Source: Deltaproteobacteria bacterium (GTDB lineage Bacteria; Myxococcota_A; Polyangia; Polyangiales; Polyangiaceae). Taken from it: a stretch of DNA of 64,000 nt. Below the pieces are notes generated by a model. The model was not told where the DNA came from and did not search any database. It was given only the letters and a program-made list of their open reading frames with translations. The position numbers were made by a program, and so were the translations under genes. Of the stretch, positions 1 to 64,000 are shown piece by piece (the first letter of the stretch is position 1; each line of letters opens with the position of its first letter). Where the stretch lies: positions 1 through 64,000 of the forward strand of contig VGRJ01000006.1 in assembly GCA_016875405.1 (NCBI GenBank), written 5' to 3'.

Positions 1-171
1 GAGGGAGGCCCGGGAAGGCGGCGCCGGAGGAGGATCCGGGAGTCAGGAGACCTGCCGTCGCGGCCGACACCGAGCCTTCGGAGGGAAGGCGCGTGACGCG
101 CAAGGTGCGTGTCTCCGCCTCTCCGCTCCGAGGTTCACCCTCCGGCGCGGGCGGCGCCGACGGATGCGAAC

Positions 172-1422
172 ATGACGAAATCGAAGCAACTCTCCAGCAC
201 CCTCTCTTTCGCTCTCTTGCTCGTCCCGAGCCTCACCATAATGGCCTGCGGCGACGATGGCGCAGACCCCTCGACGGCCGCATCGACGTCGGTCGCGAGC
301 GGCCAAGGCGGCGCGGGCGGGGCGATGAGCGGACGGGGCGGCGCGGGCGGCGCGGGCGGCGCGGGCGGCGCGGGCGGCGGCTCGACGGTCGAGTGCCTCG
401 ACGCCTCGAGCTACGCGGACGCCTTCGAGCTGCTGGCACCTGAGCTGTGCGTCGTGGCGCGCCACACGGCCCCCTTCGTTGTGGGCTTCGATGAGAACTT
501 CAAGGAGATCGCGCCGACCTGGGGCCGTCATGGCGGCCCTCTCACGCTCGCGCAGGAGGGGAACGCCTTCACGCTCACGCGCTGGAAGGTGCCGACGGGC
601 GCCGATGGCGCGCTCACCGTCGACACGATGCAAGGCCCCGTCGACACGGCGATCCCCTCGAACCTCGCACCGAGCGCGCTGTTCCTCAACGCCGCGGCGG
701 TGGATCTTCCGTTCGGCGGCTGGACCGCGATCGGCTGGGCCGAGTTCGGCAGCTCGAAGGGTGAGCTCCTCATGGTCGGCAAGGACGGCGTCGACAAGCG
801 CTTCGGTGTGACGTCGGTCTATGCCGTGGCCGGGCTCGCCGCGGCGAACAAGAGCCGCGTGCTCACGGCGAGCTCGTCGCCGCTCGGCGCGACCGGTACA
901 GACATCGGGCTCCATGCGACCGACCTCTGCGGCGCGGCGCTGTGCACCGGAGGCGCGGTCGCGGTGACCAAGGCAGGCGACGCGAGCGGCCCGGTCGCCA
1001 CGGACGCGACCGGCAACGCGTTCGCGGTGTTTCCGAACATCAGCAAGAACACCCAGCAAATCGTCGGCTACGCCGCGAGCGCCATCGCTCCTGGCGTCGC
1101 GCCCTCGGGCGGCGCGACGCTGGCGACGCTGGCGGGCTCGGGCACCGCGCTCGCGGCCCTCGCGCCGGACTCGGGCGGCGAAGGTCTTCTGTTCTTCCAG
1201 CCGGCGGTGATGTTCGTCCCCGGAGACGTGGTGGTGCAGCGCTTCACGGCGGTCGACTCGAAGACGCTCGCGGCGAAGGGCGCGACCGCGAAGGCGCTCG
1301 TACCGAAGGTCATGGGCACCGACGTGCGGCTCATGACGGATGGCGACGGCCGCCTGTGGGCGGCACTGCGAGTCGACGCGACCAAGCTCGAGAGCGTGTT
1401 CTTCGCGCTCGCACGCCGATAG
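172..1422 (+). CDS. Lipoprotein of unknown function with Gly-rich linker
   Basis: A predicted outer-membrane or periplasmic lipoprotein of 416 residues. The start at the ATG after an unlikely upstream extension gives a basic N-terminus, a hydrophobic stretch and a lipobox (TIMAC) with the lipidated Cys at residue 26. Mature residues about 40-72 are a low-complexity Gly/Ala linker encoded by repeated 9-base units, a common tether in myxobacterial lipoproteins. The remainder has no motif I recognise; its alternating hydrophobic pattern is compatible with a beta-propeller or other beta-rich fold, but that is a guess. It leads a run of three same-strand lipoprotein genes. Coding status is supported by strong third-position GC bias; function is unknown. 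Confidence 0.8.
   Translation: MTKSKQLSSTLSFALLLVPSLTIMACGDDGADPSTAASTSVASGQGGAGGAMSGRGGAGGAGGAGGAGGGSTVECLDASSYADAFELLAPELCVVARHTAPFVVGFDENFKEIAPTWGRHGGPLTLAQEGNAFTLTRWKVPTGADGALTVDTMQGPVDTAIPSNLAPSALFLNAAAVDLPFGGWTAIGWAEFGSSKGELLMVGKDGVDKRFGVTSVYAVAGLAAANKSRVLTASSSPLGATGTDIGLHATDLCGAALCTGGAVAVTKAGDASGPVATDATGNAFAVFPNISKNTQQIVGYAASAIAPGVAPSGGATLATLAGSGTALAALAPDSGGEGLLFFQPAVMFVPGDVVVQRFTAVDSKTLAAKGATAKALVPKVMGTDVRLMTDGDGRLWAALRVDATKLESVFFALARR
337..381 (+). repeat. Short tandem 9-base repeat encoding (Gly-Gly-Ala)n
   Basis: About five copies of a gcgggcggc-type unit in tandem, in frame inside the lipoprotein gene. It encodes the flexible Gly-Gly-Ala tether just after the lipid anchor. Because the unit length is a multiple of three, copy-number change would alter tether length and not the reading frame. 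Confidence 0.7.
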
Positions 1423-1492
1423 TCGATGAGCCTGGGTGGCGCGCCGAAGCTGGCGAGCGACGCGGCGGCGCGCTATCCTGCTTAAATCCTTC

Positions 1493-3034
1493 ATGCGATT
1501 TGCTTACGCTCTGGGGCTGGCCGCCTCGCTCATGGCCACCCTCGTCGTCGGATGTGACGAGCGCTCTCGCGAGCCACGACCGACCGAGAAGCCGCCGACG
1601 CCCGTAGTCTCGGCCTCGATTACGTTCGTCCAGGACGGCCCCCTCACGCTCGCTCCGGGCGAGTCTGCCTCGCTCATGGTCGAGACCACTCCGCCCAACG
1701 AATACCCGATTCAGTTTCGCCTCGTCGGGGACTCGCTGGACGCCTCACTCGACACCGCGAAGACCATCACCGGAGCCGACGGGCGCGCAACGCTCGAGCT
1801 GCGCGCGCCGAAACAGGCCACCACGTTCGCGGTGCGCGCGACCATCGAAGGCGGACCAAGCCGAGACCTCGTCGTCTCGGTGAGCGGCCAGGGGTTCGTC
1901 ACGCTCGAAGTGATTCCATCGTACCTCGGCAATCGCGCCATCGAGTCTTGGACCGCCCTGGCGGTGACCGGCACGACGTGCGCCGCGCTCGCGCCCAAGG
2001 CTCCGGCGGATCCCGACGGCGCGCTCTCCGCCACGGCGGCGGTCGGCGCGACGCTGCTCGTGTCCGAGGTCCCGGTCGGTCCCGCGCTCGCGGTCGTGGT
2101 GCGCTCGGAGAAGCACGTCTGGGGCTGCGCCGACGCCGCTGGGCTTGGACCTGGGAGCATCGGCAAGGTCGAGGTCCCGGTGACGAATCGGCCGCTCGAC
2201 ACGACCGACAGCTCCGTGGACGTGACGCTCGAGATCGTGCCCGAGAAGCTCGGATGGCTGGCGACGCTCGACGCGACGCGGGCGGCCATGCTCGCGTCGT
2301 TCACCGTGAACGGCACCGAAGCGGAGACGCTGCGAGCCGCGATGTTCGCTGCGGCGGCGAACGCGAAGGAGCTCGACGAGAGCGCGTGGCTCGCGGCGCT
2401 CGCGGCGCGACTTGGAGACCCCGGGGCCCGCCCCACCGCGGCGCTCGCAGCGCTCGCGACCACACTCCCGGACGAGGCCCCGACGCTCCGCGGTCGGACG
2501 AGCGGCCTCGACGCCTCGCACGCGGTCTTCACGCTGGCGACGTTCGGCACGCTCGACGTCTCCTCCGCTGGTGGCCCGACCGAGCACCTCATATCGCTCA
2601 CCGTCGACCCGAACGATCAGGTTCATCTCGGCGGCGCGCTGTTCCTGATGCCGTCGCGCTACCTCGGCGCACGCCTCGAGGCCGCCGTGGCGGTCGATCC
2701 TGGGACTCCGACGCTCCCCGCGTGGCTCGCGAAGAAGCTCGGCTGCACGACGCTCGAGGTGCCCGTCACCGAAGCGTGCAACTCGAGCTGCGTCCGGTCT
2801 GCCTGCGAGCAAGGGATCGCGAACCTCTGGGAACACGCGCTCGACACTTCGGTGACCCTCGGCCTGCACGCGGAGGTCGCGTTGACCGTGACGGGCGCCG
2901 CGACAATGGACGACGAGATGCGCCTCTCGGGGTTCGACGGCAGCTGGCTCGGCGTGATGAAGAGCGGCGACGTCGTCACGAAGATGTCGGGCTCGGCCGT
3001 CGGTGTTCCGGCGAACGACGCCCCCGCGAACTGA
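1493..3034 (+). CDS. Lipoprotein with N-terminal Ig-like domain, unknown function
   Basis: Predicted lipoprotein of 513 residues. The ATG chosen starts a compact signal peptide with lipobox LVVGC, Cys at residue 21; the upstream in-frame extension is Arg-rich and unlikely. Residues about 40-135 alternate beta strands and end in a Gly-Gln turn, resembling bacterial Ig-like (Big/invasin) modules. The region from about 255 to 330 is Ala-rich and probably helical. A Cys-rich patch near residue 420-440 (CNSSCVRSAC) could form disulfides in the periplasm. It lies 70 bases after the preceding lipoprotein gene on the same strand. I do not recognise a family. Confidence 0.8.
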   Translation: MRFAYALGLAASLMATLVVGCDERSREPRPTEKPPTPVVSASITFVQDGPLTLAPGESASLMVETTPPNEYPIQFRLVGDSLDASLDTAKTITGADGRATLELRAPKQATTFAVRATIEGGPSRDLVVSVSGQGFVTLEVIPSYLGNRAIESWTALAVTGTTCAALAPKAPADPDGALSATAAVGATLLVSEVPVGPALAVVVRSEKHVWGCADAAGLGPGSIGKVEVPVTNRPLDTTDSSVDVTLEIVPEKLGWLATLDATRAAMLASFTVNGTEAETLRAAMFAAAANAKELDESAWLAALAARLGDPGARPTAALAALATTLPDEAPTLRGRTSGLDASHAVFTLATFGTLDVSSAGGPTEHLISLTVDPNDQVHLGGALFLMPSRYLGARLEAAVAVDPGTPTLPAWLAKKLGCTTLEVPVTEACNSSCVRSACEQGIANLWEHALDTSVTLGLHAEVALTVTGAATMDDEMRLSGFDGSWLGVMKSGDVVTKMSGSAVGVPANDAPAN

Positions 3035-3101
3035 GCGCGAGCGTTCATGCACGCCACTCGCGGTAGCTGACAGGCGAGAGCCGATGGCCTAGGTAGTTAC
3101 G

Positions 3102-6083
3102 ATGCATCGATGGTTCCCTCTCGCTTCCGCGCTCGTCGTCCCTCTCCTCGCGGGCGTTGCGTGTGAGCCCGCCGAACCCGAGCTTCCACCTGGGACCCCC
3201 GAACCCACCATCCCCACCGGCGAGTTGTGCCTCGAGCCCGCGCCGATCTTCGTGTCCACGCGCTTCGAGCCCGACTTCGTCGTCCTTGCACCAGGTCAGA
3301 AGCGGAAGGTTCGCGTCGCGGTCGACCCGGATTTCTGCGCGCCGGTCCCGCTGACGTTCACCTCGAGCGACCCCGCTGTCGCAGCCGCGCCGAAGATGCG
3401 CACCATCACCTACGGTCAGCCGACGCTCGATCTCGAGGTCACGGGCGCGACGCTCGGCGAGGCGACGCTCACGGTCTCGATCCCCAAGGGCGACGGGACC
3501 GACGCGACCGGCACGCTCGCGGTCGAGGTGCGCGCCGCCACGGCGCTCGCCTGCGCCGCGGAAGACGACGGCGCACCGACCCTGCTCGAGGCCGGAAAGA
3601 CCTCCGCGACGCCGGGCAGCGTCGCCGGCAAAGGCGCGCTCGCCAACGCCGCGATCTTCATGTCGAAGGGCGCCGACGCGCCGAACTACGGGAGCTTCCT
3701 GTGGAGCGTCGCGCCGTTCGAAGCATCGGTCGCCTGCGCGAAGGATCTCACGCCGTCGGGTTACGTAGCGCTCGGCCCGGCGGTCACCTTCGGCCCAACC
3801 GAGAAGGTCTTTCCTAGAGACATGGCGATGGAGGTCCCAGTGAACCCAGCGCGCATGCCGGACGCGGCACGCTGGCGCCACGTCGAGGTCGTCTACAGCG
3901 GGCCAAAATTCAAGGCGCCGCGCGTCGTCGCCGTCACCAACCCGCGTCCGTACCGCAAGGCCGATGGGAGCTGGACGTTGCGCTTCGAAGCGCCGCGACT
4001 CGGCACCTACCAGGTCGTCGTGAAGGCCGTCGCCGGCACCGAGAAGCGGCAGCGCCGGCTCACGCATCGCGCGGTAATCGGCGTCTCGATGGGCGGCGCA
4101 GGGACCGCGCAGTTCGGGCTGCGCCACCATGACCTGTTCGACGTGATAGCTCCGCTCGGAGGTCCCGTCGACTGGACCTGGCTCGCGAATCACCTCGAAG
4201 AGAATCACACCGCCGGATTCCGACCGATCGCGCCGGGGACCAAGCTCGAGGACATCGCGCTCGAGTCCAAGAGCTGCACCACGAGCGCGGACTGCGCGCC
4301 CGACGAGACGTGCCTCGGGGTGCTCGCGAGCCCGCCGACGAACGGCAAGTGCCGCATCATGCCGACGAGCGACGAGCCCTACGAGCACCCGTCGTCGTTC
4401 AACGCATGGTGGGCCGAGTTTCCCCGAACGGGCAACGGCGGCAACTTCGATCGCGAGGAGTACATCCAGATCTTCCGCGATCTGTCGCTCATGTTCGGCA
4501 ATCCGAACGGTTACAACCCCGAGCAGCTGAACCTGCCGGCCGGCGTCGACCCGAAGCACCCGAGCGTGGTCGGCGACCACGAGGGCGACGCCTGCAGCGT
4601 CTACGTCGATCCGCTCGAGGGCGACCCCAACGAGGCGAAGCAGAAGGAGCGCTGGAGCAAGTGCCCGAAGGAGCGCTGCAAGTACACCCAGACGCTCTCC
4701 AACTACTACGACGACGAGTTCAACCCGGACGGGACGTTCCCGGTCATCACCTTCTGCGACGGTAGCGACCAGCAAGAGGCGCTCTCGCCCTGGGCCAACA
4801 CCTGGGTGGACTCGGGCAACGACTCGCCGATGGAGGTCGCGCTGGCGGTCGACTATAACGGCAACGGGAAGCGCGACGAGCTCGAGCCGATCATTCGAGC
4901 AGGGCATGAGCCATGGGACGACTGGGGCACGGACGGGACCCCGAGCGCGATGGAGCCGGGGTACGGCGCCGGCGACCTCGACCCCGCGGGAGATGACTAC
5001 GACCCGCAGTACAACCCGACCGGCACCGAGGGCGATCACCGCTTCCAGCCGGGCGAGCCCTACCGCGACCACGGCCTCGACGGCGTCGCCGACACCGCCT
5101 CGAGCCCCTACGACGACGGCGAGGGAGACGGGAAGTTCACGGTCGCGCCAGGCCTGCAGCGCATTTGGGACTACGACCCGCACACGATCGCGCGCGGGTG
5201 GCCGAGCTCGGCCCCGAAGGTGCTCGACGACGAGGCGATCCGCCGCTTTGACCTGTGGACCGACGGCGGCATGCGCGACCTGTTCAACTTCGCGGTCGCG
5301 GCGCGCCATCTCGCCGGCACCTTCCTCGCGCGCGGTCGCACCACCGCGTTCTACAGCGACTTCAACGTCCCGCTCGGCCTGGATCCGGCAAACCCCAACG
5401 GCTACAACCCCGGCCGCGTGTTCTACGAGGACCTGCCCGGTGTGGTCTTCATGCGCTACGGCCATGACGAGCCGACGGCGCAACACATCGAGGACGGTTC
5501 GGGGCAGCACGTCGGGACCGCGATCGAGGTGACGGCACGGCTCCAGTCCGCGCTCTACTTCATCGGCTCGCGCTGGCCCGATGCCCCGAGCGCGCTCTCG
5601 CCGACGACCGCCGACGACCCTGCGGAGGGCATTGACAACTGTCAAGTCGCTGGCAACTGCAACTTCTCGTTCACCGCCAGCGACGGACGCACCGGCCCGG
5701 TCGCGATCTCGCTTCCGCCCGGCTACGGCCACCAGGAGCTGCAGGGAGAGCGCTACCCGGTCATCTACATGCTGCACGGGTACGGCATGAAGCCCGACGA
5801 CCTTCAGGCGGCGATCGTCTTCCTGAAGAACTGGATGAACGGTGGCTCCGACTCGCAGCACAGGCGGCTGAAGAAGGCGATCCTCGTCTATGTCGACGGC
5901 CGCTGCCGTGCGCCCGAGGGTAACGACGGTGAGACGCACGCCGAGTGCATTCGCGGCAGCTTCTTCACCGACAGCATCCGACCCAACGGCCCGCAGATGG
6001 ACCGCTGGTGGCTCGAGCTGATGGACGAGATCGACAAGCGCTACCGCACGATGGGCGAGTCGGTCGTCGAGTGGACCGACTGA
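3102..6083 (+). CDS. Lipoprotein with Ig-like domain and circularly permuted esterase-like domain
   Basis: A 993-residue predicted lipoprotein (lipobox GVAC, Cys21). Residues about 40-140 look Ig-like. Residues 327-332 read GVSMGG, the nucleophile elbow of the esterase D/putative esterase alpha/beta-hydrolase family (Ser329), followed by the usual LFDVIAPLGG strand. The segment that normally lies before that elbow occurs at the very end of the protein: strand YPVIYML, oxyanion motif HGYG at 892-895, then a helix ending DEIDKRYRT. This order is a circular permutation. Between the halves lies a large insertion with an EF-hand-like loop at 584-595 (D-x-N-x-N-G-x-x-D-x-x-E), Asp-rich stretches and a possible catalytic His near residue 803. 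It is likely a surface or periplasmic esterase; substrate unknown. Confidence 0.8.
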   Translation: MHRWFPLASALVVPLLAGVACEPAEPELPPGTPEPTIPTGELCLEPAPIFVSTRFEPDFVVLAPGQKRKVRVAVDPDFCAPVPLTFTSSDPAVAAAPKMRTITYGQPTLDLEVTGATLGEATLTVSIPKGDGTDATGTLAVEVRAATALACAAEDDGAPTLLEAGKTSATPGSVAGKGALANAAIFMSKGADAPNYGSFLWSVAPFEASVACAKDLTPSGYVALGPAVTFGPTEKVFPRDMAMEVPVNPARMPDAARWRHVEVVYSGPKFKAPRVVAVTNPRPYRKADGSWTLRFEAPRLGTYQVVVKAVAGTEKRQRRLTHRAVIGVSMGGAGTAQFGLRHHDLFDVIAPLGGPVDWTWLANHLEENHTAGFRPIAPGTKLEDIALESKSCTTSADCAPDETCLGVLASPPTNGKCRIMPTSDEPYEHPSSFNAWWAEFPRTGNGGNFDREEYIQIFRDLSLMFGNPNGYNPEQLNLPAGVDPKHPSVVGDHEGDACSVYVDPLEGDPNEAKQKERWSKCPKERCKYTQTLSNYYDDEFNPDGTFPVITFCDGSDQQEALSPWANTWVDSGNDSPMEVALAVDYNGNGKRDELEPIIRAGHEPWDDWGTDGTPSAMEPGYGAGDLDPAGDDYDPQYNPTGTEGDHRFQPGEPYRDHGLDGVADTASSPYDDGEGDGKFTVAPGLQRIWDYDPHTIARGWPSSAPKVLDDEAIRRFDLWTDGGMRDLFNFAVAARHLAGTFLARGRTTAFYSDFNVPLGLDPANPNGYNPGRVFYEDLPGVVFMRYGHDEPTAQHIEDGSGQHVGTAIEVTARLQSALYFIGSRWPDAPSALSPTTADDPAEGIDNCQVAGNCNFSFTASDGRTGPVAISLPPGYGHQELQGERYPVIYMLHGYGMKPDDLQAAIVFLKNWMNGGSDSQHRRLKKAILVYVDGRCRAPEGNDGETHAECIRGSFFTDSIRPNGPQMDRWWLELMDEIDKRYRTMGESVVEWTD

Positions 6084-6088
6084 GCGAC

Positions 6089-6109
6089 GCGCGCCTCGCC
6101 GCAGCGCGC
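6089..6109. terminator. GC-rich hairpin between convergent genes
   Basis: A GCGCGC arm at 6089-6094 pairs perfectly with GCGCGC at 6104-6109 across a 9-base loop, filling the 27-base gap between two convergent lipoprotein genes. There is no U-tract, so a role in bidirectional termination is inference from placement. Confidence 0.4.
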
Positions 6110-6110
6110 C

Positions 6111-9100
6111 TCATGGGGAGCTGCAGTCGAGGACGTGCCTCGTCGATTTGCCGGGCTCGAGCGCGACGAGCGGCAAGGCACCAACGGGAGCAACCGTTCG
6201 CGGTGCGGGCGCGGTCGGCTTGTCGAGCGTGACGCCACGCGCGGCGCGTCCGACGAGGCCTTCGACGCAGCTGCCCGCGGGGTCGAGTCGGAGCAGGAGC
6301 TCGACACCATCGACGTGAGCCTTCGCGCCGACGACGTCGACCGCCGTGGCGGTGAACGCAGGGAGCTCGACGAGCCAGCCGTCATCGTCTGCGTCGCAGC
6401 GCCGCAGCCTGGTCCCGAGGGTGTCGAGGCTGATGCGCTCTGCCTTGCCGGGCGAGCCGGTCGCCGAGTCGAGCGGGAAGACCGCGACCTCGGCGGGGCG
6501 AGAAGGCCCGAGCTCGTCAGCCGGTAGCGAGACCAAGAGCCCGAGAGCGCTCTCGTCAAAGCGGCGGACGAGGCTGATGGGCGCGATGGACTGCTGCCGG
6601 CCGCCTCCAAGGCGTCGCAGCGCCGCGATCGGCGCGACCTCGTCGATGTCGGCGCGCCACAGCTCGACGACGTGTCGAGTCGCCTCCTCGACGAGAAAAT
6701 ACCAACGCCGACCGACGCGAACCGCGCCGCGCTCCATCGGTCGCCGCAGGGTGCGCGGGGCAGGCAGGATCGCAGGCGCCTCACCTTCGACCGCCGAGAA
6801 GAGCTCGCAGGGCGAGGCGTTGGCGCGGCACACGCTGACGAGCGCCGCACGGCCAGCAGGGTCGCGCACCGCGTACCACTGCATGAAGCCGCCGCTCGGG
6901 CGAGGACCGAAGAGCTCGAGCGCGCCATCGAGATCGGCCCAAGGGGAACGCCCGCGCGCGGTTGACCGGATCGAATCGGTCGGAGCGAACCGATCCTCGA
7001 AGCGGATCTGCCACCACCCCGACTTCGACCAGGACGTCGCCTTGGGGCCCCAGGCGTAGACGTGGGCGCGGCTCGAGGTCGATGAGAAGGTCGGCTTCCC
7101 GACGCCGATCTCTCCCTGCCCGAGCGCCGGTGGAGGCGCCTCGACGAAGTCGACCCATCCGCGCGCGGCGGGGTCGTCGTTGCCCCTCGACGCGACGGGC
7201 GGCGGGGCCTTCGCAGCGGCGCCCGATGCGGTCTTCGTCATCGGGCCACGCCCCGCGCGAGGCGTGGGCGCGGCTCCAGGCGACGCGGTGCGCGAAGGCG
7301 AATCGGGCCTCGCACGAGCAGGGGCAGGCGCTCCGAACACGGAAGGCCGCGCCGCGGGCGCGGAGGAGCTCGCGACCGGAGGCGATGCCTTCGATGCGGC
7401 GGGCGGACGAGGGGCTCCGGCCCGAGACGGGCGCACCGTGCAGCGGAGCGGGAGGCTCGGCGGCACCTCGAGCGGAGCGACGCGGCTCGGCGGCTCCGGC
7501 GCGTCCACGAAGCGCCGCTGCGGATCGGGGCTCCCCCAACCGACGCGCGTCCAGCCGGGCAAGACGCACCCGACCCCGGTGCAGCCCGACACGGTGGTGT
7601 TCGCCCCGGAGGGGAGCGCGGGCAGCGTGAACCGCGACCAGGTTCGGCCGCCGTCGAGCGACTCGTGCGCGGTGTCACCGACGAGGACGAGCGCACGCTC
7701 TTCGCTGAAGAGCCCGCGCGCAGGGGCGTCGACGAGCGCACCGAGCGCGACGCGACCATCGTGGCCGACGGTCACGCCGACGATGCGACCGCCAGCCTCG
7801 ACCCAACCGCCGAGGCCGCCCCCCTCGTTCTCCCACATGCCCTCGAGCCACAGCCCTTCGCGCGCGACGCGCGACGCGAGGGTTGGCTCGTCTGGCAAGG
7901 CCAGCGAGGCCGACTTGACGGATGTCATTGGAAGAACGTGCACGGAGCCGTCCGCCCCGGGACGCGGCGGCACCACGACCGCGGTGCGCCCGTCGCGGAG
8001 CCCGACGACGCGCTCGACCCCCACCTCGCCCTTGATCGTGATCTCTCGCTCGGGGCGGACTCCGTCGAGCACGCAGTAGCGCCGCACCGACGTCACCCCC
8101 GCGAGAGGCCCCTGCCCGTCGCTCGACCTCCGCGGGGCGAGCTCGACGACCTCGCGCGCGGGGCTCCTGTCCGCGCCGCACGCGCCCCGCACCACGAGCT
8201 GGCCGTTCCCGCTCGGCGCGACGAAGCGCGGCTCGTCGAAGCGTCGCACCTCGGAGAGGCGGAGCGGCGGCTCGTAACGGAGGACGCTCGTCGGCCCGCG
8301 CTCGCTCGTGCAGACGAACCCGAGCGAGTCCGCGAGACGAACCCCCTGACACGACGCGAGCTCGTCGGCGTACGCGTGCTCCGCGAGCGCGACCACCTTG
8401 CCCTCGGGCAACGCGATGCGGGCGAGCTTGCCGAGGCTCGCGACGAGCGCGCTGCTCGCGGAGTCGGTCACGCCGCGCGAGAGCGCGAGGCGCAGCGGTG
8501 CTTCTCCGAGCACGAGAGGCTTCGGGAGCTCGACCTCTTCGGTATCCGCGACGAGGTCCCCGCGCTCCTCGTTCGTGACGCGCACGGCGCGCCCCTCGGC
8601 ATCGAGACGCACGCGCCCGCCATCCGTCAAGAGCACGGCGTCGTCGTCCTCGACGAACACCGAGCGGAGCTCGTCCACCTCGGGAATTTCGTGCCACGTC
8701 GCGCCGCCGTCATAGGTCGCGAGAGGGCCGAGGAGGTCCGCGTCGGCGACGGCTCGCCAACCGTCGATGAAGCTCATCACTCCGAGCGATGTTGCGAGCG
8801 GCAACGGACCGTTCGGCGCGAGTCGCCCGTCCTCGGCCTCGAGCGCTAGCACCGAGTTGTAGCGTCCGCGCAGGTACAGCCGGTCGAACCCCGGCACGAC
8901 ATCGACGACCGTGCGTCCAAGCGTCGCGAGCGGCACGAGCGGGCCTGCCCACGAGCGCGCGCGCCACAGCATCGTGCCGCGAGGCCCCGACTGGTAGAAC
9001 ACGAAGCCACCGCCGAGCCGATCGGGGAGCTCGACGACCTCGACGGCGCCCGCCGGAAAGAGCTCGCGCCCGCGCTCGACGAGCCCGCCCTCATGGACGG

Positions 9101-9320
9101 ACACGCGAAGCCTCCCCACCAGGTAGAGCGCGGCCCCGGCGCGTCGGAATCGCGGCGCGATCGTCGACTCGTCGAGCAATGGGAAGAGCTCTCCCGACGC
9201 GAGCGACCTCGGCGCATCGAGGACCGCGGGCGCGGGAGCGACGGCAGGAGGCAAGGTGGGCGCGGTGCTCGGGGCGCAGCCGCTCGCGAGGAGCGCGAGG
9301 ACCAGAGACGAGCGACGCAT
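6111..9320 (-). CDS. Large lipoprotein with Asp-box (BNR-like) motifs
   Basis: Predicted lipoprotein of 1069 residues with a very short signal peptide and lipobox LASGC (Cys15). Two Asp-box-like motifs are visible (DGGATW and SLDGGRTWSRF), typical of beta-propellers of the sialidase, BNR or Vps10 type. A long Pro/Ala/Ser-rich linker around residues 640-720 divides the protein into two halves. The second half again has repeated Trp-containing beta-strand patterns. A catalytic site is not evident, so a binding or structural propeller on the cell surface is more likely than an enzyme. It is convergent with the permuted esterase gene and divergent from asd. Start ATG is unambiguous. Confidence 0.75.
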   Translation of the reverse strand: MRRSSLVLALLASGCAPSTAPTLPPAVAPAPAVLDAPRSLASGELFPLLDESTIAPRFRRAGAALYLVGRLRVSVHEGGLVERGRELFPAGAVEVVELPDRLGGGFVFYQSGPRGTMLWRARSWAGPLVPLATLGRTVVDVVPGFDRLYLRGRYNSVLALEAEDGRLAPNGPLPLATSLGVMSFIDGWRAVADADLLGPLATYDGGATWHEIPEVDELRSVFVEDDDAVLLTDGGRVRLDAEGRAVRVTNEERGDLVADTEEVELPKPLVLGEAPLRLALSRGVTDSASSALVASLGKLARIALPEGKVVALAEHAYADELASCQGVRLADSLGFVCTSERGPTSVLRYEPPLRLSEVRRFDEPRFVAPSGNGQLVVRGACGADRSPAREVVELAPRRSSDGQGPLAGVTSVRRYCVLDGVRPEREITIKGEVGVERVVGLRDGRTAVVVPPRPGADGSVHVLPMTSVKSASLALPDEPTLASRVAREGLWLEGMWENEGGGLGGWVEAGGRIVGVTVGHDGRVALGALVDAPARGLFSEERALVLVGDTAHESLDGGRTWSRFTLPALPSGANTTVSGCTGVGCVLPGWTRVGWGSPDPQRRFVDAPEPPSRVAPLEVPPSLPLRCTVRPSRAGAPRPPAASKASPPVASSSAPAARPSVFGAPAPARARPDSPSRTASPGAAPTPRAGRGPMTKTASGAAAKAPPPVASRGNDDPAARGWVDFVEAPPPALGQGEIGVGKPTFSSTSSRAHVYAWGPKATSWSKSGWWQIRFEDRFAPTDSIRSTARGRSPWADLDGALELFGPRPSGGFMQWYAVRDPAGRAALVSVCRANASPCELFSAVEGEAPAILPAPRTLRRPMERGAVRVGRRWYFLVEEATRHVVELWRADIDEVAPIAALRRLGGGRQQSIAPISLVRRFDESALGLLVSLPADELGPSRPAEVAVFPLDSATGSPGKAERISLDTLGTRLRRCDADDDGWLVELPAFTATAVDVVGAKAHVDGVELLLRLDPAGSCVEGLVGRAARGVTLDKPTAPAPRTVAPVGALPLVALEPGKSTRHVLDCSSP

Positions 9321-9419
9321 CAGGCGAGGGTTCTAGCAGGTTTTTGGCTCGGCCGCGCCGAGCGACCCTGTGCCCCGCGACGAGTTGCGGACGCCCCCGC
9401 GACGTGCGAACAACCTCGC

Positions 9420-10424
9420 ATGTCGTGCACCGTCGCCGTGGTCGGCGCGACCGGACTCGTCGGTCGTGCCATGCTCCGCATCCTCGAGGAGCGGGCGTTC
9501 CCCGCCGAGCGCGTCCGCGCCCTTGCCTCACCGCGCTCGGTCGGCACGAGGCTCCCGTTCCGCGGGGCGGAGCTCGAGGTCGAGGAGGCTTGCGACGCGA
9601 ACTTCGAGGGCGTCCACATCGCGCTCTTCAGCGCGGGCGCGGGACCGTCGCGCAGCCTCGCTCCGGCCGCCGCCGCTCGCGGGGCAGTGGTGATCGACAA
9701 CTCGAGCGCGTGGCGCATGGACGACGCGGTGCCGCTCGTCGTGCCCGAGGTCAACCCCGAGGCGGCCCACGTGCGTCCCAGGGGAATCATCGCGAACCCG
9801 AACTGCTCGACCATCCAGATGGTGGTCGCCTTGAAGCCGCTCCACGATCTGGCGACGATCGAGCACATCGTCGTGTCGACGTACCAGGCCGCGAGCGGAA
9901 AGGGTCAGGACGCAGTCGCGGACCTCGAGGCGCAGCTGCGCACGCTCGCGCGCGGCGAGCGCCCAGTGCCAACGGTGTTCCCAGGGCCGCTCGCGGGGAA
10001 CCTTCTCTGCGACTGGAAGGCGGGCGCCGAGGACTACTCCGAAGAGGAGCTGAAGATGGTGAACGAGACGCGCAAGATCCTGGGCGACGCTTCGCTCGGC
10101 GTCTCACCGACGACGGTGCGCGTGCCGGTCGTGACGGGCCACAGCGAGTCGGTGTTCGTCCGATTCGCGAGGCCGCTCGGGGCACCTGAGGCAAAGGACG
10201 CGCTTCGCCGCGCGCCGGGCGTGACGCTGCTCGATGAGCCCTACGCACCGGGGCGCCACCCTCAGCCGATCGACTGCGCGGGTCGCGACGACGTCTTCGT
10301 TGGGCGCGTACGCGAGGACCTCGCGGTCAAGGGTGCGCTAAACCTCTGGATCGTCTCCGACAACCTGCGCAAGGGTGCGGCCTTGAACGCCGTCCAGATC
10401 GCCGAGCTCCTCGTCGCTCGCTGA
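9420..10424 (+). CDS. asd: Aspartate-semialdehyde dehydrogenase
   Basis: Catalyses NADPH-dependent reduction of aspartyl-4-phosphate to aspartate semialdehyde in the lysine, diaminopimelate, threonine and methionine pathways. The 334-residue protein begins with a Rossmann motif (VGATGLVGR, residues 8-16). It contains the active-site Cys129 in ANPNCST, the substrate-binding segment QAASGKG, and a late GHSE motif that supplies the catalytic His. Length matches the family. The ATG chosen sits directly before the Rossmann strand; the longer in-frame extension upstream has no such support and would overlap the divergent lipoprotein gene. It has no other amino-acid biosynthesis gene beside it here. 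Confidence 0.95.
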   Translation: MSCTVAVVGATGLVGRAMLRILEERAFPAERVRALASPRSVGTRLPFRGAELEVEEACDANFEGVHIALFSAGAGPSRSLAPAAAARGAVVIDNSSAWRMDDAVPLVVPEVNPEAAHVRPRGIIANPNCSTIQMVVALKPLHDLATIEHIVVSTYQAASGKGQDAVADLEAQLRTLARGERPVPTVFPGPLAGNLLCDWKAGAEDYSEEELKMVNETRKILGDASLGVSPTTVRVPVVTGHSESVFVRFARPLGAPEAKDALRRAPGVTLLDEPYAPGRHPQPIDCAGRDDVFVGRVREDLAVKGALNLWIVSDNLRKGAALNAVQIAELLVAR

Positions 10425-10436
10425 GCCGCCGGCGCC

Positions 10437-10988
10437 TCAACGACGGAGCGTTCGGCCCCCCTCGAACGAGCGGACGAGAGCGAGGATCGAGGCCGCCTCG
10501 GGGACCCCTTGGACGCGCCCGAGCTCGCGACCCGCGTCGTCGATCACCAGAACTGCGGGGACGGAGTCGACCGCGAAGATGGCCATCAGCCCGTCGGACT
10601 CGGGCCTTGATCCGCTGAGATCGAGGCGCAGCGGGACGAACGCCGACGCGGCCTGACGCACCTCGGGGTGCGTCCACACCTCGCGCTCGAGCCCGAGCGA
10701 GGCCGAGCTCCAGTTCGCGTGGAACCACACCAGCACCTTGCGACGCTGGACCCGCGCCGCGACCTGGGCCTGCGGCAGGTTGTCGAGCCATCGAAGCTCC
10801 CGCGCCGGAGGTGGGGCAGACGGCGCGTCGGCTCGGTCGAGGGCCGGGGAGCCCAAGCCCATGAAGGCGATGTCATCGACCGCGCGCGGATCGCGCGGCT
10901 CGGCGGGAGACGCGCAGGCCCCGACGACGCAGGGAATGAGCGCGAGCCCGCAGGCTACGCGACGAGCGTCACTTCTTCTTCTTCGCAC
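10437..10988 (-). CDS. Thioredoxin-fold lipoprotein lacking the CxxC cysteines
   Basis: A 183-residue protein with a signal sequence ending in lipobox VGAC (Cys25). Residues 84-175 follow the thioredoxin/DsbD gamma-domain pattern: strand KVLVWF, the helix after HANW, the cis-Pro strand VDSVPAVLVI, and a final GRVQG strand. Where active homologs have WCxxC, this protein has W93-S94-S95-A96-S97, so both redox cysteines are Ser. It therefore cannot act as a disulfide oxidoreductase and may be a structural or binding adaptor. The GTG start overlaps the end of the upstream zinc-ribbon/GYF gene by 20 bases, indicating one transcript and coupled translation. Confidence 0.8.
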   Translation of the reverse strand: MRRRRSDARRVACGLALIPCVVGACASPAEPRDPRAVDDIAFMGLGSPALDRADAPSAPPPARELRWLDNLPQAQVAARVQRRKVLVWFHANWSSASLGLEREVWTHPEVRQAASAFVPLRLDLSGSRPESDGLMAIFAVDSVPAVLVIDDAGRELGRVQGVPEAASILALVRSFEGGRTLRR

Positions 10989-12354
10989 CCGCGCGCATCA
11001 GGCACATGAGGTCGTCGGGCGCGCAACCACCCGCGCTGGTCTTCGCGGCGGCAGGCGGCGGAGGAGGAGGCGTCGCTGCGGCGGCCGCGGCGGCACCAGC
11101 GCCGGCCGGAGACTTCGCGCCACCGGCGGGAGGGGGCGGCGTCGCAGCCTTTGCGGCGGCGACCTTGGGCTCGGCATCACTCGCGCTCGCGGCCGCCGTC
11201 GCGGTGGCGCCAGCCTGAGGGGCATCTGCGGTCGCTGCCGCGGTGGCGGTCGCTGTCGCTGCGAGCTCCGCCGTAGGATCGGCCGTCTTGGGCGCGTCGG
11301 CCGTTGGAGTCGGAGCGGCAGGGGTCCCCCGCATGGCGAGGAACACGACGGCGCAGAGCAGCAGGACGACGAGCCCGCCGAGCGCGGCGAGCAGGCCTTT
11401 GTTCGCGGGCTTCGCGACCTCGACGACTTGAGGCGCCGCGACGACAACGGGTGAGGGCGCCGCGGGCGGCGGCGGAGCCGCGAGGGGGAACAGCCCTCCA
11501 TCGCTGAACGGCGCCGCGGGGGCCACGTCGCCGGAGGCGCCGACGCCAGCCGCGAGGGCCTTGAGATCAATCAAGCCCGAGTCCTCGGAGGCCGACGACT
11601 TCGGCTTCGCAGGACCACCGCCCGACTTCGACGTCAGCGTGTTGAGGGAGAAGATCGCTGAGTTCTCGTCGCTCTTCGAGCCACCGCCGAACCCGCTCGA
11701 GCCACCGCCGAAGCCGCCGCCCCCGAAGCCTCCGAAGAGGCTCCCAACCGAGCCAGAACCGCCCGAGCTACCGGAGCTTCCGGAGCCGAACGAGCCCGAG
11801 GAGCCGAAGAGCCCAGCCGACGGAGCCGAGGCACCGAACAGACCGCCGGCCGCGCCGGTGTCCATGGCCATGGTGGCGTTCAGCGCGTCGGCGGGCGCAG
11901 GAGCAGCCGCGGCCCGCTGAGCCGCGACGGCAGCCTCGTAGTTGAGCGCCCCGCCCTCGGACATCGCGAGCGTTCCGTCGAGGGTCGCGGCGGCCACGGC
12001 GGGGGCCTCGTTGCTCGCGTAGAGCGCGTCGACGATCGCGGCGACGTCCTTCAACGCCAACCAGTCGTCCATGCCCTCGGACCACACGAACGTCTCGGCG
12101 TCGACGACGCCCTCATTGTAGGCGATGACGATCTCAGGGACCGTCATCGAGCGCTGGTCGGAGTCGCTGACGCTGACCGTGTACGTCACGGAAGGCGTCG
12201 GCGCAGCAGCGCCGCCCTCGGTGCGCACGTCGCCGTTCGGGGACACGACGATCACCGCGCCGCACTTGCGGCACTTGACCTTGACGGACTTGCCCTGAAC
12301 CTTCTCGTCCGAAACCGTGTACTTGGCGGAGCAGGAGCCGCAGACGATCTTCAT
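10969..12354 (-). CDS. Zinc-ribbon/GYF single-pass membrane protein (GltJ/AgmX-like N-terminus)
   Basis: A 461-residue protein. Residues 1-40 form an MJ0042-type zinc ribbon with Cys5, Cys8, Cys28 and Cys31. Residues about 56-115 match a GYF_2 domain. Next comes a long Gly/Ser/Phe-rich disordered region, one hydrophobic segment near 320-341 (GLLAALGGLVVLLLCAVVFL), then an Ala/Pro-rich tail. The tail ends in a two-Cys motif CAPDDLMC and a run of Lys. The zinc-ribbon, GYF and membrane-segment order is that of the Myxococcus gliding protein GltJ/AgmX, but the periplasmic TonB-like domain of that protein is not visible here. A cytoplasmic sensor or assembly scaffold is plausible; the exact role is inference. 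Confidence 0.8.
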   Translation of the reverse strand: MKIVCGSCSAKYTVSDEKVQGKSVKVKCRKCGAVIVVSPNGDVRTEGGAAAPTPSVTYTVSVSDSDQRSMTVPEIVIAYNEGVVDAETFVWSEGMDDWLALKDVAAIVDALYASNEAPAVAAATLDGTLAMSEGGALNYEAAVAAQRAAAAPAPADALNATMAMDTGAAGGLFGASAPSAGLFGSSGSFGSGSSGSSGGSGSVGSLFGGFGGGGFGGGSSGFGGGSKSDENSAIFSLNTLTSKSGGGPAKPKSSASEDSGLIDLKALAAGVGASGDVAPAAPFSDGGLFPLAAPPPPAAPSPVVVAAPQVVEVAKPANKGLLAALGGLVVLLLCAVVFLAMRGTPAAPTPTADAPKTADPTAELAATATATAAATADAPQAGATATAAASASDAEPKVAAAKAATPPPPAGGAKSPAGAGAAAAAAATPPPPPPAAAKTSAGGCAPDDLMCLMRAGAKKKK

Positions 12355-12538
12355 CTTCGTGTTCGCTGGAGCGGGGGGAGACGTCAGTAGGACGATCAGT
12401 CTAGCAGGGTGACGCCGAACGGAACTAGCTTAAGTTCGCGCCTTTCCTCGAGAGGACGCACGGGCCCATCAAAAGGCTTCCGCGAGCCGCATTTCGACGC
12501 GGCCTCGAGCGCGAGGGCGAGGCGTGGTGCCCATCCGT

Positions 12539-13060
12539 TCAGCGCGGGCCGGCCCCGCGGGGGTCGCGCCGTCGCGCCCACTCGCAGAGCACCATGCCGG
12601 CGGCCACCGAGACCGGGTACGAGTGATTGATCCCGTACATCGGGATCGCCACGACCGCCGTCGATGCCTCGAGGAGCCGCGACGGGACGCCATCGTTCTC
12701 GCTCCCGAAGACGAGCACGACGTCCTCAGGGTACTCGACCTGCCAGATCGTCGTCGTCGCCTGGTCCCGCTCGACGCTGAAGAGCGGCCGGCCTCCGACC
12801 GCCGCGAGGAACGCGTCCTCGTCGCGGCACTCGACGATGCGCTCGTAGCGCTGCATCCCCATCGACGCGCGCTCGTAGTAGGGCTCGGTTCCGACGAGGA
12901 AGATCTCCTTCACGAGGAAGGAGTGGGCGACGCGGATGATCGCGCCCACGTTGAACGGGTTCTTCGCGCGGATAACGGCGACCGACATGCGCGCGCGGAG
13001 CGGCTCGAGCAGGGCCCGCTGCTCTTCGAGATCGAGGCCGAAGGGGTCGACGCGAGCCAC
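12539..13060 (-). CDS. TrmH/SpoU-family RNA 2'-O-methyltransferase
   Basis: A 173-residue SPOUT methyltransferase that would transfer a methyl group from S-adenosylmethionine to a ribose in tRNA or rRNA. The three SpoU motifs are all visible: [15 protein letters not shown] (motif 1, with the conserved Asn and Arg), [11 protein letters not shown] (motif 2), and a motif 3 segment with [12 protein letters not shown]. It is a short single-domain form without an RNA-binding extension, like TrmH. The start is GTG; the gene is divergent from asnS with only 39 bases between the two starts, so the two translation-related genes must share a very compact promoter region. The exact target nucleotide cannot be assigned. 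Confidence 0.88.
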
Positions 13061-13099
13061 GGCTCACGTCGTAGCCGTCCCCGTGGTAAAGGCGCAAGC

Positions 13100-14437
13100 A
13101 TGGCAAGCGAACGCCCCGCCGTGGTCTCGATTCAGGACCTCGCCAAGCACGTCGGCACGGAGGTCGTGCTGCAGGGCTGGCTCTACAATAAGCGCTCGAG
13201 CGGCAAGCTACACTTCCTCGAGGTGCGTGACGGCTCGGGCATCACCCAGTGCGTCATGGCGAAGGCTGACGTCGGAGAAGACGTCTTCGTCGCGGCGGAC
13301 GGGCTCCAGCAAGAGGCCTCGCTCCGCGTGAGCGGCAAGGTCGTCGCGCACCCGAAGCGCGAGGGCGTCTACGAGCTGCAGGCCACCGGCTTCGAGCTCG
13401 TGGCAGCGCCGAGCGAGGCGTACCCCATCACGAAGAAAGAGCACGGGCCGGACTTCCTCATGGACCACCGGCACCTCTGGCTCCGCAGCAAGCGGCAGCA
13501 CGCGATCATGCGGGTCCGCCACACGATCGTGACCGCGATCCGCGAGTTCTTCGATGACCGCGGCTTTACGCTGATCGACGCACCGATCTTCACGCCGAGC
13601 GCCTGCGAGGGAACGAGCACGCTGTTCGAGACCGACTATCACGGTCAGCCCGCCTACCTCACCCAGTCGGGTCAGCTCTACATGGAGGCCGCTGCCGCGG
13701 CGTTCGGCAAGGCGTACTGCTTCGGGCCCACCTTCCGCGCCGAGAAGAGCAAGACGCGCCGCCACCTGGCCGAGTTCTGGATGGTCGAGCCAGAGGTGGC
13801 GTTCACCGATCTCGAAGGCGTGATGGACCTCGCCGAGGACTTCATCTGCCACATCGTCGGACGGGTGCTCGAGCGCCGAAGGCCCGAGCTCGCAGAGCTC
13901 GAGCGTGACGTCGCCGCGCTCGAGAAAATCCAGAAGCCCTTCCCCCGCGTGACGTACACCGACGCCGTCAACCTCGTCGCCGAGGAGCGCGCCAAGCTCG
14001 AGGCCGCAAGCGAGGCACCGCGGCTCGAGTGGGGCAACGACTTCGGCGCCGAGGACGAGACGCTCCTCGCGAAGCGCTTCGACCGCCCCGTGATGGTCCA
14101 CCGCTGGCCGGAAGAGGTGAAGGCCTTTTACATGAAGCGAGACCCGGCCGACCCCCGCCTGGCGCTTGGCGTAGACGTGATCGCGCCCGAGGGTTACGGC
14201 GAGGTGATCGGCGGCGGGCAGCGCGAGGAGAGCCTCGAGGTGCTCGACGCGGCGATCCAAAAGCACGGGCTGCCGATGGACGCGTTCGAGTGGTACCGCG
14301 ACATCCGGAAGTACGGGGGCTTCCCGCACGGCGGCTTTGGCCTCGGGCTCGAGCGCATGGTGTCGTGGATGTGCGGCCTCGGTCACGTGCGCGAGACCAT
14401 CCCGTTTCCTCGAATGCTGAACCGGCTGTCCCCCTGA
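13100..14437 (+). CDS. asnS: Asparaginyl-tRNA synthetase
   Basis: Class IIb aminoacyl-tRNA synthetase charging tRNA-Asn. The 445-residue protein has an N-terminal OB-fold anticodon-binding domain (about residues 10-110, with the [20 protein letters not shown] pattern). The catalytic core follows, with motif 2 ([19 protein letters not shown]) and motif 3 ([12 protein letters not shown]). The C-terminus ([12 protein letters not shown]) is typical of AsnRS and not AspRS. The ATG at the base of the OB-fold is chosen over a much longer in-frame extension that only shadows the divergent methyltransferase gene. Presence of AsnRS means Asn-tRNA need not depend solely on the amidotransferase route. 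Confidence 0.96.
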
Positions 14438-14519
14438 AGAGCCGCGGCAGCTTCGCGGCGAGGGTTTTCGCTTGCGCGGTCCACGCGCCGAGCGAACGCT
14501 ACTTATGGGGTCCCTTCGT

Positions 14520-15383
14520 ATGGCAAGACTCGTCGGGCTCCTCGCCAACCGCGCCGACCTGCCCTGGCGCTTCGCCGCGGCCGAACGGCGCCTTGGAACG
14601 GCCTCCCCGTTTCACATCGCGAACGCGACCCAACAGCCGTGGGGCTACGGGCTCGGCTTCTTGCAGGGCGGCGAGCTTCTGCTCTCACGACGGCCGAACG
14701 ACGATCGCCGCGAGCTTGACCTCGCGGCGGTGCTCGGCGAGGTGCGCAGCGACCTCGTCGTGACCCACGTCCGCACCGCGTCCGTCTCGCGCCTGACGTC
14801 CGACAACACGCACCCGTTTCGCTACGGCGAGTGGCTCTACGCCGACACGGGCGCGGACCCGGCCCTCGCGTCGCTCCGCCATCGATTGATTTCGATCATG
14901 CCCGAGTTCCTGGCGCGGGGGCTCCGCGGCGACACCGGGAGCGAGCTCGTCTTTCACCTCGTGCTGGGCGCGCTCCACCGCGCGGGACGGCTCGAAGGCC
15001 GCGGCGCTCCTACCGAAGCGGTCGCAGACGCGCTCGCCGCCGCGTTCGTCGACCTCGCGCGCGTCGCCGACTCAGAGGCCTCGAGCGAGGCGGAGCGCGC
15101 GGCGATCATCAAGCGAAACGTAATCGTGGCATCACCGGCGGAGCTCGTGGTGACGCGCGGAGGACCGCCGGTCGCGTATCGAACTCTGGTCGGGCGCGAG
15201 GAGCTCGCCTCGCTGTTCGACGACGAAGGGCCGCTGCGACTTCGGACGCTCGAGCTCGACACCTGCAGGCTGGTGGTGGTGGCGTCGGACTTCGACGGGG
15301 ACGCGCCGCCTCCGGGGTGGACGCCGCTCGCCGAGGGAGCGAGGATGTGCGTCCGACGCGACGATGAGCCGCACCTCTTCTGA
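14520..15383 (+). CDS. Class II glutamine amidotransferase-fold protein without catalytic residues
   Basis: A 287-residue protein with the Ntn-type glutaminase fold of the YafJ/GATase_6 group. Start MARLVG aligns with MCRLLG of active enzymes, HVRTAS is at 83-88, and NTHPF is at 96-100. The nucleophile Cys2 is Ala here, and the oxyanion motif HNG, expected after the W-x-F strand, reads DTG (109-111). Both catalytic positions are lost, so glutamine hydrolysis is not expected. The start was set by this N-terminal alignment; an in-frame ATG slightly upstream is less likely because the catalytic fold begins at the mature N-terminus. Its 3' end overlaps the next lipoprotein gene by 20 bases. Confidence 0.8.
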   Translation: MARLVGLLANRADLPWRFAAAERRLGTASPFHIANATQQPWGYGLGFLQGGELLLSRRPNDDRRELDLAAVLGEVRSDLVVTHVRTASVSRLTSDNTHPFRYGEWLYADTGADPALASLRHRLISIMPEFLARGLRGDTGSELVFHLVLGALHRAGRLEGRGAPTEAVADALAAAFVDLARVADSEASSEAERAAIIKRNVIVASPAELVVTRGGPPVAYRTLVGREELASLFDDEGPLRLRTLELDTCRLVVVASDFDGDAPPPGWTPLAEGARMCVRRDDEPHLF

Positions 15384-16068
15384 AGCAGCCGACGCATCCG
15401 CGCGCAACGAACGTGCGGCTGTGCGAACGGGGCTCGTCGCGACCGTTGGGCTCGCGCTCGTCGTCGGATGTGCCACGGCGGGCGGCGGCTTCGCGAGCGC
15501 GCGACGGTTGCCGAGCGAACCGGCGCGCCCCGACGGCGTCGCGCTCGACCGATCGAACTCGCTCGCTCCGCCCCGAGGACGCGCCGACGCGAGCGAGGGT
15601 GTGGTGACGCTGCGGACCCCGCTCGGCGTCGATGCGGCTCGCCGGACGTTGCGCGAGTTCTTCGAGGCGGTCGTCGCCGAAGACGTCGGGCGGCTCGGCG
15701 CGCTCGCGAGCCCGACCGCGGTCGTGAGCGACCTGCGGAGCGGCGCGGCCGATCGCGCCCAAAACTTTGGGTTCTCCTGGCGGCTGCGCTTCGGAAAGCA
15801 CGACTTCCTCGGGCTCGCCCCCGCGAGCCTCTACCGGGAGAGCGAGCTCGAGAGCTTCGACGCGCGCGATCCGGGCTCGCTGCCGCTCGAGCTCCGCGGG
15901 GCCAACTCGGGCGAAGCACCGGAGCCCGAAGACGTGATTTTGCGCGCGACCATCCTCTCGCAAGGCACGAAGGGCGAGCGACTCTTCGGCGATACGCTGA
16001 CGTTCTGGCTGCGACGGGTCGAGGAGCGCTACGTAGTGAGCCGAGTCGCAGAGGAAGTTCCCGAGTGA
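15364..16068 (+). CDS. Lipoprotein of unknown function
   Basis: A 234-residue protein with a hydrophilic N-terminal stretch of about 20 residues, a hydrophobic core and lipobox VVGC followed by ATAGGG. The mature part, about residues 85-230, has the pattern of a small alpha+beta domain (LREFFEAVVAEDVGRLGAL, then beta strands) reminiscent of NTF2-like folds, but similarity is too weak to assign. The gene starts 20 bases inside the end of the amidotransferase-like pseudoenzyme gene, so the two are very probably co-translated. Function unknown. Confidence 0.72.
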   Translation: MSRTSSEAADASARNERAAVRTGLVATVGLALVVGCATAGGGFASARRLPSEPARPDGVALDRSNSLAPPRGRADASEGVVTLRTPLGVDAARRTLREFFEAVVAEDVGRLGALASPTAVVSDLRSGAADRAQNFGFSWRLRFGKHDFLGLAPASLYRESELESFDARDPGSLPLELRGANSGEAPEPEDVILRATILSQGTKGERLFGDTLTFWLRRVEERYVVSRVAEEVPE

Positions 16069-16120
16069 GCCGGTCGAAGATTTCGACACGCAGCCTCGAG
16101 ACGCGTACGGTCTTCTACTG

Positions 16121-17113
16121 ATGTCTTCGGTGAAAGTCGCGTTCGTCGCCTCGGGGGGTGCAGCGCGTGGCCTCGCACATTTGGGTGTGCTGAAGGCGTG
16201 TGAGGAGCTCGGCCTCGTGCCCGAGATCTTCGTTGGGACGAGCTCCGGTGCGCTCGTCGGCGCGATGTACGGACAGGACGTCCCGCTCGACGTGATGCTC
16301 GATGGCTACCGACTGCCGTGGCGCCGACGCCATCAAGGCCCACGACTCCACATGTCGACGTTCCTCGGCATGCCCACGCCGGAGGAGCTGCTCGACTTCG
16401 GGCACCTGACGTCGGGCCTGTTCTCGATTCGAAGGCTCGAGGTCTACCTGCGGCGTCACTTGCCGATCAACGACTTTCGTCAGCTGCCGAAGCCGGTCTA
16501 CGTCACCGCGGTCGACATCGACTCCGGGGAGCGCGCCGTGTTCGGTCCCGGCTCGAACGAAGCCGTCCCGGTGAGCGAGGCCGTGGCGGCGAGCTGTTGC
16601 GTCCCCGGCCTCTTTCGACCGATCGAGGTAGGCGGTCGCTTCTACGTCGACGGCGAGGTCGCGCGCACCCTCTCCGCAGACATCGCCGTCGAGGCCGGGG
16701 CTGACGTGGTGATCATCTCGAACATCTACCGGCCGCAGCGCGATCGCGGCTCGAAACGATCGCTCGCTCAGAAGGGCATGCACCGCGTGCTCCGCCAGTC
16801 GCTCTCGACGCTCTTGACCGAGAAGGAGCGCCGGGGCGTCGAGGTCCTCGCGCACCGATACCCACACGTCACCTTCATCGACATCGCGCCCGACCTCGGA
16901 CCGTACGGCTACCTGAACCGCTTCTCCGCGCGACCGGTCGTGCTGCGCGGCTACGGCACCGCGCTCCGCGCGCTCGCGAGCGCGAAGGCCGACGGGGTGT
17001 TCGACCGAGTCCTGCCACGCGCCTCGGACGTTAGCCTGCCGGGCGCCGACGACGGCGCGGCCGACGTGAGCGGGAGCCTCGCGACTCGGCCCGGCCTACG
17101 CATCGTCGGGTGA
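16121..17113 (+). CDS. Patatin-like phospholipase
   Basis: A 330-residue lipid acyl hydrolase of the patatin/RssA family. The oxyanion loop GGAARG is at 12-17, the nucleophile elbow GTSSG at 39-43 (Ser41), and the catalytic Asp177 lies in VDGEV, where most members have DGG or DGA. There is no signal peptide, so it is probably cytoplasmic or membrane-peripheral, like RssA. The C-terminal part includes the hydrophobic-basic stretch typical of bacterial patatins. It lies 52 bases after a lipoprotein gene on the same strand. Substrate is not determined; membrane phospholipids are likely by family. Confidence 0.9.
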   Translation: MSSVKVAFVASGGAARGLAHLGVLKACEELGLVPEIFVGTSSGALVGAMYGQDVPLDVMLDGYRLPWRRRHQGPRLHMSTFLGMPTPEELLDFGHLTSGLFSIRRLEVYLRRHLPINDFRQLPKPVYVTAVDIDSGERAVFGPGSNEAVPVSEAVAASCCVPGLFRPIEVGGRFYVDGEVARTLSADIAVEAGADVVIISNIYRPQRDRGSKRSLAQKGMHRVLRQSLSTLLTEKERRGVEVLAHRYPHVTFIDIAPDLGPYGYLNRFSARPVVLRGYGTALRALASAKADGVFDRVLPRASDVSLPGADDGAADVSGSLATRPGLRIVG

Positions 17114-17213
17114 CGAGCGCCCCTGCCGCTCGACGACTCCTGCGCGCTCGAGCGTCCATAGGCGCTTTTCGGGTTCTCGCGGAATGTCGACTCGGCTATC
17201 CCGGTTTCGCTCG

Positions 17214-17756
17214 ATGAAGACCTCGATGATCGCCCCGCTCGCGAACTTCGGCCGCGCGCTCGCATGCGCCGCGTGCCTCGTGCTGACGGGCACATCGGCG
17301 GTCGGCTGCGCGACGCACTTCATCCCGAACACGGATGTCGAGGATACGTCGGAGCATCGCAGGGTCGTCGCGTTCTGCGAGGCCTACCGAAAGGGGGTCG
17401 AGCGTAAAGACGTGCCGACGCTGCTCGGCATGGCGTCGCCGAGCTACTACGAAGAGGGGCCGAACGCCGACGCGAGCGACGACCTCGACTACGCCGGCCT
17501 GAAGAGCTACCTGACGAACAGGTTCGAGGGCGCGAACAACATCCGCTACGAGGTCCGCTATCGGCGGATCACCTTCGAGAAGCGCAAGTGCCTGCGCTCG
17601 GACGTGAAGTGCGACCGCGTGCTCGTCGACTACACGTACAGCGGCAGCTACCGCCTCGGAACGAAGGACGGCGAGAAGTGGAAGAGCACGGTCGAGGAGA
17701 ACCGCCTCGAGCTCGTGCCTCACGGTGAGACTTTCCTGATCGTCACCGGGATGTGA
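17214..17756 (+). CDS. Small lipoprotein of unknown function
   Basis: Predicted lipoprotein of about 180 residues with lipobox AVGC in a long signal peptide. Two ATG starts are possible, 10 codons apart; the downstream one is chosen because it gives a more usual signal-peptide length, but neither has a clear ribosome-binding site. The mature domain (FCEAYRKGVERKDVPTLLGM, then several beta strands) has the shape of an NTF2/SnoaL-like fold: helices followed by a curved sheet. Two Cys (KCLRSDVKC) could form a disulfide. It is convergent with the sugar cassette, with a hairpin directly after the stop. Confidence 0.75.
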   Translation: MKTSMIAPLANFGRALACAACLVLTGTSAVGCATHFIPNTDVEDTSEHRRVVAFCEAYRKGVERKDVPTLLGMASPSYYEEGPNADASDDLDYAGLKSYLTNRFEGANNIRYEVRYRRITFEKRKCLRSDVKCDRVLVDYTYSGSYRLGTKDGEKWKSTVEENRLELVPHGETFLIVTGM

Positions 17757-17757
17757 G

Positions 17758-17792
17758 CCCGCTCTCGTTGCGGGCGACGCGAGCTCGCCCGG
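17758..17792. terminator. Overlapping hairpins between convergent genes
   Basis: Two mutually exclusive inverted repeats follow the stop codon: GCCCGC/GCGGGC (17758-17763 with 17771-17776) and CGGGCGA/TCGCCCG (17772-17778 with 17786-17792). Both have 7-base loops. They sit in the 54-base gap between converging genes, which suggests a bidirectional terminator; no U-tract is present. Confidence 0.45.
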
Positions 17793-17810
17793 GGGCGTCA
17801 TCCTGCGCCG

Positions 17811-18818
17811 TCACCCCTCCGTGAGCGCCACCGCCGCCCCGCCACGCGCGAGCGAGCGCTGCCCCGCCTCGAGGACGCGCACCACGTCGCGGCCCGACGC
17901 GAGCCCGGAGCGAGGCGCCGCCGCCCCTCGCACGACCGCGACGAAGTGCGACAGCTCGGCCTGCAGCGGCTCGATGGGCTCGAGCCGCGGGATCGCGATG
18001 TCTCCCTGACGGAGCGCGACGAGCTCGGCGAAGCTCGCGAAGTCCGTCCGCGGGCCACCCTCGACGTCAAAGATGCGGACCTTGTCGCTCGGCTCCATGT
18101 CGTCGAAGGTCACCATGCGCTCCTCACCGACCACCGTGAGCTGGCGGCGTTTGTGCGGATCGAGCCACGAGACGTGGAGCGCGGCGAGCACCCCCTGCGG
18201 GAACGAGAGGTGCGCGAACACGACGTCCTCGATGCCCGGACGAACGTAGGCGGCCCCCCGCAACGCGACGGAGTCAGGCAGACCGCCGAGGAGGTCGAGC
18301 ATCATCGACAGATCGTGCGGGGCGAGGCTCCACCAGGCGTTCTCGGTGGCGCGGATCGTCCCGAGGTTGACGCGCGTCGCGTAGAGGTATCGTACGCGGC
18401 CCAGCGCGCCGCCGAGACAGAGCTCGCGAAGCTTCGCCATCGCGGGGTGGTACAGCATGAGGTGGCCGACGAGGACCGTGCGACCGGAGGACCGCGCCGC
18501 GTCCTCGATGCGTCGGCACTCGTCGACCGACATCGCGAGCGGCTTCTCGACGAGCACGTGCTTGCCCGCCATGAGCCCATCGACGGCGACCGCCGCGTGC
18601 GACGAAGGTGGCGTCGCGACGACGAGCCCCTCGACCGTCGGGTCGGCGAGCACGGCGGACGGCGCCTCGGCGACGGCGAGACCGAGCGCCGCCGCGCATG
18701 CGCGCGCCTCGCCGGAGGGGTCGACCACGCACGCGACGACGACTCCGGGCATCGCGGCGAGGGAGCGCGCGACCGTCCGGCCCCAGCGGCCGGCCCCAAA
18801 CACCGCGAGGCGCGTCAC
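17811..18818 (-). CDS. Gfo/Idh/MocA-family sugar-nucleotide dehydrogenase (WlbA/WbpB-like)
   Basis: A 335-residue NAD(P)-dependent oxidoreductase. The N-terminal Rossmann motif is FGAGRWGRTVARSL, and the EKPLAMS segment carries the conserved catalytic Lys of the family. The GTG start overlaps the stop of the upstream acetyltransferase gene (GTGA), which fixes the start. In the WlbA/WbpB family the enzyme oxidises C3 of UDP-N-acetylglucosaminuronic acid, giving the 3-keto sugar for transamination. The neighbouring aminotransferase and hexapeptide acetyltransferase complete that pathway, which is why I favour this substrate. The preceding UDP-GlcNAc 6-dehydrogenase is not in the window. Confidence 0.85.
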   Translation of the reverse strand: MTRLAVFGAGRWGRTVARSLAAMPGVVVACVVDPSGEARACAAALGLAVAEAPSAVLADPTVEGLVVATPPSSHAAVAVDGLMAGKHVLVEKPLAMSVDECRRIEDAARSSGRTVLVGHLMLYHPAMAKLRELCLGGALGRVRYLYATRVNLGTIRATENAWWSLAPHDLSMMLDLLGGLPDSVALRGAAYVRPGIEDVVFAHLSFPQGVLAALHVSWLDPHKRRQLTVVGEERMVTFDDMEPSDKVRIFDVEGGPRTDFASFAELVALRQGDIAIPRLEPIEPLQAELSHFVAVVRGAAAPRSGLASGRDVVRVLEAGQRSLARGGAAVALTEG

Positions 18819-19408
18819 GAGGGCACCTCCGCGAGGACACCGCCTCGCTCCTCGTACTGGGAGCCGCACTCGCCGCACGACGGAGACGCTCCGCTCGCGA
18901 GCCCATGGCCACATCGGCAGACCCAGCCGACGCGACGCGCCGGCACGCCGACGACTTGCTCAAAATCAAGCACGTCTCGAGTCACCACCGCGCCCGCCCC
19001 GACGAGCGCGTAGCGCCCGATCGTCGTGCCGCAGACGATGGTGGCATTCGCCCCGAGCGAGGCTCCCTTGCGGACGAGCGTCGAGACGAATGCGTGCCGC
19101 CGCGACACGAACGCGCGCGGCCGCGTGACGTTCGTGAACACCACCGACGGCCCGCAGAAGACGTCCTCCTCGAGCGTGACGCCGTCGTACACGCTCACGT
19201 TATTCTGCAACCGCGAGCGGTCGCCGACGCGGGCGGTGGGCGCGATGTAGCAGCCCTGCCCGACCACGCAGTCGGCGCCGATCGAGGCCCCACTCGCGAC
19301 GTGAACGAAGTGCCAGACGCGCGTGCGTGGGCCGATCGACGCGCCCGGATCGCACACCACGGAGGGGTGCACCGAGGCGGACGGATCGACCTCGCCGCCC
19401 GACGTCAC
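18815..19408 (-). CDS. Hexapeptide-repeat N-acetyltransferase with C-terminal zinc ribbon (WlbB/WbpD-like)
   Basis: A 197-residue left-handed beta-helix acyltransferase. Repeated hexapeptides run from about residue 8 to 155 (ASVHPSVVCDPGASIGPRTR and onward), with the NNVSVYDG and VVFTNV segments typical of WbpD/WlbB. The likely reaction is acetyl-CoA-dependent acetylation of the 3-amino group of UDP-2-acetamido-3-amino-glucuronic acid. The tail carries CRC and CGEC about 15 residues apart, a likely zinc ribbon that is an extra relative to the minimal enzyme. The GTG start overlaps the aminotransferase stop, and its own stop overlaps the dehydrogenase start, so the three genes are translationally coupled. 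Confidence 0.87.
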   Translation of the reverse strand: MTSGGEVDPSASVHPSVVCDPGASIGPRTRVWHFVHVASGASIGADCVVGQGCYIAPTARVGDRSRLQNNVSVYDGVTLEEDVFCGPSVVFTNVTRPRAFVSRRHAFVSTLVRKGASLGANATIVCGTTIGRYALVGAGAVVTRDVLDFEQVVGVPARRVGWVCRCGHGLASGASPSCGECGSQYEERGGVLAEVPS

Positions 19409-20550
19409 GGCGCAGCTCCGCGGTAGAATTCGCGAATCGCGGACACGACGCGCTCCTGGTCCGAAGGCTCGAGCCCGGGGGACATCGGCAAGCTCAGCGC
19501 GTCCCGACACACGGCCTCGGCGTTGGGACAGTCCCCCTCGCGCCCGCCGAGCGACGCGAAACACGGCTGCAGGTGCAGCGGTCGCGGGTAGTACACCCCG
19601 ACCCCGATGCCACGGAGGAACAGGTGCTCGCGCAGCGCGTCGCGTCGCACGCAGCGCACGACGAAGTGATGGACGACCTCGGTCCCGACCGTCGGAGCCT
19701 CCGGCACGCGAACGACGTCCTCGAGCCTCGCGGCGCAAAAGAGCTCGCGGTAACGACGGGCGCGCTCGCGCCGCATTGCGCCGAAACGTTCGAGGAATGA
19801 AAGCTTCGCAGCGAGTACCGCAGCCTGGAGCGCGTCGAGGCGGCTGTTCATGCCGACCTCGTCGTGGACGCCCGCGTACCCGCCGTGCGCCCGCAGCCGA
19901 CGAAGCCGCGGGGCGTCCTCGGCGCGGCGGCAGAGCACCATGCCGCCGTCGCCCCAGCCGCCGAGGTTCTTCGATGGGTGAAAGGAGAGGCAGCCAAAGT
20001 CTCCGAACGCGCCCGCGCGCACCCCGTCGAGCTCGGCGTCGATCGCCTGGGCGGCGTCCTCGATCACGGCGAGCCCGCGGGTCGTCGCGAGCTCAAGGAT
20101 CTCGGGCATCGGTGCGACTCGACCAAACAGGTGGACCGGGACGAAGGCGCGGACCTTCGCCGTGGTGACGCGCTCGAGCGACGCGGCGTCGACGTTGAAG
20201 CTCCCCTCCGCGACGTCCGCGAACCTGGGCGTCGCCCCGACCCGCACGATGGCTCCCGCCGTCGCAAAGTACGAGAGCGCGGTGGTGACGACCTCGTCCC
20301 CAGGGCCGACGCCCGCCGCGGTCAGCGCCAGCACGAGGGCGTCACTGCCGTTCGCGACCCCCACCGCCTCCGGGACACCGACGCGCTCGGCGATCGACCG
20401 CTCGAAGCGCGCGACCTCGTCGCCGAGGATGAACTCTTGGGCGTCCGCGACGCGCGCGACAGCCGCGCGCACCGCGTCACCGACGAGGGCGTCCTCGGCG
20501 GGCAGATCGACGAGCGGGATGGGACGCACGTCGCGACGCTGTGACAGCAC
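19405..20550 (-). CDS. DegT/DnrJ/EryC1-family sugar aminotransferase (WlbC/WbpE-like)
   Basis: A PLP-dependent aminotransferase of 381 residues. The internal aldimine Lys lies in SFHPSKNLGGWGDGG, the PLP-phosphate segment is ANGSDALVLAL, and the VIEDAAQA Asp contacts the pyridine nitrogen. All are diagnostic of the DegT family. It would aminate the 3-keto sugar made by the downstream dehydrogenase. It is the first gene of the three-gene cassette. The long GTG start is kept, but a second GTG 7 codons downstream, just before IPLVDL, gives the more usual N-terminus. It is divergent from the DUF962 gene across about 60 bases. Confidence 0.9.
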   Translation of the reverse strand: MLSQRRDVRPIPLVDLPAEDALVGDAVRAAVARVADAQEFILGDEVARFERSIAERVGVPEAVGVANGSDALVLALTAAGVGPGDEVVTTALSYFATAGAIVRVGATPRFADVAEGSFNVDAASLERVTTAKVRAFVPVHLFGRVAPMPEILELATTRGLAVIEDAAQAIDAELDGVRAGAFGDFGCLSFHPSKNLGGWGDGGMVLCRRAEDAPRLRRLRAHGGYAGVHDEVGMNSRLDALQAAVLAAKLSFLERFGAMRRERARRYRELFCAARLEDVVRVPEAPTVGTEVVHHFVVRCVRRDALREHLFLRGIGVGVYYPRPLHLQPCFASLGGREGDCPNAEAVCRDALSLPMSPGLEPSDQERVVSAIREFYRGAAP

Positions 20551-20612
20551 GCCGCCGCCGTAAAGGGGCCGCCGCTTTCCAGGGGCCGACGACGCTGCTA
20601 CACCTCTCGTCC

Positions 20613-21035
20613 ATGAACGACGAGTCGACCTTCCAGACGTTCGAGGAGTTCTGGCCCTTCTACGTACGCGAGCACTCGGATCCGATGAACCGACGGCTTC
20701 ACTTCGTCGGGACTTCGCTCGCGCTCGGCGCCGTCGCCTACGCCGCCCTCCGCCGCAAGCCGAAGGCGTTGCTCTTCGCGCCGCTCCTCGGCTACGGGTT
20801 CGCCTGGGTCGGTCACTTCCTCGTCGAGAAGAACCGCCCGGCCACCTTCAAGCACCCGCTCTGGTCGCTGCGCGGAGATTTCGTCATGTGGACGAAAATG
20901 CTCGCGGGCACGATGGACGAGGAGGTCCGCCGTGTCATGGAGGCCGAGATGCAGGCCGCCTCGAACGACGAGCACGATGACGCTCCTCCGGCGACGGAGT
21001 CCGCCCCGGGCGGCTCGTCCGAGCGACTCAACTGA
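20613..21035 (+). CDS. DUF962/Mpo1-like membrane protein
   Basis: A 140-residue protein with the DUF962 pattern: FWPFYVREHSDPMNRRLHF at the start, two hydrophobic segments, then FAWVGHFLVEKNRPATFKHP. The conserved His residues and the HF-x-x-E-x-N-R-P-A-T motif are those of yeast Mpo1, an Fe2+-dependent dioxygenase acting on 2-hydroxy fatty acids in phytosphingosine breakdown. Whether bacterial members share that reaction is uncertain. The ATG chosen excludes an Arg-rich upstream extension. It precedes a moxR-family gene by 29 bases on the same strand. The C-terminal tail is acidic and low in complexity. Confidence 0.88.
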   Translation: MNDESTFQTFEEFWPFYVREHSDPMNRRLHFVGTSLALGAVAYAALRRKPKALLFAPLLGYGFAWVGHFLVEKNRPATFKHPLWSLRGDFVMWTKMLAGTMDEEVRRVMEAEMQAASNDEHDDAPPATESAPGGSSERLN

Positions 21036-21064
21036 CCTCCGCCTCGCTTGACCACGAGGACCGC

Positions 21065-22051
21065 ATGACCGCGATCACTCAAGATGCCGAGCGCCTCGAG
21101 CACGCGGCGAACGCCGCCTCCCGACTCCGCGAGGCCATCGGCGCCGTCGTCGTCGGGCAAGAGTCGGTCGTCGACGCGATGCTGGTGACGCTCGCGACGC
21201 GCGGACACGCCTTGCTCGTCGGTGTCCCCGGACTCGCCAAGACCTTGCTCGTGTCGTCGCTCGCGAAGGCACTCGATCTGAGCTTCGGTCGGGTGCAGTT
21301 CACGCCCGACCTCTTGCCCGCCGACATCACCGGGACCGATGTGCTGCAGGAGCGCGACGGGCATCGTCAACTGCAGTTCCTCCCCGGCCCGATCTTCCAC
21401 AACCTCGTGCTCGCCGACGAGATCAACCGCACGCCGCCGAAGACCCAGGCCGCACTGCTCCAGGCGATGCAGGAGCGTGAGGTGACGGTCGGGCCGACGA
21501 CGCACCCGCTGCCGCGGCCCTTCCAGGTGTTCGCGACGCGCAATCCGGTGGAGCAGGAAGGCACCTATCCGCTGCCGGAGGCGCAGCGCGATCGCTTCCT
21601 CCTCGAGATCCAGGTCGACTACCCGTCCGCCGCCGAGGAGCGCGAGGTCGCGCTCCGAACGACCTCGAGCATCGCGCCGGTCGTCACGCCGGTCGTCACC
21701 CGCGACGAGCTGGAGGCGATGACCACGCTCGTGCCGCGGATCCCCGTCACCGACGAAGCGGTCGACCTCGCCGTGAAGCTGGTGCGCGCGACCCGCCCTG
21801 GCGAGCTCGACGCGCTCTCCGACGTCCGTGAGTACGTCCGCTTCGGCGCAGGTCCGCGAGGCAGTCAGGCGCTGGTCCTCGCGGCGAAGGCTCGCGCGGC
21901 GCTGCGGGGCGAGGCGGCCGCGGACGTCGAGGATGTCCGCGCGCTGATCGTGCCGACGTTGCGCCATCGGCTCGTCCTCTCGTACCGCGCGGACGCCGAC
22001 GGGCTGGACGCGACCGAGCTGCTCGAGCGCATCCGCCGTCACGTGACGTGA
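21065..22051 (+). CDS. MoxR-family AAA+ ATPase
   Basis: A 328-residue AAA+ ATPase. Walker A is GVPGLAKT, Walker B is LVLADEINR followed by PPKTQAALLQAMQE, and sensor 1 is ATRNPVEQEGTYPLPEAQ, the hallmark of MoxR proteins. Members act as chaperones that help maturation of metalloenzymes or envelope complexes, usually with VWA-domain partners encoded nearby. No VWA gene is adjacent here, so the partner is unknown. The stop overlaps the GTG start of the next gene, a DEAH helicase (GTGA), so the two are co-translated. Confidence 0.93.
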   Translation: MTAITQDAERLEHAANAASRLREAIGAVVVGQESVVDAMLVTLATRGHALLVGVPGLAKTLLVSSLAKALDLSFGRVQFTPDLLPADITGTDVLQERDGHRQLQFLPGPIFHNLVLADEINRTPPKTQAALLQAMQEREVTVGPTTHPLPRPFQVFATRNPVEQEGTYPLPEAQRDRFLLEIQVDYPSAAEEREVALRTTSSIAPVVTPVVTRDELEAMTTLVPRIPVTDEAVDLAVKLVRATRPGELDALSDVREYVRFGAGPRGSQALVLAAKARAALRGEAAADVEDVRALIVPTLRHRLVLSYRADADGLDATELLERIRRHVT

Positions 22052-24534
22052 GCGCCCGCAGCCCGCTCCCCATCGACGCGCTGTTGCCGCGCCTGGTCGC
22101 GTCGGTCGAGGCTCGCGGCGCAGTCGTCCTCGAGGCAGCCCCGGGCGCAGGCAAGACCACCCGAGTCCCCGCGGCGCTGCTGGAGGCGCGCGCAATCCGC
22201 GGGAAAATCCTGGTTCTCGAGCCGCGACGCATCGCAGCGCGAGCGGCCGCCGCGCGCGTCGCGCACGAGCTCGGCGAAGCGGTCGGCGGCCTTGTCGGAT
22301 ATCAAGTCAGGCTCGACTCGAGGCTCTCCGAGCGAACCCGCATCGTCTTCATGACGGAGGGGGTCCTCACGCGGCAGTTGATGCGCGATCCGACGCTCTC
22401 CGGGGTAGGCGCGGTGATCCTGGACGAGGTCCACGAGCGCCACATCCACACCGACATCGCGCTCGCGCTCGTGACGCACCTTCGCCGCACTCGCCGGCCG
22501 GATCTTCGGCTCGTCGTGATGTCGGCGACGCTCGACGCGGCGCCGGTCGCAGCGCTGCTCGATGCCGACTCGCTCGTGTGCGACGTGCCCGCGCACCCGG
22601 TCACCTTCGAATACGCGCCGAGCCGCGAGCCCCTCGAGACGCAGGTCGCGATCGCCGTCCGCAAGGCCTTGCGCGAGCGCCCCGATGGTCACGTCCTCGT
22701 GTTCCTGCCGGGCGCCGGCGAGATCCAGCGGACCATCGAGCGCTGCGGAGCGCTCGCGCGAGACGAGGGGGTGAACGTCCTCCCGCTCCACGGCTCGCTC
22801 GGCCCCGACGAGCAGGACGCGGCGCTCTCGCCATCCGAGAGGCGCAAGGTGATCGTGGCGACGAACGTCGCCGAGAGCTCGCTCACCATCGACGGTGTCC
22901 GCACGGTGATCGACTCGGGCCTCGCCAAGGTCGCACAGCTCGCCCCCGGCACCACCGTCGAGAGCCTGAAGATCGAGCGCATCAGCCGAGCCTCCGCCAT
23001 TCAGCGGGCAGGGCGCGCGGGCAGGACGGCACCGGGGCACGCGGTTCGCCTCTACACGGAGTTCGACTTTCAGACGCGCCCCGAGTTCGACGTCCCTGAG
23101 ATTCTGCGCTCGGATCTGTCCGACGTGGTCTTGACGGTGCTCGTCGCCGGCGCGTCCGCGGGCGCGCTGCCGTGGCTCTCGCCGCTGCCGCCCGATGCGC
23201 TGGCCGCCGCCGAAGCGCTGCTCGGTCGGCTCGGCGCCGTCGCGAACGGGGCGCTGACGGAGCTCGGACGCCGCATGGCGGCGATGCCCGTCCATCCGCG
23301 CATCGCGAGGGTGGTCCTCGAAGCCGAGCGCCTCGGCTACGGCGAGAGCGGTGCCGCGATAGGGGCGCTGCTCGTCGAAGAGATCGCGAGCGAACGAGGC
23401 CAAAATTTCTGGGCAGAGCTTCAGCGCTTCGAGGCCTTCCTCGTTGAGCGGGGCCGCGGCCGTCGCGAGCCAGGCGAGGGTCACCGTCGTGGCTCTCTCG
23501 GCGCAGCGGCGCGCGCCTACACCGAGCTCGTGCGGCACGTCGATCCGCGCTCCCTCGACCGCCCTTCGCACCCTGAGGACCACGCGCTTGCGCTGTCGCT
23601 CCTCGCGGGCTACCCGGACCGCGTCGGGCGGCGGAGCGGCAAGCCGACGACCGGGACCGCAAGCGACCGCGGCCTCGCCGTGACGCTCTACGATGGCTCG
23701 TCGGCGGTGCTCCGCGATCCGTCAGCCGTCGGGGGCGACGGCTGCACCCTCATCGTCTCGGGCCGCGACTCTGGGGCGCAAGGACACGTACAGGTGAACC
23801 TCGCGGTGCCGCTCCGCGCGGACTGGATCCTCGAGGCGCAGGGCGACCACGTCGAGGCGGAGTCCGAGGTCGAGCTCAACCGGGCGACGACGCGCATCGA
23901 GTCGATCGATCGCCTTCGCTACGGGCGTATCGTCCTCGACGAGTCGCGGAGTTCGGCGGCGGGGACGCCCGCGGGGACTCGCCTGCTCGTCGATGAGTTC
24001 TTCGCGCGCGGCCTCGACAAGGTCGGCTCGCTCGAGGCGCTCCATCCGCGGGCAAGACGGGCCGAGGCCTCGGGGTTCACGTCGATCGAGCCCGCGTTGC
24101 GCGCGACGCTCGCGACGGCGGCCGAGTCCGTTGCGAGCCTCGACGAGCTCGCGGCCCTCGATCTCGCGTCACTGTTCTTCGCCGATCATCCCGACGTCGC
24201 GCGCGAGCTCGCACGCGTTGCCCCGAGCGCGGTTCGTCTCCCGACCGGGCGCGACCTGGCCATCGCATACCCACCCGATGCGCCTCCCTTCGTCGAGAGC
24301 TACCTGCAAGACTTCTTCGGGATGAGCGCGTCGCCCCGCGTCGGCGACATCGCGGTCGTGATTCACCTCTGGGCGCCGAACCGTCGGCCCGTCCAGGTCA
24401 CGTCCGATCTCGCGAGCTTCTGGCGGACGACCTACCCCGAGCTGCGCCGCTCGCTGATGCGCCGTTACCCGAAGCACTACTGGCCGGAGGATCCGACCGA
24501 CGCCAAGGCGACGCGCTTCGCGCGCCATGCGTGA
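22048..24534 (+). CDS. hrpB: ATP-dependent RNA helicase HrpB
   Basis: An 828-residue DEAH-box helicase. Visible motifs are Walker A (APGAGKTT), DEVHERH (DEAH-type motif II), MSATLD (motif III) and QRAGRAGR (motif VI). The HA2-like region and HrpB-specific C-terminus (FARGLDKVGSLEALHP region, and near the end PVQVTSDLASFW with MRRYPKHYWPEDP) fit the HrpB family and length. HrpB is an RNA-dependent ATPase of poorly known role in mRNA or rRNA metabolism. The GTG start is fixed by the 4-base overlap with the moxR-family gene. There is a long gap to the next convergent gene. Confidence 0.93.
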   Translation: MSARSPLPIDALLPRLVASVEARGAVVLEAAPGAGKTTRVPAALLEARAIRGKILVLEPRRIAARAAAARVAHELGEAVGGLVGYQVRLDSRLSERTRIVFMTEGVLTRQLMRDPTLSGVGAVILDEVHERHIHTDIALALVTHLRRTRRPDLRLVVMSATLDAAPVAALLDADSLVCDVPAHPVTFEYAPSREPLETQVAIAVRKALRERPDGHVLVFLPGAGEIQRTIERCGALARDEGVNVLPLHGSLGPDEQDAALSPSERRKVIVATNVAESSLTIDGVRTVIDSGLAKVAQLAPGTTVESLKIERISRASAIQRAGRAGRTAPGHAVRLYTEFDFQTRPEFDVPEILRSDLSDVVLTVLVAGASAGALPWLSPLPPDALAAAEALLGRLGAVANGALTELGRRMAAMPVHPRIARVVLEAERLGYGESGAAIGALLVEEIASERGQNFWAELQRFEAFLVERGRGRREPGEGHRRGSLGAAARAYTELVRHVDPRSLDRPSHPEDHALALSLLAGYPDRVGRRSGKPTTGTASDRGLAVTLYDGSSAVLRDPSAVGGDGCTLIVSGRDSGAQGHVQVNLAVPLRADWILEAQGDHVEAESEVELNRATTRIESIDRLRYGRIVLDESRSSAAGTPAGTRLLVDEFFARGLDKVGSLEALHPRARRAEASGFTSIEPALRATLATAAESVASLDELAALDLASLFFADHPDVARELARVAPSAVRLPTGRDLAIAYPPDAPPFVESYLQDFFGMSASPRVGDIAVVIHLWAPNRRPVQVTSDLASFWRTTYPELRRSLMRRYPKHYWPEDPTDAKATRFARHA

Positions 24535-24610
24535 GGTACGTGGCGGGCGGGACCATGGGGCGCGGACGGAGCGCCGCGCTACGGCACGACGAGTGCACCC
24601 GTCCTGACGC

Positions 24611-24817
24611 ATGGCCGAACCATCTCGCGCAGGCTCCGCCCCAAGCACCTCGTCCTCCCGCTCGAACACGAGCCTGGTCAACGCCGTCCTCGGCTTGTGG
24701 CTTGCGTGCTCGGCGCTCCTCTGGTCTCACCCGCCGCCGCAGCGCGCCAACGCGCTGAGCACCGGCGCCGTGCTCGTGGCCCCTCACCGCGCGGCCCCAC
24801 CGCCGCCGCGCGCTGAG
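24611..24817 (+). pseudogene. Probable truncated SPW-repeat membrane protein remnant
   Basis: The 315-base gap between hrpB and cstA holds a frame starting at an ATG. Its residues 19-55 (segment SLVNAVLGLWLACSALLWSH, then NALSTGAVLVA) resemble one SPW-repeat unit, a two-helix membrane motif. After that the frame runs into Pro/Arg-rich sequence with no second helix and would continue into the antisense of cstA, through a perfect hairpin. This looks like a decayed 3'-truncated gene. The match is from memory of the family consensus, so confidence is low; chance similarity remains possible. Confidence 0.35.
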
Positions 24818-24838
24818 CCTCGCGGAAGCTCCGCGAGG
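24818..24838. terminator. Perfect 9-bp hairpin downstream of cstA
   Basis: cctcgcgga at 24818-24826 pairs perfectly with tccgcgagg at 24830-24838 around a 3-base loop, 12 bases beyond the cstA stop. Placement between converging frames fits a transcription terminator; a U-tract is lacking on both strands. Confidence 0.55.
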
Positions 24839-24849
24839 GAGGGCTCGCC

Positions 24850-26634
24850 TCATCCCCGCCACGCCGCGAGCCACCGCCGTCCCGCCGCCGCGACGATGAC
24901 GAGCATCGCCGTCATCGCGAGCGCGCAGAGTCCGGAGAGCAGCCAGCCTTGGAAGACGAGCTCGGGCTTGCCGCCGCGGATCAGCCTCGGCACAAAATTG
25001 CTGGTGATCAACTGATAGCCCGCCCACTGCGTGGCCGTACCCACGAACGCGAGTGGTACGAGCGTGACCCACGCATACCGCCCTCGCCCCGCGTTGACGA
25101 TCATCGTGGTCGCGGCGGCGAGCGCGATGCACGCGAGCAACTGGTTCGAAATCCCGAGCATCGGCCAGATCGTCGCGATCGAGCCGCTCCACACGAAGTA
25201 GCCCCAGCTCACGCAGACGAGCGAGGTGGCGAGCACGGTGCCCGGCATCCAGTCGGTCTGAGCGAACTTGGGATGAAGCCGACCGCCGAACTCCTGCACG
25301 AGGAAGCGCGCCACGCGCGTGCCAGTGTCCACCGTCGTCAGGATGAACAGCGCCTCGAACATGATCGCGAAGTGGTACCAGTACGACATCAGGTGCCGAA
25401 ATCCAGGCAGACTCGAGAACACCTGGCTGATGCCGACCGCGAGCGAGACCGCGCCGCCGGGCCTCCCGTCGAGCCGCTCACCGATTTGCTCCGCGAGCTC
25501 GGGCAAGTGCTCGGTCGACATTCCGAGCAGCGCAAACTTGTCGGGCGGGGTGTTGATCGCGAAGTAATCGCCCTGCGACAGCGACGCGGCGGCGATGAGC
25601 GCCACCACGCCGACGATCGCCTCGCCGAGCATCGCCCCGTAGCCGATCGGGCGCGCGTGCGACTCCTTCTCGATCATCTTCGGCGTGGTGCCGCTCGCGA
25701 CGAGCCCGTGGAATCCGCTGATCGCGCCACAGGCGATCGTGATGAACACGAAGGGGAAGAGCTTTCCGGGGACGATCGGACCACCGTTGGTGAACTGCGA
25801 TACGGCCGGCATCTCGAGCCGTGGGTTCACGATCACGATCCCGAGGATGAGGAGCACGATCGTCCCGAGCTTCATGTAGGACGAGAGGTAATCTCGCGGA
25901 CACAGCAGCATCCACACCGGGAGCACGCTCGCGACGAAGCCGTAGCCCGCGAGGCACAGGGTCAGCGTGTGCTCGGAGAGGAGGAACGACGACGCGAACG
26001 GCGACGAGGCGATGGTCTTTCCGTAACCGACCGAAAAGAGCAGCAACACCACGCCGATCGCCGAGGCCTCGCGGATCCTGCCTGGGCGGATGCGGTGCAT
26101 GTAGAGCCCCATGAAGAGCGCGATGGGCACGGTCATCCCGATCGTAAAGGTCCCCCACGGGCTCTCCGCGAGCGCCGTGACGACCACCTTCGCCATCGCC
26201 GCGATCGCGATGACGACGATGAACAGCACCGCGAAGCCCGCGACGAGGCCCGCGCTCGGACCGATCTCGGCGCGGACGATCTCGGCGAGGCTCTTCCCGT
26301 CGCGCCGCACCGACGCGCTCAGGATCACGAAGTCGTGAACGGCGCCGCCGAGCACCACGCCGATGAGGATCCACAGGTAGCCCGGGAGGAAGCCGAACTG
26401 CGCGGCGAGGACCGGACCGACGAGCGGCCCAGCGCCCGTGATCGCGGCGAAGTGGTGCCCGAAGAGGACCCACTTGTTCGTCGGCACATAGTTATGTCCG
26501 TCCTCGAATCGATACGCCGGCGTTACGCGCGTGTCGTCGAGGACCAGCACCTTCGTCGCGATGAAGGCGCTGTAGTAGCGGTACGCGATGGCGACGACCA
26601 TCACCGCACCGAGCATGAGGGGGAGAGCTCGCAC
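24850..26634 (-). CDS. cstA: Carbon starvation protein CstA, peptide/pyruvate transporter
   Basis: A multi-spanning inner-membrane protein of about 594 residues with the CstA signature near the N-terminus: [20 protein letters not shown], then [20 protein letters not shown] and [18 protein letters not shown]. CstA proteins import pyruvate or peptides under nutrient limitation. At least 14 hydrophobic segments are visible. The true start is unclear: TTG at 26670, GTG at 26634 or ATG at 26616 are all in frame. GTG is chosen because it retains the whole first membrane helix. No two-component sensor that often regulates cstA is adjacent. Confidence 0.93.
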
Positions 26635-26699
26635 CTCCCGACGGTTACAGGAGCGGCCCGCCCCCTTCAACCGAGCATCGCGCTACCGAAGGGCGCTCG

Positions 26700-28631
26700 T
26701 CAGAACTCGCATTGGCCTGTCGCCTGGTTGCAGCTCGTACCGGGTGCAACCGAGGGGCAGACGTTGCCGAAGAACTGAAAGCATGGCGGACCGCACGCGC
26801 GGATGGTGCGCGTGTAGCAGATGTATCCCGGCACGCCGGCGCAGTCGGCGTCGGTGGCGCAGCGGCAACTGAAGTCGTCCGGGATCCCGTTGTCGTTCTG
26901 ATCCTTGCCGTCGCAGTCCTCGAGCGGGCTCGCGAAGGGGCTCGCGTCGCAGTCGGAATCGGCAGCATCGACCTTGCCATCGCAGTCGTCATCGACGCCG
27001 TTCGTGCAGCGCGCGACCCCGAATTCGGCCTGTCCGGGCGCGCCGCCGTTGCAGGTCGCGCACGGCGGCGTCGACGCGCAGCTCGCGTCGCCGCAGTCGA
27101 TGTAGACGTCGCCGTCGTTGTCCTTGCCATCAACGCAGCGGGCGGCGCTCGACTCGGTCGGGTTCGGCTCGATCTCGACGTGGAGCACGTATGGCCCCTC
27201 GTTCGCGCCGAGGTTCGGGTCGATGGTGAAGCCGTCGAGGAACACGTAGTACGTGCCCGGGTAGAGCACGTCAAAGTCGACCGCAGCGGCCCACTTCTTC
27301 CCGCCGCTGTCGTCGTCGCAAGCGAGCTCGGGGCCCTCGCCACAACTGCCGAAGCGAACGTAGAGGATCGAGTCGAACGACGTGCCCTTCGAGTCGAGGT
27401 GCACGCGCGCGGGTTGGTTCAGGGTGAACGAGAAGACCGCCTCGCCCGCACCGCCGCCGCACGACGCCGCCGACTTGCTCACGAAGCCGGTGGTGTCGCC
27501 GGTGTACGTGCCCGTCCCGGAGATGAGCTTCGCGGTGAGGCAATTGCCGTTCTGCGAGGCGCAGAGCGGGTTCTGCGCGCAGTCGGTGTCGTCGCAGTCG
27601 GTCGCGCCGTCCTTGTCATCGTCGAGGTCGTTGTTGCACGCCTCGGACTTCGGCTCGCAGCCGGGCGCGAAGACGCAGGCGTCATCGGCGCAGTCGACGA
27701 CCCCATCGCAGTCGTCGTCCTTGCCGTTGTCGCAGTCCTCGGCCTGGCAGCTCTTGCAGGCGAGGTTCGCGACGCAGCTCGGATCGGCGCAGTCGACCTT
27801 GCCGTCGCAGTCGTTGTCGACGAAATCCCCGCACGCTTCCGGGATCCCGGGCGGCGTGCAGGCGCAGGGGCCGAGGCCCTTGCAGCTCGGATCCGCGCAG
27901 TCGACGAGCAAATCGCAGTCGTCGTCCTTGCCGTTCCCGCAATCCTCGAAGGTCGCCTGACACTGGCACGCCTTCGACGCGGCGCAGCTCGTGTCGGCGC
28001 AGTCGAGCGCGCCGTCGCAGTCGTCGTCGATGCCGTCGTCGCAGGCGACCTCAGTCGCCGCGCAGCCGCAGGCCGGCGTGCCGATGCAGTCGGCGTCGTT
28101 GCAATCGACGGTCGCGTCGCAGTCCTCGTCGGCGCCATTCGCGCAATCCTCGGCGCCGGACGGAACGCAGCCGCAGGCGACGCCCGAGCAGGCCGGATCG
28201 AGGCAGTCCGCGACGCCGTTGCAGTCGTTGTCGGCCGCGTCGGCGCAGCTCTCGGCGAGGCCGGGGCGCGCGTTCGGGTTCTTGTCGTTGCAGTCGTCGC
28301 CACCGCAGGCGAGGGCGACCGCACCGTCGCCATCGTCGTCGCGAACGAACGCCGTGCACGCGCCGCCCTCGCAGCTGTCGGTGGTGCACGGGTCGCCGTC
28401 GTCGCATTCGAAATCGGCGGAGCACGTCCCGCCGCCCATACCGCCCGCACCGCCGATGCCGCCCGCGCCACCGACCGAACCACCCGTCCCGCCGACGCCG
28501 CCCGCGCCGCCGACCTCGCCCGAGCCCGCTGAGCGACGGCCGAGCGAGATGCCGGTTCGGCCGCACGCCTCGACCACCAGGAGCGCCGCGAGCAGCGAGA
28601 AGAAGGCGCGACCAGGGGGCAGTCGGATCAT
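26700..28631 (-). CDS. MopE-type Cys/Asp-repeat lipoprotein
   Basis: A 643-residue predicted surface lipoprotein. The signal peptide ends in lipobox VEAC, followed by a Gly-rich tether (about residues 38-68). A first block of roughly eight to nine units of about 33 residues follows, each close to C-x-DG-x-DNDCDG-x-VDCADPSC, the putative metal-binding motif annotated in MopE-like proteins. A beta-sandwich domain of the pre-peptidase C-terminal type (GTGTYTGDTTG to ACDDDSGG) interrupts the array, and two or three more repeats plus a Cys-rich tail close the protein. Repeated acidic DxDxDG loops suggest Ca2+ or other metal binding. The ATG chosen is two codons inside a GTG alternative. Confidence 0.85.
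   Translation of the reverse strand: MIRLPPGRAFFSLLAALLVVEACGRTGISLGRRSAGSGEVGGAGGVGGTGGSVGGAGGIGGAGGMGGGTCSADFECDDGDPCTTDSCEGGACTAFVRDDDGDGAVALACGGDDCNDKNPNARPGLAESCADAADNDCNGVADCLDPACSGVACGCVPSGAEDCANGADEDCDATVDCNDADCIGTPACGCAATEVACDDGIDDDCDGALDCADTSCAASKACQCQATFEDCGNGKDDDCDLLVDCADPSCKGLGPCACTPPGIPEACGDFVDNDCDGKVDCADPSCVANLACKSCQAEDCDNGKDDDCDGVVDCADDACVFAPGCEPKSEACNNDLDDDKDGATDCDDTDCAQNPLCASQNGNCLTAKLISGTGTYTGDTTGFVSKSAASCGGGAGEAVFSFTLNQPARVHLDSKGTSFDSILYVRFGSCGEGPELACDDDSGGKKWAAAVDFDVLYPGTYYVFLDGFTIDPNLGANEGPYVLHVEIEPNPTESSAARCVDGKDNDGDVYIDCGDASCASTPPCATCNGGAPGQAEFGVARCTNGVDDDCDGKVDAADSDCDASPFASPLEDCDGKDQNDNGIPDDFSCRCATDADCAGVPGYICYTRTIRACGPPCFQFFGNVCPSVAPGTSCNQATGQCEF
27560..28337 (-). 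repeat. Tandem array of ~100-base units encoding DNDCDG metal-binding-like repeats
   Basis: Within the lipoprotein gene, DNA units of about 100 bases recur with strings such as gcagtcgtcgtcc and gcagtcgacgac, encoding the repeated DDDCDG and VDCADPSC peptides. Units are divergent at third positions, which argues for old duplication with selection on the protein. Confidence 0.65.
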
Positions 28632-28744
28632 GGACACCGGGAAAGCCTACGCGGTCACCGCGCGCTCGACAAACGATACAGCGCCTCGAGCGGAGTCGAC
28701 CGGGCTTACTTTGCGGGTGAGGCGGCCTCTGCTACGGAGCGCCC

Positions 28745-28927
28745 ATGAGTGCGCCACCGTCCGACGCAGCGCCGTCGGCGACGATCATCCGACCTCCCGA
28801 GGGCCTCGCGCGCGGTCGCTACACGACCAGCGCGCCGGTGGTCGTTGGTGCGGCGGCCGCGCTGCTCGCGCTCGCGCTCGGCTTGACGCTCCGGCGCCTC
28901 CGTCGCGGCAAGAGGTCCGAGCCATGA
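28745..28927 (+). CDS. Small single-pass membrane protein
   Basis: A 60-residue protein: about 28 polar residues, one hydrophobic helix (PVVVGAAAALLALALGLTL), then a basic tail RRLRRGKR that would stay in the cytoplasm. The stop overlaps the ATG of the following YbhN-like gene (ATGA), and the two share a strand. Translational coupling supports it as a real gene and suggests a partner or regulatory subunit of the multi-spanning protein. No known family is recognised. It is divergent from the MopE-repeat lipoprotein gene, with 113 bases between the starts. Confidence 0.65.
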   Translation: MSAPPSDAAPSATIIRPPEGLARGRYTTSAPVVVGAAAALLALALGLTLRRLRRGKRSEP

Positions 28928-29946
28928 GCGCCGCCCCGACCTCCTCGGACATGAACCTCGAGCGGCTGGTTCGACGCGTCGTCGGCGTGATGATGCTCGG
29001 GGTGCTGGTGTACGGCGGGTTCCTCGTCAGCACCGGCCTATCAGACGTCGGCTCACGCTTCGCGTCGTTCGGGTGGTGGTCGTTTGCCGCGGCCTGCTGC
29101 CTCTCGATGCTCAACTACCTGCTCCGCTTCGGGAAATGGGAGATCTACCTCGCGATCCTCGGCATTCGCGGTTTGCCCAAGACCGAGAGCCTGCTCACGT
29201 TCCTCTCGGGGTTCGTCCTCACGGTGTCGCCGGGCAAGGTCGGCGAGGTCTTCAAATCACTCGTCCTCTACCGAACCCGCGGGGTGCCGCTCGAGCGCTC
29301 GGCCCCGATCGTGGTCGCGGAGCGCGTGACCGACTTGATCGGCGTCATCGTGATGATCGTCGTCGGGAGCCTCGGCTTTCGCGGCGGACTCGTGTGGGCC
29401 GCCGCCGGGAGCGGGCTCGTGCTCGTGCTCCTCGTCTTCGTCGCGTCACCCAAGCTGTCGCGCGCGATGGTCGACCTCACGCCGCATCTCCCAGGCCCGC
29501 TCGGCCGGCTCGGCGCCCGCGTCGCGCCCAAGCTCCACACGGCGCTCGACCAGCTGCGCGAGCTCACGACCCCGTCTCGGCTCGTCCTTCCGACGCTGCT
29601 CAGCATCGCGGGTTGGTCGCTCGAAGGTGTGGGACTGTGGCTCATCCTGAAGGGCTTCGCTCAGTCGACGACGCTGACGCTCGCGTCGTTCAGCTACGCG
29701 ACGGCGACGCTCGCCGGCGCGATCGTTCCCTTGCCTGGCGGCCTCGGCGTGACCGACAAGCTGATTGAGCAGCAGCTGACGCACCTCGGCGGAGTGCCGC
29801 TCGCGGTGGCGTTCTCGGCGATGGTGCTGGTGCGCTTCGCCACGCTCTGGTTCGCAGTGCTCGTCGGCTTCGTCGCCCTCGGGCTGCTTCGCGCGCGGCA
29901 CCCTCGCCTGTCGAGCGGGGAGCCCGCGACGCCGAGCGAGCCGTGA
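28924..29946 (+). CDS. Lysylphosphatidylglycerol synthase-type membrane protein (YbhN/UPF0104)
   Basis: A 340-residue membrane protein with about eight helices and the LPG_synthase_TM pattern: RFGKWEIYLAILG, SGFVLTVSPGKVGEVFKSLVL (conserved P-G-K-x-G-E), VVAERVTDLIGV and VPLPGGLGVTDKL. Homologs include the flippase portion of MprF and the YbhN/AglD proteins, proposed to move lipids or polyprenyl-linked sugars across the membrane. There is no soluble aminoacyl-transferase domain, so a transport role is more likely than lipid aminoacylation. The start is set by the 4-base overlap with the preceding small membrane protein gene. Confidence 0.88.
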   Translation: MSAAPTSSDMNLERLVRRVVGVMMLGVLVYGGFLVSTGLSDVGSRFASFGWWSFAAACCLSMLNYLLRFGKWEIYLAILGIRGLPKTESLLTFLSGFVLTVSPGKVGEVFKSLVLYRTRGVPLERSAPIVVAERVTDLIGVIVMIVVGSLGFRGGLVWAAAGSGLVLVLLVFVASPKLSRAMVDLTPHLPGPLGRLGARVAPKLHTALDQLRELTTPSRLVLPTLLSIAGWSLEGVGLWLILKGFAQSTTLTLASFSYATATLAGAIVPLPGGLGVTDKLIEQQLTHLGGVPLAVAFSAMVLVRFATLWFAVLVGFVALGLLRARHPRLSSGEPATPSEP

Positions 29947-29956
29947 GGTCGCGCGC

Positions 29957-31063
29957 GTGAACAACGACGAGTCGACGCTCGACGAGGTGGACGACGACGA
30001 CGCGCTCGAGGCCGCCACGACGGCCGCGGCGGGAGCAGCGCTCGCGCTGTCGGTGTCGGCCACGCACGTTGGCGTGAGAGCGGACAAGGCGCTGGTGGAG
30101 CTCCTCGCGGACGCAGGCCACACCGTGACGCGCGCGGAGCTCCAGCGTTGGCTCGAAGCCGGGCTCGCGCTTCGCGACGGACTTCGACTCGACCGGAAGA
30201 CCCCGCTCCGCGAGGGTGACCGCATCACGGTGACGCTCGGCGCCGGCGCGACCACCGACGCCGTCCCCGATGCCTCGGTCGTGTACGAGGTCGTGCACGA
30301 GGACGAGCACTTGATCGTCGTCAACAAGCCGCCGGGCCTCGTCGTTCATCCGGCGCGCGGGCACCGCGGCGGGACCCTCGTCCACGGCTTGCTCGCGCGC
30401 GGCGGCTTCGAGCGCGCATCCGCCGATCCCCGCGATCCCGAGGGGCATCTACGGCCTGGGATCGTGCACCGGCTCGACAAGGACACGAGCGGGCTCCTCG
30501 TCGTCGCGAAGGATGGGCCGACGCGCGAGGGCCTGAAAACGCTCTTCGCGCGGCACGACATCGAGCGCGAGTACGTCGCCGTCGCGGTCGGTCGGACCCG
30601 GTCGGCGCGCTTCGACACCCCGCACGGGCGCCACCCGCAGCACCGCCTGCGCTTCACCTCACGGCTCGACCCGACGCGCGCGGGGGTGCGGCGGGCCGTG
30701 ACGCGCGTCGAGGCGCTCCGCTCGCTCGCCGACGACCGCGCGACGCTCCTCTCGTGCACGCTCGAGACCGGTCGAACGCACCAGATCCGCGTGCACCTCG
30801 CCGATGAAGCGCGGACGCCCATCCTCGGCGATGCGCTCTACGGGGGCGTCCCCTCGGCGGAGCCGCTTCGCGCGGCGGCGCTCGGGCTCGGCAGGCAGGC
30901 CCTGCACGCCGCGGTGCTCGGGTTCATCCATCCGAAGACCGGCGAGCGGCTGCGCTGGGAGTGCGCGCCGCCCGACGATTTCCAGCGTACGCTCGAGGCG
31001 CTCGGCGGCTCGCTCGCCGATCTCGCGCGACGCCCACGAACGCTCAGGGGCACGTCCAGCTGA
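29957..31063 (+). CDS. RluA/RluD-family 23S rRNA pseudouridine synthase
   Basis: A 368-residue pseudouridine synthase. An acidic/Ala-rich extension (about residues 1-35) precedes an S4 RNA-binding domain (RADKALVELL to GDRITVTL). The catalytic domain then follows, with IVVNKPPGLVVHP and GIVHRLDKDTSGLLVVAK, which carries the catalytic Asp of HRLD. A RTHQIRVHL motif near the end is typical of RluD. The acidic N-terminal extension is unusual. The GTG start is 10 bases after the upstream gene. Target is most likely a 23S rRNA helix by family; the exact site is not assignable. Confidence 0.92.
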   Translation: MNNDESTLDEVDDDDALEAATTAAAGAALALSVSATHVGVRADKALVELLADAGHTVTRAELQRWLEAGLALRDGLRLDRKTPLREGDRITVTLGAGATTDAVPDASVVYEVVHEDEHLIVVNKPPGLVVHPARGHRGGTLVHGLLARGGFERASADPRDPEGHLRPGIVHRLDKDTSGLLVVAKDGPTREGLKTLFARHDIEREYVAVAVGRTRSARFDTPHGRHPQHRLRFTSRLDPTRAGVRRAVTRVEALRSLADDRATLLSCTLETGRTHQIRVHLADEARTPILGDALYGGVPSAEPLRAAALGLGRQALHAAVLGFIHPKTGERLRWECAPPDDFQRTLEALGGSLADLARRPRTLRGTSS

Positions 31064-31517
31064 CGATCACCTTGCCATCGCCGCCCTCGCCCTCGGTGTC
31101 GTAGCCCGCGTTCTTGCCCGCGCCGGGCTGTCCTTCGGTCGTGACGCCGAGCGCGCCCTTGCCCGCCGCGCCGACCGTGACGACCACGCTCTTGCCGGCC
31201 GTGAGCGCCCCCTTCGCGAAGCTCGTCGTCGCGTAGGCGCCCGCCCCTGCGCCGCCGCCGCCGTAGCCCCAGCCAACGCCGACCCACCACGGACCGAGGC
31301 ACGCCCAGGCCCCCGCACCGCCGCCGCCCGGGAGCGAGCCAGGCTTGCCGTCGCCCTCTGGCATCCGTCGACCGCGTCCGCCTGGTTGCCCCCCTTTCCG
31401 CCCTCGGCGACGAGCTCCCCGAACGTCGACGTCCCACCGTCACTCGCGGCCTCCCCCGCGGAGGTGCTCACTCGAGTCGTCAGTCCCTGGCGACTCGGGG
31501 CCGTACGGGGCCGCGTG
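31044..31517 (-). pseudogene. Frameshifted remnant of a Gly-rich secreted protein
   Basis: The 454-base region between the RluA-family gene and the DUF507 gene carries a Gly-rich module split over two frames. The upstream part contains SDGGTSTFGELVAEGGKGG. The downstream part contains LPGGGGAGAWACLG, SVVVTVGAAGKG and a GGDGKVIVSWTCP end, the pattern of Gly-rich surface or tail-fibre-like domains. The frames join into one coherent Gly-rich protein if one base is added to the C6 run at 31389-31394. No signal peptide or start is visible before the preceding stop, so the 5' end is also lost. The 3' end overlaps the RluA-family gene by 20 bases. A sequencing error could explain the shift but not the missing start. 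Confidence 0.55.
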
Positions 31518-31781
31518 TCACCAGAGCTTGGACGGCAGGTGCGCCTTCGACCGAACGACGACGTCGACGAGCGCGCGATCGAGCAGGTTCAGCACGTGGA
31601 GCTCGGGCGCGACGCGGCCACGGTAGTGCTCGCGCGCGTCGTGGATCTCTTCAGCGAGGACGGTGAAGAGCGTGTCCTTCTCGATCCCCTCGGCGATCTT
31701 CTCCTCGTTGTAAAAGACGAGGTCGCTCGCGATCGCGCGAGCCAGGCGCCGCGCATCCTTCTCGGTGTCGATGATGGCCAT
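31518..31781 (-). CDS. DUF507 family protein
   Basis: An 87-residue protein matching the DUF507 family in length and pattern: KDARRLARAIASDL at the start, then EKIAEGIEKDTLF and LLDRALVDVVVRSKAHLPS. DUF507 proteins are small, charged and helical, common in Myxococcota, Aquificae and deltaproteobacteria, and have no known function. The ATG gives the full family length. It lies 11 bases after folB on the same strand, so the two are probably co-transcribed. Confidence 0.85.
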   Translation of the reverse strand: MAIIDTEKDARRLARAIASDLVFYNEEKIAEGIEKDTLFTVLAEEIHDAREHYRGRVAPELHVLNLLDRALVDVVVRSKAHLPSKLW

Positions 31782-31792
31782 CGGGACCCAGG

Positions 31793-32176
31793 CTAACGCG
31801 AAGGTCGCGTCCCCGAAAGTTCGATGGCGGCCGCGTCGACGGAGGCCGTGGTAGGCGGACCGAATTTGCGCAATCGAAGCGTCGCCTCGAGCACCGGAGT
31901 GTCCGCGAACAGCCGCTCGAGCAGGCGCCGCGCCAGGGTCTCGAGGAGCCGGTACGACGCCGACGTCCCCTCGCGCACGACCAAGCTCGCGAGCGCGTCG
32001 TAGTCGTAGACGGCGCTCCGCTCGTCGGTCGCGGGGAGCCGCTCGACGGGCAGCGTGACGTCGAGATCGGCGACGAAATCCTGGGGAAGATCGCGCTCGG
32101 CGTCGGACGCGCCGTGGCGCGCTCGGAAGCGGATTCCATCGAGTCGGATCGCGTAGCGCGTGATGCCGGGAGCCAT
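31793..32176 (-). CDS. folB: Dihydroneopterin aldolase
   Basis: A 127-residue protein of the FolB family, which converts 7,8-dihydroneopterin to 6-hydroxymethyl-dihydropterin in folate synthesis. Visible features are the opening strand YAIRLDGIRF with the conserved R-x-H-G after it, the ER-L-Q-F-V-D strand, the YDYDALASLV helix start, and a late LRLRKFGPP with the catalytic Lys. The inner ATG is chosen because it starts the first beta strand directly; an upstream extension is not conserved. folE, the first enzyme of the pathway, is elsewhere in this window at about 50.0 kb, not in the same operon. Confidence 0.82.
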   Translation of the reverse strand: MAPGITRYAIRLDGIRFRARHGASDAERDLPQDFVADLDVTLPVERLPATDERSAVYDYDALASLVVREGTSASYRLLETLARRLLERLFADTPVLEATLRLRKFGPPTTASVDAAAIELSGTRPSR

Positions 32177-32252
32177 GCGGGTGACCCGATTGTACCACGC
32201 GCACGACACTGGCGTCGGAACGAGCTAGTCTGAGGTTCCCCTTCTCTTTGCC

Positions 32253-33251
32253 ATGATCGCCCTTCGACGCTTTCTCCGCCTCGCCCCCCTCGGAATCCTG
32301 ACGCTCCTCCCACTTGGCGCGTGCTCGTCCGACGTCGACACCACGAGCGGCTCGGGCGGCGACGGCGGAGCCGCGACGACGACCGGCCCGGAGCCGAGCG
32401 CGTCGAGCATGGGCGTCGGACCCCAGACGAGCACCGGCGCCGGTCCGAAGGCCCTCACCGTCGCGACCTGGAACGTCCTGAACCTCATCGATGAGAAGAA
32501 GAACTCGGGGGTCCCGTTCGAGGACGTCGATCCAAACTACCCGGCGCACCGCGCCGAAATCGCGACCGTGGTCGACACGCTGAGGCCCGACGTGTTCATG
32601 CTTCAAGAGGTCGAGAGCCAGGCGGTCCTCGACGCGCTGAACGGCGTCCTCGACAAGAAGTTCGCCTACACGAAGCTCATCGACGGCAACGACCCGCGCG
32701 GCATCGACGTCGCGATCTTGAGCGACTACCCGTTCGACAAGGTCGTCTCCCACAAGTCCGACAAATTCCTGAAGAAGGGGACGAGCTCGCCGACGTACAA
32801 CTACGCACGCGACTGCCTCGAGGTGCACATGACCGTAAACGGCCGCCACGTCGTGATGCTCGGCGTGCACTTCAAGTCGAAAGACTCGGACGACCCCGAC
32901 AAGCGCCTCGCCGAGGCGCAGCACACGCGCGTCATCGCCAACGGCCTCGCGAAGGCCGACCCGACCGCCGCCATCCTGATGCTGGGCGACTTCAACGACG
33001 CGCCCGGGACCGCCACCATGCAGGCGGTGATGGACGGGACGCCACCATTTTTGGGGGTCGCGGACGCCGTCCCCGAGAACGACCGCTGGACCTACAAGTA
33101 CGCGGGCAAGGTGTTTCTCATCGACCAGATCCTCGCGAACCCGCTCGTCTACGACATGCTCGACCCGGCGACGGTGTCGATCCCGCACACCAATGCGGTC
33201 ACGAAAGCGAGCGACCACGCCCCGGTTCGAGCCACGTTCCGCATCGACTGA
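32253..33251 (+). CDS. Endonuclease/exonuclease/phosphatase-fold lipoprotein
   Basis: A 332-residue predicted lipoprotein (lipobox LGAC, Cys24) with a Ser/Thr/Gly-rich tether to about residue 65, then a DNase I-like fold. The family motifs are all present: ATWNVLNL, LQEVES (metal-binding Glu), DVAILSDYP, LGDFNDAPGT and a closing SDHAPV with the catalytic Asp-His. It should be a Mg2+-dependent phosphodiesterase or nuclease exposed on the outer surface or in the periplasm, useful for degrading extracellular DNA or lipid phosphodiesters. Substrate cannot be deduced. It is divergent from folB. Confidence 0.9.
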   Translation: MIALRRFLRLAPLGILTLLPLGACSSDVDTTSGSGGDGGAATTTGPEPSASSMGVGPQTSTGAGPKALTVATWNVLNLIDEKKNSGVPFEDVDPNYPAHRAEIATVVDTLRPDVFMLQEVESQAVLDALNGVLDKKFAYTKLIDGNDPRGIDVAILSDYPFDKVVSHKSDKFLKKGTSSPTYNYARDCLEVHMTVNGRHVVMLGVHFKSKDSDDPDKRLAEAQHTRVIANGLAKADPTAAILMLGDFNDAPGTATMQAVMDGTPPFLGVADAVPENDRWTYKYAGKVFLIDQILANPLVYDMLDPATVSIPHTNAVTKASDHAPVRATFRID

Positions 33252-33354
33252 CGAGCCCCGTGGGGGCAGCCCAGGGGGGCCCTCGACGAAGGCGCCGAAG
33301 CCGTGCGGAGATCGCGCCATTTCCGTGATTTCTTGCTAAGTTGCGACGCTGCGC

Positions 33355-36300
33355 ATGGGCAGCTCCGGGGACGATGGACCGCGCGCGGCAGGGGGGCCGC
33401 GGGGGCGCGCTGCGAGCCGCGCGCGCCCGGGTGCGCCATCCTCGGGCGGACGCCGCGACTGGGGAGGCCTCCTCGCTCGGTTGTTCTGCGCGCTCTTCGC
33501 GGTGATCGGGGCGATCCCGCTCGCGCTCGGGGCCGTCGTGCGCCTCCCGTCGGTGCAGGACTGGGCCGCTCGAAAGACGGCCGCGCTCATCGAGACGGAG
33601 CTCGGCCTCACGGCGTCGTACCGGGTGCGGGTGGTGCCGTGGCCGCTCGGCATCGCGATCGACGAGCTCCAGGTGGAGTCGAGCGATGGAGGTGAGCCCT
33701 TCTTGCGCGCGGAGCGCGTCCTCATCCGCCCGCGGCTCTTCGCGCTGCTCGACGGGGAGCTCGACATCGGGGAGGTCCGCGTCGAGGAGCCGTACCTGCG
33801 CGCCGTCGTCGTGAACGGACACGTCTCGAACCTCGCGCTGCGTGCTCCGACCGGAGGTCCACCGCCTGAGCCGAAGCGTCGCTTGCCGCTCGCCGCGCTG
33901 TCCGTCTCGAACGCCCGACTCGACGTGTCGGTCGACGGTCTGCGCGTCCGCACGCGGGGAACCGACGTCGATCTGACCGTCGATGAGTCGACCCCCGGGG
34001 TCGCCGGGGCGCTGCCCCCTCAGCCGGTCGAGCTTTCACTGCGGAGCGGCAGCGTCGCCGTCGACCGGGCGCACCCGTCGCCGACCGGCGAGCGCCTCGA
34101 CGAGGACCGTATCTGTCGGCTCCAAGCCCGCGCGCGCGTCTCGTCGACCGAGATGTTCTTGCGGCGCCTCGACCTCGAAGGCGCCGTGGACCTCGACCCA
34201 GGCCCAGCGACCCGACCGAGCTGCGAGCTGGTCGAAGGGGACTGGCGTCGCCTCGACGTGTCGGCGGCGGGCGTGCGCGTCGCGCTCGATGCGGAGGGCG
34301 TCCAGCGCGTCGAGGGTCGGGTGCGGGCCCGTCTCCCGCTCCCGGCCGTGCACCGCTTCGTCGACGTGAGCCCGGTCTCCGGGGCCGTCGAGCTCGACGC
34401 GTCGGACCTCGAATACGTGCGCGGAGCGAAGCTGCCGAGGCTCCGAGCCACCCTCTCGGGGACAGGACTCGGCTTCTCGTCGAAGTCGATCGCCGAGCGC
34501 TTCGAGGCCAAACTCGAACTCGAGGGCGACGAGGTCCGCGCACACGAGCTGGCGGTCGGTTGGAGCGGCGGCACGGCGACCATCGACGAGGTGCGCGTCT
34601 CGCCGTTCGCCGCGGGGCTTCCGCTCGCCGCGACAGGGGTCACGGTGCGCGAGGTCGCGTTCGCCCGGCTCTTCGAGGCCTTGAACGGCAGCCCCAACGC
34701 GCATGTCGCCTGGCAGCTCGAGCGCGTGCGCTTCGACACCTTCGGCGGCACCCTGTCGCCGCTCGCCCTGCGCGGCCCCATCGCCGCCGAGACGCGCGAC
34801 TTCGCGGTCTTCGACCGACCAGCGTGGCGCGAGGACCGCAAGCGGCTGGTCGGCCTCGCGTCCGCGCGGCTTGCCGGCGAGTTCGAGGTCGCCGACGCCG
34901 GAATCTTTCTCAACGATCTCACCATCACCGGACCGAAATCCCGCATCTTGACAAACATCAAGCTCCTCTTCGTGCAGGAGCTCGGGGTGAGCCTCAAGGA
35001 CGGGACGGTCCTCGACCTCTCGGATCTGTCACCGCTCGCCGATTTGGAGGTCGCCGGGCGGGCCCGCATTCGCGCCGAGACGACGGGCGCGTTCACGCAC
35101 CCCAAGGTTCGCGGCGACCTGACGCTCGAGGACTTCGTGATCGCCGGCCTCCCCGCGGGGACGCTCGCGGGGACGGTCGCGTTCGAGCCGGTCCGGCTGG
35201 ACCTCACCGACGCGACGCTCACGCACGACGCCTCGATAGCGAAGCTCCCGCACCTCGTCCTCGACTTCGGTCGCGCGCCCGCCGCCCTCGTCATGTCGGC
35301 ACGCGTCGACACCCGCGCGTCGGGCTTCGACGTCCAGGATTTCCTCGAGATCCTGCGCCTCGAGCAAGAGCCGCTCTACCGGGACCTGCGCGGGCGTGCG
35401 CGCGGCAGCGCCGATACGTCGTTCGTGTACGGCGGCCCCGAGGACGCGTGCGGCGGCGGCCGCCTGTCGGTCAGCACCCGCCTCGCGCTCGAGGACGTTC
35501 GCGCCCTCGGCCAGCGCTTCGACTCGGGCACGGTCGAGCTCGACTACCTCTGGGACGATCGCCTCGCGGGTTCGCAAGGCGTCGTGGTCGACGTGCACGC
35601 CCTCACCCTTCGCCGCGGGGAGGGTACGATCGTCGGTCGCACCTCGATCCGTCACGACGCCGAGATCCAGGGGGACTTCACCGCGACCGCCCTCCCGCTC
35701 GAAGCGGTGGACATGCTCGGCCTCGAGCGGCGCGCCGATCGGGTCTTGCCCGAGGGAACGGTGTCGGGCGTCGCGCGCTTCGACGGGACGCTCCAGCGCC
35801 TGCGCGGCATGTTCGACGTCTCGATCTCCCCCGTGCGGATCGGGCCCGCGATGTTGCCGTCTTCGCGCATCGAGATCGTGATGGTGCCCGAGTCGCGCCC
35901 GGTTGCGTTCGAGGGCAAGAGCGCATGCGACCACCGCTTGGTGAAGGCGAGCGCGGCCTCCCCCGACGACGCGAGCGGGGACGGCTCGAGCGAGGAGGCC
36001 GCCACGTTTCAGCTGCGCAAGGGGTCGCTCTTCGGGGGCCAGGCGACGCTCGAGGACATGATCCTCACCCGCGGCGAGCGCCCCATGCTGCGCGAGGGGA
36101 CGGTGCGCCTCGAGAAACTCGACCTCGGCGCGCTCGCGAACCTCATCGGAGGTGTCGCCTTCTCGTCGGACGCCCCGGTCGGCACGGCGACCGGGGAGCT
36201 GCGCCTCGAACAGATGCCGCTCGACAACCCCGCGCTCGGCGAGGCGCGCTTCCGCATCGACGAGCTCGCGCTGTCTCGCGGCGGCACGTCAATGCGGGTC

Positions 36301-37890
36301 GGCAAGGTCGACCAGGAGCTCGCGCTCACCGCCGACTCGCTGAAGATCCCGACGCTGCCGCTCACCATCTCTCCGCGGCGCGGCCTCGAGGCCACCGTCG
36401 TCGTGTCGGGGCGCGTCGAGGAGCTGTCGACGATCCCGCGCTTCGATGTCCACGCGCAGCTCACCCCGCTCGATCTCGGAAAGCTCACCACCGCGCTGCC
36501 CTTCGTATCGCGCGCGGGCGGCGTCGTCTCGGGCGGGCTCCGCCTCGACGGGCCTTACTTCCTCCCGACCCTCTCAGGTGAGCTACGCCTCGAGCGCGGC
36601 CTCGTACGCTTGACAGGTGTCAACCTACCGCTCGACGACGTCAACGTGCGCGTGCTGATTCGCAATGGAGAGATCGAGATCAAGGAGGCCACCGCGCGGA
36701 CGGGTGGCTTCGGTCAGCTGAGCCTCACCGCGCAGATGCCGCTGCGAGGGCTCGACGTCGCCGAGGTGAACGCGACCTTGACGGCCCGGGACGTCGCGCT
36801 GCCCCTCGCCGATGGCGTGAAGGCCACGGCGAACGCCGCGCTGAAGCTCGCCTATCGGCCTGGCGTCGGGCCCAAGGCGACCGACGCGTCGGCGGCGAGT
36901 TCGGGCGGGAGAGCGCTCCCGCAAGTGTCGGGCACCGTCTCGCTGTCGAGCTTCACCTACGCGCGCCCGATCGCCTTCCGCCTCGATCTCGATCAGCTCA
37001 CCGGCAAGAGCCGGACGGTGGTCGAGACCTACGACCCGAACAACGACCTCGTGACCTTCGACGTCGCCGTCGTGTCGCCGCGCCCGCTCCGCGTCGTCAA
37101 CAACCTCATCGACACGAGCCTCGAGGTGTCTCAGCCCGGGCTGCGCTTGACCGGTACCAACCAGCGGTTCGGCGCGCGTGGCAGCCTTCGCCTCGAGCCA
37201 AACTCGAAGCTCTTCATCCAGGGCCACGACTTCCGCATCCGTGAGGGTCGCATCGACTTCGACAACCCGACGCGCGTGACCCCTCGACTCGACGTGCTCG
37301 CGGAGACCGAGATCCGTCGCTACGCCTCGAGCGGCACGACGAGCACCGCCTCCGCGACCACCGGAGGCGCCGACGCGAGCGCGAGCGCGGGCAACGTGTG
37401 GCGTGTGACGATGCACGCGACCGGCGACACCGAGGCGCCGGCGCTCCAGCTCTCGAGCGATCCGCCGCTCGGTCAGGACGACATCGTCCTCTTGCTCCAG
37501 CTCGGCATGACGCGCGCCGAGCTCGATCGCGGCCTCGCGAGCTCACTCGCGCAGAGCGTGAGCCTCGAGGCCTTGTCAGCGCTCACCGGCTTCGATCAGG
37601 CGCTCCGTAAGACCGTTCCGCTCATCGACGACTTCCGCCTCGGCACGCAGTACTCGTCGCGTACCGGGCGGCCCGAGCCGACGGTGTCGATCGGCAAGCG
37701 CATCACCGAGAACCTCCGCGCGACCGTGACGACGGGCCTCTCGGACAACCGCGAGCTTCGTTCGAACGTCGAATGGAAGCTCAAGCGCGGAGTGATCCTG
37801 CAGGGCTCGTACGACAACGTGAACGACATCTCGAGCTCGGCGATCGGGAACCTTGGAGCGGACCTCCGCTGGAGGATCGAGTTCGAGTGA
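33355..37890 (+). CDS. tamB: Translocation and assembly module protein TamB
   Basis: A 1511-residue AsmA/TamB-type protein. One N-terminal signal anchor near residues 42-65 (LFCALFAVIGAIPLALGAVV) is followed by more than 1,300 residues of beta-strand repeats, and a C-terminal TamB (DUF490) domain with TNQRFGARGSLRLEPNSKLF, LQLSSDPPLGQDDIVLLLQLG and a closing beta-strand-rich tail. TamB bridges the periplasm and works with an Omp85 partner in outer-membrane protein or lipid transport. The stop overlaps the GTG start of the Omp85 gene, giving strict coupling. In Escherichia coli tamA precedes tamB; the order is reversed here. Confidence 0.92.
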   Translation: MGSSGDDGPRAAGGPRGRAASRARPGAPSSGGRRDWGGLLARLFCALFAVIGAIPLALGAVVRLPSVQDWAARKTAALIETELGLTASYRVRVVPWPLGIAIDELQVESSDGGEPFLRAERVLIRPRLFALLDGELDIGEVRVEEPYLRAVVVNGHVSNLALRAPTGGPPPEPKRRLPLAALSVSNARLDVSVDGLRVRTRGTDVDLTVDESTPGVAGALPPQPVELSLRSGSVAVDRAHPSPTGERLDEDRICRLQARARVSSTEMFLRRLDLEGAVDLDPGPATRPSCELVEGDWRRLDVSAAGVRVALDAEGVQRVEGRVRARLPLPAVHRFVDVSPVSGAVELDASDLEYVRGAKLPRLRATLSGTGLGFSSKSIAERFEAKLELEGDEVRAHELAVGWSGGTATIDEVRVSPFAAGLPLAATGVTVREVAFARLFEALNGSPNAHVAWQLERVRFDTFGGTLSPLALRGPIAAETRDFAVFDRPAWREDRKRLVGLASARLAGEFEVADAGIFLNDLTITGPKSRILTNIKLLFVQELGVSLKDGTVLDLSDLSPLADLEVAGRARIRAETTGAFTHPKVRGDLTLEDFVIAGLPAGTLAGTVAFEPVRLDLTDATLTHDASIAKLPHLVLDFGRAPAALVMSARVDTRASGFDVQDFLEILRLEQEPLYRDLRGRARGSADTSFVYGGPEDACGGGRLSVSTRLALEDVRALGQRFDSGTVELDYLWDDRLAGSQGVVVDVHALTLRRGEGTIVGRTSIRHDAEIQGDFTATALPLEAVDMLGLERRADRVLPEGTVSGVARFDGTLQRLRGMFDVSISPVRIGPAMLPSSRIEIVMVPESRPVAFEGKSACDHRLVKASAASPDDASGDGSSEEAATFQLRKGSLFGGQATLEDMILTRGERPMLREGTVRLEKLDLGALANLIGGVAFSSDAPVGTATGELRLEQMPLDNPALGEARFRIDELALSRGGTSMRVGKVDQELALTADSLKIPTLPLTISPRRGLEATVVVSGRVEELSTIPRFDVHAQLTPLDLGKLTTALPFVSRAGGVVSGGLRLDGPYFLPTLSGELRLERGLVRLTGVNLPLDDVNVRVLIRNGEIEIKEATARTGGFGQLSLTAQMPLRGLDVAEVNATLTARDVALPLADGVKATANAALKLAYRPGVGPKATDASAASSGGRALPQVSGTVSLSSFTYARPIAFRLDLDQLTGKSRTVVETYDPNNDLVTFDVAVVSPRPLRVVNNLIDTSLEVSQPGLRLTGTNQRFGARGSLRLEPNSKLFIQGHDFRIREGRIDFDNPTRVTPRLDVLAETEIRRYASSGTTSTASATTGGADASASAGNVWRVTMHATGDTEAPALQLSSDPPLGQDDIVLLLQLGMTRAELDRGLASSLAQSVSLEALSALTGFDQALRKTVPLIDDFRLGTQYSSRTGRPEPTVSIGKRITENLRATVTTGLSDNRELRSNVEWKLKRGVILQGSYDNVNDISSSAIGNLGADLRWRIEFE

Positions 37891-40800
37891 GCGCCCGGGT
37901 CCTCGTCTTCGTCCTCTCGGCGCTGCTGTTCGTGTGGGCGCCCTCGGCGCGCGCCGAGAGCGATCCGCCGACGACCGGCGACGAGCTCACGGGCTTCGAC
38001 GCGGCGGACACGACCCTCGTCGCACCGAGCGACGACGACATCGGCGAGCTCGTCGGCAGGCCCATCGTCGGGGTCAGCGTCGAGACCGCGGGGCGCCGCT
38101 GGCGAGAGCGTCCATCGCTCCGGTCGGTCGAGGCGGGCACCCTGCTCACGGTGGACGTCGCGCGGCGCGCGATGCAAGAGCTGCTCGAGACGGGGCGCTT
38201 CGCGCAGGCCTACGTCGACGCACGACCACACCCTCAAGGCGTGGTCCTGAGGGTCGTCGGCGTGCCGCGCAGGATCGTCGCGCAGGTGACGACCGACGCA
38301 CCTGGCGTCGCGACGCAGCGGCTCCAGACCGCGCTCGGGCTTCAGGTCGGCTCGGAGCTCACCGAGCCCATCCTGCGCGAGGCCCGCGCGCGAGTCCTCG
38401 AGCTCTACCGTCGCGTCGGGTTCCGGCGCGCCCAGGTCACCCTCTCGCCCGTCGACACCGACGCGCCCGATCGCGTCGTGCTCCGGCTGCGCGTGGTTTC
38501 GGGCCCCCCCGAGCGGATCGCGCGCCGGATCTTCGTCATTGCCCCGAGGCTGCGGGACGAGCTCGGTGCCCTGCGCGAGCGCTACCGGTCCGGCGAAGGC
38601 GACATCGCGAGCGAGGAGACGCTGCGGGAGGCCGACAGCGAGCTCGCGGAGCTCTTGCGTCAGGCGGGCTTCCTCCAAGCCTCGGTCGCCCACAGGCTCG
38701 TCCGCACGGCCGACGACACCTTCCTCTACGTCGACCTCGACACGGGCCCGCGCTACCGCTTCGCGTTCACGGGCGCGAACGCCTTTGATTCGAGCGAGCT
38801 ACGCGCAGCCCTCGACCTTGAGCGCGCCGTCGAGCCATCTCCGGTCGCCCTCTCCGATCGTCTCGCGAGCTATTACCGCAAGCGCGGCTACCTCGATGCG
38901 CGGGTCGACGTGGAGGACCGGCCGATCTCGAACGACGCCGTCCGCCACGTCGAGTTTCGGATCCACGAGGGCATCGCCGCTCGTGTCGTGAAGCGCGAGC
39001 TGGTGTGCCTGCCTGCCGACGCACCGCCCGGCCTCACCGAGCGCGCTCTCCAGATCGAGCTCGACGCCTCGCTCGAAGCCGATTTGCCGGGGCGCTCGTT
39101 CTTCACGGCGATCGACGAGGCCGTCGCCGATGCGGGGCTCGGACAGCCCGGCGGCTCGCGCGCGCCCACGCGGCGCCCAGAGCCGACTCATGTCTTCGAA
39201 CCCGAGGTGTACCAGCGAGCCCTCGAGCACCTGTCGCAGCTCTTGCAGAGCAAGGGATACCTGAACGCGATCGTCGGCCCGGTGACCGTCCTTCGCGCGC
39301 GCTGCGCCGTCGGCCGCGGCGGCGCGTGCGAATCGGAGGCGCTGCCGGTCCTGCCCGCGCCGCGTTGTGCCAAGGACGCCCTCGATCTACCTGTCGCTGA
39401 GCCGGCCTCGCCCGATGGGCTCGCGTGCACGCCCGACCTCCAGCGGGGCATCTCCTGCTCACCCGAAATTACGCTGCGAATTCCGATTCATCTGGGGCCA
39501 GAGACGCGCCTCTACGACGTGGTGTTCGACGGCAACCGCCACTTCACCTCGCCGACCTTGCTCGAGCGATCGCAGCTCGTCCTCGGTGAGCCGCTCTCGC
39601 AGCTCGAAATCGACGCGGCGCGCACGCGGCTTCAGGGCGCGTACGCCGACGACGGCTACCACTACGCCTCGATTCGCGTCGACCTCGACATGTCGCCCGA
39701 CAAGACGAGGGCGCGCGCGCGCGTGACGATCGTCGAGCGCGAGCCCGTGGCGATCACAGGCTACGAGGTGCAGGGCGCGAGCCGAACCGACCACGCCCTG
39801 ATCCTCGGGCGCCTCGCGCTGTGCCGCGAACTCGAGCGCTGCAGCGAGTCGGAGCGCTACTACCGCCGCAGCAAGGCGCGCGAGAGCGAGGAGCAAATCG
39901 CCGGCCTAGGCGTGTTCTCGAGCGTGTCCCTCTCGCTCGAAGATCCGGACGTCCCGCAGCGCCAGAAGCGGGTCATCATCAGCGTCGTCGAGCAGCCCAC
40001 GCAATACCTCGAGCCGCGCCTCGGTTTCTCGACCGGCGAGGGATTTCGCTTCGCGTTCGAGTACGGACACCGGAACGTCGCGGGCAAAGCCATCGGCCTC
40101 ATCGTGCGGCTCGAGTTCGGCTACCTGCCGGACTTCCTCATCCTCGACTCGGGGGTCCGCGAGAATTTCGCAACCTACCTCGGCGAGGTCTCGCAGCGCC
40201 TCGAGCGGCGCAATGCGGTGTCCTTGCGCTTCCCCGACATCGGCCTCGGGCCGCAGGTCGCGCTCAACGTCGACGGCGTCGACGTCCGCGACAACCAGCG
40301 CGATTTCACGTTGAGCCGAGAGGCGTTGCTCCCGCTCCTCAACTACCGGCCGCTACGGAACCTGACGCTTCAGCTCGGCAGCTCCGTCGAGGCCAACGAG
40401 ATCCGCGTCTACCGCGCGGGTGGCATCGCCGACATCGTGGCGAAGAACCCTGGACTCGCGACGCTGCTCCGCGTCCCCGAAGGCCGCACGCTCGCGTTCT
40501 CGCAGCGGGTCGGCCTCACCTGGGACCGGCGCGACAACCCCTTCGCGGCCACTCGCGGCACGCTGCTCGTCGCCGGAGTGGAGCACGTCACGGCACTGCC
40601 GCTCGAAGAGGCGACGCAGATCGACAGCGAATTTCTGAGGCTGACGGCGCGCTTCGCGGGCTATCTGCGCCTCACGAGGCGCGGCCTCGCCCTCGCGCTG
40701 AGCCTCGCCGGCGGACACAACGTACAGCTGAAGTCGACAAGCGCGACCTACCCCGATCGCCTCTTCTTCATCGGCGGCGTGAACACCGTCCGCGGCTTCG

Positions 40801-41153
40801 CCCTCGACTCGCTGGTGCCTGAAGATCTCGCGACCGAGGTCCTCGCCGGACGCCTCAGCTTGGACAGCATCGGCGTGCGAGCCGGGAACCTCTTCGTCAA
40901 CCCTCGCGCCGAGCTGCGCGTGCCCCTCACCGAGACCTTCGCGCTCGGGCTCTTCCTCGACGCGGGCAACGTCTGGTCGAAGGCCGAATCGATCAAGTCC
41001 GCAGCCGACCTCCTCGAGCTCCGCTACGCCACCGGCGCAGGCCTCCGCGCGACGACTCCGGTCGGCCCGATCGCCTTCGACGGCGGCCTGAACCTCTCGC
41101 CCCGCCCATGGGAATCCACGGGCGCGATCCACTTCTCGATCGGCCTCTTCTGA
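37887..41153 (+). CDS. Omp85-family outer-membrane assembly protein (TamA-like)
   Basis: A 1088-residue outer-membrane protein. The signal peptide is VSARVLVFVLSALLFVWAPS plus ARA, with cleavage before ESDPP; the GTG start is set by overlap with tamB. POTRA-like repeats occupy about residues 45-720, and the C-terminal barrel carries the Omp85 motif GGVNTVRGF and ends in Phe (SIGLF), the barrel-insertion signal. At about twice the length of typical TamA it has extra POTRA material, including a Cys-rich insert (about residues 470-535) with several paired Cys. By operon context with tamB it is the TamA partner. A BamA role is less likely but cannot be excluded. Confidence 0.9.
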   Translation: MSARVLVFVLSALLFVWAPSARAESDPPTTGDELTGFDAADTTLVAPSDDDIGELVGRPIVGVSVETAGRRWRERPSLRSVEAGTLLTVDVARRAMQELLETGRFAQAYVDARPHPQGVVLRVVGVPRRIVAQVTTDAPGVATQRLQTALGLQVGSELTEPILREARARVLELYRRVGFRRAQVTLSPVDTDAPDRVVLRLRVVSGPPERIARRIFVIAPRLRDELGALRERYRSGEGDIASEETLREADSELAELLRQAGFLQASVAHRLVRTADDTFLYVDLDTGPRYRFAFTGANAFDSSELRAALDLERAVEPSPVALSDRLASYYRKRGYLDARVDVEDRPISNDAVRHVEFRIHEGIAARVVKRELVCLPADAPPGLTERALQIELDASLEADLPGRSFFTAIDEAVADAGLGQPGGSRAPTRRPEPTHVFEPEVYQRALEHLSQLLQSKGYLNAIVGPVTVLRARCAVGRGGACESEALPVLPAPRCAKDALDLPVAEPASPDGLACTPDLQRGISCSPEITLRIPIHLGPETRLYDVVFDGNRHFTSPTLLERSQLVLGEPLSQLEIDAARTRLQGAYADDGYHYASIRVDLDMSPDKTRARARVTIVEREPVAITGYEVQGASRTDHALILGRLALCRELERCSESERYYRRSKARESEEQIAGLGVFSSVSLSLEDPDVPQRQKRVIISVVEQPTQYLEPRLGFSTGEGFRFAFEYGHRNVAGKAIGLIVRLEFGYLPDFLILDSGVRENFATYLGEVSQRLERRNAVSLRFPDIGLGPQVALNVDGVDVRDNQRDFTLSREALLPLLNYRPLRNLTLQLGSSVEANEIRVYRAGGIADIVAKNPGLATLLRVPEGRTLAFSQRVGLTWDRRDNPFAATRGTLLVAGVEHVTALPLEEATQIDSEFLRLTARFAGYLRLTRRGLALALSLAGGHNVQLKSTSATYPDRLFFIGGVNTVRGFALDSLVPEDLATEVLAGRLSLDSIGVRAGNLFVNPRAELRVPLTETFALGLFLDAGNVWSKAESIKSAADLLELRYATGAGLRATTPVGPIAFDGGLNLSPRPWESTGAIHFSIGLF

Positions 41154-41182
41154 ACACGGCGTGGGACCCGCTCCGAGATTTC

Positions 41183-41211
41183 TTGCGCAGATACCTGAAC
41201 ACGGGTACAGT
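41183..41211 (+). promoter_or_regulatory. Predicted recA promoter
   Basis: TTGCGC at 41183-41188 as a -35 box and TACAGT at 41206-41211 as a -10 box, with 17-base spacing. The putative start site is about 50 bases before the recA ATG, which has a GAGG ribosome-binding site at 41257-41260. The LexA-type operator overlaps the spacer and -10, so binding would block RNA polymerase. Inferred from sequence only. Confidence 0.45.
41195..41210. promoter_or_regulatory. LexA-type SOS operator at recA
   Basis: CTGAACACGGGTACAG, an imperfect palindrome of the CTG-N10-CAG form with 6 of 8 arm positions paired. It resembles the operator before imuA in this window (CTGAACTCTTGTTCAG) and, from memory, most positions of the Myxococcus xanthus LexA consensus. 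Confidence 0.6.
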
Positions 41212-41267
41212 ATCGCTTCCTTGACCAAAGGCACCTACCACCCTCCCCACTCCACCGAGGCACACCC

Positions 41268-42416
<1,149 letters not shown>

Positions 42417-42459
42417 GTCCCGCGCTCACCCAGTCTTTCCACCAGCGATCATCCACTGA

Positions 42460-42484
42460 CCGCGGCGTCGATCGAGCGCCGCGG
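42460..42484. terminator. 8-bp GC hairpin after recA
   Basis: CCGCGGCG at 42460-42467 pairs perfectly with CGCCGCGG at 42477-42484 around a 9-base loop, 43 bases after the recA stop and about 100 bases before recN. A recA terminator or attenuator is plausible; there is no U-tract. Confidence 0.4.
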
Positions 42485-42582
42485 CGACGGGAGACGTGTG
42501 TCCGCGCTCCTGGAGAGGCCGTCGAGGCCTCGCTGCCACTCGATCGACCGCGGCTCTGCCGCCATCGGGAGAGGTCTGCCTC

Positions 42583-44373
42583 ATGCTCATCGCGATCCGC
42601 ATCCGTCAGTTCATCCTCGTCGAGGAGCTCGAGCTTCGGCTCGAGCCTGGCTTCAACGTGCTCACCGGTGAGACCGGCTCGGGAAAGTCCGTCTTGGTCG
42701 ATGCGCTTGGTGCCGTGCTCGGCCAGCGCATCACGAGCGACGTCGTCCGCGCAGGCGCCGAAGAGGCCGAGGTCGAGGCCCTGTTCGACGTCTCGGCGAG
42801 CGCGTCGATCCTGGGCCGCCTCGCGGCGGCGGGCGTCGAGTGCGACGGCGAGCTCGTGGTGCGACGGGTCGTTCATCGGAGCGGACGCTCGCGCGCCTAC
42901 CTCAACGGGAGGATGTGCAGCGCGCGAGAGCTCGTCGAGCTCGGCCGGGAGCTGGCCGATGTGACCTCGCAGCACGAGAGCGTCGCGCTCGTCGATCCCC
43001 GCACGCACCTCGACTACCTGGATCGGTTCGCAGGCGTCGAGGAGCACGCGCCACGAGCGAAGGGCCCCACGACGGCGGCCATCCCTCTGCGGGCGCAGGT
43101 GGCGGAGGCACACGCGCGGCTCCTCGAGCTTGATTCCCAGATCGCATCGCTCCGCGCGCGCGAGCGAGACCGAGCCGAGCGCGAGGCGTTCCTGCGCTTT
43201 CAGCTCGATGCGATCGACGCCGTCGCACCGGAGGTCGGCGAGCACGAGCGTCTCGGCGAAGAGCTCGAGCGGCTGAAGCACGGCGAGCGGCTACGCGGCG
43301 CAGCGAGCCACGTGCTCGCGTTCCTCGACGGCGAGGACGGCGGCGCGACGGACGAGCTTGGTCGTCTCTCCGGTGAGCTCGGCGCTGCGGCCGGAATCGA
43401 CGAGCGACTCCGCGGCCCAGCGGACGAGCTGGCCGGTGCGTGGGCTCGGCTGCGCGAGGTGAGCCGAGACCTCGGGGGCTATCTCGACCGGCTCGAGGTC
43501 GATCCCGCGCGCGTCGAGGAGGTGCAGTCTCGCCTCTACCGACTCGAGAAGCTCATGCGGGCGCACGGTCCACAGCTCGACGACGTGCTCGCGACCCGCG
43601 AGCGACTCGCTCGTGAGCTCGAGGAGTTCGACGCCGCCGACGCGCGCTTGCCTGCCTTGACGTCCGAGCGCACAGCCGCGCTAGAGCAAGCGTCCACCGT
43701 GGCGCGGGCGCTCTCGCGTCGTCGGGCAAACGCCGGGGTGCGACTCGCAGAGGCGCTCGAGGCCGAGCTCGGAGAGCTAGGAATGCGCGGCGCCGTCGTG
43801 CGTATCGCGGTCACGCCGAGGCCCGTACGAGACGGCGAGGCCGAGGTCGATGGCGCGGCGCTCGGGCCTGCGGGCATCGACCGCGTCGAGCTGCTCCTTG
43901 CACCAAACCCCGGGAGTTCACCTCGCGCGCTCGGGCAGATCGCCTCGGGCGGTGAGCTGTCGCGTGTGTTGCTTGCGTTGCGTCGCGTCCTCGGGGCCGA
44001 GGGCGGCAGCGCGGAGGGGACCCACGAGCGGCGCACCGGCCTCGTGGTGCTCGACGAGGTCGACGCGGGGGTCGGGGGGGAGACGGCCGATCGCATTGGA
44101 CGGGCCGTGGCGTCAATCGCCCGCGAGCGCCAGGTGCTGTGCATCACGCACCTCGCAAACATCGCCGCCTACGCCGACGCGCACTTCGTCGTAACGAAGT
44201 CGAGCGACGGAGGCACCACGACCAGCACCGCCCGCGCGCTCGAAGGTCCCAGTCGCGTGGCCGAGCTTGCGCGCATGCTCACGGGCGCAAAGACCGGCTC
44301 GACCGAGCGCGCCGCGCGCGACCTGCTCAGTGCGGCGCGTCGCGCTCGCACGCGACCGACGAAGGCCGCGTGA
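42583..44373 (+). CDS. recN: DNA repair protein RecN
   Basis: A 596-residue SMC-like ATPase acting in double-strand break repair. The N-terminal ATPase half starts ILVEELELRLEPGFNVLTGETGSGKS (Walker A GETGSGKS). A coiled-coil middle follows, then the C-terminal half with GGELSRVLLALRRVL (signature motif), GLVVLDEVDAGVGGETADRIG (Walker B and D-loop), and CITHLANIAAYAD. The ATG chosen has a GGGAGAGG ribosome-binding site just upstream. RecN is SOS-induced in many bacteria, but I found no LexA-type palindrome in the 166-base gap after recA; it may be read from the recA promoter or an unrecognised one. Confidence 0.96.
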   Translation: MLIAIRIRQFILVEELELRLEPGFNVLTGETGSGKSVLVDALGAVLGQRITSDVVRAGAEEAEVEALFDVSASASILGRLAAAGVECDGELVVRRVVHRSGRSRAYLNGRMCSARELVELGRELADVTSQHESVALVDPRTHLDYLDRFAGVEEHAPRAKGPTTAAIPLRAQVAEAHARLLELDSQIASLRARERDRAEREAFLRFQLDAIDAVAPEVGEHERLGEELERLKHGERLRGAASHVLAFLDGEDGGATDELGRLSGELGAAAGIDERLRGPADELAGAWARLREVSRDLGGYLDRLEVDPARVEEVQSRLYRLEKLMRAHGPQLDDVLATRERLARELEEFDAADARLPALTSERTAALEQASTVARALSRRRANAGVRLAEALEAELGELGMRGAVVRIAVTPRPVRDGEAEVDGAALGPAGIDRVELLLAPNPGSSPRALGQIASGGELSRVLLALRRVLGAEGGSAEGTHERRTGLVVLDEVDAGVGGETADRIGRAVASIARERQVLCITHLANIAAYADAHFVVTKSSDGGTTTSTARALEGPSRVAELARMLTGAKTGSTERAARDLLSAARRARTRPTKAA

Positions 44374-44393
44374 GCCCAGAGCCTCCGAGCGCC

Positions 44394-45197
44394 TCAGCGA
44401 CTCCAGTACGTGGAGAAGCGGTCGCTGTTCGCGAGCGGGCCCGGGCGGGGCGTCAGGATCTCGCAACCATGCTTGGTCACGACGAGCGTGTGCTCGAACT
44501 GAGCCGACAGGCGGCCGTCGCGCGTCACCGCCGTCCACTGGTCGTCGAGAATGTCGACCTCGTAGGTGCCGAGGTTAACCATCGGCTCGATCGTGAAGAC
44601 CATGCCGGCCTTGAGGCGCATGCCGCTGCCACGCTGACCGACATGCGAGACCTGCGGCGCCTCGTGAAAGACTCGACCGATCCCGTGACCGACGAAGGCA
44701 CGGACGACGGAGCATCCCTCGCGCTCCGCGAACGCCTGAATCGCGGCGCCGATGTCGCCGAGCCGCGCGCCTTCGCGCACCTCCGCGATGCCTAGCTCGA
44801 GGCTGCGGCGCGCGACCTCGGTGACGTGCTTGGCCTCGGGCGACGGATCACCGACGTAGAACGTGACCGACGTGTCGCCGTAATAGCCGTCGAGGATCGA
44901 CGTGACGTCGACGTTGATGATGTCGCCGGGCTCGAGGATTTCTTTGTCGTTCGGGATCCCGTGGCACACCACCTCGTTGACCGAGGTGCATACGCTCTTC
45001 GGAAACCCGTGGTAGTTCAGCGGGGCCGGGCGCGCGCCGCGCCGCAGCGTGTCCTCATGGACGAAGTGGTTGATGTCCTCGGTGCTGATCCCGGGACGAA
45101 TCATGGCGTCGACGCCCATGAGAGTCGCGACGGTGACCTCGCCGGCCTTTCGGAGCGCCTCGATCTCGCGCGGGGTCTTGATGGTGATGTTGCTCAC
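44394..45197 (-). CDS. map: Methionine aminopeptidase, type I
   Basis: A 267-residue metallopeptidase removing the initiator Met. All five metal ligands are visible in order: Asp in NVDVTSILDGYYGDTSVTF (two Asp), His in GHGIGRVFHEAP, Glu in FTIEPMV, and Glu in QFEHTLVV. The N-terminus (KTPREIEALRKAGEVT) matches short type I enzymes without an extra zinc-finger domain. The GTG start is supported by GAGGA 7 bases upstream. It is convergent with recN across only 20 bases. A small lipoprotein gene precedes it on the same strand by 34 bases. Confidence 0.97.
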   Translation of the reverse strand: MSNITIKTPREIEALRKAGEVTVATLMGVDAMIRPGISTEDINHFVHEDTLRRGARPAPLNYHGFPKSVCTSVNEVVCHGIPNDKEILEPGDIINVDVTSILDGYYGDTSVTFYVGDPSPEAKHVTEVARRSLELGIAEVREGARLGDIGAAIQAFAEREGCSVVRAFVGHGIGRVFHEAPQVSHVGQRGSGMRLKAGMVFTIEPMVNLGTYEVDILDDQWTAVTRDGRLSAQFEHTLVVTKHGCEILTPRPGPLANSDRFSTYWSR

Positions 45198-45231
45198 GGT
45201 CGGTCCTCGCTTGCGCGTCCGTTGTTTCGCG

Positions 45232-45801
45232 TCATTCCTCGGCGGCGTCCAGATCCTTCGCGAGCTGGATCGCGGTCGCGACCTCCGCCGAATCGACGCC
45301 CAAGTGCCAGTGGAGCACCGGGCCCGACTCGCCGGAGAAGCGCCGGGCGTACAGCATGAGCCTCGCGCCTCGGAAGGCGCTCTCGTACGTGCTCAGCGTC
45401 GCGTAGGCGGGCGCGGACTCCTCGACCCGAAGCTCGAGCACGTCACCGTCGAGGCCGCGGCGCTTCAGCGTCGGCGGGACCACCTTGACCGTCAGCATGT
45501 AGCGCGTTCGCTCGCCGTTTCCGTCGCGCGAGATGGTGGCGACGGCGACCCGAGCCACCAGCTCGGCGGCCCTCGTACGAGGCGCGAGCGCCGCCTCCAT
45601 CGCCGGCGAGCTCCCGTCGAGCGACACCCCGAGCACGCTCGGATCGACCGCGTCGTCGAACCAACCGGCCGCCTCACCCTCCCACGGCGCGAGGGTCATC
45701 GGCTTCGAGTACGGGACCGCCGGGGCCGGCGGCTCGCCACAAGTACCGAGTGCCATGAGGAGCGCAGACGCAAGCGCGAGGGGACGGAGACCAAAGGCCA
45801 T
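45232..45801 (-). CDS. Small lipoprotein of unknown function
   Basis: Predicted lipoprotein of 189 residues with lipobox LGTC (Cys21). The mature protein is Ala- and Val-rich with alternating hydrophobic residues (LVARVAVATISRD, RYMLTVKVVPP, DVLELRVEE), suggesting one beta-rich domain. No family is recognised. It is the first gene before map on the minus strand, with a 34-base gap, and is divergent from a secreted protein gene. Confidence 0.75.
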   Translation of the reverse strand: MAFGLRPLALASALLMALGTCGEPPAPAVPYSKPMTLAPWEGEAAGWFDDAVDPSVLGVSLDGSSPAMEAALAPRTRAAELVARVAVATISRDGNGERTRYMLTVKVVPPTLKRRGLDGDVLELRVEESAPAYATLSTYESAFRGARLMLYARRFSGESGPVLHWHLGVDSAEVATAIQLAKDLDAAEE

Positions 45802-45968
45802 GCGATGCGGGACGGGGAGACGCGGGGACGAGTTGGCCGACGCGGAGCCACCTCTTAGGCGCAGGGGTGTCGGACATAGCCGAGCAAAGACGCGGCGTCC
45901 AACCGCCTCCTCGGCGCATTGGTGTCAGGCGCGGCCGGTGCTAGGACCATCGGACGTCGGAGCATCGC

Positions 45969-46736
45969 ATGCGCACCCCTCGCCTCCTCGCCCTCCTCGT
46001 CACCGCGACCCTTGGCCTCACCCTCGGCGCCGGCGACCTCCTCGCCACCCCGCCGAAGAACAAGAAGGCCAAGGACACCGCGAAGCCCGCCGCGCTCGAG
46101 ACCACCCTTCCGATCGAGCCGTCCGCGTTCGGCTCGGACTCGAAGAGCGTGATCGCGACCTACGAGAAGCTCATCGAGAAGGACTACCAGGCCGAGTTCG
46201 ACAAGGTCGAGCCCGGGGTCGAGATGCGCCGCCTCGAGGAGAAAATGCAGGCGGACAAGGACTACATGCGCAAGAGCCTGCTGGTGCTCGATACGCCGCC
46301 GACCACCCTCGACGGGACAAGGCTCGTCGGTGAGTTCACCTACGGGAACCAAGAGAGCATCTTGCGCGTCGAGCGCGGCGGGAAGAAGCGCACGATGTTT
46401 TTCATCCGTGACCGGCTGTGGAAATACATCGACAGCTATGCCCTTGGCGAGAAGTCGAAATGGGGCGCGACCTTCGCTGTCGCGGCGAAGAAGCTCGAAG
46501 AGAAGCTCGGCGTCCCGGGGCGCGAGCTCGCGGCGAACCCCGCAGAGGGCCGGCGCTTCGCCGAACTCGACTGGGCCGACGAGTACACACACGTCCGCGC
46601 CATCGACTGGGGCAAGGAGTTCGCCGTCGCGTTCGTCGAGCGCGCGACCGAGGGGCGTCTCGACGAGCTGCGCAAGAACAAGGAAAAGCCAGCGGAGTCG
46701 GTGGATCCGACCGTGAAGGGCGTCCTCCGCAAGTAA
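45969..46736 (+). CDS. Secreted protein of unknown function
   Basis: A 255-residue protein with a cleavable signal peptide (LLALLVTATLGLTLGAGDLLA, probable cut after Ala about residue 27). Mature sequence begins with Lys/Pro-rich stretch, then a mixed alpha/beta domain rich in Lys and Glu, with helical segments such as VIATYEKLIEKDYQAEFDKV and KKLEEKLGVPGREL. The Lys/Glu density is high compared with neighbours. No catalytic motif or known family is recognised. It lies upstream of the NifU-like gene by 45 bases on the same strand. Confidence 0.72.
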   Translation: MRTPRLLALLVTATLGLTLGAGDLLATPPKNKKAKDTAKPAALETTLPIEPSAFGSDSKSVIATYEKLIEKDYQAEFDKVEPGVEMRRLEEKMQADKDYMRKSLLVLDTPPTTLDGTRLVGEFTYGNQESILRVERGGKKRTMFFIRDRLWKYIDSYALGEKSKWGATFAVAAKKLEEKLGVPGRELAANPAEGRRFAELDWADEYTHVRAIDWGKEFAVAFVERATEGRLDELRKNKEKPAESVDPTVKGVLRK

Positions 46737-46781
46737 CCTCCCGAACGACCTTGACCCTCAGGCCTAGTTCCAGCTGAATCC

Positions 46782-47063
46782 ATGGCGATGTCTGACTCCG
46801 TATCCGCAGAAATGACGACGATGCTGAGCGAGGTGCTCGCACCGCTCCTCCGCGCGGACGGCAATGAGCTCTACCTCGTCGACTTCGGCAAAAAGGAGCT
46901 GCGCCTCCACGTCACCGGCAAGCTGAGCGGCAGCCCAGGGACGCCCGCCGCGATCGAGCACGTGATCGCCCCGGCCGTGGCCGCCATTGACAAGAACGTG
47001 AGGCTCGTCGTCACCTCGGGATGGCTCGTCCCGAAGAGCGCCGTCCTCGTGGAGCCGGCCTGA
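46782..47063 (+). CDS. NifU C-terminal-like domain protein lacking the CxxC motif
   Basis: A 93-residue protein that follows the NifU/Nfu C-terminal domain: an N-terminal helix, PLLRADGNELYLVDF (family: P-x-L-x-x-D-G-G-x-x-E-L-V), strand ELRLHVTG, then GSPGTPAAIEHVIAPAV. Where Nfu proteins have G-x-C-x-x-C-P-x-S, this reads GKLSGSPGT, so both Cys that bridge the Fe-S cluster are absent. Fe-S delivery is therefore unlikely; it may be a regulatory or structural relic, or bind a partner. It lies 45 bases after a secreted protein gene and 43 bases before hflX. Confidence 0.75.
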   Translation: MAMSDSVSAEMTTMLSEVLAPLLRADGNELYLVDFGKKELRLHVTGKLSGSPGTPAAIEHVIAPAVAAIDKNVRLVVTSGWLVPKSAVLVEPA

Positions 47064-47106
47064 GCCGCGCGACGTCCTCGCGAGCCGAGAGCGCGTCGCC
47101 GCACGC

Positions 47107-48858
47107 ATGAGCACGATCGACGGAAACACGGCGGGCCTCGCGCCCAGCACGGTGAAGACCCTCGAGCGCCTTTACCGGCGCAAGGTCCCCCTCACCCAGA
47201 TCGCCTCGCCCGAGCTCGTCAAGACGCTCGTCGATGCCTCGCGCGAAGCGGGGCGCCAGGTCGGCGTGCTCATTCACCGCTCCGGCGTCGTCGACCGCGT
47301 GATCGTCGGAGACTCGTCGCGGCTGATGCTACCGGACATCGGCCGTCTGCGCGCGGCGGAGGGGCGCTTCCGCGCGCTTCGGCTCGTGCACACGCACCTC
47401 TACGGCGAGGAGCTGACGCGCGACGACCTCATCGATCTCGTCCGCCTGCGCCTCGACCTCGTGTGCGCGTACATGCTCACGCCCGAGGGAGACGTCCGGG
47501 GCGTCCATTACGGCTACAACACGCCGGCGTACAAGGACGGCGATCTGCCCTACCGCACCGTCGGCCCGCTCCACCCGAGCCAGCTGGATGTCGACTTCGG
47601 TCAGCTCGTCGGTGCGCTCGAGGAGGAGTTCGCCCGGCTGTCCCGCACTCGCAAGGTCGAGGCGAAGGATGGCCGCGCCATCCTCGTCCACGTGGGCGAC
47701 CGCAAGCGCCCCCGCGCGCTGCAAGAGGCCGAGGCGCGACTGCGTGAGCTCGAGGAGCTCGCGAGGACCGCCGGCGTCGAGGTGATGGATCGCTTCACGC
47801 AGCTTCGCGACCGCTTTGACCCGAAGTTCCTCCTCGGCAAGGGAAAGCTCGAGGAGATCCTCCTGCGCGCGTTCGAGTGCGACGCGCACACGTTGATCTT
47901 CGATCAGAACCTGTCGCCTTCGCAGGCGTCGTCGATTGCGCAGGTGACCGACCTCAAGGTGATCGATCGCACGCAGCTCATCCTCGACATCTTCGCGCAG
48001 CGCGCCGAGTCTGTGGACGGCAAGCTGCAGGTCGAGCTCGCTCAGCTCAAGTACACGCTCCCGCGCCTCGGACAGAAGGACGACGCGCTGTCTCGACTAA
48101 CCGGCGGGATCGGCGGACGCGGCCCAGGCGAGACGAAGCTCGAGATCGGTCGACGACGGGCAAAGGAGCGCGTCACGATCCTCGAAGATCGCCTGCGCAA
48201 GCTCGAGAAGCAGCGAAGGCAGCGCCGCGCTCGACGCAGCCGCCAAGACGTGCCGATCGTGTCGATCGTCGGCTACACGAACGCCGGCAAGAGCACGCTG
48301 CTCAACACGCTCACCGACTCGGACGTGATCGCCGAGAACAAGCTCTTCGCGACGCTCGACACGCGCTCGCGACGGCTCCGCTTCCCGAACGAGCGGGAGG
48401 TGGTCATCACCGACACCGTCGGCTTCATCCGCGATCTCCCGAAGGACCTCTTCGCGGCGTTCCGCGCCACCTTCGAGGAGACGGCCGACGCCGACTTGCT
48501 CCTCCACGTCGTCGACGCCGGAGACCCCGACCGCGATCAACACATCGCCACGACCGAGAAGCTGCTGTCCGAGCTCGAGCTCGCGACGATCCCCAGGCTC
48601 CTCGTCTACAACAAGGCCGATCTCGTCGAGCCGGCCGAGCGCGAGGCGCTCGTTCGAGGCAACGGCGACTCGCTCGCGCTGTCCGCCCTCGATCGCGAGA
48701 CGACGAGGAGCTTGCTTGATCGCGTGGCGAGCGAGCTCGCCGCACGCTGGGCGGAGTCGGCGCTGACGCCGGAGTACGATGAAGAGGAGCTCTTTCGGGA
48801 CGAAGAGCCGAGCGTAGAGGAGCTCGCCGACGCGAAGGACGAGCCTACGTCAGGGTGA
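47107..48858 (+). CDS. hflX: Ribosome-associated GTPase HflX
   Basis: A 583-residue TRAFAC GTPase. An N-terminal extension of about 200 residues (with HTHLYGEELTRDDLIDL) precedes the usual HflX N-domain (FDPKFLLGKGKLEEI, IFDQNLSPSQ) and coiled coil. The G domain then follows, with G1 GYTNAGKST, G3 DTVGFIRDLP and G4 YNKADLV. HflX splits stalled or heat-damaged 70S ribosomes. At 583 residues it is longer than the approximately 430-residue Escherichia coli protein; the long N-terminal extension is known in several bacterial lineages. Its last 9 bases overlap the end of the convergent hydrolase gene. Confidence 0.95.
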   Translation: MSTIDGNTAGLAPSTVKTLERLYRRKVPLTQIASPELVKTLVDASREAGRQVGVLIHRSGVVDRVIVGDSSRLMLPDIGRLRAAEGRFRALRLVHTHLYGEELTRDDLIDLVRLRLDLVCAYMLTPEGDVRGVHYGYNTPAYKDGDLPYRTVGPLHPSQLDVDFGQLVGALEEEFARLSRTRKVEAKDGRAILVHVGDRKRPRALQEAEARLRELEELARTAGVEVMDRFTQLRDRFDPKFLLGKGKLEEILLRAFECDAHTLIFDQNLSPSQASSIAQVTDLKVIDRTQLILDIFAQRAESVDGKLQVELAQLKYTLPRLGQKDDALSRLTGGIGGRGPGETKLEIGRRRAKERVTILEDRLRKLEKQRRQRRARRSRQDVPIVSIVGYTNAGKSTLLNTLTDSDVIAENKLFATLDTRSRRLRFPNEREVVITDTVGFIRDLPKDLFAAFRATFEETADADLLLHVVDAGDPDRDQHIATTEKLLSELELATIPRLLVYNKADLVEPAEREALVRGNGDSLALSALDRETTRSLLDRVASELAARWAESALTPEYDEEELFRDEEPSVEELADAKDEPTSG

Positions 48859-49932
48859 AGCGTCGCTCCTCGTCGCGCGACGCTCGTCACGCCGCTCTCG
48901 TGCCTCGATGGGCCGCGCGCCATCACGCTCTTCGAACCAGTCGCTCTTCTGGTGGCGCCGAAGCTGCGACGCGTAGAGGCAGTCGCGCAGGTTGTTGTGC
49001 CGGTACGTGACTCCGCCGTGGTCCAGCGGCGATGCGAGGAAGATCGCCCGACCTCGCGTGAGCTCGACCCGTGAGAGCGAGCCGGGTCTCTCCTCGTGGA
49101 GCACGTCGACCCCATCGGAGCGCAGCTCGGCGATGAGGGTCAGGTTCTGCGCGCGCACCGGCGCCGTCGCGTAGGTGCTGACGAGCTTGCGACGTGGCGC
49201 CCGACGACCGGGCGTCCCGCCCTTCAACCACGCGCGGAACGTCGACACGGCGCCGTACAGCGCGTCGAACAGGTAGACCTCGGTCACCTCGACCTCGCCG
49301 TGGAGGAGGCACGCCGCCGCCACGCGATAGCCGCCGGAATGTGCGGACAAACACAGGGCCCCGAAGCGCCTCGCACCGCGGAGCCTCGAGGCGCCGAGCG
49401 CCTTGCCCACAGCGGGTCTCGCGAGCTCGCGCATGAGCTCCTCGAGCATGCGCCGGAGGCCGCCACGCTGCTCGACCTTGCCGCCGCTCGAGTCCGCCGC
49501 GCGCACGGGCCCCTGCGGGACGACGAGGAGCGCGTTCTGCTTGCTCTCGAAGAGCTGCTCGCGGAGCGCGTGCTCGTCCATCGCGCCCGCCGCGGTGTTG
49601 TTGTGCCCGTGGAAGTGGACGACCGCGTCGAGCTGCCCCGACGCTGGCAGGCGGTAGTGGCGAGGCACGAACACGAGCACCGTGTCGTCCTTGTAGGAGG
49701 CTCCCTCCGCGGGGAACGGGGCGTGCTCGAGGCCGAACGCGAGCGTCACGCCGAGCGGCCCGCGCTCGACGCGAACGAGCTTGCCCGACAGCCCTCCGGC
49801 CTTCGTGCTCGCGTCGTCACCATCGGCGAGTGCGCGCTCCATGCCGACCGTCACCGAGAGTCCTCCCGCGACGAGCGCCGTGAGGAACCGGCGGCGCCCA
49901 ACGCAGGAGATGTGCTCGTCGCGTGGCGGCAT
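48850..49932 (-). CDS. Tat-exported alpha/beta-hydrolase-like protein
   Basis: A 360-residue protein with a twin-arginine signal (GRRRFLTALVAGG). The alpha/beta-hydrolase pattern is visible: HFHGHNN in the oxyanion region, LVVPQGP, and a nucleophile elbow LSAHSGGYR, where the usual GxSxG reads AHSGG. Substrate unknown; esterase or lipase-like by fold only. The inner ATG is chosen because the Arg-rich Tat motif then lies about 13 residues from the start; a GTG further upstream is possible. It converges on hflX with a 9-base overlap and is divergent from folE. Confidence 0.72.
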   Translation of the reverse strand: MPPRDEHISCVGRRRFLTALVAGGLSVTVGMERALADGDDASTKAGGLSGKLVRVERGPLGVTLAFGLEHAPFPAEGASYKDDTVLVFVPRHYRLPASGQLDAVVHFHGHNNTAAGAMDEHALREQLFESKQNALLVVPQGPVRAADSSGGKVEQRGGLRRMLEELMRELARPAVGKALGASRLRGARRFGALCLSAHSGGYRVAAACLLHGEVEVTEVYLFDALYGAVSTFRAWLKGGTPGRRAPRRKLVSTYATAPVRAQNLTLIAELRSDGVDVLHEERPGSLSRVELTRGRAIFLASPLDHGGVTYRHNNLRDCLYASQLRRHQKSDWFEERDGARPIEARERRDERRATRSDASP

Positions 49933-50008
49933 CGGTCGACGGCTAGCATTCGTACTCGGCACCGGCCAAGTCTTTGCCGACGCGCGTAGGTGCGCCTATG
50001 GTTCGCGC

Positions 50009-50620
50009 GTGGAGAGCACGAACAAGACGCCCCCTGACCGCGCGGCCGCAGCGCGTGCGATCGAACAGTTCTTGCGCGCGCTAGGACACGAGCCGACCGG
50101 AGAGCTCGCGGACACCGCGCGCCTCGTCACCGAGGCGTGGTGCGACGAGCTGCTCGCGGGCTACGACGACGACCCCTTGGCGCGGCTCGCGGAAGCAACG
50201 ATCATGACCACGTCCGATGACCCCGTGCTCGTCCGCGGCATTGACGTCGGCATGATGTGTCCGCACCACCTGCTCCCGTCGCACGGGCGCGCCGACGTGC
50301 TCTACCTCCCTCGCGGCAAGGTCGCGGGCTTCGGGGCGCTCGCGCGCGTCGTCTCGGCGCACACGCGACGACTCGTCCTGCAGGAGGACGCCGGCCGCGC
50401 GATCGCGCGAACCCTCGTCGATGGGCTCGAGGCGCGCGGGGCGCTCGTACGGCTCGAGCTCGTGCACACCTGCTTCTCGTTGCGCGGAGCGGCTCAGCCG
50501 TCCGCGACGATCGAGACGCTCGCGCTCGCGGGGACCTGCAGTGGCGCGGGTGCCGATCGAGACCTCGCCCTGTCGATGCTCGCCGGGCGCGCGAGCGCGG
50601 AGCTCCGGCCACGTGCCTGA
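50009..50620 (+). CDS. folE: GTP cyclohydrolase I
   Basis: A 203-residue enzyme that converts GTP to dihydroneopterin triphosphate, the first step of folate and tetrahydrobiopterin synthesis. The zinc-binding segment is GIDVGMMCPHHLLPSHG, with Cys and His ligands; the second Cys ligand is in VHTCFSLRGA. The zinc ligands are therefore conserved. The start codon is GTG. The next gene, an SDR, starts 8 bases inside the end of folE. folB lies elsewhere in this window, not linked to this operon. Confidence 0.93.
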   Translation: MESTNKTPPDRAAAARAIEQFLRALGHEPTGELADTARLVTEAWCDELLAGYDDDPLARLAEATIMTTSDDPVLVRGIDVGMMCPHHLLPSHGRADVLYLPRGKVAGFGALARVVSAHTRRLVLQEDAGRAIARTLVDGLEARGALVRLELVHTCFSLRGAAQPSATIETLALAGTCSGAGADRDLALSMLAGRASAELRPRA

Positions 50621-51299
50621 CCTCGCGGTCATCACGGGCGCGAGCCGCGGGATCGGGAGAGCCACCGCGCTCGCCCTCGCCCAGCGCGGCCTCTCCCTCG
50701 CGCTGCTCGGTCGTCCGAGTCCGCGACAATCCGAAGCCGTCACGGCGTGCCGCGCGCTCGGCGTCGACGCCCACGAGTACGCATTCGAGCTCACCGATGC
50801 GGCTGCGCTCGCGGCTGCCGCATCCGAGCTTGTCGTTCGTCAAGGCACGCCGCGCGTCGTCATCAACAACGCCGGCGATCTCGTCCGCGGGCCGCGCGTC
50901 CACGAGACCACCGTCGAAGACTGGGATCGCATCCTCGCGGTCAACCTTCGGGCGCCCTTCCTACTGTGCCGGGCGCTCTTGCCCTCGATGCTCGCGGCAG
51001 GGCGCGGGCGCTTCGTCCACGTCTCGAGCATCTCGGCCACGATGGGGTCACCGGGCGCGGCCTCGTACTGCGCGTCCAAGTGGGGCCTCCTCGGCCTCTC
51101 GAAGTCGCTCGCCGACGAGCTCCGTGGAACCGGCCTTCAGTCGGTGGCCGTGCTGCCAGGCTCGACCGACACCGACATGCTCGCGAAGACCCCGTTCGCG
51201 CCGCAGATGTCGGCAGACGATGTCGCACGCTTGCTCGTCTTCTACGGCCTCGATGCCCCGGACGCCGTCCAGGGCTCGCTCGTCGAGATGTTCGGCTGA
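50613..51299 (+). CDS. Short-chain dehydrogenase/reductase
   Basis: A 228-residue classical SDR. Visible motifs are TGASRGIG (cofactor binding), NNAG, and the catalytic Ser (SSIS), Tyr and Lys in SYCASKWG. The GTG start overlaps the folE stop by 8 bases, so the two are co-translated. The TGX3RXG variant that marks the pterin reductase FolM is not seen here (Gly follows Arg directly, as in ordinary SDRs). A pterin or folate role is only hinted at by context. NADP(H) versus NAD(H) preference is not settled. Confidence 0.88.
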   Translation: MPDLAVITGASRGIGRATALALAQRGLSLALLGRPSPRQSEAVTACRALGVDAHEYAFELTDAAALAAAASELVVRQGTPRVVINNAGDLVRGPRVHETTVEDWDRILAVNLRAPFLLCRALLPSMLAAGRGRFVHVSSISATMGSPGAASYCASKWGLLGLSKSLADELRGTGLQSVAVLPGSTDTDMLAKTPFAPQMSADDVARLLVFYGLDAPDAVQGSLVEMFG

Positions 51300-51361
51300 C
51301 GTAACGACACGCGCGCCTCGCCCCGCTGAAATAGAACGGGCGTGACCGCGCGCCGGGTGCC

Positions 51362-52036
51362 ATGTTGAGAAGGGTGCATGGCGCGTTAGATGACCAGCTC
51401 GAGGCCGCGCTCGAGGAATTGCCGCTGTTTCCGCTTCGGGGCGTCGTGCTCTTCCCCGGGATGGCGCTCCCGCTCCACGTGTTCGAGCCGCGCTATCGCC
51501 AGATGATGCGTGATGCGCTCCAGTCCCATCGCTGCCTCAGCGTGGTGCACGTCCCCGACCGTCGCGCCGACCTCCGAGGGAACCCACCGCTCTGCCGCGT
51601 CGCGGGCGTCGGGACGATCGTCGAGCACGAGGAGCTGCCCGACGGCCGTTTCAACCTCTTGCTCGTCGGGCGCGCGCGCGTGCGCCTCGAGGAGCTCCCC
51701 TTCGTCGAGCCGTACCGCCGTGCCCGCGGTCGCATCGTCGAGTGCACGGACGCCGAGGTCGGCCCCCCCGACATCGCCGCGTTGCGCTCCGCCATCACGT
51801 CCTTCACGAAGGTCGCCCGCCGACTCGACCCGAGCTTCGACGCCACGATCCCCGACGATCTCCCGCTCAGCGCCTACGCCGACGCCTGCGCCGCGCGCCT
51901 CTTGCTCGACGCCACCCAGCGGCAGCGTGTGCTCGAGGCGCCCTGCGTCGCCGAGCGAGTCCACATCGTGACCGAGGTCCTGACGATTCAGCATCACGAC
52001 CTCGACCTCGAAGTCCCTGCGCACGACCTCAACTGA
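51362..52036 (+). CDS. Lon N-terminal-domain (LON substrate-binding) protein
   Basis: A 224-residue protein made of a stand-alone Lon protease substrate-binding domain (PF02190): LPLFPLRGVVLFPGMALPLH, FEPRYRQMMRDAL, GVGTIVEHEELPDGRFNLLL and VGRARVRLEEL are all typical. It has no ATPase or protease domain. Such proteins are widespread and of unknown role. The ATG is preceded by a weak AG-rich stretch. It is convergent with lolD, with a perfect hairpin in the gap. Confidence 0.9.
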   Translation: MLRRVHGALDDQLEAALEELPLFPLRGVVLFPGMALPLHVFEPRYRQMMRDALQSHRCLSVVHVPDRRADLRGNPPLCRVAGVGTIVEHEELPDGRFNLLLVGRARVRLEELPFVEPYRRARGRIVECTDAEVGPPDIAALRSAITSFTKVARRLDPSFDATIPDDLPLSAYADACAARLLLDATQRQRVLEAPCVAERVHIVTEVLTIQHHDLDLEVPAHDLN

Positions 52037-52053
52037 TGGCGCACGTCTGTCAA

Positions 52054-52080
52054 CGGCGCGCGTGTGTCGATGGCGCGCCG
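52054..52080. terminator. 8-bp hairpin between convergent genes
   Basis: CGGCGCGC at 52054-52061 pairs perfectly with GCGCGCCG at 52073-52080 across an 11-base loop, in the 86-base gap between the convergent Lon-domain gene and lolD. Probable bidirectional terminator; no U-tract. Confidence 0.5.
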
Positions 52081-52122
52081 AAGTGAGGACGGGTCTGAGC
52101 GTTGACCGAGAGACCGGGCGCG

Positions 52123-52854
52123 CTAGGTCGACTCGGCAAGTGCGCGCACCTCGTCCCGGAGGATGCGCCCGTCCTGCATCGTCACCATCCGCGGCATGCT
52201 CTCCGCGAACGCGACGTTGTGCGTGACCACAATCACCGTGGTCCCGTGGCGACGGCTGGTGTCGAAGAAGAGTTCGTGGATCGCCTCGCTCGTCGCGGTG
52301 TCGAGGTTGCCCGTGGGCTCGTCCGCCAGGATGATCTTCGGCTCGAGCACGAGGGCACGCGCGAGCGCGACGCGCTGTTGCTCGCCCCCGGAGAGCTCGC
52401 CGGGTCGGTGGGTCTCGCGGCTCGAGAGCCCGACCTCCTCGAGGAGCGTACGCGCGCGCTCAGCGAGCTCCTTGCGCGGCCGCCCTTGGATGAGCCCAGG
52501 CATCATCACGTTCTCGAGCGCGGTGAACTCGGGCAAGAGGTGGTGGAACTGGAAGACGAAGCCGATGGTGCGGTTTCGAATGTCGGCGAGCTTCGACGAG
52601 GAGAGCCCCGCGAGCTCTTGACCGACCATCTTGATGCTTCCGCTCGTGGGGAGGTCGAGCGTGCCGATGCAGTGGAGCAGCGTGCTCTTTCCAGCGCCCG
52701 ATTTGCCCACGACCGAGACGACCTCGCCCGCGCCGATGTCGAGGTCGATGCCGTTCAACACCGCAAGCTCACGGCCCATGTGGAGGAAGGTCTTGTGAAG
52801 CCCTCGAATCGAGACGACTGGCTCGTTGGTGCTGGGCTCTTTGGACGCGCTCAT
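52123..52854 (-). CDS. lolD: Lipoprotein-releasing ABC transporter ATPase LolD
   Basis: A 243-residue ABC ATPase. Visible motifs are Walker [11 protein letters not shown]-loop [18 protein letters not shown], signature [15 protein letters not shown] and Walker [13 protein letters not shown], then the His-loop VIVVTHN. The Q-loop segment with HHLLPEF is characteristic of LolD. It drives release of lipoproteins from the inner membrane toward the outer membrane; this matches the many lipoprotein genes nearby. The ATG lies 3 bases after the lolC/E stop, so the two are co-translated. It ends the prfB-lysS-lolCE-lolD operon. Confidence 0.94.
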
Positions 52855-52857
52855 GGG

Positions 52858-54552
52858 TCACTCGTAGCGGAGACCGTCGACCGGACGGACGCGGGCCGCC
52901 GTGTAGGCGGGGTAGATGGTGGCGAGGCTGCAGATCCCCAGAGCGGCGAGCGCGACGAACGCGTAGTCGCCGAGGTCGACGTTCACGGGAAGGCGATCGA
53001 TGTAGTACACGTCTGGGTCGAGGCGCACTCCGGACCACTCGAGCCCGAGGCACGCCGCGAGCGCGACCGCGACCCCGAGCGCAGTCCCGATCGCGCCGAT
53101 GAGGACGCCCTCGATCATGAAGATCGACATGATCGAGCGATCCGTCGCGCCGAGCGCCTTCAGCACCGCGATCTCTCGTGCCTTCTCCGTCACCATGAGG
53201 AGGAGCGTGCAGATGATGCAGAAGCTCGCGACGGTGATCGCGATGGACAGGATGATGAAGGTCGCCAGCTTCTCGAGCTTCAGGGCGCTGAAGAGGTTCT
53301 TGTTCATCTCCTTCCAGTCGCGCACACGGAGCGTGTCGGCCTCGCGCTTCGCGGCTCGGGCGGAGACGAGGCGCGCCACCGCCGCATCGACGACTGGCCG
53401 AACCGTGCCGAGCGCCTCCGGATCGGGGATGCGCACGTCGATCTTGTTGACCCGACCGGTCAACTCGAAGAACTGCTGCGCCACCGGCAGGACCACGTAC
53501 GCCGTCGAGGCGTCGTACTCGTACATGCCGCTGTAGAAGACCGCGGCGACGAGGAAGCGACGTGATTTGGGCATGATGCCCGTCGGACCGAGCTCGCCCA
53601 TCGGGGAGAGCAGGGTGATGCGGTCTCCGACCATCACGTGGAGGGACTTCGCGAGCTCGCGCCCGAGGATGATGCCCGGGTAAACCTTCCCGTCGGAGCC
53701 CGCGTCACCGATGTCGACGTCGTCGAGCCCGAGCGGCGGAGCTCGATGGTAAGGCTCACCGCCGGGGCCTCGGCCGATCACCTCACCCGAAGGGATCTCG
53801 AGGATTCGCTCGGGCGACGCGAGGTACTCAAACCTCCCGTACTCGATGTTCTTCACAAGGTTGATGACGTCGCCGACACTCGCGGGGTCGATGCCGCGCA
53901 TCAGCACGCCCGCGGTGTTGGTCGCGCTCGAGGCCATCGCGTCGCCGCCAGCAACCGGAGTCGCCGCACCTCCGAACGGGGCGACCGCTTCGCGCACCGC
54001 GGCGAGAGGCCGCTCGTAGTCGTCGAAGCCCTTCGCCTCCGCGACGTCGACGACGATGTGCGCGGTATTTCCCAGAATCTTGCGCTTCAGGTCGTAGCCG
54101 AAGCCGCCCATGATCGAGGTGACCGAGCAGAGCGCGCACGAGCTGACCGACACGCCGAGGACGCTGAGGACGCTGATGACGGTGAGGAAGCCGCTCTTCG
54201 TCGCCGAGAGCATGCGGGCGCTCACGAACGAGGTGAAGCCGCGGCGCTGGAGCGCCTCGAGGACGAGCGGCGTGACGGCGAGCGCCGTGTAGACGACATA
54301 GACGACGGCCGAGACGAGAGCTGCTGCGCGAGCGATCTCGAGTCGAAGATCGTAGCTCGCGAGCGGCCCCGACTCGGGGGGGTGTTGGAGCGAGAACGCG
54401 GTGAGCCCGATGAACGCGGCGCCGAACCCCACCCCGAGCCACCATCCCACCGCTCTCGTCTTGCTCGCAGCGGCGCGGGCGAGGCCGCGCTTCACGAGGA
54501 GCGGCATCAAGACGACGACGCCGAGGAACAGGGCCCAGACCTTGAGGGTCAT
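52858..54552 (-). CDS. LolC/E-type lipoprotein-releasing permease with extra N-terminal membrane segments
   Basis: A 564-residue membrane protein of the LolC/LolE (MacB/FtsX) type. The normal LolCE start is at about residues 130-185 (FTSFVSARMLSATKSGFLTV, with SVLSVLGVSVSSCALCSVTS), followed by a large periplasmic domain and three C-terminal helices (TFIILSIAITVASFCIICTLL, IEGVLIGAIGTALGV, YAFVALAALGICSL). Before this it has about 130 extra residues with three hydrophobic segments (around 5-20, 40-60 and 85-115). Only one LolC/E gene is present, so the permease may be a homodimer. The ATG overlaps the lysS stop (ATGA). Confidence 0.9.
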   Translation of the reverse strand: MTLKVWALFLGVVVLMPLLVKRGLARAAASKTRAVGWWLGVGFGAAFIGLTAFSLQHPPESGPLASYDLRLEIARAAALVSAVVYVVYTALAVTPLVLEALQRRGFTSFVSARMLSATKSGFLTVISVLSVLGVSVSSCALCSVTSIMGGFGYDLKRKILGNTAHIVVDVAEAKGFDDYERPLAAVREAVAPFGGAATPVAGGDAMASSATNTAGVLMRGIDPASVGDVINLVKNIEYGRFEYLASPERILEIPSGEVIGRGPGGEPYHRAPPLGLDDVDIGDAGSDGKVYPGIILGRELAKSLHVMVGDRITLLSPMGELGPTGIMPKSRRFLVAAVFYSGMYEYDASTAYVVLPVAQQFFELTGRVNKIDVRIPDPEALGTVRPVVDAAVARLVSARAAKREADTLRVRDWKEMNKNLFSALKLEKLATFIILSIAITVASFCIICTLLLMVTEKAREIAVLKALGATDRSIMSIFMIEGVLIGAIGTALGVAVALAACLGLEWSGVRLDPDVYYIDRLPVNVDLGDYAFVALAALGICSLATIYPAYTAARVRPVDGLRYE

Positions 54553-56177
54553 TCCGGCCTTAGGAGCGGAAACAGGATCACGTCGCGGATGGACGGCGAG
54601 TTCGTCAGCATCATCACGAGCCTGTCGACGCCCATGCCGAAGCCAGCCGCGGGCGGCATACCGAACTCGAGCGCGCGGACGTAGTCGTGGTCGTAATCCA
54701 TTGTCTCTTCGGCGCCGCGCGACTTTGCGTCCACCTGCGCTTGGAAGCGCGCCGCCTGATCGTCGGGATCGTTCAGCTCGCTGAACGCGTTGCACACCTC
54801 GCGGCCATCGAGGAACATCTCGAACCGGTCGACCAGGGTCGGGTCCGCGTCCTTCTTGCGCGCGAGCGGTGAGACCTCGAACGGGTAGTCGGTGATGAAC
54901 ACCGGGACGCTGTTGTCGCCCTCGCGGTAGTCGCGCGTGAGGAAGGGCTCGGCGACGTACTCGTAGGCGACGAAGAGGCGCTCGCCCGGGCTCGTGCACT
55001 TCTTCATGCCCGAGCGGAAGTTCGCCCAGTCGAGCTCACGGCCGCGCGCCTTGGCGGTCTTCGCCCACTCCTTGATCGGAGCGTCGTCGCGATCGACGAG
55101 CTCGTGCGCATCTCCAGGGAGGCCAGCCGCATCGAGCGCTCGCGCGAGCGCGGCCTTCATCGACACACGCTCGAAGCGATCCAGCGTGAAGGTGCGGGCG
55201 GCGGCCCAGGCGGCGTGCTCGACCGGCATGACGCGGCGGAGCTCGGCGTCGATGAAGCGCAGCATCTCCTCGGTCGCTGCCATCAACGTCTCGTAGGTAG
55301 CGTAGGCTTGGTAATACTCGAGCATCGTGAACTCGGGGTTGTGCCGAGTGCTGATGCCTTCGTTGCGGTAACAGCGCGCGAGCTCGTAGACGCGATCGAA
55401 GCCGCCGACGAGGAGCCGCTTCAGGTAGAGCTCCGGCGCGATCCGCATGAAGAGCTCCATGTCGAGCGTGTTGTGGTGGGTCTTGAAGGGCTTCGCCGCC
55501 GCTCCACCGACGAGCGGATGCATCGTCGGGGTCTCGACCTCGAGGAAGTCTCGGGCGTCGAAGAAGCGTCGGATCGCGCTCACGATCACCGAGCGCGCGC
55601 GGAAGATCTGCGCAACCTCGGGATTCGCGACGAGGTCGACGTAGCGCATGCGGTAGCGCTGCTCGACGTCTTTGAAGCTCGTCTTGGTCGGTAGCGGTCG
55701 CAGCGCCTTGGTGAGGACCCGGAGGCTCTGCGCGCCGATCGAGAGCTCACCTTTCTTGGTGGCCATCGCGGAGCCGCTCACCTCCAGGATGTCGCCGAGA
55801 TCGACCTCGTCGAGCCGACCGAACGCTTCGCCGAGGCCGGCCTCCTCGCAGACGACCTGGAGCTCGCCGGTCCGATCACGCAGCCGCACGAAGGTCATGC
55901 CGCCGAAGCCGCGCACGAAGAGCACGCGCCCCGCAACGCGGAACGGCACCGGCTCGACGGTCTCGGGCACGTACCGGCCGTCCTCGCCACGCACGGCATC
56001 GAAGCGGGCGCGCACCTCGCGGAGCTCGGTGAGGGGGAGCTCGCCAGAGGTGACGTCATTGGCGAACGGGTTCTCGCCGCGCTCGCGAATACGCGCGGCC
56101 TTGCCGCGGCGCACCTCGATGAGCTGCTGCTCGTTCTTGCCCTGGTCCTTCGCGTCGGGTCGCGCGTCTTTGCTCAT
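54549..56177 (-). CDS. lysS: Lysyl-tRNA synthetase, class II
   Basis: A 542-residue class IIb synthetase. The N-terminal OB-fold anticodon-binding domain spans roughly residues 60-170 ([20 protein letters not shown]). The catalytic domain has motif 1 around [11 protein letters not shown], motif 2 [20 protein letters not shown], and motif 3 [15 protein letters not shown]. The length fits. The ATG overlaps the prfB stop (ATGA), and its stop overlaps the lolCE start. So release factor 2, LysRS and the lipoprotein export genes share one transcript. Confidence 0.97.
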
Positions 56178-57302
56178 TCGTCGGTCGCCTCTCCGGTCGA
56201 CGTCGCGCCGGACGCATTGAGGAGGAAGCCCTCGATGAACGCGTCGAGATCGCCGTCGAGCACCGCATCGACCTGCCCGGTCTCGACGCCCGAGCGGACG
56301 TCCTTCACGAGGCGGTAGGGCGCGAGCACGTAGTTGCGAATCTGGCTGCCGAAGTCGATCGCCGTCTTGCCGGCTGCGTAGGCCTGAGCGGCGTCCATGC
56401 GCTTCTGGAGCTCCATCTGGTAGAGCTTCGCCTTCAGCATCTTCATGGCGAGGGCGCGGTTCTGGTGCTGGCTGCGCTCGGCGCGACAGACGATGTTGAG
56501 GCCCGTCGGGTGATGGCGCAAGCGGACCGCGGTCTCGACCTTGTTGACGTTCTGCCCGCCCTTTCCGCCGGCGCGCATCGTCGTGATCTCGATATCCTTC
56601 TCTTGGACCTCGATGTTGATCTCGTCGTCGGTGTCGGGCGTGACGTCGACCGCGGCGAACGAGGTCTGGCGCGTGTGGTCGGCGTTGAACGGCGACATCC
56701 GAACGAGGCGGTGCACGCCGCACTCGGCGCGGAGGTAGCCGTAAGCGTTCGGTCCCTGGACGGTGAAGGTGACGCCGTCGATGCCGGCCTCGTCCGAGTC
56801 CTGGTAGTCGAGGATCTCGGTCTTGTAGCCCTTGCGCTCGCACCAGCGGAGGTACATCCGCATCATCATCCCCGCCCAGTCCTTGGCGTCGACGCCGCCG
56901 GCGCCCGGGTTGATGCTGACGATCGCGTCGCCGTGGTCGGCCGGCCCCGAGAGCATGCGCTTCAGCTCGAGGTCGCGCACCACGAGGGCGAGCGCCTCAA
57001 TCTGCGCGACGGCGTCGGCGAGGGCGCCCTCATCGTTCTCGCCGACGGCGAGGTCGAGGTAGTCGCCAGCGTCGACTAGATCCTTGTCGAGCTTCTCGAT
57101 GAGGGTGACCTTGCTCTCGACGTCGGAGCGCTTGCGAAGGATGCCTTGAGCCTTCGCCTGATCATCCCAGAAGCCCGGCGCGAGGGTCTGTTCGTTCAAT
57201 TCATCGAGCGATTTGGTGAGCTGAGCGAGGTCAAAGATACCTCCTCAGCGCATCGAATCGCCGCTTCAGATCGGCAAGCTTTTCGCGCGCTTCGGCTGAC
57301 AT
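56174..57302 (-). CDS. prfB: Peptide chain release factor 2 with programmed +1 frameshift
   Basis: RF2 recognises UGA and UAA and triggers peptide release. The main frame contains the codon-recognition tripeptide SPF ([16 protein letters not shown]) and the catalytic GGQ ([13 protein letters not shown]). Its 5' end lies in a different frame: an ATG at 57302 begins a 23-codon leader ([19 protein letters not shown], then RRYL) that runs into an in-frame TGA at 57231-57233. Skipping one base at CTT-T-GAC joins the leader to the main frame, giving 375 residues. The recoding site is described separately. In-frame-only gene calling would start the protein too late, near residue 40. Confidence 0.95.
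57230..57245 (-). promoter_or_regulatory. prfB programmed +1 frameshift site
   Basis: On the minus strand the site reads AGGAGG-TAT-CTT-TGA-C. AGGAGG is a Shine-Dalgarno-like enhancer, 3 bases from the slippery CTT, and TGA is the stop that RF2 itself reads. This matches the Escherichia coli RF2 autoregulatory site nearly exactly, so low RF2 promotes frameshifting and restores its own synthesis. Confidence 0.95.
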
Positions 57303-57402
57303 GACCGGTCGGTCGTATTCGATCCGAGGTGGGAACGCCAGCCAAGTCGGACCTCGCGGCGACATCGCCTCGACGGCTGATCGCGCGCGGTGAGGCGCGT
57401 CC

Positions 57403-57432
57403 TTGACAACTGAACTCTTGTTCAGCTACCGT
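57403..57432 (+). promoter_or_regulatory. Predicted imuA promoter
   Basis: TTGACA at 57403-57408 is a perfect -35 box. A TACCGT box at 57427-57432 with 18-base spacing is the best -10 candidate. The LexA-type operator at 57410-57425 fills the spacer. If the -10 is right, transcription would begin within a few bases of the ATG at 57443, implying a leaderless or nearly leaderless message. Confidence 0.5.
57410..57425. promoter_or_regulatory. LexA-type SOS operator at imuA
   Basis: CTGAACTCTTGTTCAG, a CTG-N10-CAG palindrome with CTGAAC/GTTCAG arms (perfect 6-base inverted arms). From memory it agrees at all but about one position with the published Myxococcus xanthus LexA consensus. Its place between -35 and -10 is optimal for repression, and it drives a translesion-synthesis operon, as expected of SOS control. 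Confidence 0.75.
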
Positions 57433-57442
57433 GATGATTACG

Positions 57443-58147
57443 ATGCCTCTCGTTTCGCTCGCGCCTCCCCTCCTCCACCGCGCGCGGAGCACCCCGGCGC
57501 TGCCGCTCCTCGCCGGGCTCGACCTGCCGCGCGGCTCCGTGGTCGAGCTCACCGCGCCCGCGGGCCTCGCTCGCACCACCCAGCTCGCCCTCACCGCCTG
57601 CGCCGAGGCTCAGCGTCGCTCGCGCGCCGTCTCTCACGACGGTGACGCGCGCTGGTGCGGCTTCATCGACGCGACGAGCTCGCTCTACGCGCCAGCCGTC
57701 GTCGAAGCCGGCGTCGCGCTCGAGCGGATGCTGGTCGTACGTCCCGACGTCGAGGACGTCGCCAAGGTCGCGGTGCGCATGGCGGCGAGCCGACTCTTCG
57801 CGGTGCTCGTCGTCGATCGCGTCGGCGTCCCTGGAGCGAGCCCGTCCTCTTCGCGAGCGCGCGCAGCAGCCTCCTCGAGGAGCAGCGCCGTGACTCGGTG
57901 GGACATCGCCGTCCGCAAGCTCGCGCTCGCCTGCGAGTCGAGCGATACCACCGTGCTGCTCCTCAGCGACGAGCACACCGCAACGTACGAGGCGCTGCCG
58001 GTCGCCATGCGAATCGAGCTCACTCGCCCAGCCACCGATCGGGTGCGCCTCCAGGTCGTCAAGGATCGACGGGGTCTCGAGGGCGGCGCGCGGCTCGTCT
58101 CGCTCACTGCCCGAGGCCGCGTACCGTCTCCCTCACTCAGCGCGTGA
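57443..58147 (+). CDS. imuA: ImuA-like SOS translesion-synthesis protein
   Basis: A 234-residue RecA-like protein of the ImuA/SulA-like group that partners with ImuB in error-prone repair. The N-terminal pattern PALPLLAGLDLPRGSVVEL with APAGLARTT is a degenerate Walker A, where the usual Lys is Arg. VLVVDRVGVPGA is Walker B-like, and VLLLSDEH and RIELTRPATDRVRLQVVKDR follow as in other ImuA proteins. Identity comes from this pattern plus the adjacent ImuB. Starts at GTG 57431, ATG 57434 and ATG 57443 are all possible; 57443 is chosen because it lies after the predicted -10 box. The stop is 7 bases before imuB. Confidence 0.78.
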   Translation: MPLVSLAPPLLHRARSTPALPLLAGLDLPRGSVVELTAPAGLARTTQLALTACAEAQRRSRAVSHDGDARWCGFIDATSSLYAPAVVEAGVALERMLVVRPDVEDVAKVAVRMAASRLFAVLVVDRVGVPGASPSSSRARAAASSRSSAVTRWDIAVRKLALACESSDTTVLLLSDEHTATYEALPVAMRIELTRPATDRVRLQVVKDRRGLEGGARLVSLTARGRVPSPSLSA

Positions 58148-58154
58148 GCTCGCG

Positions 58155-59870
58155 ATGATCGGCAAGCGAATCGCCGCGATCGTAGCGGATCGGCTCGCGG
58201 TCGAGCTCGCCGAGCGCGCGCGCCGGGAGCGCGCTCAGCCGCTCGCGGTGCTCGTCGACGACGACGAAGCCCGCGCGGGCGACGATGGAGACGCCGCGCT
58301 CGACGCCGTGAACGAGCTCGCGTGGCAGCGCGGCGCTCGCCCAGGCCAGACCGTCACCGCAGCATCCGCCTACGTCGGCAGGCTCGAGGTCATGCGCTTG
58401 ACGACGCGCGCCCTCGACGCCGCGCTCGCGAGCATCGCGGAGATCGCGCTCGCCTTTGCGCCACTCGTGTCGCTCGAGCTCGACCGCTCGTCGCCCGAGC
58501 CCTTCGTGCGCTATCCCGCAGGCGCTGGCGCGGGACCGCGCGACACCGTTTGGCTCGACGTCACCGGCTGCGCGCGAATGCTCGGGGGCGAGGATATTCT
58601 CTGTGCCGAGCTGCGCGCCCGACTGGGGGAGCTTGGCCATCACGCACGGGTCGCCGTCGCGGACGGACCACGCCTCGCGCAGGCGCTCGCTCGCTGGGGA
58701 GGGCTCGAGAGCGTGGCCTCGCGGGGAGCGAGCGGAGGCCCGCTCGCCGAGCTGCCGATCGCGTGCCTCCCACTCGACGCCTCGATCGTGGCGTGGCTCG
58801 GAGAGGTCGGCCTCTGGAACGTCGGAGAGCTCGCGAGCGTGCCGCGCTCACGCCTCGCTCATCGGCTGGGGCCGCGCGCGCAAGACGTGCTCGAGCTCAT
58901 CGCCGGACGAGATGAGATCCCGCTCCGTCCTTACGAGCCGCCACGACGCGTGGTCGAGCACATCGGCTTCGACGAGCCGCTCGAGCGGCAAGAGCCGCTG
59001 CTCTTCGTGGTACGTGGGATGGTCGCTCGTGCGGTCGCGCGGCTCGCCGCTCGCGGCGAAGCCTGCGGCAAGGTCACCCTCGAGCTGCATCATGATCGCG
59101 CCGCGCTGGCGCTCGCCGAGCGCGAGGGGCGCCGCATCCCTCCGCTCGTCAGCGTCGACCCAGGCTTGCCGATCGCGCTCGCGCGCGAGGACGACCTCGT
59201 GCGCGCGCTCCGCACCCGCCTCGAGAAGCTCGAGCTCGTGGCCCCGATCGGAGCGGTCTCGCTCGTGCTCGATGACCTCACGCGTCGGTCCGAAGCGCAG
59301 CTCGATCTGTCGAACCTCGCCGCGGTGAGCCCCGACGCCTTCCCCACGTTGCTCGCCGAGCTGTGCGCCGCCGTCGGCCCCGAGCGAGTCGGGGTGCTCG
59401 AGGTGAAGGACAGCCACCGCCCCGAGGCGCGCTCCGTCCTCGTCCCCGCGCCATACGATCGCAACGGCGAGCCCAGAGGCCTCGGCCCTCGGAAGCGTCG
59501 CTCCACCTCGCGCGTCGCCTCCGCTCCGAGCGAACTCCCCCCTCCACAGCAGGGTGTCGAGGAGGGCGCGTCTTCATCGCTTCACCTGACGCGCGAGCCC
59601 ACGCGTCTCTTGCCCGAGCCGCTCTGCATCGGCCAGCTGCGCCCGGGCGGCCTCGTCGCCGCAGGCCCGCTCGTCTACCTCGTCGATCACCTACGGCTCT
59701 CGTCGCGGCTCGACGGCGTCGAGTGGTGGAGCGCGAACCCCATCTCACGCGACTACGCCCGCGTGCGACTCCACGCGACGTTTCAAGGACGACGCGCCGA
59801 GCACGCCGAGGCCTGGATTTACATGGAGCGGAGCACCGGCCGCGCGTTCTTGCACGGCTGGTTCGAGTGA
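58155..59870 (+). CDS. imuB: ImuB, inactive Y-family DNA polymerase-like translesion protein
   Basis: A 571-residue Y-family polymerase homolog of the ImuB type. The palm-domain strand before the second catalytic region reads RDTVWLDVTGCARMLGGE, where active enzymes have SIDEAYLDVTG, so the Glu of the catalytic pair is Thr. Little-finger and C-terminal extension follow (EPTRLLPEPLCIGQL, DYARVRLHATFQGRRAEHAEAW, ending in FLHGWFE). ImuB works as a scaffold with the clamp and DnaE2 in SOS mutagenesis. The gene follows imuA by 7 bases under one LexA operator. dnaE2 (imuC), which is often next, is not found here. Confidence 0.92.
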   Translation: MIGKRIAAIVADRLAVELAERARRERAQPLAVLVDDDEARAGDDGDAALDAVNELAWQRGARPGQTVTAASAYVGRLEVMRLTTRALDAALASIAEIALAFAPLVSLELDRSSPEPFVRYPAGAGAGPRDTVWLDVTGCARMLGGEDILCAELRARLGELGHHARVAVADGPRLAQALARWGGLESVASRGASGGPLAELPIACLPLDASIVAWLGEVGLWNVGELASVPRSRLAHRLGPRAQDVLELIAGRDEIPLRPYEPPRRVVEHIGFDEPLERQEPLLFVVRGMVARAVARLAARGEACGKVTLELHHDRAALALAEREGRRIPPLVSVDPGLPIALAREDDLVRALRTRLEKLELVAPIGAVSLVLDDLTRRSEAQLDLSNLAAVSPDAFPTLLAELCAAVGPERVGVLEVKDSHRPEARSVLVPAPYDRNGEPRGLGPRKRRSTSRVASAPSELPPPQQGVEEGASSSLHLTREPTRLLPEPLCIGQLRPGGLVAAGPLVYLVDHLRLSSRLDGVEWWSANPISRDYARVRLHATFQGRRAEHAEAWIYMERSTGRAFLHGWFE

Positions 59871-59921
59871 GGGACGCCGCTCCTCGAAGGCTCCGGGACC
59901 GCCGCGGTTCGCTTGGCCCGC

Positions 59922-61652
59922 TCACTTCAACGGCACGAGGACGAGCGAACCCTGGACCGCCGCGCGGTTCGTCTTCGGGTCGAGCTTCAACGTCGCGCTC
60001 GGACCGACCACCGCCACCTTGTTCGCCTGGCTAGGCGCGATCGCCGCGAGCGGGATCCCTGGCAGCGGGAGCTCGAGCGGCGCGAGGAATTTCGGAACCT
60101 GCCCGAGCACCATCGACTTCACCAGGTCGCGTACCGCCGGTGCGACGTGCTCGGCCTCGAGCCAAGTCAGCGACACCACGGGCTTTGGGGACGTGACTAT
60201 TGTCAATTTTCCGGCCGCGCCGTCGAGCGTCGGCGTGACCTCATCGATCACGGAGAGCGCCGCGCGCACGGGCTTACCAGCGAGCGCCCCATCGATCACC
60301 ACCTCGCCTACCGCCGCGATGAGCTTGCCCTGAGGGGTGAGCTGCACGATCGGCGGGAGGGCCGGCGAGAGCGTCACCTCGCCGAGCGTCGGCACGTCCT
60401 CGAGCGTGCGGACGAGGCCGCCCTGCGCCCAGGCCGCATGAAGCGCCTGGTTCAACGCGTCGAGCGACACCGTGAGCCCGACCGGCGACGTGGTCGAGAC
60501 GGTGAGCGGCTTCGCGCCGAGCTCGAACCACCCGGGAGCGTCCGCGCCGGGATCGCTCGCGTCGACCTTGGCCGAGAAGTGAGCGCGCACCGAGAGCGAT
60601 GCGCCGGTCGACGAGAACGACGCGGCGTCGAAGCGCTGCTTGATGCCGACCTTGGCCGAGAACCCGGTGGGCGAGAGGTCGATGGCGCTCGGCAAGCCGA
60701 GCTCGTTCAGTGCGACACCGACCTTGGTCTCGAGGACCTTCTTCACGTTGTCGCGGACCGCGGTCTCGACGTTGTCCTGCATCACCTTGGTCAGGATCCA
60801 GTCGACGCAACACGGGAAGCCCGCGTTGTTCGAGTCGTAGCTGAACCCGGAGAGCGCCGTCTTGACACCCGAGCCCTTGGCCGAGAGCTTGCCGCTCGCC
60901 GCGAGCGAGGCGTCGATGTTGCCGTTCACGGTGGCGGCGTCGAGGCCGATGGTCGCAGCATCGGTCTTGGTGAAGAGCACCTTGACCGTCAGCGTGCCGT
61001 TCACACGGACGTTGGCGACCGAGGCCTGAAAGCTCGCCCCGCCGCTACGAGGCGAGAACGTGACCTTCGCGTTGTCGTAGCTCGTGCTCGAGACCTTGAA
61101 CGACCAGGAGCCGCCGGTGAACGTGCCCGAGAAGGTCTGCCCCTTCAGCGACGCGAGCAGATCGACGTCGTCGAGGGCGAGCTGCGCGAGGCGCGTCAGC
61201 GTCACGTTCTTCGAGTCGGAGCTCTTGAACCCCGAAGCATTGAGCCGCACGGTCAAGGCCGACGCGAGCTCCTTCGACGGCGGCGCGAAGTCGCCGAAGA
61301 GGAAGGGCACGTCGAGGCTGCCATCGTCGTCGACTGCGCGGATCAGGTTAAGACCGCGCTCGGCGATCACGGTGGTCGAGAAGCTCCCGTCTTCGTTCGG
61401 CGTGACCGGCTCGCCGTTGATGGTGAGCCCAGGCGCGGCGCCGACACCTTTCACCACGACCGTCTCGCCCTCGGCAGCCTCGAGGAAGGCGCCCCGGCGC
61501 GGCGTGAAGATCACGAGGGCCGCGGGTTCGCTCTCCTCGACGACGGGCTCGGCCGGCGCGAGATCGACGGGCGCGACGGACTCGGACGTGCACCCGACGA
61601 CGAGCAGGGCGAGCGCGGCGGCGAAGATCGAACGTCGAAGGGGGCGCCACAT
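59922..61652 (-). CDS. Lipoprotein with Ig-like domain and possible TULIP (BPI-like) lipid-binding domain
   Basis: A 576-residue predicted lipoprotein (lipobox VVGC, Cys21; ATG chosen over an upstream TTG). Residues about 45-110 form an Ig-like domain (GAFLEAAEGETVVVKGVGAA, then NGEPVTPNEDGSFSTTV). The rest, with VSLDALNQALHAAWAQGGLV, PPIVQLTPQGKLIAAVGEVVIDG and a closing LELPLPGIPLAAI, recalls one half of BPI/TULIP tubular lipid-binding proteins. That match is by pattern memory only. CC near residue 285 (FPCCVDW) suggests disulfide use. If TULIP-like it might carry lipids across the envelope. It is convergent with imuB. Confidence 0.72.
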   Translation of the reverse strand: MWRPLRRSIFAAALALLVVGCTSESVAPVDLAPAEPVVEESEPAALVIFTPRRGAFLEAAEGETVVVKGVGAAPGLTINGEPVTPNEDGSFSTTVIAERGLNLIRAVDDDGSLDVPFLFGDFAPPSKELASALTVRLNASGFKSSDSKNVTLTRLAQLALDDVDLLASLKGQTFSGTFTGGSWSFKVSSTSYDNAKVTFSPRSGGASFQASVANVRVNGTLTVKVLFTKTDAATIGLDAATVNGNIDASLAASGKLSAKGSGVKTALSGFSYDSNNAGFPCCVDWILTKVMQDNVETAVRDNVKKVLETKVGVALNELGLPSAIDLSPTGFSAKVGIKQRFDAASFSSTGASLSVRAHFSAKVDASDPGADAPGWFELGAKPLTVSTTSPVGLTVSLDALNQALHAAWAQGGLVRTLEDVPTLGEVTLSPALPPIVQLTPQGKLIAAVGEVVIDGALAGKPVRAALSVIDEVTPTLDGAAGKLTIVTSPKPVVSLTWLEAEHVAPAVRDLVKSMVLGQVPKFLAPLELPLPGIPLAAIAPSQANKVAVVGPSATLKLDPKTNRAAVQGSLVLVPLK

Positions 61653-61687
61653 GGAAGAGCAGAATAACAAGAATCGCGCGCCGGACG

Positions 61688-63295
61688 TTACGAAGAGCGC
61701 CGCTCGATCCGCTGGAGCTCGGCGCGAAAGCCGCCCATGTCGACGTCGCGCCGCCGGCTGACTACGAGTCCGTGACGCAGGGCGGCCCGCTCAGTCTCGC
61801 GCGCGAGGGGCGACAGCCAGACGAGCCGCCCGTCGGCCGGCAACCACTCGGCCGCGCGTGCGAGCACCTTCTCGAACACCGGACGCAAGCTCTCGAGGTC
61901 GGCGATGCGCCGTCCCATCGGGGGGTTCGACACGATGAGGGACGGCGGCCGCGGCGCGCGGTAAGCGCGCGCGTCCATGCGCGTCAGCGAGGCGGTGATA
62001 CCGGCGGCATCGAGGTTCGTGCGGGCGGCAGCGAGGGCCGCCTCGTCGAGATCGCAGCCGAGGAGCGTCGCCCCAGGAGCAAGCCGCGCGCACTCGATGA
62101 GCTCCGAGGCAGAGCCGACGAACGGATCCCACACCACGTCGTCGGGGCGCACCCGCGCCGCGCGCGCGAGCGCCGCAGCGATCGTCGGGTGAGAGCCCGC
62201 AGGCAGGAGGGCCTGCCGATACGCGAAGCGCGTGTCCTCGAGCCCGCGTGGCCAAACCTCGACCCCGACCTCGTGCCCGAGAACGTGAACCACTGCCTCC
62301 CACTGAGCGTCGCGCGGATCGTTGACGAACTCGGGACGACGTTCGAGAACCACCTCGGCGACGCGCACGCTGCCGCCGCGACGACGTCCAGCGTCGGCCC
62401 ACTCGAGCCGATAGCGCACCGGACCGACGTTGTAGGCCTCGAACACCGCGAGCGCGGTCGGCGAGGTGAGCGCAGCCGCGACGGCCTCCTCGACGCCGCC
62501 CGCCGCCTTCACCGAGAAGCGGCCGAGCGGGAAGCCGAATCGCAGCGCGGTGCGCGCACGCGCGAGCGCCTCGAGACCGCCGTCGATCGAGAGCGAGACG
62601 AGGCCAGGCGAGACGACCCGGGAACCTGCGCCGAGCTCCTCGAGGAGGAAGTCTTCGAGGCCGCGGCGCACGTGAAGCCACGCCTCGAGCCGTCGCGCAG
62701 GACGACCATCGACGCGGAGCGAGCTCGGCGCAGCGCGGGCCTCGCCTCGACGCACCATGACCTCGGCCTCGGCGAGGATGCGATCGAGCCGCACGTCGCG
62801 ATGGGCGGCCGCCAAGCGGCGCAGCTCGTCGAGGCCGGCCCGCGCGAGGGGTGAGTGGCTCTTTCCCAGCGCCTCGGCGAGCGCCCGGTGATGCTCGACG
62901 CGCGTCTCGCGGCTCACCCGTGACGCGAGCGCCTCGATGACGTCATCGCCACCAAGACGCCCGAGCACGACGATCGCCTGACGACGCGCGATGTCGTCCT
63001 CGTCACCGAGTCGAGCGAAGAGCGCCGCCCGCAGCGGAGCCTGCTCGTCGGCCGCGAGGCCGCGCGCGAGGCGCCCAGCGAGCCTCACCACCCGAGCGCG
63101 AGCAGGCGGGACCGACGAGTCGAGCGCCGCGAGGACGCCCCCGACCGCGTGACCGGCGAGGCGCGCGATGGCCTTCTCGGCGCGGTCGCACGCGAGCTCG
63201 TCACCGCTCTTGACCACCGTCAAGAGTTCGTCGAGATCGCCTCGCCCCGGGGTGTACCCGGGATCGGCGAGGCGCAGATCGAGGTCTCGACTCAT
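61688..63295 (-). CDS. HEAT-repeat/THUMP/RNA methyltransferase fusion
   Basis: A 535-residue protein of three parts. Residues about 15-185 are HEAT-like helical repeats (ARLGDEDDIARRQAIVVLGRLG pattern, minus one residue each end). Residues about 210-345 resemble a THUMP RNA-binding domain (AWLHVRRGLEDFLLEELG, VSLSIDGGLEALARARTALR). Residues about 350-535 are an adenosylmethionine-dependent methyltransferase of the RlmL/Trm14 (UPF0020) group with the motif I DPFVGSASELIE and motif IV SNPPMG. THUMP-UPF0020 pairs modify guanine in tRNA or 23S rRNA; the HEAT part is an unusual addition. The inner ATG is chosen; the upstream in-frame extension overlaps the divergent gene. Confidence 0.85.
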   Translation of the reverse strand: MSRDLDLRLADPGYTPGRGDLDELLTVVKSGDELACDRAEKAIARLAGHAVGGVLAALDSSVPPARARVVRLAGRLARGLAADEQAPLRAALFARLGDEDDIARRQAIVVLGRLGGDDVIEALASRVSRETRVEHHRALAEALGKSHSPLARAGLDELRRLAAAHRDVRLDRILAEAEVMVRRGEARAAPSSLRVDGRPARRLEAWLHVRRGLEDFLLEELGAGSRVVSPGLVSLSIDGGLEALARARTALRFGFPLGRFSVKAAGGVEEAVAAALTSPTALAVFEAYNVGPVRYRLEWADAGRRRGGSVRVAEVVLERRPEFVNDPRDAQWEAVVHVLGHEVGVEVWPRGLEDTRFAYRQALLPAGSHPTIAAALARAARVRPDDVVWDPFVGSASELIECARLAPGATLLGCDLDEAALAAARTNLDAAGITASLTRMDARAYRAPRPPSLIVSNPPMGRRIADLESLRPVFEKVLARAAEWLPADGRLVWLSPLARETERAALRHGLVVSRRRDVDMGGFRAELQRIERRSS

Positions 63296-63374
63296 CGTCG
63301 AGCTATGTCGCTCCTCGCGGCGCGCGGCCAATCTTTTCGCGGCGCACGCTCGCGCAGTCTAGGCTTGGGTCTTC

Positions 63375-64000
63375 ATGAATTCGCCGCCCCCCCGCGAATC
63401 CGCTGAGCTCCTCGTCGGCCCCGAGCAGAACGGCCGCCGCCTCGACGCCGCGCTGAAGGCGCTGTCCGGACTCAGCTGGGAGCGCGCGCGCAAGGCGATC
63501 GCGACCGGGAAGGTGTCGATCGACGGGGACACGACGAGCGATGGCGCGAGGGCGGTGCGTACGGGGATGCGCCTCCGCATCGACGAGCGCGCGCCTGGCA
63601 AGCGGGCCGAGAAGCTGCGCGAGCTCACCATCGTTCACCTCGACGCCTCGCTCGTCGTGGTCGAGAAGCCCGCCGGCGTGAGCACGATCCCGTTCGGGGA
63701 CGAGTCACGCGAAGAGCAGCATCAGACGCTCGACGCGCTGGTGAGGACGACGCTGTCGCGAATGCTCGGTGCGCGCGGCAGGCCCGAGCTCGGCGTCGTT
63801 CAGCGGCTCGACAAGGAGACGAGCGGGCTCATCGTGTTCGCGCGCACGATGGCCGCCAAAAAATCGCTCACGCAGCAGCTGCGCCTCCACACCGTGCACA
63901 GGCGCTACCTCGCCCTCGCGCACGGCTACGTGCAAGGCGGGACGATCCGCTCGCAGCTCGTAGCGAACCGGGGCGATGGCTTGCGTGGCTCGATCGCGAA
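63375..64000 (+). CDS. RluA-family pseudouridine synthase, partial (runs off window end)
   Basis: The first 208 codons of an RluA-family synthase: an N-terminal S4-like domain (RLDAALKALSGLSWERARKA, then GKVSIDGD), the central SLVVVEKPAGVSTIP strand and QRLDKETSGLIVFAR, which holds the catalytic Asp. The normal HRLD motif has Gln in place of His, seen in some family members. The gene is open at the window edge with no stop. It is divergent from the HEAT-THUMP methyltransferase gene, so two RNA-modification genes share the intergenic region. Confidence 0.9.
   Translation, partial: MNSPPPRESAELLVGPEQNGRRLDAALKALSGLSWERARKAIATGKVSIDGDTTSDGARAVRTGMRLRIDERAPGKRAEKLRELTIVHLDASLVVVEKPAGVSTIPFGDESREEQHQTLDALVRTTLSRMLGARGRPELGVVQRLDKETSGLIVFARTMAAKKSLTQQLRLHTVHRRYLALAHGYVQGGTIRSQLVANRGDGLRGSIA

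Follow-up and report, generated by a model that had tools for sequence, protein, structure and literature searches.

Circularly permuted order of an esterase domain in a predicted lipoprotein family of Myxococcota

The open reading frame at 3102-6083 (+) of the window (the whole stretch of 64,000 nucleotides that was analysed) encodes a 993-aa protein, from a gene present as a single copy in its own genome, and the order of its esterase motifs raises the question of whether it holds one circularly permuted alpha/beta-hydrolase or pieces of separate domains. The initial annotation had favored permutation, placing the elbow GVSMGG (Ser329) about 560 residues ahead of the oxyanion motif HGYG and ending the chain in a helix, DEIDKRYRT. 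Both details hold: GVSMGG lies at 327-332 and HGYG at 892-895, 563 residues further on, and DEIDKRYRT lies at 975-983, with the stop ten residues after it.

Protein layout and conserved residues

The product is a predicted lipoprotein. Its putative lipidation residue, Cys21, is unchanged across a 28-row alignment, and relatives carry standard lipoboxes (e.g., LAGC). The features of the gene and its upstream neighbor are as follows.

1436 to 3034, + strand: upstream neighbor, encoding a 532-aa predicted lipoprotein, 67 bp from the esterase gene
3102 to 3164, + strand: signal peptide and lipobox with putative lipidation Cys21, residues 1-21 (predicted from sequence alone)
3249 to 3539, + strand: bacterial Ig-like (Big_2-like) domain, residues 50-146 (structure match, Z of ~10, to Big_2 domains 7r3t/7quz)
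3564 to 4040, + strand: ZU5-like beta-sandwich domain, residues 155-313 (VIA-align to ankyrin ZU5, 3ud1/3ud2)
4044 to 4208, + strand: canonical second half, first piece, with beta-5, elbow GVSMGG, alpha-C, and beta-6, residues 315-369 (hhalign; model DSSP)
4086 to 4088, + strand: nucleophile Ser329 (invariant in 78 sequences)
4209 to 5234, + strand: Asp/Gly-rich cap or insertion between beta-6 and beta-7, residues ~370-711 (model DSSP; conserved residues)
4851 to 4886, + strand: EF-hand-like loop DYNGNGKRDELE, residues 584-595 (conservation in 78 sequences)
5241 to 5576, + strand: canonical second half, second piece, with beta-7, Asp726, alpha-E, beta-8, His803, and alpha-F, residues 714-825 (rotated alignment; conservation)
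5277 to 5279, + strand: predicted catalytic Asp726 (conservation; rotated alignment)
5508 to 5510, + strand: predicted catalytic His803, in GQHVG (invariance; role assigned by position)
5652 to 6080, + strand: canonical first half at the C terminus, with beta-1, beta-2, beta-3, HGYG, alpha-A, beta-4, and alpha-B, residues 851-993 (hhalign; 8z91_A chain 28-131)
5775 to 5786, + strand: oxyanion motif HGYG, residues 892-895 (invariant in 78 sequences)

The Ig-like family PF02368 was matched in 5 of 28 family members. Residues 155-313 align with ankyrin ZU5 (3ud1/3ud2) at a Z of 10.6 and an rmsd of 3.1 to 3.5 over ~130 residues. In this bacterial lipoprotein the Ig-like domain is followed by a ZU5-like one, a domain type familiar mainly from eukaryotes, where ankyrins and death-domain proteins carry it.

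Along the chain, the elbow with Ser329 is followed by Asp726, His803, HGYG, and the final helix. Homologs with the same order, a check proposed at the outset, were found: the elbow precedes HGYG in each of the 77 relatives with both motifs, with a spacing of ~500 to 600 residues and a chain end about ten residues past the last helix, and because the order is identical in all of them, it is not due to chance. In an alignment of 78 sequences from a single phylum (Myxococcota), which share 38 to 80% identity with the window's protein over the hydrolase, Ser329, Asp726 (within DGGxRD), His803 (within GxHVG), and H892-G-Y-G are invariant. The invariance of the triad residues argues for activity. 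A permuted hydrolase fold serving as a nonenzyme, such as a binding lipoprotein, would fit the long cap and the adhesion-like N-terminal domains; given an invariant triad and oxyanion motif at such divergence, we regard it as quite unlikely.

The large insertion with an EF-hand-like loop had been thought to separate the two halves. The loop stands, with the conserved pattern D584-x-N-x-N-G-x-R-D592-x-x-E595, in which D584 and R591 are invariant and G589, D592, and E595 are conserved in at least 90% of the 78 sequences. Its position has to be revised: the insertion belongs to the first half, where it separates beta-6 from beta-7, and is followed by Asp726 and His803, which had gone unnoticed. 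The cap contains many invariant Asp, Gly, and Glu residues, with Asp/Gly runs at 607-611, 656-661, and 671-674, and together with the EF-hand-like loop these runs make calcium binding a reasonable expectation.

Relation to PF00756 and the predicted fold

The 993-aa protein matches PF00756 (E of 2.6e-6, 27.9 bits versus a cut-off of 22) in two stretches that lie ~530 residues apart in reversed order, the opening profile positions, 6-34, matching near the C terminus at 863-899. A test for a single domain in the profile's own order failed, and the match is continuous only once the protein is rotated. It then spans profile positions 6-151 in one piece, as it likewise does in two relatives, L081 and L134; the gain in bits from rotation is small, and what changes is that the match becomes continuous. 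In L134, the C-terminal piece covers profile positions 2-114 and the whole rotated match covers 2-149. All 28 of the 28 family members examined match PF00756 at an E of 0.1 or better, and its hallmarks, judged by conservation, are present (Ser-Asp-His residues, GxSxG, and HGxG). The esterase is related to PF00756 by descent, not by topology.

Comparisons with individual canonical esterases locate the cut. In a phmmer search of the PDB, query residues 831-900 correspond to chain residues 14-77 of the feruloyl esterase 1jjf, and query residues 321-354 correspond to chain residues 145-178. The best PDB match of the family profile, 8z91_A (E of 7e-14), pairs profile positions 532-648 with chain residues 28-131 and positions 8-39 with residues 132-163; the pieces of 7xrt are likewise joined, at 144/145. 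Canonical esterases match the family HMM in rotated order, with 0 to 3 residues between the pieces: 826-942 equals residues 39-145 and 300-341 equals 146-187 in L191, and 824-941 equals residues 58-166 and 302-328 equals 170-196 in L190. Since these enzymes thus join the family's C terminus almost directly to the elbow, the cut falls in the loop between canonical alpha-B and beta-5, in keeping with the earlier proposal of a break point between secondary-structure elements.

Against canonical Polyangiales esterases, hhalign in native order gave three separate matches in rotated order, among them residues 320-361 with canonical 179-220 (E of 2.5e-9) and residues 855-987 with canonical 49-179 (E of 1.3e-10). 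The rotated profile minus the cap gave a single alignment with a score of 169.5 (E of 4e-23), versus 94.4 and 87.9 for the native-order pieces. This alignment places Asp726, in DGGxRD, opposite the catalytic Asp of the canonical enzymes (GxxD) and ends ahead of His803, which was assigned by its invariance and position.

AlphaFold2 with the 78-row alignment modeled the whole protein at a pLDDT of 92.9 and a pTM of 0.92. When the model of all 993 residues was used for a fold search, every match was to an Ig-like or ZU5-like fold, and the hydrolase part was therefore modeled and searched separately. Residues 314-993 form one confident unit (pLDDT of 94.5, pTM of 0.94), with the following elements from model DSSP, whose names are our assignment.

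Start: beta-5 323-328, alpha-C 330-341, beta-6 348-352, cap ~370-711
Middle: beta-7 717-723, alpha-E 730-743, strands 748-751 and 781-786, alpha-F 807-823
End: beta-1 852-858, beta-2 864-870, beta-3 887-891, HGYG, alpha-A 905-913, beta-4 927-931, alpha-B 966-980

Only ~30 residues lead from the last canonical helix (807-823) to the canonical first strand (852-858). By VIA-align the hydrolase model matches 2d81 at a Z of 12.3 (244 of 318 residues, rmsd of 3.6) and 2d80 at a Z of 11.5 (242 residues), with model residues 7..669 equal to chain residues 30..338 in sequence order. Next in the fold search, from a Z of 7.8 downward, come canonical hydrolases, each covering one half: 6rzn aligns with the C-terminal part (495..673 equals 115..262) and 8z91 with the N-terminal part (5..517 equals 160..366). 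If the alignment runs without gaps from its first pair, Ser329 is matched to residue 39 of 2d80, the serine replaced in 2d81 (S39A).

The ~530 residues between the two PF00756 stretches could suggest two separate domains, such as two degenerate hydrolases or an incomplete domain to which a partner chain adds the rest, and hence a fusion, not a permutation. We consider this very improbable, as the halves supply complementary parts of one PF00756 profile and the modeled residues 314-993 make up one unit whose two ends map to the same 2d81 chain. Neither outcome named beforehand as contradicting permutation was encountered: there is one split PF00756 match in place of a complete esterase in each half, and the model does not divide the segments into two domains. 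The rotated profile match, the hhalign comparison, and the match of the model to 2d81 all bear out a circularly permuted esterase.

Comparison with type 2 depolymerases and other hydrolases

Type 2 dPHAscl depolymerases, the Penicillium funiculosum enzyme among them, carry the oxyanion hole C-terminal to the triad (PMC2666664). The same holds for the triad residues and oxyanion hole of the 993-aa protein, and its model shows the 2d80-like three-dimensional topology. In the original 2d80 paper, the P. funiculosum PHB depolymerase was reportedly described as a circularly permuted hydrolase. Permutation at the alpha-B/beta-5 loop is thus already known from type 2 PHA depolymerases, and the family could be a divergent branch of these enzymes, sharing one old permutation event. 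The order of Ser, Asp, His, and oxyanion motif is the same, the cut loop is the same, 2d81 is the top structural match, and absent sequence similarity would be compatible with a shared permutant of great age, one type 2 sequence having entered the profile test.

The sequence comparisons point the other way. Identity in the 2d81 match is 12%, the family profile did not retrieve 2d80 from the PDB even at an E of 10, and none of the 28 family members matched NF050059 (type 2, cut-off of 280 bits) at an E of 0.1. One true type 2 protein, L240 (G081 contig C483; 359 bits to NF050059, E of 7e-54 to 2d80), belongs with PF10503 and has HGC, in place of the PF00756 and HGYG of the family. Its profile comparison with the family gave an E of 0.27, from the weak profile of one type 2 sequence, versus 4e-23 for canonical PF00756 esterases. 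Type 2 enzymes (NF050059; 2d80/2d81) thus show no detectable sequence relation to the Myxococcota family, and they differ in their HGC oxyanion motif and in a 318-residue chain, related to PF10503, without the large cap. A common origin with them is, in our assessment, unlikely. Because the family is related in sequence to canonical PF00756 esterases and not to type 2 depolymerases, a separate origin is likely, with two permutations at the same loop. L240 was the sole type 2 PHA depolymerase above the cut-off in 377 Myxococcota genomes.

Canonical PF00756 esterases (CE1 feruloyl and acetyl xylan esterases, esterase D/FGH; 8z91, 1jjf, and 7xrt) belong to the same sequence family as the 993-aa protein and share with it the GxSMGG elbow, the HGxG oxyanion motif, a ...VDxxYRT helix before the elbow, and the Asp in GxxD. 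The 993-aa protein differs in an order rotated by one cut at alpha-B/beta-5, in an added ~340-residue Asp-rich cap at beta-6/beta-7, and in the added N-terminal Ig-like and ZU5-like domains. Natural changes of strand order also occur in alpha/beta-hydrolases with permuted peripheral strands (3fle, 2z8x, and 1lgy; PMC11878206), but there strands 1 and 2 alone are moved or reversed, whereas in the 993-aa protein the entire front half has shifted.

Distribution, proposed function, and origin

The permuted esterase family is conserved and spread over Myxococcota. The protein was found in 58 of 97 relatives (a few via weak matches alone), and 83 of 282 genomes had a match in a search across the phylum (a few just by a canonical esterase or the Asp-rich motif). 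A scan of GTDB species genomes, from which alone occurrence beyond Myxococcota was judged, gave 142 relatives; the titles among the 80 listed are Polyangiaceae, Polyangium, Labilithrix, Sandaracinaceae, Kofleriaceae, Myxococcales, and “Deltaproteobacteria.” Distant members L172 to L180 (697 to 827 aa, read stop to stop; L176 is incomplete, ending with the fetched stretch) lack the Ig-like and ZU5-like domains and consist of signal, linker, elbow, cap, Asp/His, HGxG or a variant, and final helix; the permuted unit therefore stands alone. No report of the family was found in the literature searched.

Several candidates were set aside. The weak matches L190, L191, and L234 to L239 proved to be canonical esterases, or multidomain proteins whose hydrolase has the canonical order. 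L231 to L233, considered as unpermuted relatives with the same cap, are LptD-like outer-membrane proteins of other Myxococcota, so named from their sequences only, that have just an Asp-rich motif in common with the family; no unpermuted protein bearing the same cap appeared among the Myxococcota genomes sampled. Their mid-protein motif, NPDPxxDD...GxEGNGxxDxGEPxxDRG, is close to profile positions 559-613, within the esterase cap, as though both drew on one calcium-binding-like module. In the distant relatives L181 to L184 and L187, Cys/Asp repeats (CNDGIDNDGDG...D...C) sit inside the C-terminal hydrolase half, near HGYG and ahead of the last helix.

Lipoprotein-like genes lie upstream of the esterase gene at 109-1422 (+) and 1436-3034 (+), and no Pfam family scored above the cut-off in either product. 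The latter gene is possibly on the same transcript as the esterase gene, and its homologue stands beside that gene in 17 of the 80 related loci listed. A gene at 6111-9320 (-) encodes a 1,069-aa protein with a weak BNR/Asp-box match; its homologue adjoins the esterase gene in 28 of the 80 listed loci, sometimes on its upstream side and sometimes downstream and on the opposite strand.

Taken together, we read the protein, with a probability of about 0.9, as a surface-anchored serine esterase that is a natural circular permutant of the alpha/beta-hydrolase fold, derived from PF00756 and separate from the permuted PHA depolymerases. It is most likely secreted and lipid anchored. From the N terminus, the lipid anchor would be followed by the Ig-like domain, the ZU5-like domain, and a hydrolase that would start at beta-5 with the nucleophile elbow, run through the cap between beta-6 and beta-7 to Asp726 and His803, and close with beta-1 to alpha-B, bringing HGYG last. 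As the hydrolase pieces are predicted to close into one sheet, the catalytic cycle is expected to be ordinary: Ser329, activated by Asp726/His803, would attack the ester, the backbone at HGYG and behind Ser329 would hold the oxyanion, and water would release the acyl-enzyme. The Asp-rich cap, probably stabilized by bound calcium, would shape the way in for the substrate. Among solved structures, those nearest in sequence are of feruloyl esterases and other enzymes of the CE1 type, and our tentative best guess for the substrate is a polymeric or carbohydrate-linked ester. The ancestor would have been a PF00756 (CE1/esterase D-like) esterase, and the simplest route would be duplication and fusion, after which the outer halves were lost.

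Among catalytic alpha/beta-hydrolases, naturally occurring circular permutants are, to our knowledge, rare. A split match gives permuted esterases only a weak PF00756 score, and annotation that relies on order undercounts them. That two lineages with no detectable sequence relation are cut at one and the same loop points to the alpha-B/beta-5 loop as a privileged site for new chain ends, an idea testable by engineering. The rearrangement has so far been known from a group of bioplastic-degrading enzymes, and the permuted Myxococcota esterases appear to be a second and separate instance.
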